Source: Planctomycetota bacterium (lineage in GTDB: Bacteria; Planctomycetota; Brocadiia; Brocadiales; Brocadiaceae). From it: DNA of 36,852 nucleotides. The stretch covers positions 1 to 36,852 of the forward strand of contig JACRII010000126.1 of the NCBI GenBank assembly GCA_016235875.1. Reading direction: 5' to 3'. Both the position numbers and the translations under genes were made by a program. Every line of letters begins with the position of its first letter. Within the stretch, counting starts at the first letter, position 1. Below are positions 1-36,852 of the stretch, piece after piece. The notes beneath the pieces were generated by a model. The model worked only from the letters and a program-made list of their open reading frames with translations, made no database searches and was not told the DNA's origin.

Positions 1-2
1 GC

Positions 3-224
3 TGCCAAAACCTTACTGAGGCGGTAAACGCCAATCGCCGCGCCGTGGAACTGGCCAATGAATTGTTCTCGAAAGGGCTGGTCAATTTCCTTAATGTGCT
101 GGATGCAGAACGGTCACTCTGCAAATCAGAGGAAGAACTGGTACAGAATGAGCGCACCGTATCGCTGAATCTCGTCATCCTCTACAAGGCGCTCGGCGGC
201 GGGTGGGAAAATGAACCGTCATAA
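3..224 (+). CDS. Outer membrane efflux protein (TolC/NodT family), C-terminal part
   Basis: This is the 3' end of a gene entering from the left edge, open from base 3 to a TAA at 222-224. The roughly 73 residues contain VNFLNVLDAERSL, then LVQNERTVSLNLVILYKALGGGW near the end. That is the typical end of the second outer membrane efflux domain in NodT/OprM-type proteins: a periplasmic alpha-hairpin followed by the last strands and a GGGW tail. Such proteins form the outer-membrane channel of RND or other tripartite exporters. The start, the signal peptide and any pump genes lie outside the window, so the substrate cannot be told. It converges on moeA, with a strong hairpin between them. Confidence 0.85.
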   Translation, partial: CQNLTEAVNANRRAVELANELFSKGLVNFLNVLDAERSLCKSEEELVQNERTVSLNLVILYKALGGGWENEPS

Positions 225-242
225 TCATTTTTTAAATTTAAG

Positions 243-270
243 GTAGGGGTTTAAAATCTTAAACCCCTAC
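243..270. terminator. Hairpin between convergent genes, probable bidirectional terminator
   Basis: A perfect 12-bp stem, GTAGGGGTTTAA (243-254) with TTAAACCCCTAC (259-270), closes on a 4-nt loop AATC. It lies in the 72-bp gap between the efflux gene (+) and moeA (-). There is no long U-tract on either side, so termination is inferred from stem strength and position. Confidence 0.6.
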
Positions 271-296
271 TGCACTATGAAAATCAATGTCCTAAT

Positions 297-1496
297 TCAA
301 TCAAGCAGGACGACGTCAACCAATTGCCCCACACTAAGTTTTTCTGCATCTTCACGCACGATGAGTAAGCAGTTGGCCCGTGTGGTGGATAGCAGGTCGG
401 CAGAGCCATGCCATTCAACAGGAGAAACATACCATTGGTTGTTGTGCATGCGGAGAAGGGCGGGACGGTACTCGCGGCGCTTCCTCTTGACAAGTATTTC
501 CACTTCCAGAGACGCCTTTACGGTTGTCCTGTGGAGTGCAGAAAATCCCATCATCTTGCGGATGGCGGGATAAATGAATAATTCAAAGGTAACAAAGGAT
601 GCAACAGGATTTCCCGGTAATGCAAAGATAAAGGTCTTGTCTTTTCTCCCAAAAATGACGGGTTTTCCCGGTCTCAGCGCCACCTTTTCAAAATAGATAT
701 GTGTGTTTAAATCCTTCATTACATCACCCACAAGGTCATATTCTCCCATGGAGACGCCGCCGGAGAGAATAAGGATATCCTTTTGTAAACCTCTGTGCAT
801 TACACGGGAGATTTCCTCTTTGGTATCCTTAACAGTACCCAACAGTTCAACATCTGCCTTCAAGCTCCTTGCCTGTGCAGCGAGTGAGTAACCATTACTA
901 TTTCTAATCTGAGCGGCGGAAGGCTTGGATTCAACATCCACGAGTTCAGTACCTGTGGAAATAATACCTACCGTTGGCGTAGGAAACACTTCAACGCGTG
1001 CTTTCCCCACGGTAGCAAGGATACCGATTTCCTGGGGTCGAATGGTTATACCTTTCCTGAGCACTACCTGCCCCACCTTCATATCCTCGCCCATTTTTGA
1101 AATGTTTCTTCCCCTGTCAATTGTCCTGAGAATTTTTGCCCGATTATTTGCCGAAAGGTCTTCTGTTTCCTCAAACTTAACCACAGCATCAGCCCCTTCG
1201 GGAACGGCAGCGCCAGTCATAATCTTGGATGCTTGTCCACATTGCACCTTTTTCGTGGGCATGAGACCTGCTGCAATATCCTCAATTACAGTCAATTCAA
1301 CCGGGGCACGAGCGGTATCCTCTGCAATCACCGCATAGCCATCCATTGCCGAACGTTCAAATGGGGGCATATTAATGTCTGATTGGACATCCTGTGCAAG
1401 ACATAATCCCAGGGCACTCTCAAAAGGCACTGTTTTGGCTGGCAGCGGCTCCGTTACATCCGTAACAATTTTTACAGCAGTATCGACTGAAATCAT
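297..1496 (-). CDS. moeA: Molybdopterin molybdenumtransferase MoeA
   Basis: At 399 residues this is the usual MoeA length. MoeA inserts molybdate into adenylylated molybdopterin in the last step of molybdenum cofactor synthesis, in the cytoplasm. The N-terminal half has PPFERSAMDGYAV near residues 44-56, the conserved MoeA substrate-site segment. The central MoCF-binding domain has LSGGVSMGEYDLV near residue 245 and ALPGNPVASFVTFELF near residue 295. The C-terminal beta-barrel domain ends in GQLVDVVLLD. The ATG at 1494-1496 is the only start giving a complete N-terminus; no strong ribosome site is visible. The gene stands alone on the minus strand, divergent from the lipoprotein/Mla operon. 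Mo enzymes such as nitrate or nitrite oxidoreductases would be the clients; none is encoded here. Confidence 0.95.
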   Translation of the reverse strand: MISVDTAVKIVTDVTEPLPAKTVPFESALGLCLAQDVQSDINMPPFERSAMDGYAVIAEDTARAPVELTVIEDIAAGLMPTKKVQCGQASKIMTGAAVPEGADAVVKFEETEDLSANNRAKILRTIDRGRNISKMGEDMKVGQVVLRKGITIRPQEIGILATVGKARVEVFPTPTVGIISTGTELVDVESKPSAAQIRNSNGYSLAAQARSLKADVELLGTVKDTKEEISRVMHRGLQKDILILSGGVSMGEYDLVGDVMKDLNTHIYFEKVALRPGKPVIFGRKDKTFIFALPGNPVASFVTFELFIYPAIRKMMGFSALHRTTVKASLEVEILVKRKRREYRPALLRMHNNQWYVSPVEWHGSADLLSTTRANCLLIVREDAEKLSVGQLVDVVLLD

Positions 1497-1577
1497 ATTT
1501 AATTATGTTAAATGAACGGTAATAATAAGTCAAGCATTGTTACCCAAAAAGATTGATACAGTTGCTTGGAAAAAAAC

Positions 1578-1606
1578 TTGACAGGATGAAATCTTGTGGA
1601 TATAAG
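1578..1606 (+). promoter_or_regulatory. Sigma70-type promoter for the lipoprotein-mla operon
   Basis: A TTGACA box at 1578-1583 and TATAAG at 1601-1606 are separated by exactly 17 bp, followed by purine-rich sequence. Transcription would start near 1613, about 35 bases before the TTG start of the lipoprotein gene. This is a prediction from consensus and position only. Confidence 0.6.
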
Positions 1607-1648
1607 GACATAACCTCTGATAATGATTCTTTTCGTAAGGAGTAATTA

Positions 1649-2167
1649 TTGTATTATTTTCAAATTAAATATGTAATCCGCTGGCTGGGTGTACCCTGTT
1701 TTATATTAATGCTCGGTTGCGCTCAACTGCAGGTCAAAGATGGTATCCTTTCACCACCACATAAAAACTATACAGTAAACATTCCAGGACAAGGGTGGGA
1801 AATGATTAAGGTAGGTAAAGATGATATCGCCTTATGGCATAAACAATATCACGCCATGATCGCCTTCATCTCCAGTGATATAGAAAACAAGGCGCTTTCC
1901 TTAGAAATGCTGAATAGTCAGCTCTTTATTGGTATGAAAAATAAGAAAATACTATTGAATGAATCCATGCTCGTGGATAACCAGGAGGCAATGCACACTA
2001 TTCTGATATGTGAAATAGACAATCATACACTCAAGATCGAATCCTACGTCATCAAGTTTGGAAATAAGGTATACGACCTGGTATACTGGTCTCCACCCGA
2101 TTTATTTGATTATATTAGGAAAGATTTTGAGAATATAATCAAAACATTTAAATTTTCGAACTTATAG
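1649..2167 (+). CDS. Putative lipoprotein preceding the Mla genes
   Basis: I do not recognise a named family for this 172-residue protein. The N-terminus has a basic segment and then a hydrophobic stretch ending in MLGCAQ, a lipobox-like site, so a lipid-modified envelope protein is likely. The rest contains no other membrane segment. It resembles small beta-rich envelope proteins, with repeated short hydrophobic strands such as YVIKFGNKVYDLVYW. The start is TTG at 1649-1651, chosen because AAGGAG (1637-1642) sits 6 bases upstream and the signal peptide begins there. It is separated from mlaE by about 20 bases and shares the promoter at 1578-1606, so it is probably a periplasmic or outer-membrane partner of the Mla system. 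That role is an inference. Confidence 0.75.
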   Translation: MYYFQIKYVIRWLGVPCFILMLGCAQLQVKDGILSPPHKNYTVNIPGQGWEMIKVGKDDIALWHKQYHAMIAFISSDIENKALSLEMLNSQLFIGMKNKKILLNESMLVDNQEAMHTILICEIDNHTLKIESYVIKFGNKVYDLVYWSPPDLFDYIRKDFENIIKTFKFSNL

Positions 2168-2186
2168 GGAACAATAACGATTGCCA

Positions 2187-2963
2187 ATGAATGTTTTATT
2201 ATCCATAGATATTATCGCTAAGAAGTTTATCCTTTCGGTGGGGCAAGTAACCCTATTAACGGTCAAAGGACTTGGTGGAATTTTTGTGCCTCCGTTCAAT
2301 CTGAAACTTGTGTCACGGGAAGTTGATACCTTTGGCGCCGGTTCACTCCTTCTCGTTGATATTATTGCACTATTTACGGGAATGGTCATGGCCCTTCAGA
2401 CGATCTATGGATTGAGTATATACGGCGCAGAGATGTATGTCGGCAGCGTAGTTTCCCTATCCCTTGTGAGAGAACTAGGCCCTGTTTTGACTTCTATTAT
2501 GGTAGGCGCAAGGGTGGGGTCTGGCATTGCAGCGGAGATTGGTTCCATGCAGGTGACCGAACAGATCGACGCCATGCGGGCACTGGGGGCAAGCCCTATC
2601 AAAAAACTGGTAACTCCAAAAATGCTTGCAGCGATGATTACCTTGCCATTGCTCACTGTCACAGCAGATATTATTGGGATTTTTGGAGGCATGGTCATTG
2701 CATTGTTTGAGCTTGATATAGACCGCATTTTCTATATTAATTCAGTCTTAACAACCATTAAGATCTCAGACTTATTAAGTGGTATTGGGAAGACGGTATT
2801 TTTTGGTTTGCTCATTGCAGTAATTGGCTGTCATTTTGGATTAAAAACCACAGGCGGTACAACGGGAGTAGGCCGTTCTACAACAATTACCGTCGTGACT
2901 ATTTCCATTTCAATCTTGATTTCAGATTTCTTTCTGACAAAATTATTCTTGATTTTGTTCTAA
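2187..2963 (+). CDS. mlaE: MlaE-type ABC transporter permease (lipid asymmetry/MCE system)
   Basis: The protein has about 258 residues, the usual MlaE size, and belongs to the MlaE/DUF140 permease family. With MlaF and MlaD it moves phospholipids across the periplasm between the inner and outer membranes. Features include five to six hydrophobic segments, the conserved SLVRELGPVLTSIMVGARVGSGIAAEIGSM region near residues 90-120 and the following TEQIDAMRALG coupling-helix segment. The ending IDFF-like hydrophobic tail is also typical. An in-frame TTG lies at 2181, but ATG at 2187 is the likelier start; neither has a strong Shine-Dalgarno. mlaF begins 16 bases after the stop. MlaB and MlaC are not in this window. 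Confidence 0.92.
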   Translation: MNVLLSIDIIAKKFILSVGQVTLLTVKGLGGIFVPPFNLKLVSREVDTFGAGSLLLVDIIALFTGMVMALQTIYGLSIYGAEMYVGSVVSLSLVRELGPVLTSIMVGARVGSGIAAEIGSMQVTEQIDAMRALGASPIKKLVTPKMLAAMITLPLLTVTADIIGIFGGMVIALFELDIDRIFYINSVLTTIKISDLLSGIGKTVFFGLLIAVIGCHFGLKTTGGTTGVGRSTTITVVTISISILISDFFLTKLFLILF

Positions 2964-2979
2964 TTAATGTAGGACACGG

Positions 2980-3732
2980 ATGGACACAGATTACAAGGTA
3001 ATTATTGAATTTAAAGACGTATATAAATCCTTCAATGGAATTTTAGTCCATAACGGTATAAACTTATCCATATTGGAGGGTGAAATTATATCACTCCTCG
3101 GAGGAAGCGGTTCGGGAAAGAGTGTACTCCTGAAGGAGTTAATTGGACTCATGAAGCCGGATAAGGGCGACATTATACTGCTGGATAATAACGTGACACA
3201 GATGAATGAAGAAGCATTGATTGCGTTACGGGAACACATAGGAATGTTGTTTCAGGGGGCGGCATTGTTTGATTCACTTACGGTGTTCGAAAATATTGCA
3301 TATCCGCTGCGGGAACACCTGAAGTTGACAGAAAAAGAGATTCAGGAGCGGGTAGCCGAAAAACTGCACCTTGTGGGCTTGAGTGGCATTGAAAAGAAGA
3401 TGCCGGACGAGTTGAGCGGTGGAATGAAGAAGCGAGTCGGACTGGCAAGGGCGATTGCCACTGAACCAGAGATTATCCTGTACGATGAACCCACGACTGG
3501 ATTGGATCCTATGACTGCCCAGCGTATCAATGATTTGATTATTGAATTACAGAAGAAACTGGGAATAACCACTATTGTAGTAACGCACGACTTACACTGC
3601 GTGAAAACTGTTTCGGATCGGATCGCCATGCTCCATGAAGGGAAGATTGTTGCAGTTGGAACCTGGGAAGAACTTGTAACCTCGAATATTCAGGTAGTAC
3701 AGGACTTTATTGGTGGAAAATATTTTATGTAA
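2980..3732 (+). CDS. mlaF: MlaF-type ABC transporter ATP-binding protein
   Basis: This 250-residue ATPase energises the MlaE permease. It has the Walker A motif GGSGSGKS near residues 42-49 and a Q-loop in GMLFQGAALFDSLTV. The ABC signature is LSGGMKKRVGLARA near residues 145-158, the Walker B with catalytic Glu is IILYDEPTTGLDP, and the H-loop His is in VVTHD. The Gly-Met-Lys-Lys after LSGG is typical of MlaF-type rather than sugar or amino-acid importers. The ATG start lies inside a short sequence resembling a dispersed intergenic repeat (GGACACGGATGGACACAGATT, split over 2972-2992). The first five or six residues may therefore be repeat-derived; the conserved fold starts at IIEFKDVYKSF. 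Confidence 0.95.
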   Translation: MDTDYKVIIEFKDVYKSFNGILVHNGINLSILEGEIISLLGGSGSGKSVLLKELIGLMKPDKGDIILLDNNVTQMNEEALIALREHIGMLFQGAALFDSLTVFENIAYPLREHLKLTEKEIQERVAEKLHLVGLSGIEKKMPDELSGGMKKRVGLARAIATEPEIILYDEPTTGLDPMTAQRINDLIIELQKKLGITTIVVTHDLHCVKTVSDRIAMLHEGKIVAVGTWEELVTSNIQVVQDFIGGKYFM

Positions 3733-3738
3733 CTATTC

Positions 3739-3794
3739 AGCCACGAATGAACACGAATTTACACATTTGTGTTCATTTGTGTCTCTTCGTGGCT
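3739..3794. repeat. Imperfect palindromic intergenic repeat (CACGAA/ACACAAATG type)
   Basis: Outer arms AGCCACGAA (3739-3747) and TTCGTGGCT (3786-3794) pair perfectly. Inner arms ATGAACAC (3747-3754) and GTGTTCAT (3769-3776) also pair, giving one long interrupted hairpin in the mlaF-mlaD gap. The words ACACGAATTTACAC and TTCGTGGC look like a dispersed repeat family. Related words occur at 2972-2992 (upstream and start of mlaF), with a degenerate trace at 27205-27270. It could act as an mRNA stabiliser or attenuator inside the operon; that is untested. Confidence 0.65.
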
Positions 3795-3816
3795 ATACAG
3801 TTGATAGGGGCTTTTT

Positions 3817-4632
3817 ATGACAAAAGAACAAATAGCTGAATTAAGGGCGGGAATCTTTACCTTGATAACCCTGGTAGGATTTGGCGCTATGGTATTCATT
3901 CTCGGTACCCAGAAAGGATACTTTGAACCTCAAATTACGTTAAAAACAAAATTTCTGAATGTGTATGGATTGCAGGCAGGCGCTCCGGTACGATTTATGG
4001 GCGTGGGAATAGGGCAGGTAAAAGGCATCATTTTACCCAGGGAATTGCCTTGCGCAGAAATTGAAGTATTACTCCAGGTAAATAAATCAGTTCAGAAAAA
4101 CATAACCCGTGATTCCGTTGCTACTATTAAATGGTTGAGCTATGTAACGGGGGATTCTTATATAGAGATTACGTCTGGAGCATGCCTTGAACCAGTTGTG
4201 CAGGATGGAGATTTCATAAAAAGTGCAGAATCAATCAACTATACCACAGTTCTTGAGAGCGGAATTAGTATCATTGAGTCATTTTCAAAGTTTTTTAAAA
4301 AGCTGGATGAAAGCGGTTTTGTGGAATCACTAAGCAACGTATCGGCATCACTTAATGAAAGTGTGAAAACCTTCCAAAAAGGAGAAGGATTACTCCACTC
4401 GCTAATCTACGATCCTAAGGGAAAACAACTCATGGAGAATCTGGTTGCCACCTCTGAATCTCTCAAAAATATTACAACAGAAATTGAAAATGGAGAAGGC
4501 ACTCTTGGCGCCCTGGTGGCAGACCCAACCCTGTATGATAATTTAAAGAGGCTTCTGGGAGGCGCAGAACGCAGTTTTCTTTTACGCAGTATGATTCGGA
4601 AAAGCATTGAGAAGGGGAAAGAAGAGAAATAA
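3817..4632 (+). CDS. mlaD: MlaD/MCE-domain substrate-binding protein
   Basis: This 271-residue protein has one N-terminal membrane anchor (about residues 13-33, IFTLITLVGFGAMVFILG) and a periplasmic MCE domain (about 42-135). The MCE fold is marked by VYGLQAGAPVRFMGVGIGQVKGI. The C-terminal part, roughly 150-260, is helical with repeats of the kind KGEGLLHSLIYDP and NGEGTLGALVADPTLYDNL, as in many long MlaD/PqiB-like proteins. MlaD forms a hexameric ring that carries lipid between MlaE in the inner membrane and the periplasmic carrier. It is the last gene of the operon and lies 84 bases after mlaF across a palindromic repeat. ATG at 3817 follows a weak AGGGG. Confidence 0.92.
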   Translation: MTKEQIAELRAGIFTLITLVGFGAMVFILGTQKGYFEPQITLKTKFLNVYGLQAGAPVRFMGVGIGQVKGIILPRELPCAEIEVLLQVNKSVQKNITRDSVATIKWLSYVTGDSYIEITSGACLEPVVQDGDFIKSAESINYTTVLESGISIIESFSKFFKKLDESGFVESLSNVSASLNESVKTFQKGEGLLHSLIYDPKGKQLMENLVATSESLKNITTEIENGEGTLGALVADPTLYDNLKRLLGGAERSFLLRSMIRKSIEKGKEEK

Positions 4633-4633
4633 G

Positions 4634-4768
4634 TTAGAATATTTCCTTCAACGCTATATTCAAACCTTTTAGTGAAGGCGACTCAAGGATGTCTCCCTTA
4701 TCGTATGATTTGTAGAGTTGGTAGGTGTTGTCTTTCAAGGTATAAATTTCTGATGTAGCATCAAGAAA
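4634..4768 (-). pseudogene. Remnant of a Uma2-family (DUF820) gene, C-terminus only
   Basis: The minus-strand frame reads about 44 residues ending in SPSLKGLNIALKEIF and a stop at 4634-4636. This matches the C-terminus of the intact Uma2 protein at 9912-10463 (SPSLKGLKIPLKEIF), and upstream residues such as YQLY and YRLY also line up. The nuclease-like core is absent. The fragment begins immediately after the stop codon of the methyltransferase at 4769 and is in the same frame. This suggests that the methyltransferase end replaced the missing part by recombination. Confidence 0.8.
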
Positions 4769-5515
4769 TTATTTGACAGCAACAACGATATTCCCCAGGG
4801 AAAAAAGAATATTAACATCCGTGTTTTTGAATAATTTGAGATAAAGTATTTGAGGAAGGGTTACAATAAGTTTTTTAAGTGTTGCAGGTATTATTTTGCC
4901 AAGTATACCTGTGCTTAATTTTATGTGAATATATTTACAAATAAAATCGATAAGAAATTCTCGTGTTCCTCCGAGCGAGTTGATGTAATTTATTTTAAAG
5001 CAGGCCTGCCTTTGAACTGTTTCTGTTAGTCCCTGCTGGCTAAATCTGTAAAGATCTTCGGGATCATTATGAAGCCAGTAATTTTGCGGTGCAGACAAAA
5101 CAAGAACGCATCCTGGTTTTAATACTCTATGGATTTCTTTCAGTACTTCCAATGGTTGTTTAACATGCTCGAGTATTTCAAGACAAAGAACCGTATCGAA
5201 GGTGTCTTTTTTGAATGGTAATTGGTGTGCATTAGCAAAGATATCAACGGCATCTTTTTTATGTAGTGACTGAGGTATATCTATTCCTGTATAAGAAACA
5301 GTATGTGGAGAAAAAATGTCCAGATACGGTTTCTCACCACACCCTATGTCCAGCAACCGCCCTTTTACGTAAGGTACTGTTTTTAGTATTTCGCGCAGGA
5401 GCAACTCATTAGCCAGCACCGAATTGGTTGCCTTCCAGGAGATTGTATACCTGTTAAGAATTTTCCGAACAAAAGAATTTGGCTGATTTTCTTTAAGGAA
5501 CATACTAATACTCAA
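4769..5515 (-). CDS. Class I SAM-dependent methyltransferase
   Basis: The 248-residue protein has Methyltransf_11-type motifs. Motif I is LLDIGCGEKPY near residues 55-65, followed by YTGIDIPQS with the acidic residue that binds the SAM ribose. Next come FDTVLCLEILEHV and EIHRVLKPGCVLVLSAP. The last 50 residues carry a hydrophobic stretch (about 205-225), so membrane association is possible. The HNDPEDLYRFSQQGL segment is typical of methyltransferases found in O-antigen and exopolysaccharide loci, where they modify sugars or lipid-linked glycans. It is divergent from the flippase operon at 5800. The substrate cannot be deduced. Confidence 0.85.
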   Translation of the reverse strand: MSISMFLKENQPNSFVRKILNRYTISWKATNSVLANELLLREILKTVPYVKGRLLDIGCGEKPYLDIFSPHTVSYTGIDIPQSLHKKDAVDIFANAHQLPFKKDTFDTVLCLEILEHVKQPLEVLKEIHRVLKPGCVLVLSAPQNYWLHNDPEDLYRFSQQGLTETVQRQACFKINYINSLGGTREFLIDFICKYIHIKLSTGILGKIIPATLKKLIVTLPQILYLKLFKNTDVNILFSLGNIVVAVK

Positions 5516-5636
5516 TATCCTTTTTCGTATTGAAGATTGAAATATGTTATATTATTTCGATATCCTTTGCTTATAGTTGACTTAGGAGTCTATCATAAAA
5601 CCTGCTATATTCAAGTTTTTCCTGATACTTTTAATA

Positions 5637-5660
5637 TTTTACATGTTTTACATGTTTTAC
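5637..5660. repeat. Short tandem repeat, 9-bp unit TTTTACATG
   Basis: There are 2.7 copies of TTTTACATG in the 284-bp AT-rich divergent gap between the methyltransferase (-) and the flippase (+). Apart from this and a TATAAT-like box near 5750, I see no gene or RNA in the gap. Confidence 0.5.
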
Positions 5661-5799
5661 TTGCTGTCTGAGATTTGGGTTTATCTATGACTTTCCGATC
5701 TCTCGTAAGACCAGCCAAGTTCTATTAAAAAAATTATACTCTGAATGGTTTATAATTATTTGCGTTCATGTGTATTTATTTTGGCAAAAAGGTAGGTGA

Positions 5800-7251
5800 A
5801 TGAAACACACACTTACAAAATCGACCCTTATTGGCATATTGTGGACTGGAATATCCCAGTTTTCAACTCAGATTTTTCGATTCATAGTTAATGTAATTCT
5901 CGCCAGATTACTATATCCAGAAGAATTCGGCATCGTCGGATTAGCAACAATTTTCCTAGGATTCATTAGTACGATTAATGAGTTAGGGCTGAGTGCAGCG
6001 ATAATTCAACGAAAGAAACTCGATGAAACACATCTTTCAACATCATTCTGGGCAAGCATGGGCATGGGTGCAATGCTCTGTATTATAAGTATACTTGTCT
6101 CACCCTTTATTGCAGATTTTTTTCAAGAAAAACTTGTTCGTTGGTTAATTGTTGTTATCTCAGTAGGTCTTATACTTGGGCCATTAAGCGTTGTACAGAG
6201 AACATTGTTTGAAAAAAACCTCAATTTTAAAAAAATAACAATAGCTGAAATCTGTGACACACTTGTTTCAGGTTTAATATCCATTTTTTTGGCAATGAAT
6301 GGCTATGGGGTATGGAGTTTAGTATATGGCGGACTTTCCGGCAGTTTCATTTCAGTTTTTATACTTTGGGGACTAAGTTCGTGGAGACCCTCATTAAAAT
6401 TCAGCTTTGCACATTTTAAGGAACTTTTTGGTTTTGGTAGTCACGTTATGGGTTCGCGAGTTCTTAATTATATAGACTCAAATACGGATTATCTGGTTAT
6501 TGGAAAACTGCTTGGTACGTCTGCGTTGGGATATTATACCCTTGCATATAATCTGATAACATTTCCTTTGTCTAAGATATCCCTCCTTGTAACAAGAGTA
6601 ACATTTCCTGCATTTTCAATAATTCAAGACGATAATAAGACCTTACAAAAAGGGTATCTTAAAGTCGTGCGGTATATTTCTTTAATTACATTCCCCATGC
6701 TTGCCGGAATGTTTGTTGTTGCACCAGAATTTGTTGTAGTTATTTATGGCTCGAAATGGATGCCAATTATTTTGCCGTTACAGGTTCTTTGCCTGGCAGG
6801 TGTATTAAAATCTGTGGGAACAACAGTGGGTTCTATACTGCTTTCAAAGGGCCGGGCGGATATACAATTTAAATGGAATATTTTAACTGCAATTGTGCTC
6901 ACGATAGCTGTTATAATTGGGGCAAATTATGGAATTGTAGGTGTCGCGGCAGCAGTAACTATTGTGGAAAGTTTTTTATTCCTGATTGTTCAAAAGATAA
7001 CAAATAAATTAATAGATTTAAGTATGTATAATTATCTCAAGGCAATTTATCCTGCAATAATTGGTTCAATAACCTTGATAATTGGTGTTGAGATATATCA
7101 AAGAATAATGGTTATATACCACGCACATGATATTGGCATGTTAATAAGTTCTTCATCTGTCGGAATTATTATTTATTTACTATTCATTCGATTACTTTTC
7201 AAAAATCTCTTCGATGAAATGAAATCACTCTTACACGAAATGAGAAAGTAA
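5800..7251 (+). CDS. Wzx-like polysaccharide flippase (MOP superfamily)
   Basis: This 483-residue protein has about 12-14 hydrophobic segments spread over its whole length and belongs to the polysaccharide biosynthesis/MviN-Wzx type of the MOP superfamily. N-terminal motifs are ILWTGISQFSTQIFRFIVNVILARLLYPEEFGIVGLA (residues about 13-50). The FGFGSHVMGSRVLNYIDSNTDYLVIGKLLG region near 215-240 is characteristic of the WzxC/TuaB-like branch. It would flip a lipid-linked oligosaccharide across the inner membrane. The ATG at 5800 follows GGTAGGTGA. The next gene starts one base after its stop, so the two are almost certainly co-transcribed and perhaps translationally coupled. Confidence 0.9.
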   Translation: MKHTLTKSTLIGILWTGISQFSTQIFRFIVNVILARLLYPEEFGIVGLATIFLGFISTINELGLSAAIIQRKKLDETHLSTSFWASMGMGAMLCIISILVSPFIADFFQEKLVRWLIVVISVGLILGPLSVVQRTLFEKNLNFKKITIAEICDTLVSGLISIFLAMNGYGVWSLVYGGLSGSFISVFILWGLSSWRPSLKFSFAHFKELFGFGSHVMGSRVLNYIDSNTDYLVIGKLLGTSALGYYTLAYNLITFPLSKISLLVTRVTFPAFSIIQDDNKTLQKGYLKVVRYISLITFPMLAGMFVVAPEFVVVIYGSKWMPIILPLQVLCLAGVLKSVGTTVGSILLSKGRADIQFKWNILTAIVLTIAVIIGANYGIVGVAAAVTIVESFLFLIVQKITNKLIDLSMYNYLKAIYPAIIGSITLIIGVEIYQRIMVIYHAHDIGMLISSSSVGIIIYLLFIRLLFKNLFDEMKSLLHEMRK

Positions 7252-7252
7252 A

Positions 7253-9097
7253 ATGCCTGGGTTAGTTGGGATTGTATCATCAAAAAGCAAGAATACCGTT
7301 ATTGAAGAGTTATTATCCATGATGTGTCAATCAATCAAACATGAAACGTGGCACAAAACCGATACTTATGTGAGCAAAGCAGTTGGATTAGGAAGAATAC
7401 ATCTGGGCATATTCAATCCAGAACCACAACCAATATTTAACGAAGATAAAACATTGTGCATTATTATGGACGGAGAGATTTATGATTATCAAAATGCAAA
7501 ACAAGAACTTGTTTCTCGGGGGCATAAATTTTCTATCAACAATGATCCAGAATTTATTTTGCACTTATATGAAGAATATGGAAAAGATTTTGTGCATAAA
7601 TTAAATGGATCGTTTACACTTATTATATGGTGTGAAAAATCCCGGAACTTACTAATAATCAACGATCGATATGGGTTAAGACCTTTATACTACGCTGAGC
7701 GTAATGGATACTTAATATTTGGTTCTGAAGTAAAAGCAATATTACAAGATCAAACTTTCGAAAGAAAAGTGGATGATCGTGCGGTGGCAGACTTTTTTTC
7801 TTTTGGTTATATCTTGGGTAGTAAAACATTTTTCCAGGGAATTGAGTTATTGCCCCCTGCTTCAATAATGACCTATGATACAGATAAAGTTTTAATAGAA
7901 CACTACTGGAGCTTTAATTTCAACGAAGAACACAAAGATTATCCAGAAGAATATTATATTGAAAAATTATCGAAACTTATATTACAAGCCATAAAACGCC
8001 AAATGAAAGGAAAACACAGAATAGGGGTCCCATTAAGCGGCGGATTAGATTCCCGGACAACCGTTGCCTCTATCCCCAAAGAACATTACCCAGTTCACAC
8101 CTTTACCTTTGGTAAGCTGAATTGTAGGGATGCTAAATTTGCAAAGAAGATTGCAAATAAATTAGGAGCCGTACATCATTTTTTTGAACTCAAACCAAGC
8201 GATTTAGTCTCGGATGCCGAAAAGGCTGTTTATATAACAGACGGAATGTTAAATTGTATACATGCATTTAGAATTCAAACTTACACTGAAATGAGGGAAT
8301 TTATCGATGTTGGACTCAGCGGCCTAGCAGGAGATTTAATAATTGGTGGTAGTTATTTAACGAATGAAATATTAACGGCTAAAGACGATAACGAATTTAC
8401 GCATGCAGTTTATAATATAATGACGGGAGAATTTAACGAGGAACTTATCTCCGGTCTCTTCGAAAAAACATATTATAAAAGTATACGTTACACTGTATTT
8501 GAATCCTTCAAACAACTTCTACAAAATTATAACAACAAATTATACGCAAATAGAAGCGACCACTTTTTCCTTCATCTCAGTAGAGTCACTCGTTTTACAA
8601 TGAATGGTTTAGTTATCATGCACAACCAACTTGAATACAGATGTCCTTTTTACGACAACGATTTTATAGATTTCATACTCACAATTCCAGTTAATCTTAG
8701 GGCAAACAGCAGAATTTATAGAAAGACACTCAAAAGGATGTTTCCTGACATCTCTCATATTCCCTGGCAAAAAACTGGATTACCAATTACTCCTACTAAT
8801 TGGCAGATAAGAATCCACGAGAGATTAAAAGATTTTAAGGAAACAATTAATCGTATTACCGGGGGAAGATTTCCCAAAGATACAAAACACTTTGCAGATT
8901 ATGATAACTGGATGAGAAACGATAAAAAACTAAGAGATTATATCTTGAATATTTTATTGGATAAAAGGACATTGGAAAGACATTATTTTAACCAAAAGCA
9001 GATAAAAGAAATTCTTGATTCGCATATGAATGGTGAGAAAAATTATTCCGAGTTAATAGGACGATTACTGACTTTTGAATTGTGGCACAGGATATAA
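7253..9097 (+). CDS. Asparagine synthetase-like protein lacking the glutaminase Cys
   Basis: At 614 residues this has the two-domain architecture of AsnB: an N-terminal class II glutamine amidotransferase fold (1-170) and a C-terminal ATP-pyrophosphatase synthetase domain (about 235-600). The protein begins MPGLVG, so the nucleophile Cys2 of MCGI is Pro. NGEIYN is DGEIYD and the RRLSIID segment is RIHLGIF, so the glutaminase site is degenerate throughout. The PP-loop SGGLDS (about 260-266) is intact, as are the RCPFYD segment and the Lys of WQKTG. The GDGGDE segment of classical AsnB reads GLAGDL. It probably still adenylates a carboxylate but must use ammonia or another nucleophile. It follows the flippase with a 1-bp gap, so a glycan-modifying role is an inference. 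Confidence 0.88.
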   Translation: MPGLVGIVSSKSKNTVIEELLSMMCQSIKHETWHKTDTYVSKAVGLGRIHLGIFNPEPQPIFNEDKTLCIIMDGEIYDYQNAKQELVSRGHKFSINNDPEFILHLYEEYGKDFVHKLNGSFTLIIWCEKSRNLLIINDRYGLRPLYYAERNGYLIFGSEVKAILQDQTFERKVDDRAVADFFSFGYILGSKTFFQGIELLPPASIMTYDTDKVLIEHYWSFNFNEEHKDYPEEYYIEKLSKLILQAIKRQMKGKHRIGVPLSGGLDSRTTVASIPKEHYPVHTFTFGKLNCRDAKFAKKIANKLGAVHHFFELKPSDLVSDAEKAVYITDGMLNCIHAFRIQTYTEMREFIDVGLSGLAGDLIIGGSYLTNEILTAKDDNEFTHAVYNIMTGEFNEELISGLFEKTYYKSIRYTVFESFKQLLQNYNNKLYANRSDHFFLHLSRVTRFTMNGLVIMHNQLEYRCPFYDNDFIDFILTIPVNLRANSRIYRKTLKRMFPDISHIPWQKTGLPITPTNWQIRIHERLKDFKETINRITGGRFPKDTKHFADYDNWMRNDKKLRDYILNILLDKRTLERHYFNQKQIKEILDSHMNGEKNYSELIGRLLTFELWHRI

Positions 9098-9195
9098 ACA
9101 CTCATGGGGAATTTTCAAACAAATCCCTTAAGGTAATATTGATAAGCAACTCATGATACGAAAGTAATTTTTTAAGATGTGATAACATCTGAGGT

Positions 9196-9426
9196 TTATT
9201 TGAACCTTCTGATAAAGACATGAATCTCCCCTTCTGCCTCTTCAATACCGAGGAGTTTATTTCCCGTGGTGTTGCACCAGGAAACAATATCCTTTTTAAT
9301 ACCTTCGTCTGTGGCAACAACCTCAAGCACTTTGCCTATTTCAATATCTTTAATTTTACTTGCCGTTTTAAAAATAGGCATGGGACACATAAGTCCGTAA
9401 CAATCTAAGGTTTCATCTGCTTTCAT
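9196..9426 (-). CDS. tusA: TusA/SirA-family sulfurtransferase
   Basis: This 76-residue protein has the small alpha/beta fold of TusA. The motif CYGLMCPMPIFK places the CPxP catalytic Cys at residue 14 and a second Cys at residue 9. TusA-like proteins accept persulfide sulfur from a cysteine desulfurase and hand it on, for example to tRNA thiolation, molybdenum-cofactor enzymes or dissimilatory sulfur pathways. Here it is the last gene of a minus-strand cluster with nifU-like and nifS-like genes, about 44 bases after nifU across a G/C-rich hairpin. Function in that sulfur relay is inferred from context. No other relay subunits (TusBCDE) are present. Confidence 0.88.
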   Translation of the reverse strand: MKADETLDCYGLMCPMPIFKTASKIKDIEIGKVLEVVATDEGIKKDIVSWCNTTGNKLLGIEEAEGEIHVFIRRFK

Positions 9427-9449
9427 ATGATTTTTTACAACCCCCCCAG

Positions 9450-9466
9450 CCCCCTTTCGAAGGGGG
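9450..9466. repeat. CCCCCTT/AAGGGGG hairpin repeat
   Basis: A 7-bp stem CCCCCTT (9450-9456) and AAGGGGG (9460-9466) has a 3-nt loop. It is preceded by a C-run at 9441-9447, in the nifU-tusA gap. The same core recurs at 15943-15962, so it looks like a dispersed REP-type palindrome. It may reduce readthrough from nifU into tusA. Confidence 0.6.
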
Positions 9467-9470
9467 AATT

Positions 9471-9896
9471 TTAATGCCCGTGATGTTCGTCGTGTGCATG
9501 TGGTTTCTTTTTCTCAAGACCTTTCCCAGTCGTTTTCTTGAGATAGTCATCAATGGCTGCCTCGATGGCCTCTTCAGCAAGCACAGAGCAATGCATCTTG
9601 GCCGGGGGTAGTCCACCTAATGCCTCTGCCACCGCTTTGTTAGTGAGCTTTAATGCCTCATCTACGGTCTTTCCTTTGATCATTTCAGTAGAAATACTGC
9701 TGGTGGCTATTGCGGCGCCGCAACCGAAGGTCTTGAATTTCACATCTACAATGACGTTATTCTCGACTTTAATGGACATCTTCATAATATCGCCACACGC
9801 CGGGTTCCCAACCTCTCCCACACCACTAGCATCAGGAAATTCTCCTACATTACGGGGATTTGCAAAATGATCCATGACTTTTGGACTGTACTGCAT
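9471..9896 (-). CDS. nifU: NifU/IscU-like Fe-S cluster scaffold protein
   Basis: The protein has 141 residues. The scaffold Cys residues are at 34 (NPACGD, with Asp36), 59 (FGCGAAIATSS) and 103 (KMHCSVLAEEAI). This is the three-Cys plus Asp pattern of IscU/NifU N-domain scaffolds, which assemble a 2Fe-2S cluster with a cysteine desulfurase. The C-terminus carries an extra basic and His-rich tail, PHAHDEHHGH (residues 132-141), beyond the usual fold; it could bind metal. The start is well supported by AAGGAG 6 bases upstream. It lies in the nifS-uma2-nifU-tusA cluster. The neighbouring NifS-like protein lacks the PLP lysine, which makes the source of sulfur for this scaffold uncertain. Confidence 0.92.
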   Translation of the reverse strand: MQYSPKVMDHFANPRNVGEFPDASGVGEVGNPACGDIMKMSIKVENNVIVDVKFKTFGCGAAIATSSISTEMIKGKTVDEALKLTNKAVAEALGGLPPAKMHCSVLAEEAIEAAIDDYLKKTTGKGLEKKKPHAHDEHHGH

Positions 9897-9911
9897 ATAA
9901 AACTCCTTATC

Positions 9912-10463
9912 TTAAAATATCTCTTTTAATGGTATTTTCAAGCCTTTCAGGGAAGGTGATACAATCTCATCAACTTTCCTATACGTACAATAAAGCCTGT
10001 AGGCATTCCCTTCCAGGACATAAACTTCTATCTCCTCCTCTTCCGGAATTACTATCCAATACTCTTTTACACTAAATCTCGCATAAAGCCTTTTCTTCTG
10101 CACCATGTCCCTGTACACACTATGCTCCGAGATTATTTCTATTACAAGGTTAGGTGAACCTTGTATATTTTTTTCTCCTATAATACCCAATCTATCCTTC
10201 GATATGAATAATATGTCCGGCTGAACTACATTTTCGTTGTCAAGATAAACGTCGCACGGAGCATAAAACACCTCACCAAGGTTATTTTCTGTAATAAACT
10301 TTCTCAATATAAATTCAAGTTTTCCCGAAACTCTTTGATGATTAGGAACAGGTGATGGTGTCATGAGTAATTCTCCATTGATAAGTTCATACCTCTTATC
10401 TTCTGGGGTCTTAAGATAATCCTCGTATGTACATCTTTTCTTTTCAACCTCAATAGGCGCCAT
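9912..10463 (-). CDS. Uma2-family (DUF820) restriction-endonuclease-like protein
   Basis: This 183-residue Uma2 protein has a PD-(D/E)XK nuclease-like fold. Visible motifs are YEDYLKTPEDKRYELINGELLMTPSP at the N-terminus, VQPDILFIS near residue 95, LVIEIISEHS near 123 and YARFSVKEYWIV near 146. The Asp of PDI and the Glu of VIEI correspond to the predicted catalytic acidic residues. The biological role of the family is unknown; it is abundant in cyanobacteria and planctomycetes and often scattered singly. A near-perfect Shine-Dalgarno AGGAGGTG lies 5 bases before the ATG. Its position between nifS and nifU, with gaps of 38 and 15 bases, looks like an insertion into a sulfur operon. A C-terminal remnant of a paralogue is at 4634-4768. 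Confidence 0.88.
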   Translation of the reverse strand: MAPIEVEKKRCTYEDYLKTPEDKRYELINGELLMTPSPVPNHQRVSGKLEFILRKFITENNLGEVFYAPCDVYLDNENVVQPDILFISKDRLGIIGEKNIQGSPNLVIEIISEHSVYRDMVQKKRLYARFSVKEYWIVIPEEEEIEVYVLEGNAYRLYCTYRKVDEIVSPSLKGLKIPLKEIF

Positions 10464-10501
10464 AACACACCTCCTATCCTATCAATTATCCGAATTTCAT
10501 T

Positions 10502-11668
10502 TCATTTCTTTTGGCTATACAAGGGCGACATTTGCCTTAAACGTTCCACAATGGGTGGTAATTTTTCCAATACATAGTTAACATCTGACTCAGAATTGTC
10601 AATCCCTAAGCTGAAAAGAACTGTCCCCTGAGCAAGCGCAGCATCGACACCCGCAGCCATGATGACATGAGACGCCTTGAGCGACCGCGAAGTACACGCA
10701 GAGCCACTTGAAATGGCAATCCCCTGCATATCCAGAAATAGTAAAACCGATTCGCCCTCAATATACTCTATGCACAGACTGAGATTGCCTGGCAGACGAT
10801 TCGTTGGATGTCCATTGAGATACACATGATTTATACTTTTCATGATACCGTCTCTTAGCTGATTTCTCAAGTTCTGTATCTTGTTCATGCGCTGCGACAT
10901 TTCTAATTTCGCCAGTTCAGATGCCTTCCCCATGCCAACAATTCCAACAATATTTTCAGTGCCTGCCCTGCGGCCGCCCTCCTGCACACCCCCTTCCACG
11001 AAAGGAAGTATCCTTACTCCCTCCCTGAGATAAAGTGCACCAATCCCTGACGGACCGTTAAATTGATTGGCCGACATACTCAAGGCATCGATATGGGAAT
11101 CCAAAACATCAATAGGTATATTCCCCGCTGCCGCAACCGCATCTGTATGGAAAATAATACCTTTCTCCTTTGTAATAGCCCCGATTTCTTTTATTGGTTC
11201 AATTGTCCCAATCTCCCCATTGGCATACATAATAGAAACCATCGTCGTCGTTGGTGTGATGGCTTTTTTAACGTCGTCCGGATTCACCATCCCATATTTG
11301 TCAACAGGTAAATAGGTAATCACGCATCCAGATTTTTCTAGTGATTTTAACGGATTAAGCACAGAAAAATGTTCAATTTGTGTGGTAATAATATGGTTTC
11401 CCTTTTTTTTGTGGGATGACAAAATACCTTTTATGGCAAAATTGTTGGCCTCGGTACCGCTCGATGTGAATATGATTTCATTAGGTTTGGCATGAATAAG
11501 ATTCGCTACATGTCCTCGCGCTGTTTGTATGGCATCACTCGTAATCCTTCCAAATTGATGCAGGTTAGAGGGGTTGCCAAATCCCTCCTTTAAAAACGGT
11601 ATCATAGCCTCTACCACTTTAGGATGTACAGGTGTTCCCGAGGCGTTGTCCATATATACTTTTTCCAT
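10502..11668 (-). CDS. NifS/IscS-like protein with PLP lysine replaced by Gln
   Basis: This 388-residue class V aminotransferase-fold protein is related to cysteine desulfurases. It has SGTEANNFAIKG (71-81), the His of IEHFSVL at 100, Asp176 of FHTDAV, GGVQEGGRRAGTEN (about 228-241) and the catalytic-loop Cys325 in SSGSACTSRS. The residue that normally forms the PLP Schiff base, the Lys of SGHK, is Gln202 here (SMSANQFNGPSGIG; codon CAA at 11063-11065). The usual Gln three residues after Asp176 is Ala179. The C-terminus MSPLY and the S-x-N-(D/Q) signature resemble the Archaeoglobus fulgidus IscS, which is known to lack this Lys. A classical PLP-dependent desulfurase activity is therefore doubtful. 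It may act as a persulfide carrier or IscU partner. Confidence 0.9.
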   Translation of the reverse strand: MEKVYMDNASGTPVHPKVVEAMIPFLKEGFGNPSNLHQFGRITSDAIQTARGHVANLIHAKPNEIIFTSSGTEANNFAIKGILSSHKKKGNHIITTQIEHFSVLNPLKSLEKSGCVITYLPVDKYGMVNPDDVKKAITPTTTMVSIMYANGEIGTIEPIKEIGAITKEKGIIFHTDAVAAAGNIPIDVLDSHIDALSMSANQFNGPSGIGALYLREGVRILPFVEGGVQEGGRRAGTENIVGIVGMGKASELAKLEMSQRMNKIQNLRNQLRDGIMKSINHVYLNGHPTNRLPGNLSLCIEYIEGESVLLFLDMQGIAISSGSACTSRSLKASHVIMAAGVDAALAQGTVLFSLGIDNSESDVNYVLEKLPPIVERLRQMSPLYSQKK

Positions 11669-11687
11669 AGGAAATTTCCCCTTTTAT

Positions 11688-13892
11688 TTATTTTACCTTT
11701 TCTAATTTTGCGTATGCTAACATGAGATGTTTTGTTCCACTGATATTAAAACTGACCCTGACGCTTGTCTTTTCTTTGCTGCCGCAAACCTCCAATACCC
11801 TTCCAATACCAAAAACGGGATGTCTAACTACTTCCCCACTCGAAAAGGACACGGAATCATCTTCTGATGAGGGACTTATCAAATCATGGGTATCTATATC
11901 ATTGAAATCAAATTTAAGCATTGTGTCATAAACTGTCTTGTTATCTGCGTTAAAAGTATTAAAAGCATACTTACGATTTGTTTTATCGATTTTATCTATA
12001 ATTTCTTCCGGAATCTCATCTAAAAACCTGGAGGCAATAGATGGATTCATCTGGCCGTAACGCGTCCGCCGCCTGGCATGTGTGAGGAAAAGTTCTTTCA
12101 TTGCCCGTGTAATACCCACATAACAGAGTCTCCGCTCCTCTTCGAGCTCCTCATCCAGGTCTTTGGATTCTGCATGAGGCAACAGTCCCTCCTCCATACC
12201 CGTAATAAAAACAACGGGAAACTCCAATCCCTTGGCAGTATGCAGGGTCATGAGGGTAACAGCATCAACGTCGTCTTCCAATTCATCGGCATCAGAAACC
12301 AATGCCACTTCCTCCAGAAATCCCTGTAACACGCCTTCAGAATAATTTAGGTCATATTCGTGTGCGGCATTAACCAGTTCTTCAACGTTGGCAATGCGGT
12401 CTTTCGATTCCTTTTCATCGGATTCGCGGAGAAACTCTATATATTTCGTTTCTCCAATCACCTGCCTGACAATCTCTTCAACGGGTGATTTTGGCAATTT
12501 TTGTAAATGTGCAATGAGTTCAGAAAATCCTTTTATTAACAGGGTGGTCTTGCCTTTAATATCGGGTATTACATCCACATTCCGTATGGCATTAAACAGG
12601 CTTGAACCTTGTGCTGCAACCCAGTCTTCAAGTTTTTTAACGGTGGTATTACCTATGCCGCGTGTGGGCGTGTTGATTATGCGTTCCAGCGCAACCGCAT
12701 CGTGAGGATTGATGCAGAGTCGGAGGTACGACAAGATATCCTTGATTTCCTTCCTTTGATAGAATTCCACGCCCCCGATAATTGTATAAGGAATCCCATA
12801 ATTTCTCAGATAAATTTCCAGCACGCGGGACTGGGCATTGGTACGGTAAAATAATGCGATATCAGAATATTTAGTCCCCCTGCCGGCAAGCCCCTTTATC
12901 AGTTTCGCAATCTCTTCCGCCTCGCTGTGTTCATCTTCACACGAGATCACCTTGAGCTTCTCACCTAGCATATTTTCCGTCCAGATGTTTTTTTGCTTTC
13001 GATATTTATTTTGCTGAATCACGCTGGAAGCCGCATGAAGGATATGTTTCGTAGAGCGGTAGTTTTGTTCCAACAGCACCACCTTTGCATCGGGATAGTC
13101 CTTCTCAAAATCCATAATGTTTCTGATATCCGCCCCGCGCCAGCCATAAATCGACTGATCGGGATCACCCGTCACACAGATGTTTCTATATTTATCTGCC
13201 AGAAGTCGCGTAATGGTATACTGGGTATAATTGGTATCCTGATATTCATCAACGAGAATAAACCTGAATTTGTCCTGATACATCTCAAGAATATCAGGAT
13301 GTTTCTTAAAGAGTTCCACGGTCTTAATCAAGAGGTCATCAAAATCTAAGGCATTATTTGCCTTAAGAAGGGACTCATATTTTGCATAAATTTGGGCAAC
13401 AGTTCGGTTGTAATAACCTGAAGCTGTTGAAGCAAAGGTTTCTGGCCCAACAAGTTTATTTTTGGCATTGCTAATAGAACTGGCAATAGTACGAGGTTTC
13501 CATTGTGCAGTATCCAGTTCAAGCTCGGCCATAATAGATTTCACCCGGTTTAGTTGGTCGATCGTATCGTAGATGCTAAAATCCCGTGAATACCCCAATC
13601 TCTCGATGTTACTTCTCAGAATTCGGGAACACATCTTGTGGAAGGTGGAAACCCAAAGTCCTTTATGCGATGAAAACTGTTTTACGCGATCAACCATTTC
13701 ATCGGATGCCTTGTTGGTAAAGGTAATGGCCAGGATGTTGTAAGGATTTACACCCTGAGACATCAAATAGCCGATGCGGCGTGTAATTACGCGGGTTTTC
13801 CCGCTGCCAGCCCCCGCCACCACTAAAAGAGGTCCCTCTATATGGGTAATAGCCTCGCGCTGCTTGTCTGTAACGTCATGTAATAGTGACAT
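11688..13892 (-). CDS. pcrA: UvrD/PcrA-type superfamily I DNA helicase
   Basis: The 734-residue protein has the full set of SF1A helicase motifs. Motif I is VAGAGSGKTRV (about residues 26-36), motif II is LVDEYQDTN (about 225), motif III is TGDPDQSIYGWRGA and motif IV is LEQNYRST. Motif V is LMTLHTAKGLEFPVVFITGMEEGLLPH and motif VI is EERRLCYVGITRA. The C-terminal domain VRHPVFGIGRVLEV is the Tudor-like RNA-polymerase-binding fold found in PcrA/UvrD. It is a 3'-5' helicase for nucleotide excision and replication-conflict repair. The ATG at 13890-13892 begins 5 bases after the stop of the upstream methyltransferase. nifS starts 19 bases downstream. No good ribosome site is visible, consistent with coupled translation. 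Confidence 0.95.
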   Translation of the reverse strand: MSLLHDVTDKQREAITHIEGPLLVVAGAGSGKTRVITRRIGYLMSQGVNPYNILAITFTNKASDEMVDRVKQFSSHKGLWVSTFHKMCSRILRSNIERLGYSRDFSIYDTIDQLNRVKSIMAELELDTAQWKPRTIASSISNAKNKLVGPETFASTASGYYNRTVAQIYAKYESLLKANNALDFDDLLIKTVELFKKHPDILEMYQDKFRFILVDEYQDTNYTQYTITRLLADKYRNICVTGDPDQSIYGWRGADIRNIMDFEKDYPDAKVVLLEQNYRSTKHILHAASSVIQQNKYRKQKNIWTENMLGEKLKVISCEDEHSEAEEIAKLIKGLAGRGTKYSDIALFYRTNAQSRVLEIYLRNYGIPYTIIGGVEFYQRKEIKDILSYLRLCINPHDAVALERIINTPTRGIGNTTVKKLEDWVAAQGSSLFNAIRNVDVIPDIKGKTTLLIKGFSELIAHLQKLPKSPVEEIVRQVIGETKYIEFLRESDEKESKDRIANVEELVNAAHEYDLNYSEGVLQGFLEEVALVSDADELEDDVDAVTLMTLHTAKGLEFPVVFITGMEEGLLPHAESKDLDEELEEERRLCYVGITRAMKELFLTHARRRTRYGQMNPSIASRFLDEIPEEIIDKIDKTNRKYAFNTFNADNKTVYDTMLKFDFNDIDTHDLISPSSEDDSVSFSSGEVVRHPVFGIGRVLEVCGSKEKTSVRVSFNISGTKHLMLAYAKLEKVK

Positions 13893-13897
13893 ATATA

Positions 13898-14563
13898 TTA
13901 TTTTTTTGCAATCAGGCTCGCAACAGCCTTTTTGTTATTCAAAACAAGTTCTCGATAATAAATAATTTTAAAGTCTTTGAATAAGTCCAAAAGTTCATTG
14001 GGTTTTAGTAAGTAATCCTTGTTTTTAGGGCCTTCAAACCCCAGTTCCCAGTTCTCAAAAGTGTATGTCTCATAGATCATCATTCCGCCAGGTTTTAGTG
14101 CTTCTTTCATTTGAGGAACAAGGTCGCGTTGAAGATAATAAAAACATGCAATCACATCATAGGTATTCTTAGGTAATTTGTAAGTCTCCAAATCGGCAAC
14201 AAAGGCATGTATCTTGACATTATTCTCTGTTGCCAGATCCAGGGCCTTTTTGATAGCTGATTCGGAAATATCACAGCCGTCTACACTAAACCCATTTTTT
14301 GCCAGGAATACGGCATTGCGCCCCTCTCCCATTGCAATATCCAGCGCCTTTCCCCTGGGAAGGAGATCAATATGCTCCCTTAAAAACTCAACCGGTTCTT
14401 TACCAAAGATATAAGCCTCCGTTTCGTACTTTTTGTTCCAAAATATCTTGTCCTTCTCCCCTGCAAACGATACAGACAAAACATGACTCAATAGAGTATA
14501 AAAAATTATTATATACAAAAAACTGATGAGATTATGAACATATTTTTTATAATTATACATCAT
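13898..14563 (-). CDS. TehB-like SAM methyltransferase with N-terminal signal sequence
   Basis: The 221-residue protein has a class I methyltransferase domain from about residue 40. FWNKKYETEAYIFGKEPVEFL is a TehB/thiopurine-methyltransferase-like entry. Motif I is ALDIAMGEGRNAVFLAKNG (about 73-91), then VDGCDIS, YDVIACFYYLQRD and LKPGGMMIYETYT. Before it lie about 35 residues with a basic start, a long hydrophobic run (LISFLYIIIFYTLLSHVLSV) and a possible signal-peptidase site at SFAG. That would place a SAM enzyme outside the cytoplasm or tether it to a membrane. In-frame TTG codons inside the hydrophobic run could give a cytoplasmic form, but no Shine-Dalgarno supports them. It lies between purD and pcrA on the same strand. 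Confidence 0.82.
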   Translation of the reverse strand: MMYNYKKYVHNLISFLYIIIFYTLLSHVLSVSFAGEKDKIFWNKKYETEAYIFGKEPVEFLREHIDLLPRGKALDIAMGEGRNAVFLAKNGFSVDGCDISESAIKKALDLATENNVKIHAFVADLETYKLPKNTYDVIACFYYLQRDLVPQMKEALKPGGMMIYETYTFENWELGFEGPKNKDYLLKPNELLDLFKDFKIIYYRELVLNNKKAVASLIAKK

Positions 14564-14621
14564 TTTCTACAAATGTTTTCTGTATCCGATTTTATACAAT
14601 GTTCTTGTAAAGGCTGGACAC

Positions 14622-15902
14622 CTACTGATTCTTCCGATAAATGGCCTTTGCTCCAATATCTCTTCTATAGTGAGCGCCATTAAATGATAACTTTTGAATT
14701 GCCTCATAGACATTCTTTTGAGCTTCCCGTAAATCTTTTCCTACTGTCGTAACACCCAAAACACGCCCACCGTTGGTTACAACCTTCCCATCTTTAGTAG
14801 AAGTCCCGGCATGAAAAACCTGGACATTATCCAAGCCCTTTAGCGCTTCAAGCCCAGAAATTAGTAATCCTTTTTCATATTTATCGGGATAACCATTAGA
14901 GGCCATGACAACACAAATAGAGGCACAATCATGCCACTCGACTTCCACATCCTCTAAATTATCTTTTGCCGCTGCCAAAAGAAGGGGGACTAAATCACTC
15001 TTCATCCTCATAAGAATAACCTGTGTTTCCGGATCACCAAATCTGGCATTAAATTCAAGCACCTTCGGGCCGGCGCTGGTAATCATTAATCCAGCGTAAA
15101 TGACGCCTCTATAAGGCCGATTTTCCTTTTTCATGGCATGGACAATGGGTACGAGGATATTTTCCTCTATCGAAAATTGCATATCATCTGTAATTGACGG
15201 CACAGGCGAGTATGCCCCCATACCACCCGTATTGGGGCCCTTGTCGCCGTCGTAAACTGCTTTGTGATCTTGTGCCGACACGAGAGGAACGATTGTCTTT
15301 CCATCCGTAATTGCAAGAATCGAGACTTCTTCTCCTGAAAGAAACTCTTCAATTACAATCTTATTTCCCGCAAATCCAAAGATTTTTTCTCTCATAATAT
15401 CATCTATGTGTTTGTCTGCCTCTTCCGGCGATTTACACACGAATACACCTTTACCCTTAGCTAACCCATCGGCCTTTATAACCAGCGGGAAATCACACGC
15501 AGAAATATGTTTTTTTGCTTGTTTCAAATCATCAAAGGTTTTAAATTCTGCCGTGGGAATGCCGTGTTTTCTCATAAGCATCTTTGCAAACACCTTGCTT
15601 CCTTCGATAATCGATGCACGTTTGTTAGGGCCAAATATATGCAGATGCCCGTCCCTGAACCTATCGACGATACCGGCTGCCAGTGCATCTTCAGGACCGA
15701 CGACAGTTAAATCGATTTTTTGTTTCAGTGCGAAATTATAAAGACCGTCTACATTTTCTGGCTCGATATCCATGCATTCAGCAACTTCTGCAATTCCAGG
15801 ATTCCCCGGCGCGCAGAATATTTTCTTTATTATGGGCGATTGCGCAATCTTCCATGCAAGTGCGTGTTCCCTCCCCCCGCTTCCTACAATCAATATTTTC
15901 AT
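14622..15902 (-). CDS. purD: Phosphoribosylamine-glycine ligase (GARS)
   Basis: The 426-residue protein matches the usual PurD length. It catalyses the second step of purine synthesis, ATP-dependent ligation of glycine to 5-phosphoribosylamine. The N-terminal Rossmann-like domain starts MKILIVGSGGREHALAWKI and contains VVGPEDALAAGIVDRF. The ATP-grasp region has PLVIKADGLAKGKGVFV (about 137-153), then VSAQDHKAVYDGDKGPNTGGMGAYSP and VLEFNARFGDPETQVI with the metal-binding Glu/Asn. The C-terminal domain ends in GAHYRRDIGAKAI. The ATG follows GGTGGA. It heads the minus-strand run leading to tusA. Confidence 0.96.
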   Translation of the reverse strand: MKILIVGSGGREHALAWKIAQSPIIKKIFCAPGNPGIAEVAECMDIEPENVDGLYNFALKQKIDLTVVGPEDALAAGIVDRFRDGHLHIFGPNKRASIIEGSKVFAKMLMRKHGIPTAEFKTFDDLKQAKKHISACDFPLVIKADGLAKGKGVFVCKSPEEADKHIDDIMREKIFGFAGNKIVIEEFLSGEEVSILAITDGKTIVPLVSAQDHKAVYDGDKGPNTGGMGAYSPVPSITDDMQFSIEENILVPIVHAMKKENRPYRGVIYAGLMITSAGPKVLEFNARFGDPETQVILMRMKSDLVPLLLAAAKDNLEDVEVEWHDCASICVVMASNGYPDKYEKGLLISGLEALKGLDNVQVFHAGTSTKDGKVVTNGGRVLGVTTVGKDLREAQKNVYEAIQKLSFNGAHYRRDIGAKAIYRKNQ

Positions 15903-15942
15903 TTAAATTTCCACCTTAATTGTTCAAGACATCCCGTTTTAG

Positions 15943-15962
15943 TCCCCCTTAGTAAAGGGGGA
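15943..15962. repeat. TCCCCCTT/AAGGGGGA hairpin repeat
   Basis: An 8-bp stem TCCCCCTT (15943-15950) and AAGGGGGA (15955-15962) has a 4-nt loop. It lies just upstream of purD on its minus strand. The core is shared with the hairpin at 9450-9466. It looks like a dispersed palindromic repeat rather than a dedicated terminator. Confidence 0.6.
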
Positions 15963-16068
15963 TTCTCTATGCCACCCATCGTATAACCAGCATAAATAAA
16001 ATGAATATTCCTATACAATTGAATTATTGTACCAGAACCATTGGGGAAAAAGGAAAGTTTTTTTGTCC

Positions 16069-16096
16069 TTGACTGTTAATGAAGGACTGATATACT
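16069..16096 (+). promoter_or_regulatory. Probable promoter of tRNA-fMet
   Basis: TTGACT (16069-16074) and TATACT (16091-16096) are spaced by 16 bp, about 57 bases before the mature tRNA 5' end. This leaves a leader of about 50 nt for RNase P removal. Confidence 0.55.
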
Positions 16097-16152
16097 GATT
16101 TAATAATATTTGTATGCAACCAAATGCAAACAGGTATGTATTCACATAATAA

Positions 16153-16229
<77 letters not shown>

Positions 16230-16238
16230 ACCTTACAG

Positions 16239-16834
16239 CTATTTCACAGTATCATTCATTTCACAATTATCTTGCGAAATTAATCCTTTTTCATTAAGTA
16301 TATATTTACTACCACAACATTTACAGACTGAATTTTTGTCATGAAATTTTAATGTTGTTCCACATTTACATGCCCAACCTATCTGTCTCGCCGGAACCCC
16401 GGCAACTACAGCGTGATCAGATATATCCGACTTCACCACAGCACCAGCTCCCACCATAGCATACTGCCCGATTGTAACACCGCAAACTACTGTAGCATTT
16501 GCACCAATAGTAGCTCCTCTTTTGACATGGGTAGATACAAACTCTTGCTTCCTTTCTATAAAAGCTCTTGGATTATAAATATTGGTAAATACACAGGAAT
16601 GCCCGCAAAAAACCTCATCCTCCAGCTTTACTCCCTTAAATATAGACACATTGTTCTGAATTTTACACCCGTTTCCAATTTCTGCATCAGGCCCTATCAT
16701 TACATTTTGACCAATTACACAATTTTTTCCTATCCTGGAACCCCTTAAGATATGAGAAAATGCCATATCTTTGTGCCTTCTCCCATTTTCACATCCTCAT
16801 CCACAACAGCGCTATCGTGCACATAAAAATTTGG
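16239..16834 (-). pseudogene. Broken acetyltransferase half (WlbB/WbpD-like, hexapeptide repeat)
   Basis: The open frame 16239-16766 encodes 175 residues of a left-handed beta-helix acyltransferase: RIGKNCVIGQNVMIGPDAEIGNGCKIQ, then ATIGANATVVCGVTIGQYAMVGAGAVV. A C-terminal Cys-rich knuckle follows (ACKCG near 133, CKCCG near 148). This type N-acetylates UDP-3-amino sugar acids in O-antigen synthesis. The natural N-terminus lies upstream in another frame (16757-16834) and reads FYVHDSAVVDEDVKMGEGTKIWHF, then hits a stop. One missing base in the A-run at 16757-16760 breaks WHFSHI. The upstream frame is continuous with the oxidoreductase, so this was the second half of a fusion gene. The ATG at 16764-16766 is probably not a real start. 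Confidence 0.82.
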
Positions 16835-17759
16835 AGTATGTGAAGAAGCGCATGGGACGGCATTGTCAAAAGATGAAGCATTAAGACATTTCTCAGCCTC
16901 TTCAAGAATTTTCAATACCTCAATCCTTCAATACCGTTTGTCTTAGGTATACATCTTCTCTTGGATACACCCTACAAAATGTTTCAATTCCTCCTTTAGG
17001 GGTTCTTTTTTATCGAAAGGAATAATCTGGCAATTGGCTTTCTGAGCCACAGGAATTTTTCCATCCTTCCACATTATTTTGTGAGGATAGAGAAATAATT
17101 TTTCATTACTTACATCGTCGAAAACAGCCATCGCCTTTGAGTCAACAACGATTAACTTCTGCTCCTTATAGGGATGAAGCCAGCTAACGAAAATGTGTCC
17201 CTTTATACCATTTTTGAATTCCAATATAGTTATTGTTATATCGTAGATATCATTGCTTAAATAATTACCCCCTGATGCCGTAACCTTTATTGGCTCTTCT
17301 TCAAGGAGCATAAGAATGGCTGATATATCGTGAGGAGCAAAGCTCCAGAGAATATTTTCTTCAGTCCTCAGTTTTCCTATATTCAACCTGTTAGAGTAAA
17401 TATATTGAATCTTGCCCAGTTCACCAGATGATATAAGTTCTTCCCCCTGTTTAACAGTAATTGCAAGAGGTTTCTCTACAAACACATCTTTGCCAGCAAG
17501 CAGGGACTGTTTCACTATTTCATAATGAGTAACAGCTGGTGTTGCAACAACCACCGCAGTTATCTCGGCATTGCAAAGAATTTCTTCTCTTGAAGTTGTA
17601 TAGCGAACTTCGGCATACTTTTTACTGTAACCCGAAATCACATCTTCTTCACTATCACATACACTACGAAGCACGCCTATTTCATAAAGATTACGGAAAA
17701 TATTCTTCCCCCCAATAACCAAGCCCAATAAGACCTATAAATTTCTCATCAAGCTGCAT
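16835..17759 (-). pseudogene. Broken Gfo/Idh/MocA oxidoreductase half (WlbA/WbpB-like)
   Basis: The open frame 16943-17728 encodes a NAD-dependent sugar dehydrogenase core (VFVEKPLAITV; IYSNRLNIGK; ENILWSFAPHDIS). The family oxidises UDP-N-acetylglucuronate at C3. The true start is ATG 17757-17759, 8 bases after GGAGG, reading MQLDEKFIGLIGLGYWG with the GxGxxG motif. An extra base in the six-C run at 17708-17713 then shifts the frame. After GEELI the sequence jumps to SSGELGKIQ, skipping about 28 residues expected there. Near the 3' end, two compensating indels between about 16924 and 16945 introduce two stops, beyond which VLKILEEAEKCL continues into the acetyltransferase. So many lesions indicate real decay. 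Confidence 0.82.
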
Positions 17760-17972
17760 TCGTATCTCCTCCATTTTCATAATGTTGTTCACTTGCTTTA
17801 TACAAATTAAATTTCAAATGTGAGACCGAATTTGGTATAAATAAAATTTATTACGCTAATCAAGGGCTGGTTTAACAATGAGATGTTTTTAGCATATTCA
17901 CCTGGCTGTTGCAACAATTTCTTCACTATCTCTCTCTTGATCATATAAAATCTGCTGAATGAGCATAGTTTT

Positions 17973-19118
17973 ATGAGAATTTTTTATATTTGTTATGAAA
18001 ATTTGAGTCTTCAAAGGGCAGCAACAACACATATAAAAGAGGTTACTGAACATCTCGTAAAATTCGGGAACAGCGTCATCTTGTTTGCACCAAATATTGG
18101 CAGGCTTAAAAAAGAAACAACTGTGCCTGTCGTCTATGTCCCAACACTGAAAATTTCGTTTTTTACTGAGTATATCTATTACGTATGTCTCTTATTTTAT
18201 TTATTTACATATCAAATAAGGTTGAAGGCCGACGTCTTTTATATTCGGGAGATGGGATTATCAATCGTCCCAGCTTTTGTCGGATTTGTTTTACGGGTAC
18301 CGCACATATTAGAAATAAATGGGCTAGTATCAATCGATTTTAAAGGGATGGGTAGCCATCGTGTAAAACATAAAATATTTGAGTTTTTCCAATATATAAA
18401 TTTTATACTTGCAGATAAGGTTGTTTCTGTGAGTGAAAATATAAAAAGTGAACTTCAACGGATACATAAGAATACGCATAAGATCGTTGTTATAGAAAAC
18501 GGGGTTAACACTGACCTTTTCTATCCAAAAGACAAGAAAGAAACAAGACGATCACTGATGTTGAATCAAAATTGTTATTATTTACTATTTGTAGGTAGTT
18601 TCTATCCACATCACGGTGTTCACCATATTATTCACATTTTAAACCATATCACACAAAAACTGCCAAATGTACGGCTTATTATGATAGGAAGCGGTTATTT
18701 ACGGGAAAGCACCATACGTCTGACAAAAAAGTTAGGATTGATTTCTCCTGTTAATTTTATTGGTGAAGTTGACTATAAAAAGATACCATCCTATATCAAT
18801 GCGGCTGACGCAGGGATATATATTATAACAGGTAGTGGTACAATATATGGAAAATCCGGTTTAAAATTTTATGAATATATGGCCTGTGGAAGGCCTGTCA
18901 TTACAGGTGAATCCTGCGGAGACTTTGTTAGAGAAAATGATATTGGTATTGTTATTCAGGAGGAAGATTATGAACAAGCGGCAAACGCAATTGTTAATTT
19001 GTTGCAGGATAACGAGCGCATGAACACTATGGGGAAAAATGGCAGAAAACTGGTTATGAATTCATTTACCTGGGAAATTACGACAAAAAAGATATTGGAC
19101 GTATGCAGAACGATATGA
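17973..19118 (+). CDS. GT4-family glycosyltransferase
   Basis: The 381-residue GT-B fold protein opens MRIFYICYENLSLQRAATTHIKEV, a GT4 acceptor-side N-terminus. It contains PHILEINGL, a typical GT4 segment, and VIENGVNTDLFYP near residue 178. The nucleotide-sugar-binding half has LLFVGSFYPHHGVHHI, KIPSYINAADAGIYI and SGLKFYEYMACGRPVITG, with the EX7E-type Glu residues in the last segment slightly altered. It should transfer a sugar onto a lipid-linked or protein-linked glycan at the cytoplasmic face. The donor cannot be read from sequence. It is divergent from the broken WlbA-WlbB gene across a 213-bp gap. Confidence 0.88.
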   Translation: MRIFYICYENLSLQRAATTHIKEVTEHLVKFGNSVILFAPNIGRLKKETTVPVVYVPTLKISFFTEYIYYVCLLFYLFTYQIRLKADVFYIREMGLSIVPAFVGFVLRVPHILEINGLVSIDFKGMGSHRVKHKIFEFFQYINFILADKVVSVSENIKSELQRIHKNTHKIVVIENGVNTDLFYPKDKKETRRSLMLNQNCYYLLFVGSFYPHHGVHHIIHILNHITQKLPNVRLIMIGSGYLRESTIRLTKKLGLISPVNFIGEVDYKKIPSYINAADAGIYIITGSGTIYGKSGLKFYEYMACGRPVITGESCGDFVRENDIGIVIQEEDYEQAANAIVNLLQDNERMNTMGKNGRKLVMNSFTWEITTKKILDVCRTI

Positions 19119-19332
19119 TAATTTACAACGTGTATCAAAAGTGGAAAGGCCCATCCGCTGTTGAAGAGATAAGAGGACAGAGGGGAAAAAGGTAATGACA
19201 ATACTTACGCTTGATAGTTCAGTTGGCTTTATAGCATTATCCTATAAAAACTCCTTTTCCCCATTTTCATGAGGACAAGTTGGGAAAGTTTTTTAGGAGT
19301 TGTGCGAAATTTTAAGGACTATCGGACTATCT

Positions 19333-20376
19333 ATGTTAAAAGGTCTCATGAAAAATAGGTGGCTTCAAATACCGGTGCAAATCCGTAAAGGAAAAACAAT
19401 ACACAGCCTTTCCTCTCGTTTACATCGTGTGTTTCAAAGACTGCATAAATACCCAAACGATATTGTTATTGAAACGGCCAGCGTCTGTAACCTCAACTGC
19501 ACTATTTGCCGTTCCGTAAAGGCAGACCTAGGCAGAAAAAATAGATTTATGTCTTTCGACCTATTCAAAAAGATTATTGATGATATTGTCCCTGTATGCA
19601 ATACTATCGGGGTTTCCTATTGCGGAGAACCTTTGCTTAACAAAGATATTTTTAAAATGATTCGCTACGCCTCTGATAAGGGGATGTGCGTTTCAATGCT
19701 GACCAATGGCGTTTTATTAAATGCCGAGGCTCGCAAGGGTTTGTTAGACTCCGGACTTAATTTTATGGCAATATCCATGGATGGCGCATCTAAACATACT
19801 TACGAATCTATCCGAATTGGCGCTCCCTTCGAGACACTGGTTGAAAACATAAGATTATTTGTTAAGGAGAGGAGTCATAGGAGATTATCCTACCCCGCCA
19901 TAGACCTTCAGATGGTCGTTACACAAAAAAATATACACGAGGTGAATGCTTTTGAGAAACTTGCACGTGATCTGGGCGTAGACAGGGCATATTTAAAATC
20001 TCTCCATATTGATCGCTCAAAAGAAGATACGGAATATGTGAAAAACCTGGAAAAAGACTACTTCGTTAATTCGACAATGATGCCTACTCGATACGTCGTC
20101 AATAAACAAGGCAATCTTGAATTAAAGGATAAAGGTTTGTGTCCTCAAAAAGTTAGGACACCAGTAATTACAACCGATGGAGATGTGTTGCCATGCTGTT
20201 TTGATATTTTTGGTGAACACGTACTGGGCAACATTATAAACCAGAGATTTCTGGATATCTGGAATTCAGGCAAATATATTGATTTCAGGCGTAATCTGGC
20301 AATGCATAGAAAACTTCCCATGTGTATCAATTGCCTTCCATCAAACTACAAAAAGATCAATAAGATTCTTTTTTGA
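19333..20376 (+). CDS. Radical SAM protein with SPASM-type C-terminus
   Basis: The protein has about 347 residues. The radical SAM cluster motif is CNLNCTIC (CxxxCxxC), followed by SYCGEPLLNKDIF (GGEP-like), MLTNGVLL and ISMDGASKHTYESIRIGAPFETLVENI. The C-terminal Cys residues (GLCPQKV, LPCCFDIFGE, MCINCLPSN) fit a SPASM/Twitch auxiliary-cluster domain. Such enzymes act on peptides or on metabolites in glycan and cofactor pathways; the substrate is unknown here. The start is uncertain: a TTG at 19300 is in frame, but AGGAG directly abuts it with no spacing. ATG at 19333 or 19348 is likelier. A 181-bp gap before it holds only two very short reading frames of doubtful value. Confidence 0.85.
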   Translation: MLKGLMKNRWLQIPVQIRKGKTIHSLSSRLHRVFQRLHKYPNDIVIETASVCNLNCTICRSVKADLGRKNRFMSFDLFKKIIDDIVPVCNTIGVSYCGEPLLNKDIFKMIRYASDKGMCVSMLTNGVLLNAEARKGLLDSGLNFMAISMDGASKHTYESIRIGAPFETLVENIRLFVKERSHRRLSYPAIDLQMVVTQKNIHEVNAFEKLARDLGVDRAYLKSLHIDRSKEDTEYVKNLEKDYFVNSTMMPTRYVVNKQGNLELKDKGLCPQKVRTPVITTDGDVLPCCFDIFGEHVLGNIINQRFLDIWNSGKYIDFRRNLAMHRKLPMCINCLPSNYKKINKILF

Positions 20377-20422
20377 CTTTCAGGAAAACTGATGCAAAGC
20401 ATTTCTAAATATTGGCCGTTAA

Positions 20423-20428
20423 TAATAG
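20423..20428. repeat. Target-site duplication, left copy (TAATAG)
   Basis: TAATAG directly abuts the left inverted repeat of the IS element and recurs directly after the right one (21900-21905). Confidence 0.7.
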
Positions 20429-21899
20429 CATTACTTTGTTAAAAATTAAGCGGCGGATTTTTTCTTAAGTCGTTTAGATTTAATTTTAAAATAGCCATCG
20501 GCAAGTTTTTCGTTCTTTGATAAGGCGTTGGTAGAGGCGAATACGAGTATGGAATTGACAGCCTGTTTGATTTCGTTGAAGGTTGTTGGTTTCGTTTCAA
20601 GGATTTTAGTAAGATAGGCATTTTGTTTGATCCAATAGGTGAGAGTCCATGCAACAAGACAGAAATTCCAGTATCTATCAATCTTGTTGATATGTCTGAC
20701 GTGGTAGTGATCAAAGTAAAAGGTGTCCTTTAATTCCTTGAAACAGTGTTCAATACCCCAACGTAGCAGGTAGTTTGTAACTACAGTTTTGGCAGAGGCA
20801 CGTAGATTGTTGGTAGTAAGGATATGATAGTTGTTGTCGTCATCATCCTTATTCCATTTGCCAAAAATGACTACAAACTTGATGGGTACATCACAATCTT
20901 TCAGCTTTGCCTCAAACGAATAGGTTTTATGTGAAACTTCAGAGCCATCCGTGGTTTTGAATTTTACGTATTTGATTTTATCGCAGTAATGTTTTTTGAT
21001 GAGGGTAACGAGCTCATCTGGTTTGATGCAACAGTGTATCTTTTTTACTGGATGGTATATGAAGATGTTTCTGTTGGATTTCATTTCAGAGTAGAATAAT
21101 TTGCCTTTTTCATGGATGTGTTTGAGGAACCTGGCTGCAGCATACCATGAGTCGAAGACAGTGCCAGAGAAACCGATGCTTTCTGCGTAGAGGTCGAAAA
21201 GTTCTATGGCGATTTGTATCTTGTCTTTAAATTGAGAATGGTTTTCTCCTCTTGGGAATTCAGAGGCAGGGAGATACGGTATTATGTCGATAGGGAAGTG
21301 CTTTGCTTGTGAGACGAAGACTGCGCCAACGCCAACATTGCAGACCTCCTCTCTTTTGAGTGGTCCACAATATTGCCACTTTGCCCCCTCGGTCTTTTTT
21401 GCAAAGGGTTTAGGGCATCCGGTATCATCAATGGCAAGAAGCCCATCTTTTGTGGAAGCAGTAGTTCTTTGCTGTTGAATGATTTCGAGTCTTGTGCGTT
21501 TGATTGCCTGGATATCCCATTTTGAATCTGAGAAAAAGTATTGAAATTTGTGATAATCGGTATGAGTGGCTTTTGCCATTGCATCAAGGGAGTTTCTTTT
21601 ATAGTCTTTGAACAAGGCATAGATGACAAGGGTAAACATGGCCATTTGTTTTTTGCTAAAGCAAGAGGCGAAATTTTTCAGAAACTTATTTAACAGAGGG
21701 ATGTTTGCGCCAAAAATACTCAAATCCTTTGCTCCTGTTGTTGGTTGATCAAAAAGTTCACAAGTGCAATTAATAGCAGGAGTAAAGGAACAAGTCAAGC
21801 ACAAAATAAGTTGCAAAGCATTGATTTGTAGTAAGTTAGGTCGAACTAGACTTATGACTTAAAAATATTTTTTAACAAACGTTTTTTAACAAAGTAATG
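20429..21899 (-). mobile_element. Complete insertion sequence, IS4-superfamily, 1471 bp
   Basis: Perfect 17-bp terminal inverted repeats, CATTACTTTGTTAAAAA at 20429-20445 and its complement at 21883-21899, enclose a single transposase gene on the minus strand. A 6-bp direct repeat TAATAG flanks the element. The right end also carries a second copy of TTTTTTAACAAA (21868-21879 and 21882-21893), possibly a transposase-binding site. The matching ends, intact gene and duplicated target suggest a recent insertion between the radical SAM and GT-C genes. Confidence 0.88.
20446..21816 (-). CDS. DDE transposase (IS4/IS701-like)
   Basis: The 456-residue transposase has RNase H-fold acidic residues in IDDTGCPKP (first Asp, about residue 128), TVFDSWYAA (second Asp) and RWGIEHCFKELKD (Glu). 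The last fits the Y-x2-R-x3-E-x6-K signature of the IS4 group (YLLRWGIEHCFKELK). IDDTG followed by QYCGPLKREEVCNVGVGAVFVS is reminiscent of IS701-type proteins. The C-terminus is very basic (KSKRLKKKSAA). No frameshift or internal stop is present, so it should be active. The first 25 residues are Cys-rich and poorly typical; an internal start is possible. Confidence 0.92.
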   Translation of the reverse strand: MQLILCLTCSFTPAINCTCELFDQPTTGAKDLSIFGANIPLLNKFLKNFASCFSKKQMAMFTLVIYALFKDYKRNSLDAMAKATHTDYHKFQYFFSDSKWDIQAIKRTRLEIIQQQRTTASTKDGLLAIDDTGCPKPFAKKTEGAKWQYCGPLKREEVCNVGVGAVFVSQAKHFPIDIIPYLPASEFPRGENHSQFKDKIQIAIELFDLYAESIGFSGTVFDSWYAAARFLKHIHEKGKLFYSEMKSNRNIFIYHPVKKIHCCIKPDELVTLIKKHYCDKIKYVKFKTTDGSEVSHKTYSFEAKLKDCDVPIKFVVIFGKWNKDDDDNNYHILTTNNLRASAKTVVTNYLLRWGIEHCFKELKDTFYFDHYHVRHINKIDRYWNFCLVAWTLTYWIKQNAYLTKILETKPTTFNEIKQAVNSILVFASTNALSKNEKLADGYFKIKSKRLKKKSAA

Positions 21900-21905
21900 T
21901 AATAG
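21900..21905. repeat. Target-site duplication, right copy (TAATAG)
   Basis: This directly follows the right inverted repeat and is identical to 20423-20428. The next two bases (CA) also match the left IR start, so a duplication of up to 8 bp cannot be excluded. Confidence 0.7.
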
Positions 21906-22019
21906 CAATAATTATTCTCTGGTTATCGGTAAATATTAAACAACAAGGTAAATTATTTTTGAAAAATTGAATTTCTGGAATTTACTGATCAAATAAACGT
22001 TTGAATTAAGACTCAGAGA

Positions 22020-23747
22020 ATGGAAAAGGAAAAGATTAATTTGGAAGGCGGCAAAGCAGTAACGCAACACCACGGAAACACCATCGATACAGTTAAAAAC
22101 AATAAATATTTTTGGTTCTTTTTGTTACTAGCTATTCCGTTGGCTTTTTATATGAGGTTTGTATTCTTTAGTGTCTTTGGCTCTGACGACTTAGCATACG
22201 CAAAGAATGCACTTGACATAGCAAATGGTAATTTTAAGACACAAGCACATCCTTTCTATAATAGAATTGGGTTAATTTTACCAGTTGCTATTCTGTATAA
22301 ACTATTCGGATTTAATGAATACATTTCGATGGTTTATCCATTTCTGTGTTCCCTGATAAACATAGGACTCGTGTTTATTTCAGGAGCATTATTTTTTAAT
22401 ATAAGAGTTGGTATTTTGGCTGTGATATTACTGTCTTTTTTACCGCTTGATGTAGCCCTTTCAACCATTCTTATACCCGATCTGCCGGCATCAACCTTTA
22501 TTTCGATTTGTAGTATAATTTTTTTGTATTGTGAAATGAGATCTGTGAAATGGGAAAGTATTCTTTATTTTATTTCAGGTCTTTCCATAGGTTGGGCATA
22601 TTTAACAAAAGAATACAGCCTTTTTTTTGGGATTTTTTTATTTGTATATGTAGCTATATCTGTCTTTAAAAAAAGAGCTAAATTTGGATGGATATACCTG
22701 GGTATCGGTATTTTACTCCCAATAATGACGGAACTTACCTATTATTTTTTCAAAACAGGTAATATTTTGTATAGAATTCACGCTATTGAAACAACCCATA
22801 ATGTGTCTGTATGGTCTGGGATACACTATCATGGTTATACTTTATTAAAGAGAATGTTTTTTGACTTACTAAATGTACTGCTTGAGAATAGGGTGTTCGG
22901 TTTCAATTTTTTCTTTGTTTTTGCAGGTATGACATTAGTTATTTTAGAAAAACGAAAACAAAAGGAATTATGGTATTTTGTTCTTTGGTTTGGAGTAATG
23001 TTTTTGAGCCTCAATTTTTGCCCTACCAGTTTAAAATCATACAATTTATTACAACTCGTAGACCGTTATATGTATCTCTTCATTTGTCCAAGTATTATTT
23101 TATCAGGATATTACCTGAATAGATTATATGAGGAGATTCAGCTCAAACGGTTATATATTTTATCAAGAAAGCTTATTATTTCTTTAGCAGTGCCGTTAAT
23201 AGTTATGATTATTTTTAATATTGTAAAACATTCATTGTCTGATATTGTTTTTATCTCGATTATTATATTAGCAATAAGTATTTTATATTTATTACCTTTT
23301 ATTCAATACAGCTGTACAAAGTGGTTTGGGTTAGGAATTGTAGGTTTATTTGTCTTTTTTAATATCGCACCTTCCATTTATATGACCTTAAGGCATTTAA
23401 TTAATAATCCCTGTAACGGAAGAAATATTTCAGCATTTATTAAAGAACTCCCTCCAAAACTTATATATGCCGATGATAGAACGAAGTCTATACTTGAGTA
23501 TTTAGATGGGTTCAAAAAAAATATAAAAATTGAATCTTTTTATGAAAAAAATGTCAATGAAATTGGAAATTCCTATGTTATTGTGGACAAGGACTATTTA
23601 TTTTATGCAAACAAAATTTATCAAAAAGAGATGCCTTCCTTTTTAGATCACCCTCCTCGTCATTGGAATATTTTAAAACACTTTAATACCATAGAAAATT
23701 ATGGTTGTACAATATACGAAGTCGGAGATAAAATATTTTCTAAGTAA
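22020..23747 (+). CDS. GT-C membrane glycosyltransferase (GT39/ArnT-like), copy 1
   Basis: The 575-residue integral membrane protein has about 10-12 hydrophobic segments and a C-terminal soluble tail. The first periplasmic loop carries the acidic motif GSDDLAYAKNALDIANGNF near residues 55-73, the catalytic Asp region of GT-C (PMT/ArnT) enzymes that use polyprenyl-phosphate sugars. PDLPAS and ISGLSIGWAYLTKEYSLFF are family-like. It is clearly homologous over its length to the next gene (GSDDIEYNRAA; LTGLSIGWSYLLKET; TSLKSY in both). The sequence is markedly AT-rich. The acceptor and donor are unknown. A 114-bp AT-rich gap separates it from the IS element. Confidence 0.85.
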   Translation: MEKEKINLEGGKAVTQHHGNTIDTVKNNKYFWFFLLLAIPLAFYMRFVFFSVFGSDDLAYAKNALDIANGNFKTQAHPFYNRIGLILPVAILYKLFGFNEYISMVYPFLCSLINIGLVFISGALFFNIRVGILAVILLSFLPLDVALSTILIPDLPASTFISICSIIFLYCEMRSVKWESILYFISGLSIGWAYLTKEYSLFFGIFLFVYVAISVFKKRAKFGWIYLGIGILLPIMTELTYYFFKTGNILYRIHAIETTHNVSVWSGIHYHGYTLLKRMFFDLLNVLLENRVFGFNFFFVFAGMTLVILEKRKQKELWYFVLWFGVMFLSLNFCPTSLKSYNLLQLVDRYMYLFICPSIILSGYYLNRLYEEIQLKRLYILSRKLIISLAVPLIVMIIFNIVKHSLSDIVFISIIILAISILYLLPFIQYSCTKWFGLGIVGLFVFFNIAPSIYMTLRHLINNPCNGRNISAFIKELPPKLIYADDRTKSILEYLDGFKKNIKIESFYEKNVNEIGNSYVIVDKDYLFYANKIYQKEMPSFLDHPPRHWNILKHFNTIENYGCTIYEVGDKIFSK

Positions 23748-23984
23748 CCATCCAATTTATACGTTTACCAATTTATTTAACTGGAGTTGTACTGATAAAT
23801 TTTTTGATCAGAAAAGACAAGATTTTAGAATGTCTTGATGGGAAAAATAAACATTTCTAAAAGTACCATCTGAAATATATCACTGGATGACCATTTTAAA
23901 ATCAGTACCATCAAGTTCTATAAATCTGATGCAGGAAATCCTTTAAACCGAGTTAGTATCAGGAGCAAGAAAATAACTATTGCA

Positions 23985-25658
23985 ATGCTAAAGGAAATTT
24001 ATTTACCATGCTTCCGAAATAAAAAGGCTTATTACTTATTTTTGTTGCTTATAATTTGTTTCGCAATAGTATTTCGCGTTATTTACTTTAATGGTTTTTT
24101 TGGGTCAGATGATATTGAATATAACAGAGCCGCCTTTACGCTTGCAAATGGTGATTTTTACCTTGATTCACACCATTCAAAGAGACTGGGATTAATCTTA
24201 CCAACAGCACTCGCATTTAAAGTTTTCGGTTTTAGCGAAGTCAGTTCTGTTTTATTTTTACTAATTTGCTCTATCGCAAATATCATTATTGCATTTACGG
24301 CCGGTACTATTTTTTTTAATAGAGATATAGGATTACTTGCTTCGCTGCTTATGTTGTTTCTACCGATAGATTCGATATATGCCACTTTATTAACACCAGA
24401 TTTACCTCTTGTTACTTTCATCTCTACTAGCGGAATACTATTTATTTACACTGAGACGCATGTCAAGCGATACAAGTATTCCCTTTCCTTTTTAACAGGT
24501 TTGAGTATTGGATGGTCTTACTTACTAAAAGAAACTGCTATATTGGTTTTATTTATATTATGTATCTGGATTTTAATCATTACGATTAGCCACAAAAAAT
24601 TTGAGGTCTCTTGGCTATTTATTGGTTTAGGTTTTACTCTAATATTGTTACTGGAATTTGGTTTTTATTATTATAAAACAGGAAATTTATTTGAGCGGCT
24701 TCTCACGGTAAATAATGCAACTCAGGGTATTTCCCGACGGCTAGAACTTACTTATAACGGTGCTTTATATAAAAGACTAACTTATGCAATACCGTATATT
24801 CTCTTAAGGGGAAATTACATATTTGGATTTTATTTTTATCTTATATCAGGAGGAATTGTGTATGCTGTTCTCAGCAAATCTAAAGAATTAAAATATTTTA
24901 TTTTTTGGTTTATTTCTTTATATTTAATACTGACCTTTGGCAGTACAAGCCTAAAGTCATACATACCGTTACTAGCAACTCAACGTCACTTTTATCCCCT
25001 AATTTTCCCGGGGATTATCATTGTCTCTTTTTATTTATACGATGCATATAAAGGCATACTTGCTAAAAACCTTGTTAAAACAAAAAGTTTTTGTATCTCT
25101 TTAATAGCAATTGATCTTATTATGATTTTTCTAAATTTATTCGAGCATACCATTACAGATATCGTGTTTTGTTTACTACTTTCAATATCAATTTTATTCT
25201 GCATTTACATTATCACCCATCACGAAAAGGAAATTGACAAAACATGTTACTTAATCCCAATACTATTAGTGATTATTTTCCTTCATTCTTTCTATGTAGT
25301 CCGCGCAGAAAACAAAAGTATTAGAAAGTTAACCCATAACGAAAGAACGGCTATTTCAATTTTTGGTACACCACCAAAGAAAAAAATATATACAGATTGT
25401 GCAACAAAAGGAGTATTGGAATACCTTTATGCATATCGTTACAATAATGTAATTGTAGATTTTATGAATACGAGTGTTAAAGACTTTTCGGATTGTTATA
25501 TCATTATTAATTTGGAAAACCTGGTTGAACTCAACAAATTTTACGGGACAAGCATTCCTGATTTTGTAAAAAATCCGCCAGATACCTGGAAAATAACAAA
25601 AACATTTACTACCCCTAAAGGGGGTTCTTATATTATTATGCAGGCTGGCAAGTTGTAA
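23985..25658 (+). CDS. GT-C membrane glycosyltransferase (GT39/ArnT-like), copy 2
   Basis: The 557-residue multi-spanning protein is paralogous to the gene at 22020. Shared landmarks are GSDDIEYNRAAFTLANGDF in the first periplasmic loop, LIRLGLILPTALAFKVFGF-like spacing, TPDLPLVTFIS, LTGLSIGWSYLLKETA and STSLKSY. Each half of the pair also ends with a similar soluble domain (KKKIYTDCATKGVLEYL; PPDTWKITKTF against PPRHWNILKHF). Tandem duplication followed by strong divergence is the simplest reading; two enzymes may add different sugars to one carrier. The 237-bp gap before it shows no gene, RNA or clear repeat. Confidence 0.85.
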   Translation: MLKEIYLPCFRNKKAYYLFLLLIICFAIVFRVIYFNGFFGSDDIEYNRAAFTLANGDFYLDSHHSKRLGLILPTALAFKVFGFSEVSSVLFLLICSIANIIIAFTAGTIFFNRDIGLLASLLMLFLPIDSIYATLLTPDLPLVTFISTSGILFIYTETHVKRYKYSLSFLTGLSIGWSYLLKETAILVLFILCIWILIITISHKKFEVSWLFIGLGFTLILLLEFGFYYYKTGNLFERLLTVNNATQGISRRLELTYNGALYKRLTYAIPYILLRGNYIFGFYFYLISGGIVYAVLSKSKELKYFIFWFISLYLILTFGSTSLKSYIPLLATQRHFYPLIFPGIIIVSFYLYDAYKGILAKNLVKTKSFCISLIAIDLIMIFLNLFEHTITDIVFCLLLSISILFCIYIITHHEKEIDKTCYLIPILLVIIFLHSFYVVRAENKSIRKLTHNERTAISIFGTPPKKKIYTDCATKGVLEYLYAYRYNNVIVDFMNTSVKDFSDCYIIINLENLVELNKFYGTSIPDFVKNPPDTWKITKTFTTPKGGSYIIMQAGKL

Positions 25659-25750
25659 TTGAAGTCAAACAGGAAAAAACATAATAATTTAGCTTTTTGA
25701 AATACATATTCGGTAAAACCCTTATGCTTTGAGTATCTAAACACAAAAAG

Positions 25751-25828
25751 AGATTCTTCGACTTGTCTGTCTCAGAATGACACGTGTACAATGTCATTCC
25801 GAATGAAGCGGAGCGGAATGAAGAATCT
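25751..25828. repeat. Palindromic intergenic repeat (AGATTCTTC / GAAGAATCT)
   Basis: Outer arms AGATTCTTC (25751-25759) and GAAGAATCT (25820-25828) pair perfectly. Inner arms around AGAATGACA and TGTCATTCC pair with one G-T, leaving a loop near CGTGTAC. It lies in the 290-bp gap before the GT4 gene at 25951. The GAAGCGGAGCGGAATGAAGAATCT-like half resembles a very widespread MITE/REP-like palindrome type of bacterial genomes. Confidence 0.7.
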
Positions 25829-25950
25829 ATAATGGTCTTACCAAATATGTTATAATAAAGACATTTGCTCCAAGAGCAAAATTAATACGAATTTTTAACA
25901 TTTACTCACAGTGTATTCATCCAAACGTTCGCTACTTACTATTGGTAATT

Positions 25951-27204
25951 ATGGAAAATGATACTATCATTCATAACCCTAGAATTATGGAGAATTCAAA
26001 AAATCTTAGCATACTATACTTAATAGGTGACAGAGGTCTGGATTTGACAAAAGGTGAGGGTTATAAGATACATGTGCTGAAAATTATTGAAGGATTGGTG
26101 AAAAAAGGACACAGACTATTCTTATTAACAATAAATGAAAATGCCCTCCTGCCTGAATTTGAAAAATATCGCTATCTTACGGTTAAACACAAATATTTAC
26201 GTCTCTTTTTTCACCGCATTTTCCCATTTACAGGAATGATAAATAGCATAAATATTTTGTTACACATCCTTAGATTTTACAGACTCCATCGCTTTGATAT
26301 CATACATGAACGATGGGGCTTGTATTCTTTTGGTGGAATACTGGCCTCCAGGATACTTCGCATTCCCCATCTAACAGAGATTAATGGCCCCGGTATTGAA
26401 GAAAAAAAATTATTTACAAAAGATATTGCCCCAATCCAGAAGTTTACTGCGAAGATGATTCGCAAATTTTGCCTCAGAAATACAGACCATGTAGTTGCCG
26501 TTTCAAACAATTTAAAGTCATTTTTATTGGATAATCACCTAATTAACCGGAGAGATAAAATTACAGTTTTACCAAATGCTGCTGATGTAACAGCATTCAA
26601 TAAGCAATTTGATGCACAAAGTATAAAAGATTCTCTCGGTTGCGAAGATAAATTTATTATCGCATACACCGGAACACTCCAGGTATGGTATGCCATCGAA
26701 GACCTCATCTTAGCCTTTCCGCAAATTCTTAAGGAGATATCCAATGCCTGCTTATTAATTGTTGGAACAGGACAGACACGGAAAACACTTGAAGATTTGG
26801 CATACAACTTAAGGGTTTCTGACAGGGTAAGATTTATGGGCTATGTCCAGCATGAAAAAATTCCAGAGGTACTTTCTATTGCCGACGTAGTCGTTGCACC
26901 CTATAAAGGGGTAGGGATACCGTTTTTTAATTCTCCAATAAAGATTTTCGAATACCTCAGCGCAGGAAAGGCCATAGTCGCCACAAAGATAGGGCAAATC
27001 ACAGAAGTCTTACAAGATCAACATACGGCATTATTGGTAACACCAAGTAGTATTGAAGAGTTAGCAAATGCCATTATTCGATTAGCCCATGATGAACAGT
27101 TAAGAAGCTATTTAGCAAAAAACGCTAAAATAGAGGCACAAAAATATTCCTGGGACAGATATGTTGACCATCTCGTTGATATTTACAGGGCATTAATTGT
27201 GTAA
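25951..27204 (+). CDS. GT4-family glycosyltransferase
   Basis: The protein has about 417 residues. The N-terminal half has LYLIGDRGLDLTKGEGYKIHVLKIIEGLVKKGH, a GT4 acceptor-side fold, and IPHLTEINGPGIEE. The C-terminal half has ITVLPNAADVTAF, IAYTGTLQVWYAIEDLI, VRFMGYVQHEKIPEVLSIADVVVAPYKG and SPIKIFEYLSAGKAIVATKIGQITEVL with the donor-binding Glu residues. It probably elongates the surface glycan. An in-frame TTG at 25942 would add three residues; ATG at 25951 is preferred. Similarity in order and motifs to the gene at 17973 suggests they are members of one subfamily. It is separated from the next gene by a 101-bp gap with traces of the CACAGATT-type repeat. Confidence 0.9.
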   Translation: MENDTIIHNPRIMENSKNLSILYLIGDRGLDLTKGEGYKIHVLKIIEGLVKKGHRLFLLTINENALLPEFEKYRYLTVKHKYLRLFFHRIFPFTGMINSINILLHILRFYRLHRFDIIHERWGLYSFGGILASRILRIPHLTEINGPGIEEKKLFTKDIAPIQKFTAKMIRKFCLRNTDHVVAVSNNLKSFLLDNHLINRRDKITVLPNAADVTAFNKQFDAQSIKDSLGCEDKFIIAYTGTLQVWYAIEDLILAFPQILKEISNACLLIVGTGQTRKTLEDLAYNLRVSDRVRFMGYVQHEKIPEVLSIADVVVAPYKGVGIPFFNSPIKIFEYLSAGKAIVATKIGQITEVLQDQHTALLVTPSSIEELANAIIRLAHDEQLRSYLAKNAKIEAQKYSWDRYVDHLVDIYRALIV

Positions 27205-27293
27205 CCACAGGGACATCGTGTGGCATAGCCACAACCAAAATAGGGCACAGATTATGCAGATTAAACAAAATAAAAAACTTCTAAAATTTCACG

Positions 27294-27302
27294 AAAGGAG
27301 GG
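27294..27302 (+). promoter_or_regulatory. Strong Shine-Dalgarno AAAGGAGGG
   Basis: An unusually strong ribosome site for this window. AGGAGG lies 4 bases before ATG 27306 and 7 before ATG 27309, so the second Met may be the real start of the small membrane protein. Confidence 0.6.
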
Positions 27303-27305
27303 GGG

Positions 27306-27788
27306 ATGATGAAGGTAAAAATTATCACGGTCGTCTTACTCATGCTGTCCGCTTCTTGGTTTGGGGAGAATCTCTTTGCGGAACTGGCAAAATCAGACGT
27401 AGAAGAAATACGGAGGATAATGAAGGAAGAAATTCAGCATATGGATAAACGAATTGATGATTTGCGGGATACATTGAGGTCAGAAATCGGCGCATTGAGG
27501 TCTGAAATCAGCGATGTAAAAACGGCAAACAAGGATATAAAGTCTGAAATCAAGGATATGAAATCCGAGTTACAGGGTTTTATGTTATGGGGTTTCGGAA
27601 TTGTATTTGCTGGTATCTTTGCGCTTATCGGTTTCGTTTTGTGGGACAGACGGACGGCGCTTGCCCCTGCTATAAGGAAGAATCAGGAACTGGAGGATAG
27701 GGAAAACAAAATAGAAATGGCGCTGAAAGAATATGCTGAAAAAGAACCTAGGCTAAAAGAGATACTAAAGCATATTGGATTGATGTAA
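27306..27788 (+). CDS. Small coiled-coil membrane protein with signal sequence
   Basis: I do not recognise a named family for this 160-residue protein. It begins with a signal-like segment (about residues 1-25, ending ENLFAE). A charged coiled coil follows (about 30-90) with repeated units such as LRSEIGALRSEISDVK and IKSEIKDMKSEL. One transmembrane helix (about 92-112, MLWGFGIVFAGIFALIGFVLW) is followed by a cytoplasmic or opposite-side helical tail of about 45 residues. The stop TAA (27786-27788) overlaps the ATG of the next glycosyltransferase (27788-27790), so the two are translationally coupled. It could be a scaffold or length regulator for the glycan machinery, in the manner of coiled-coil chain-length proteins. 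That is speculation from layout. Confidence 0.75.
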   Translation: MMKVKIITVVLLMLSASWFGENLFAELAKSDVEEIRRIMKEEIQHMDKRIDDLRDTLRSEIGALRSEISDVKTANKDIKSEIKDMKSELQGFMLWGFGIVFAGIFALIGFVLWDRRTALAPAIRKNQELEDRENKIEMALKEYAEKEPRLKEILKHIGLM

Positions 27789-28954
27789 TGTCACACAAGA
27801 AGATAAACATCCTTTACGTTATTGATACACTCTTTATTGGCGGTGCAGAACAGCATGTGGCTACGCTATGCAGACATATCAACAAAGAAAATTTTCACGT
27901 TGTAGTCTGCACTCTTTTTAGCCGTGATCCAAATCTCCATGAACCCCTCGCTGACGAAATAAGAGCATTGGGAGTTCGGGTTGAACAACTGGCAATGTGC
28001 AGATGGCGGGATCGACAGGCCATTACGCAGTTCTTACGACTGATTGATGAGGAACATATTGATATTGTTCACGGACATACAATACCGGCTAACTTCTGGG
28101 GCTGTTTCATGGCAAAGGTTTTTCGGCGCCGAAAAACCCTCTATACCTGTCATCAGCCTTTCTTCAATGAAGGCCCGGCAATGCGGCTACAGCAGTTGGC
28201 CTTAAATACGTTTCTAGCGGATTGTATTATTTCAATCTCAGAGGCTACCACACAATTTTGCCAAACGTCATGCTACGCCTCTTCCAAAAAGATTATCAAA
28301 ATACCAAATGCTGTGGATACATACCGTTTCAGGCCGGAGGTTTCTGGGACTGCAGTCAGGGCAGAGCTAGGATTACCTGACAACGTTCCTCTAATTGGCA
28401 ACATCGGCCGTTACGTGCCAGAAAAGGGTTATCCGTTCTTCATTGAAACGGCTGCAAAGGTCTTGCAACAGCACCCGGATGCAAGATTTCTGATGGTTGG
28501 ACATGGACCTGAACATGACAAATTAAAGCGTCTGATCGAAGAATTTGGACTAAAAGATTGTATTTTTACGACAGGCCCTCGACGGGATATTCCGGAGATT
28601 CTTGGAGCTATTGACATTTTTCTCTTCACCTCAATTTGGGGTGAAGGCTTCGGTATCTCTTTAATTGAAGCAATGGCTGCGGGAAAGCCTATTGTCGCTG
28701 CAAACGTGGGTCCCACGAGAGAAATTATTGAAGACGGGGTTACCGGCCTTCTCCCTTACCCAAAGACATGGGTACAAGAAACAAATTATCTGGATGCAGG
28801 GATCATGGCAGAAGCAGTTGATTCCCTTTTGCGCAATCCTTCTGTCAGCAGACGACTTGGACAAGAAGCCCGCCGACAGGCAATAGAGCGGTTCGATATT
28901 ACAACCTTGATTAAGTCAATAGAAAACATTTACTCGAAGATGATGAGACGATAG
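27788..28954 (+). CDS. GT4-family glycosyltransferase
   Basis: The 388-residue protein is a textbook GT4. INILYVIDTLFIGGAEQHVATLCRHI carries the GGAE acceptor-side loop and DIVHGHTIPANFWG follows. KIIKIPNAVDTYRF and LIGNIGRYVPEKGYPFFIETAAKV begin the donor half. ARFLMVGHGPEHDKL and GEGFGISLIEAMAAGKPIVAANVGPTREII contain the EX7E motif. C-terminal helices end the protein. Higher GC and codon use than the AT-rich GT-C pair suggest a different origin or age. It overlaps the stop of the coiled-coil protein by one base. Confidence 0.92.
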   Translation: MSHKKINILYVIDTLFIGGAEQHVATLCRHINKENFHVVVCTLFSRDPNLHEPLADEIRALGVRVEQLAMCRWRDRQAITQFLRLIDEEHIDIVHGHTIPANFWGCFMAKVFRRRKTLYTCHQPFFNEGPAMRLQQLALNTFLADCIISISEATTQFCQTSCYASSKKIIKIPNAVDTYRFRPEVSGTAVRAELGLPDNVPLIGNIGRYVPEKGYPFFIETAAKVLQQHPDARFLMVGHGPEHDKLKRLIEEFGLKDCIFTTGPRRDIPEILGAIDIFLFTSIWGEGFGISLIEAMAAGKPIVAANVGPTREIIEDGVTGLLPYPKTWVQETNYLDAGIMAEAVDSLLRNPSVSRRLGQEARRQAIERFDITTLIKSIENIYSKMMRR

Positions 28955-28959
28955 ATAAG

Positions 28960-29040
28960 GATGGGTTAAGCCTGTCCTGCGTGTACGAAGGGCGAAACGA
29001 ACCCATCGCCACGATTCTGTTGGGTACCTCTTTACCCAAC
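28960..29040. repeat. Two adjacent hairpin-forming repeats
   Basis: First, GATGGGTT (28960-28967) pairs with AACCCATC (29000-29007), enclosing GCCTGTCCTGCGTGTACGAAG. Then GTTGGGTA (29019-29026) pairs with TACCCAAC (29033-29040) over a 6-nt loop. They fill the 109-bp gap between the GT4 and asnB. Both share a GGGT core. Dispersed-repeat origin is inferred; a terminator role is possible but there is no U-tract. Confidence 0.55.
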
Positions 29041-29063
29041 CTTATATAGGAAAACAAATAAAA

Positions 29064-30983
29064 ATGTGCGGTATCTGTGGAATATATAAGAAAAGCTCCA
29101 GTAAAATCTCTGAAGAAAAGATAACAAAAATGCGTGATATTATGTCTTCACGCGGTCCTGACGATGCAGGGATTTATATCGCGGAACATGTTGGACTAGG
29201 GCATCGCCGACTAAGTATTATTGACCTGTCTGAAGCAGGCCATCAGCCAATGGCAAATGAGGACGGAACCATCTGGATGGTTTTCAATGGCGAGATATAT
29301 AATTTCCTGCGTTTGAGGACAAGACTTGAATCACTCGGTCATATTTTCAAATCCAGGACGGATTGCGAAGTTATCATTCATGGTTACGAAGAATGGGGAG
29401 AACGTATATTTGAAGAGATCTTTGGGATGTTTGCAATTGCCATCTGGGATGAGAAAAGGCAGGCCTTGATTCTTGCCAGGGACCGGGTAGGGGAAAAACC
29501 CCTTTTTTATTCTGAATCAAATGGGACAGTAACCTTTGCCTCCGATATTAAGTCTGTTGTAGAAGGAATGGATACAAGACCCGAAATTGATTATAAGGCA
29601 ATGGATACCTTTTTGGCGCATATCTGTGTTCCCCATCCATTTACCATTTTTAAAAATGTAAGAAAGGTACCGCCTGCACACTATATGATCTTTGATAAAC
29701 ATGGTACAAGGGGTAAGCAATATTGGTTTTTACATTTTCACGATAAGATTTCCATGAAGGAAGAAGAATATCTTTCCAGCATAAACGAACTCTTACAAGA
29801 AGCTGTCAAAGACCGCCTTGTGAGTGATGTCCCTCTTGGTGCTTTTTTAAGCGGTGGAGTCGATTCCAGCCTTATCGTTGCCCTGATGAGCAGATTATCA
29901 AACGAAAGGGTAAACACGTTCTCCGTAGGATTTGACTATCAACCTTACAATGAGCTTGATTATGCAAAAAAGGTATCTGACATGTATAACACGAATCACC
30001 ATCAATTTGTCCTCACGGCAGACTACCTCAATAGTATCCCACAGTTAGTCTGGAACTACGGGGAACCTTTTGCTGATTCATCGTCTATACCAAGCCACTA
30101 TATCTCGAAAGTTGCGCGGGAATTTGTTAAGGTAGCTCTCGTTGGTGATGGAGGAGACGAATCATTTGCAGGATACCACAGAACAACGACAGTTTATACT
30201 GCCTCTTTATACAACAAATTAATACCTCAGTTCTTATCCAATCTTGTTATTTCCCCCTTTTTAAAATTGGCAGGAAACAGTCTGGATGGATTTTATCTCA
30301 TAAATAGAATTAAATTCTATGAGAATTACCGCAGGGATACGGTAAAGGTTCGATATAAGAATCCTATGGGGTGCATTGATATAAGAGAGAAACTATACTC
30401 TGACAGGTTAAAAGCCATTCTCAATGGTTATAACCCTGCCCATGTGTATGAAGACTTTTTTGATATGTTAAATGACGTAGATGATATTGATCGGGCATTG
30501 TTTGTGGATATCAATACCATATTACCCGATGACTATCAGGTAAAAATGGATGTCGCTTCTATGTCAAATTCGTTAGAAGTAAGGGCGCCTTTCCTTGATC
30601 ATCGAATTTTGGAATTTGCCGCAAGAATTCCACCATTCGTAAAATTAAAAAGACGCACGTCAAAATATTTATTAAAAAAACTTGCCGAACAATATATCCC
30701 AAGAGAAAACATCTATAGACCCAAATGGGGTTTTGGTATTCCAATAGACATCTGGTTTCGGAAGGAATTAAAGCCATATTTGTACAGCGTTATACTGAGT
30801 GAAAGGGCAATCACACGTGGCTACTTTAACTACGAGTATATAAAATACCTTATTCATGAACATTTGGCGGGAAGTGGTTGTCATGAACATAAACTATGGT
30901 CTCTTTTATGGCTCGAGCTTTGGCACCGAATGTTTATCGATAGGGATTTAAATCCCGGCGATTCGTTAACGGTATTAAAATAG
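29064..30983 (+). CDS. asnB: Glutamine-hydrolysing asparagine synthetase
   Basis: The 639-residue protein starts MCGICGIYKK, so Cys2 becomes the N-terminal nucleophile after Met removal. The glutaminase domain has GHRRLSIIDLS, FNGEIYNF and TDCEVIIHGYEEWG. The synthetase domain has the PP-loop LSGGVDSS (about residues 262-269), VGDGGDESFAGYHR, EVRAPFLDHRILEFA and RPKWGFGIPID with its conserved Lys. Long AsnB proteins of this type often sit in exopolysaccharide clusters and may amidate sugar acids rather than aspartate; that is a family-level observation. It is the intact counterpart of the glutaminase-dead protein at 7253. The gene precedes another GT4 gene by 18 bases. Confidence 0.93.
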   Translation: MCGICGIYKKSSSKISEEKITKMRDIMSSRGPDDAGIYIAEHVGLGHRRLSIIDLSEAGHQPMANEDGTIWMVFNGEIYNFLRLRTRLESLGHIFKSRTDCEVIIHGYEEWGERIFEEIFGMFAIAIWDEKRQALILARDRVGEKPLFYSESNGTVTFASDIKSVVEGMDTRPEIDYKAMDTFLAHICVPHPFTIFKNVRKVPPAHYMIFDKHGTRGKQYWFLHFHDKISMKEEEYLSSINELLQEAVKDRLVSDVPLGAFLSGGVDSSLIVALMSRLSNERVNTFSVGFDYQPYNELDYAKKVSDMYNTNHHQFVLTADYLNSIPQLVWNYGEPFADSSSIPSHYISKVAREFVKVALVGDGGDESFAGYHRTTTVYTASLYNKLIPQFLSNLVISPFLKLAGNSLDGFYLINRIKFYENYRRDTVKVRYKNPMGCIDIREKLYSDRLKAILNGYNPAHVYEDFFDMLNDVDDIDRALFVDINTILPDDYQVKMDVASMSNSLEVRAPFLDHRILEFAARIPPFVKLKRRTSKYLLKKLAEQYIPRENIYRPKWGFGIPIDIWFRKELKPYLYSVILSERAITRGYFNYEYIKYLIHEHLAGSGCHEHKLWSLLWLELWHRMFIDRDLNPGDSLTVLK

Positions 30984-31001
30984 AGAGTAAGGAATTTTTT
31001 T

Positions 31002-32183
31002 ATGGGTGACCAGCAAAAAAAAACCCTTGTAGTGTTTACAGAACTGTTTCCAGAACCTGAAAATCCCTCTTTTGGAGTCTTTGTTTATGAGCTTCTCCGT
31101 TCTCTTGCACCATATTTTAAGATAACCGTTATCCAACCAAGAAGATGGCATCCTTTTCGTGGCTACAGGAGTAAGAAAACAAAAGTATTTCATTGTATTC
31201 CTTCGTTTGAAGGTACAGTTATTCGGCCCAGGATGCTTTTCTTCCCCGTGATAGACCGTCTTTGGATCCGTTCAGTTACCTTTGTCTTCGCAGCCTTGTG
31301 GTTTATGATAAAATACAGAAATCAACATTTTGCAATCAGTGCACAAATGGCTTGTCCCTCAGGTTTCGCAGCAGTCATCCTCGGTCGCTTATTTAAAAAA
31401 CCGGTTTTGGTTACCGTACGTGGTAGTGATATAAACGAATATCCGAAGTATCCTATCCTTGGCAATATGGTAAAATATACCCTTCGACGGGCCTGTGCGA
31501 TTGTGGCTGTTTCTGATGATCTCCGGCTGAAGACTTTAAGGATGATTGGTAATACACCGAAGGTGATTACCATTAGGAATGGTGTGGACAAAACCACATT
31601 TACTCCAATGGGCAAGGCAATATGCCGGAAAGAATTAGGATTGCCACTTGGTAAAAATATTGTATTGTTTGTAGGAAGCCTAATTGAAAGAAAAGCTATA
31701 TTTGATCTCTTGAAAGCAACGATCCTTATACAAAAAGCCATTAATCATATGATTATTTTTATTGGTGATGGTGAACTGAAAGACAACTTATATAGAGAAA
31801 TTAAAAAAAATGGTTTAGAAAAGGAGGTTATTATAAAAGGGAATGTGCGCCACCAAGAAATTACTCTATTTATGAATGCAAGTGATGTTTTATGCCTGCC
31901 GAGCCTGGCAGAGGGGACACCAAATGTTATCCTCGAGTCCCTCTGTTGTGGTTTGCCGGTAATAGCTTCTAAAGTGGGTGGTATCCCAGAAGTAATTATA
32001 GACTCCAGGCTAGGAATATTGGTACCCCCCGGGAACCCTGATGAACTATCTCTGGCGCTGAAAGAAGGTTTACAGCGAAAATGGGATCGGGATTTCATTG
32101 TATCATACAGCCATCGGTTTTCCTGGATAAATACAGCGAAACAATATCATCAGCTTATTAGCGAAATTATGGTTAAACAATAA
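31002..32183 (+). CDS. GT4-family glycosyltransferase
   Basis: The 393-residue GT-B protein has LVVFTELFPEPENPSFGVFVYELLRSL at the N-terminus and KPVLVTVRGSDINEYP with the TVHG-like loop. CAIVAVSDDL and VITIRNGVDKTTFTP follow. The donor half contains IVLFVGSLIERKAIFDLLKA and then MNASDVLCLPSLAEGTPNVILESLCCGLPVIASKVGGIPEVI with the EX7E-type motif. It is downstream of asnB (18-bp gap) and likely co-transcribed. Its stop is followed within 3 bases by the remnant of a nucleotide-sugar epimerase gene, which presumably was the next gene of this operon. Confidence 0.92.
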   Translation: MGDQQKKTLVVFTELFPEPENPSFGVFVYELLRSLAPYFKITVIQPRRWHPFRGYRSKKTKVFHCIPSFEGTVIRPRMLFFPVIDRLWIRSVTFVFAALWFMIKYRNQHFAISAQMACPSGFAAVILGRLFKKPVLVTVRGSDINEYPKYPILGNMVKYTLRRACAIVAVSDDLRLKTLRMIGNTPKVITIRNGVDKTTFTPMGKAICRKELGLPLGKNIVLFVGSLIERKAIFDLLKATILIQKAINHMIIFIGDGELKDNLYREIKKNGLEKEVIIKGNVRHQEITLFMNASDVLCLPSLAEGTPNVILESLCCGLPVIASKVGGIPEVIIDSRLGILVPPGNPDELSLALKEGLQRKWDRDFIVSYSHRFSWINTAKQYHQLISEIMVKQ

Positions 32184-32185
32184 GA

Positions 32186-32429
32186 TCTCAAAATTTAACA
32201 ACGAAAACCCAGCATGTAAGATGTATTCTTGTTACTGGTGCAACCGGCTTTATTGGATTTCATCTTTGCAAGAAACTCATTGAATGTGGCAGTAACGTTC
32301 TGGGCATTGATAATCTTAGCAATTACTATGATGTAAATCTAAAAATCAACAGATTGAAACAACTCACAGGGATGGAAAACTTCAGATTTCTGAAAATTGA
32401 TCTATCAGAGAAAAAGGCGATAGAAGAAA
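32186..32429 (+). pseudogene. NAD-dependent epimerase remnant, N-terminal part only
   Basis: The frame from 32186 reads about 80 residues with CILVTGATGFIGFHLC (TGxxGxxG NAD motif), GIDNLSNYYDVNLK and LKQLTGMENFRFLKIDLSE. This is the N-terminus of a UDP-glucuronate 4-epimerase-type SDR. There is no start codon, only sense codons after an upstream stop, and the similarity ends abruptly near AIEEN. DNA and protein closely match the copy at 36251. The 408-bp interval 32184-32591 contains only this and the following fragment. Confidence 0.88.
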
Positions 32430-32567
32430 ATTGTTCATGGTATTGAAAAAATAATGAAAGACCCCTTACTAGCCGAGAGGTTGGCAAAGAAAGGAAAAGA
32501 GAGGGTAATGGAGGAGTTCAATATTGAATATACAGCGAAAGACATTCTATCGTTACTCAGCAAGTAG
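32430..32567 (+). pseudogene. Glycosyltransferase C-terminal fragment
   Basis: The frame starting at 32430 reads IVHGIEKIMKDPLLAERLAKKG, then ERVMEEFNIEYTAKDIL, ending in a TAG at 32565-32567. This is the C-terminal helix pair typical of GT4 glycosyltransferases. It is in a different frame from the epimerase remnant that precedes it directly and is not the tail of the intact GT at 31002. It marks a deletion junction between two former genes. Confidence 0.75.
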
Positions 32568-32591
32568 GCCGAAATTTATCTATAGCTCAAA

Positions 32592-34328
32592 CTACCAAAC
32601 AAATTTACGAGAAACGGAAAGGTGTGACCTTATATCCGGTTCCTTAATCTTTTCAGCCCATTTTTTTTCACATTCAATTATGTAAGCTGCAATCAAGGGA
32701 TCTTTTCTCGGAAGTAATACCGCTTGTCTTGAGCGAATTATAACATTTGGAGAAAAACACTCAACATATCCTTCCGGTGGAAATCTATCATGGGCCATAT
32801 GGCGGAAATTGTTTTTATCGGCAGGAGTTCTTGCCGTAACATAGTCATTCAGACCTCCGATATCAATGATATTTACCTTTGGCAAAACCCATCCTGGAAC
32901 ACCGACACAATATGTTGCATGTACTGGAAAATTATTGCTGGATAGCAATAATCCCTCTTCTCTTGAAGGATATTCGTTGAGTATGTGTTGATAGAAAATT
33001 TTATGTTCCTGGTGTCTCATGCAAACACGATGCTCAATAAGCCAAAATTGTACTCTATCAAAAAGCGATGCATACCAGCGGATGTATTTTGGCCACCTCT
33101 CACTTATGGGAATTCGCATTACGAATGTTTCTTGTCGTGTTGTAAGCCTGTGGGTCAATGCCCAATGAGTCCAGGGAACAGGATACGACAAAAAGATAAA
33201 TACGAGCAGCATGATGATTGACGGCAGTGCTTTTCCACCTGCTTTATTTAAAAACCACATAAATGAAATAAAAATACATGGAATAAGGAAACTATAAGGC
33301 CTATATTCAAAATGATCGCCACCGACAATAAGCGTGTAATATAATGCATGAGCAATGAGCGTTAGTATAACTATTCCTGGTATTAAGGGCGCTTTGCGAT
33401 ATAACCCTGATATAAAACATAACAGCAAGCCACAAACACGATCTGGATAATTTTTACTCTTCTTGATACTTAAGAGTTTTTTGAATGTAAACAACAATAA
33501 GGGTGCCGTCCAAAACCACAGAGCATACTCCAAAAGGAAAGAGATTGCATACCGAATACCGCTCTCAGGCCAAATAGCTACCTGTTTTGCATAAAAAGTA
33601 TTCGGGAGCCATTCACCGTATGTTTTCAACCTCCACCCAAGGTGGAAAATTATCAAAAGCAGTGGTGACGCCGCCAACAGCCATTTTTTGCTGATATTAT
33701 CCCTTTTATCAAGCCACAAAAGAAGAACAACGAATGCGGTTGCCATTCCATAAAGTAATCCATCGGGACGTGTTAACGATATGAGTGAAGCGGCAAAGGA
33801 AACGGCGAATGGCCATACAAGACGTGTCCTTTTCACAAAAATGCAGAAATAGGCCCATAAGATTATGAAAAAGTTCATCATTGCTGTTTCTAATCCGGAA
33901 CTTGTCCAGGCAATGAAGGTACGATTCGTCATTACTCCAAATAGAAACGATCCTACAAAAAATATACGATATTTATAAAGGACAGAATTCCAGTTTATTT
34001 GCAATATAATACATGAACCAATTACTAAGGTAAGATAAGAAAAAATAAGTGAAATATAGTTTGCAGATTCCGGTGGGATAACTCCAAATATCCTCCAAAC
34101 AATATCTAACACCACTACCCATAGAAAATTTGTATATCCTTCAACGGGTCTAAATGGTGGTGGATTCCATACATAACCGTATCCCATGAGACTGTTACTC
34201 ACATAACGAAAAGAGATATAAGCATCATCGGTAAGAAACCAAAATTGCCTCCAGAAAAAGACTAAAAGAAACCCAGTTATAGCGAGAAGAATACTAAATT
34301 TTAAACAAAACAGGTTTTGCGATTTCAT
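32592..34328 (-). CDS. GT-C type membrane glycosyltransferase (AftB-like), copy 1
   Basis: The 578-residue integral membrane protein has about 9-11 hydrophobic segments. The first extracytoplasmic loop has LTDDAYISFRYVSNSLMGYGYVWNPP followed by PVEGYTNFLWV. Asp-Asp plus FRY and EGYTN are shared with actinobacterial AftB-type and other planctomycete GT-C enzymes that use polyprenyl-phosphate donors. Further landmarks are TSSGLETAMMNFFII, LTRPDGLLYGMATAF and GGDHFEYRPYSFLIP. The soluble C-terminus carries IIDIGGLNDYVTA. It is homologous to the next gene along its length, but not to the pair at 22020-25658. Sugar and acceptor are unknown. Confidence 0.82.
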   Translation of the reverse strand: MKSQNLFCLKFSILLAITGFLLVFFWRQFWFLTDDAYISFRYVSNSLMGYGYVWNPPPFRPVEGYTNFLWVVVLDIVWRIFGVIPPESANYISLIFSYLTLVIGSCIILQINWNSVLYKYRIFFVGSFLFGVMTNRTFIAWTSSGLETAMMNFFIILWAYFCIFVKRTRLVWPFAVSFAASLISLTRPDGLLYGMATAFVVLLLWLDKRDNISKKWLLAASPLLLIIFHLGWRLKTYGEWLPNTFYAKQVAIWPESGIRYAISFLLEYALWFWTAPLLLFTFKKLLSIKKSKNYPDRVCGLLLCFISGLYRKAPLIPGIVILTLIAHALYYTLIVGGDHFEYRPYSFLIPCIFISFMWFLNKAGGKALPSIIMLLVFIFLSYPVPWTHWALTHRLTTRQETFVMRIPISERWPKYIRWYASLFDRVQFWLIEHRVCMRHQEHKIFYQHILNEYPSREEGLLLSSNNFPVHATYCVGVPGWVLPKVNIIDIGGLNDYVTARTPADKNNFRHMAHDRFPPEGYVECFSPNVIIRSRQAVLLPRKDPLIAAYIIECEKKWAEKIKEPDIRSHLSVSRKFVW

Positions 34329-34433
34329 AGTTTATCATGGTATGAATAATTGTATTTATAAATGGATAGTAGTTAGTAACTACCTCTTATCCCTATTCAT
34401 TATCCGAAAGTTCCTTACGAAGAACCTTATTCT

Positions 34434-35981
34434 TTAATATTGAGCAGGCAAATCAAAATGCAGAATACTCAAAGATTTTTTCGATATCCATATATCAATA
34501 CTCCCACACGTTCCCTGAGGGAAAGAACGCACAAATGTATAATTATCCTTTAACCATTGGAATAGCTTTAGATCACGGGTATAACCCCTGGAATCCGAAA
34601 ACTCCGTTGCAGCGATTACTTCTGGTGATCGGTTCCAAATAGGGTCCCTCTCAAAGCCTCCGGGCCTTCCTTCTGCAATATACTGCGCTTGCTCACGATC
34701 AGTCAGTCCTTCTGTATCCCAAAAAACAATATCCGGTGCCGCATAGCTGATACCTCCAAGCCGGCCTGTTGCCACAGTTGTGCCTTTCTTCACGTTGCTG
34801 GCAAGCCATTCACCAACAGCTATCTGGTCAGTTCCTCTCATAAGCATTCTCAGACCGTAATTCCTCAAGTATAACTCTATTTCCTCTCTCCATGTAAATA
34901 GTGATGCAAGCATCAAAACCACAACAACTACAAATTTTGCCGATCGTTTAAATCTCAGGAAATGAATTTCTTTCAGATTTTCAATAAGTGAGTGTACCCA
35001 CACACTCACAACGATAGCAACTAGCGGCCATATGGGGACAATGAACCTGCCAAAAGGCATCCAGTCCCCCTGTGCATAAGCAACGAAGATGATACCAGCA
35101 GCGATTGGGCCAATACACGCCCTGTAAAGCATTTGGCAACATTTTGTTTTCCTCACCGGAAAGAGGACTAATAACAAAAAAATTAATACCCCTCCTAAAG
35201 ATTGTATCCATGGGTATAGGTAGGGAAGTCCAAACATGTAGCCAAAAGTGCCTGGCGGTTTTGCTATGGCGGTATTGGGAACCAACGCTTTAAAATAGCA
35301 CAATCTGAATACCTGATAGGCCATAAATGGCAGAAGTAAAATAGTAAATCTTTCTGCTTCGTAGCGAATAGAGAGTTTCTTATCGTTTCGCTTTAGAGTG
35401 GACACAAACCACAATAGACCGTAGAGAAGCCCTTCCGGCCTTGTTATACTGGAAAAGCCGAAGGGAAGCGCTGCTAAATAGTGGTGAGAATCCCGATCTG
35501 ATAAGGAGAGAGCGACACCTAGAATAAGCAAGTATGTAAACAAGGGCGTCTCTAGCCCCGCGGTCGCATAAACGTGGAATCCGGGATTTAACAAGACAAT
35601 CGTAGCACAGACGATAAAATTGGAGCATCCTTCATAGCCTCTAATTCCATTTTTGTAGAATATACGCCAAATGGTTATGATAGTTAAAATCGTACAAAGC
35701 AAGCCAAGCCAACGTGCTATATCCGGGGCGGCAAAAGGTGTCAGTCTTATAATCACAGAAATCAACAATGTCCAAAGCGGATTAGAAAATCCTTCTACCC
35801 ATTCACCTGGATTAAAGGTTAGTCCATGCCCCTCAGCAAGACGAGTTGCATAACGAAAGCTAATATATGCATCATCCGTGATGTGTGGAAATAAAAATAT
35901 CTGCGGTACAAAAATTACTAATATCGCTATTGACAGCAAACACAAGGAAAATATTTTTATATTACAAGAGAATTTTTCCAT
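34434..35981 (-). CDS. GT-C type membrane glycosyltransferase (AftB-like), copy 2
   Basis: The 515-residue multi-spanning protein is paralogous to 32592-34328. It has ITDDAYISFRYATRLAEGHGLTFNPGEWVEGFSNPLWTLL in the first loop and ATAGLETPLFTYLLIL. ITRPEGLLYGLLWFV and QGDWMPFGRFIVPIWPL follow, and DTEGLTDREQAQYIAEGRPGGFE lies in the C-terminal soluble part. It is transcribed first of the minus-strand pair, with a 105-bp gap between them. The unit runs against the flanking plus-strand genes, suggesting that it was inserted as a cassette between the two epimerase remnants. The 269-bp stretch upstream (35982-36250) is AT-rich, and I see nothing in it beyond possible promoters. Confidence 0.85.
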   Translation of the reverse strand: MEKFSCNIKIFSLCLLSIAILVIFVPQIFLFPHITDDAYISFRYATRLAEGHGLTFNPGEWVEGFSNPLWTLLISVIIRLTPFAAPDIARWLGLLCTILTIITIWRIFYKNGIRGYEGCSNFIVCATIVLLNPGFHVYATAGLETPLFTYLLILGVALSLSDRDSHHYLAALPFGFSSITRPEGLLYGLLWFVSTLKRNDKKLSIRYEAERFTILLLPFMAYQVFRLCYFKALVPNTAIAKPPGTFGYMFGLPYLYPWIQSLGGVLIFLLLVLFPVRKTKCCQMLYRACIGPIAAGIIFVAYAQGDWMPFGRFIVPIWPLVAIVVSVWVHSLIENLKEIHFLRFKRSAKFVVVVVLMLASLFTWREEIELYLRNYGLRMLMRGTDQIAVGEWLASNVKKGTTVATGRLGGISYAAPDIVFWDTEGLTDREQAQYIAEGRPGGFERDPIWNRSPEVIAATEFSDSRGYTRDLKLFQWLKDNYTFVRSFPQGTCGSIDIWISKKSLSILHFDLPAQY

Positions 35982-36250
35982 ATATCCCTCTTACGAATAA
36001 CTTCACATGAAAAGCCCATTTATAAACGTATCTTAGTTTATTGTTTATTTTTTTTATCAATACCACGTATAATGGGGAACATGCTTTTTTCTATATCTTT
36101 TTCAATTTGTATAAAATATTATACTATCTTATCATGATATTACCCTTCTTGATAAAAGATATTCAAGAGTAAATAACAGATGTAAGATTAAACATTGAGA
36201 CAACCGTAGCCAATATATAATCAAATTTTCTAAAGAACTACTACTTCCAT

Positions 36251-36852
36251 ATGACATCCCAAAATTTAACATCTAAAACACAACATTCCAAATGTATCCT
36301 TGTTACCGGTGCAACCGGCTTTGTAGGGTTTCATTTTTGTAAGAGGCCCATTGAATGTGGTGGTAACGTTCTTGGTGTTGACAATCTTAGTAATTATTAT
36401 GATGTAAATCTGAAAATCGATAGATTGAAACAGCTTACTGAAATGAAAAACTTCAGATTTCTGAAAACTGATATATCTGAGAAGAAAGCATTGGAAAATC
36501 TTTTTTCTGCGCAGAAATTTGATACTGTGGTAAATTTAGCTGCTCAGACCGGGGTTCGGTATTCACTGGTAAACCCTCATTGGGAAAAGGAAGAACCTAA
36601 TCCAGTTACAAGTTTCGCCCCGTACAGACTTTATAATATTGGCAATAACAATCCGGTTGACCTTATGGAGTGCATTGAGATTTTAGAGAATTGCCTCAAT
36701 AAAAAGGCGGAAAAAAACTTCTTGCCTATCCAGCCAGGGGATGTACCGGTAACAAATGCAGACGTTGATGACCTTATGGCCGATTTGAATTTTAAACCAA
36801 GCATATCAATTGAGGTTGGAATTCAAAAATTTGTTGTCTGGTATAAAGAATA
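36251..36852 (+). pseudogene. Nucleotide-sugar epimerase with in-frame internal deletion (runs off window)
   Basis: An open frame from ATG 36251 continues to the window end. It reads CILVTGATGFVGFHFC (NAD motif), GVDNLSNYYDVNLKIDRLKQL, FDTVVNLAAQTGVRYSLVNPH and then jumps to NPVTSFAPYRLYNIGNNNPVDLMECIEILE. The tail is QPGDVPVTNADVDDLMADLNFKP. In full UDP-glucuronate 4-epimerases about 130-140 residues lie between RYSLxNPH and the PAPYRIYNIGN segment, including the catalytic YxxxK. They are absent here while the frame stays open. The product, about 200 residues, would bind NAD at best. It is a second copy of the remnant at 32186. Confidence 0.85.

Follow-up and report, generated by a model that had tools for sequence, protein, structure and literature searches.

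The window, by which we mean the whole stretch of 36,852 nucleotides that was analysed, comes from a planctomycete of the family Brocadiaceae, and its minus strand carries, in order, pcrA, a nifS gene whose product lacks the catalytic lysine, a Uma2-family ORF, iscU, and tusA (Table 1). A sequence-only reading of this DNA had described a NifS/IscS-like protein next to nifU and tusA. That ORF is real, as are both neighbors; the nifU gene is of the IscU type, and its product has all three cluster Cys residues plus the Asp (NPACGD, FGCGA, LPPAKMHCS). In most genomes of the window family, TusA and IscU are likewise encoded downstream of the Lys-less nifS. The Uma2 ORF occupies the nifS-iscU junction in the window and in some of these genomes and is absent from others; it probably entered the operon recently by insertion. 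The PcrA/UvrD-type helicase is not thought to be part of the sulfur function. There is no DsrE gene beside the nifS cluster here. Elsewhere in the same genome, contig C115 (locus L419) contains a second TusA-like gene together with DsrE-like, sulfite-reductase-like, and cysteine-synthase-like ORFs, a possible sulfur-assimilation cluster.

Table 1. Features of the Lys-less nifS locus in the window.
Feature	Position	Strand	Details
NifS/IscS-type Lys-less protein	10502..11668	minus	388 aa; fold type I, class V aminotransferase family
Gln202, codon CAA	11063..11065	minus	Schiff-base lysine position
Ala179	11132..11134	minus	replaces PLP O3' glutamine
Leu351	10616..10618	minus	replaces substrate-binding arginine
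Cys325, mobile loop SGSACTS, invariant	10694..10696	minus	alignment; predicted loop 324-329
Uma2-family ORF (PF05685; putative endonuclease)	9912..10463	minus	between nifS and iscU
IscU/NifU-type scaffold	9471..9896	minus	TIGR03419 209.7 bits vs cut-off 187.9
TusA sulfur carrier	9196..9426	minus	PF01206 82.8 bits; CPxP cysteine (CYGLMCPMP)
PcrA/UvrD-type helicase	11688..13892	minus	upstream neighbor of Lys-less nifS in most Brocadiales

The window NifS matches PF00266 at 268.8 bits, and its best curated model is NifS (TIGR03402) at 522.6 bits, below the NCBIfam equivalog cut-off of 530.75. Its predicted AlphaFold monomer has a pLDDT of 92.1, with the mobile loop as the sole segment under 50, and the model superimposes on the structures of NFS1, E. 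coli IscS, and A. fulgidus IscS with a TM-score of about 0.95. The residues with known roles in E. coli IscS are Thr76, His104, Asn155, Asp180, Gln183, Ser203, His205, Lys206, Thr243, Cys328, and Arg356; we take Gln202 of the window protein to be the equivalent of Lys206, Ala179 of Gln183, Asn201 of His205, and Leu351 of Arg356. Reading the active-site columns of the alignment, we found Lys at position 202 in 82/82 Lys-containing relatives and Gln at position 179 in 80/82, so the two substitutions noticed from the sequence alone hold up. There are two further losses that the sequence-only reading had missed: position 201 is His in 82/82 relatives and Asn in the window protein, and position 351 is the substrate-carboxylate Arg in 81/82 and Leu in the window protein. 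This Arg is gone from the bacterial and the Asp-type archaeal Lys-less proteins in general. The other functional residues are unchanged (Thr72, Asn150, Asp176, Ser199, and Thr237, along with the His100 and Cys325 whose retention had already been noted). Because the Lys residues closest to the active site are 169 (just after Lys167) and 248, leaving none within 32 residues of position 202, realignment cannot place a Lys there. These data show that the window protein is a NifS/IscS homologue with Gln at the Schiff-base lysine position.

These losses are fixed under purifying selection. A strong NifS-type match is present in 62/62 Brocadiales genomes searched, and all 44 Brocadiales orthologues that were read, which are 61-100% identical to the window NifS, have Gln at position 202 (30 from the window family, 12 from a Scalindua-like family, and 2 from a third). 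Given that this Gln is encoded by a mixture of CAA and CAG codons and that pairwise dN/dS values against the window NifS are about 0.05 (0.046-0.064), neither a sequencing error at the codon nor decay of the gene accounts for it. We regard the Brocadiales as an anammox lineage because hydrazine synthase is matched in 6/7 of the relatives tested and in 0/14 control genomes; the incomplete genome that contains the window yielded no match of its own.

Whether a second, Lys-containing desulfurase accompanies the Lys-less protein, a point raised by the sequence-only reading, has a divided answer. Most sister genomes do encode a Lys-containing NifS paralogue (SGHKL motif; 46-49% identity) that has a NifU of its own, and none was seen in the window's own genome, which is 83.5% complete; there, contig C189 stops inside a second NifU gene at the point where the relatives continue into the Lys-containing gene. 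Nor was a Lys-containing IscS-type paralogue found in two window-family genomes, G020 and G026, estimated to be 99-100% complete. In several Brocadiales (L066, L067, L068, L070, and L120), the Lys-containing NifS domain lies in a frame of ~1140-1177 aa, apparently a fusion. There is also a second clade of Lys-less NifS proteins (L098-L104), 51-54% identical, drawn from the Scalindua-like family and one further family; in these the Lys motif reads SHTF, SQPF, or GHAF, so that Thr, Pro, or Ala stands in for the Lys. Within this clade IscU adjoins only L099, a thioredoxin ORF lies near the nifS of L101 and L102, and L101 also has a thiol-disulfide membrane protein nearby.

To survey the family more widely, we combined a scan of genome contigs with whole-genome searches of the Planctomycetota, the Chloroflexota, and the phyla of a Methanosarcina and a Bathyarchaeon. 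Active-site columns were read from a profile alignment, and removal of duplicates left 112 Lys-less and 195 Lys-containing genes. The residue at the Lys position of the Lys-less genes is Gln in 60, Asp in 33, Thr in 11, Pro in 3, Ala in 2, and Ser, Arg, and Asn in 1 each. The bacterial holders include Brocadiales, Chloroflexota (Dehalococcoidia), Omnitrophota, Acidobacteria, Smithella, Nitrospirae, and deep-sea MAGs; the archaeal ones are Bathyarchaeota, Methanoperedens, A. fulgidus-type genomes, and relatives of Methanosarcina. In one of these, genome G553, the protein differs by eye from A. fulgidus IscS2 (PDB 4eb5) at a single residue, Ile16Val. A search centered on 'Deltaproteobacteria CSMAG_1231' returned Chloroflexota genomes, leaving the sampling of Desulfobacterota narrow. 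The MAG in question (L170, 'Deltaproteobacteria bacterium CSMAG_1231') shares its phylum with a Dehalococcoidia genome, and its label is probably wrong. The survey bears out the idea that a family of Lys-less NifS proteins exists that is paired with IscU and retains the loop Cys.

The tree of these proteins points to more than one loss of the lysine. We built a careful tree from 80 rows with the active-site columns excluded. In it the archaeal Asp clade has support of 98/97, the Methanosarcina-type Thr clade 100/100, and the bacterial Lys-less clade 98/93; this last clade includes one Lys-containing protein (L173), has another (L246) as its sister at 99/95, and is nested together with Lys-containing proteins in a branch supported at 99/99. 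Lys-containing proteins therefore separate the bacterial from the archaeal Lys-less clades, and 0% of bootstrap trees group all the Lys-less rows on one side. A constraint that unites the bacterial Lys-less proteins with those of the archaeal Asp type comes at a cost of 33 log units, and the AU test gives this grouping p=0.09. This tree replaced a quick tree of 141 rows in which a single Lys-less clade was not rejected (p=0.86); the free search of the quick tree was incomplete, and we consider it superseded because its constrained search reached a better likelihood than the free one. There are at least two and perhaps three Lys-less clades, and two or three origins are likely. The sequence-only reading had proposed one Lys-less lineage that takes in A. 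fulgidus IscS; the separate clades do not support it, although it retains some probability. The two marks of kinship it had pointed to fare no better, as SPLY ends like the C-terminal MSPLY are common among Lys-containing NifS proteins, and the trees give the bearers of the S-x-N-(D/Q) signature no close relationship. The Lys-containing protein inside the bacterial clade, from Nitrospirae SZUA-242 (L173, 6001-7164), no longer has the Gln or the Arg, and its gene adjoins TusA; it looks like an evolutionary intermediate.

We then scored the neighborhoods of these genes, counting a gene as linked when a TusA or DsrE-family protein is encoded within 2 kb on the same strand. Adjacency was scored by domain coordinates, since whole-ORF coordinates gave an undercount; the profiles for DsrE and DsrE2 ended up matching the same set and were scored together. 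We dropped a profile built for the C-terminal domains of Nfu after it had drifted into IscU. By this measure TusA or DsrE lies beside 79/112 Lys-less genes and 1/195 Lys-containing genes, and the sole linked Lys-containing gene is the apparent intermediate, L173. When only loci flanked by 1.4 kb or more on both sides are counted, the figures are 64/92 versus 1/167. Among 41 genomes in which both kinds were sampled, the link is found at the Lys-less copy only in 27, and at the Lys-containing copy only in 1, the remaining 13 having it at neither copy or at both. For an earlier tally (68/101 versus 1/186), Fisher's test gives p of about 3e-39, a value that ignores kinship; phylogenetically independent contrasts number only 2-4, too few for significance alone.

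The link recurs across the clades: TusA adjoins 39/65 bacterial, 29/33 archaeal Asp-type, and 7/7 Methanosarcina-type genes. It is missing from the second Scalindua-like Lys-less clade (0/7 with TusA alongside), and in the Scalindua-like family the Lys-less nifS has neither iscU nor tusA adjoining, both genes lying elsewhere in those genomes. At representative loci the identities of TusA (PF01206) and DsrE2 (PF13686) were confirmed by Pfam, and the CPxP Cys is present in every linked TusA except L175, which has Tyr instead. Loci of the A. fulgidus type are arranged as DsrE-IscS-IscU and TusA-DsrE-IscS-IscU clusters, and operons of the Methanosarcina IscS1 type (L364-L369 and L382, with Thr for Lys) also include TusA and DsrE. 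Because the archaeal order is TusA-DsrE-IscS-IscU and that in Chloroflexota and Smithella is IscS-IscU-DsrE2-TusA, the association was kept or made more than once. What the sequence-only reading had drawn from one locus, that the adjacent TusA fits a sulfur relay, is thus part of a strong general association, which is the pattern that a persulfide relay would predict.

How might such a protein work? The window NifS retains the IscS fold, the Asp and His of the cofactor pocket, the IscU partner, and the mobile-loop Cys, but it would form no internal aldimine with PLP and have no grip on the carboxylate of cysteine. Because the Lys and the Arg are gone, L-cysteine is not expected to be the source of sulfur for the loop Cys. 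We infer that the protein is inactive toward cysteine and that sulfur is transferred, and in which direction: it is probably a pseudo-desulfurase in which Cys325 accepts sulfane sulfur from TusA/DsrE and donates it to IscU, a reading in which we have moderate confidence. A persulfide on TusA would deliver sulfane sulfur to Cys325, with a TusA-DsrE pair as the donor in other lineages, and Cys325 would hand it on to the adjacent IscU for cluster assembly; the usual transfer from IscS to TusA would be reversed and then followed by the transfer from IscS to IscU. Candidate origins of the sulfur upstream of TusA include sulfide-derived persulfide, thiosulfate, and another desulfurase.

TusA and IscU are rivals for binding E. 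coli IscS, and the steps of such a relay would therefore be sequential. Using the E. coli IscS sequence, we take Trp45 to correspond to Arg41 of the window NifS and Asp52 to Gln48. Both E. coli residues contact TusA (PMC2854127) and both are changed in the window protein; because these main contacts differ, docking of TusA on the window NifS is not to be assumed. In the E. coli complex itself, IscS docks TusA with the two Cys residues about 4 A apart (PMC2854127), and the transfer of sulfane sulfur or thiosulfate by TusA-DsrE proteins is established in other systems (PMC4175335). Gene adjacency, which is a different thing from interaction, suggests a TusA/DsrE relay. In its broader form, the proposal is that a cysteine-independent pathway of Fe-S assembly, fed by sulfane sulfur and running from TusA, often with DsrE, through a pseudo-IscS to IscU, evolved on two or three occasions among anaerobic bacteria and archaea, through loss of the desulfurase chemistry once TusA had been gained as donor, with the anammox cluster and A. 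fulgidus IscS-IscU as instances; we see this generalization as about equally likely to hold or to fail.

The explanation that competes best with a relay is that Cys325 is a transient ligand that helps free sulfide to be built into a [2Fe-2S] cluster on IscU, while TusA and DsrE belong to a separate, coincidentally co-regulated sulfur pathway. For the A. fulgidus proteins (PMC7585200, PMC9769115), the IscS-IscU structure has the IscS Cys as a cluster ligand and desulfurase activity is reported to be lacking; the window NifS shows the same losses, keeps its Cys, and is paired with IscU. This account leaves the presence of TusA/DsrE beside Lys-less but not Lys-containing IscS in several phyla without an explanation. 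A ligand role is also compatible with a relay, to which it could be added; the two accounts part at the TusA step alone. As a full explanation, we judge the ligand account unlikely while giving it real weight.

It is improbable that the protein is still a PLP or PMP enzyme, one that holds its cofactor non-covalently and carries out a different chemistry or weak desulfuration. Almost all Lys-less members of the bacterial and Asp-type archaeal groups have the pyridine-N Asp, the stacking His, the Asn, and the phosphate Thr, and the A. fulgidus IscS-IscU complex was solved with PLP present (PMC9769115, Fig. 1 legend); that the window protein does without PLP, as the sequence-only reading implied, is not to be taken for granted. 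The loss of the substrate Arg, the O3' Gln, and the phosphate His argues against an enzyme of this kind, however, since it removes the amino-acid site, and the A. fulgidus homologue is reported to be inactive (PMC7585200). Slightly less probable again is that the Lys-less NifS forms a heterodimer with its Lys-containing paralogue in that cell, or regulates this paralogue. Both copies do occur in most Brocadiales, and IscS dimers share the PLP-phosphate threonine across subunits, a residue retained in the window as Thr237. Yet the paralogues differ at more than half of their positions and each has a separate IscU gene, the two IscS copies of the A. fulgidus type are both Lys-less, and the two nearly complete window-family genomes offer no Lys-containing partner. 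A decaying or artefactual gene, whether through sequencing error, misalignment, or pseudogenization, has next to no chance of being correct, as the model score just under the curated cut-off is set against a conserved Gln, strong purifying selection, and a stretch of sequence free of Lys.

The closest known relative by description is A. fulgidus IscS2 (PDB 4eb5, 4eb7, 4hvk; D199K mutant 4r5f), which is 44% identical to the window NifS with a TM-score of about 0.95. In both proteins the Schiff-base Lys, the O3' Gln, the phosphate His, and the substrate Arg are replaced, the loop Cys is kept, and iscU adjoins. The A. fulgidus protein differs in having Asp at the Lys position, where the window has Gln, and in belonging to the separate archaeal clade; loci of its type carry DsrE, one copy having TusA-DsrE, whereas the bacterial window nifS has no neighboring DsrE. 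In Methanosarcina acetivorans, IscS1 (MA0808) was reported to lack the catalytic Lys, and its iscS1-iscU1 cluster to include four genes 'of unknown function' (PMC7585200). The relatives of this protein in our sample (L364-L369) lie in TusA-DsrE-IscS-IscU clusters, so that in them two of the neighbors are TusA and DsrE; these proteins have Thr at the Lys position and Asp at the equivalent of His104, keep the Arg, and form the third clade.

Lys-less IscS is thus already known in Archaeoglobus and Methanosarcina. What is new is the bacterial Lys-less clade, the existence of at least two Lys-less clades, and the linkage to TusA/DsrE, including that at A. fulgidus-type loci; in the open-licence literature, where silence is weak evidence of absence, we found no report of the bacterial clade or of this link. 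The A. fulgidus structures had led only to the cluster-ligand proposal for an IscS unable to desulfurate cysteine, and with TusA/DsrE linked almost exclusively to the Lys-less copies, a specific and testable sulfur donor can be named for both A. fulgidus and the anammox bacteria. Annotations of 'cysteine desulfurase' in anaerobes call for a check of the active site.

Other systems share parts of this arrangement. The MIS system (MisS/MisU, Garcia et al., via PMC12442378) is likewise a minimal two-gene pair of a desulfurase-like and an IscU-like protein, and MisS is described as a cysteine desulfurase. Canonical NifS/IscS desulfurases have the fold, the family, the IscU partner, and the mobile-loop Cys in common with the window NifS; they have the active-site Lys, Gln, His, and Arg, whereas the window protein is without all four and scores below the NifS cut-off. 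Finally, the tusA-dsrE2 clusters of sulfur oxidizers (PMC4175335) draw on the same carrier families (PF01206, PF13686/PF02635); there the carriers are linked to Dsr or Hdr, in contrast to Lys-less loci, where they are tied to iscS and iscU.
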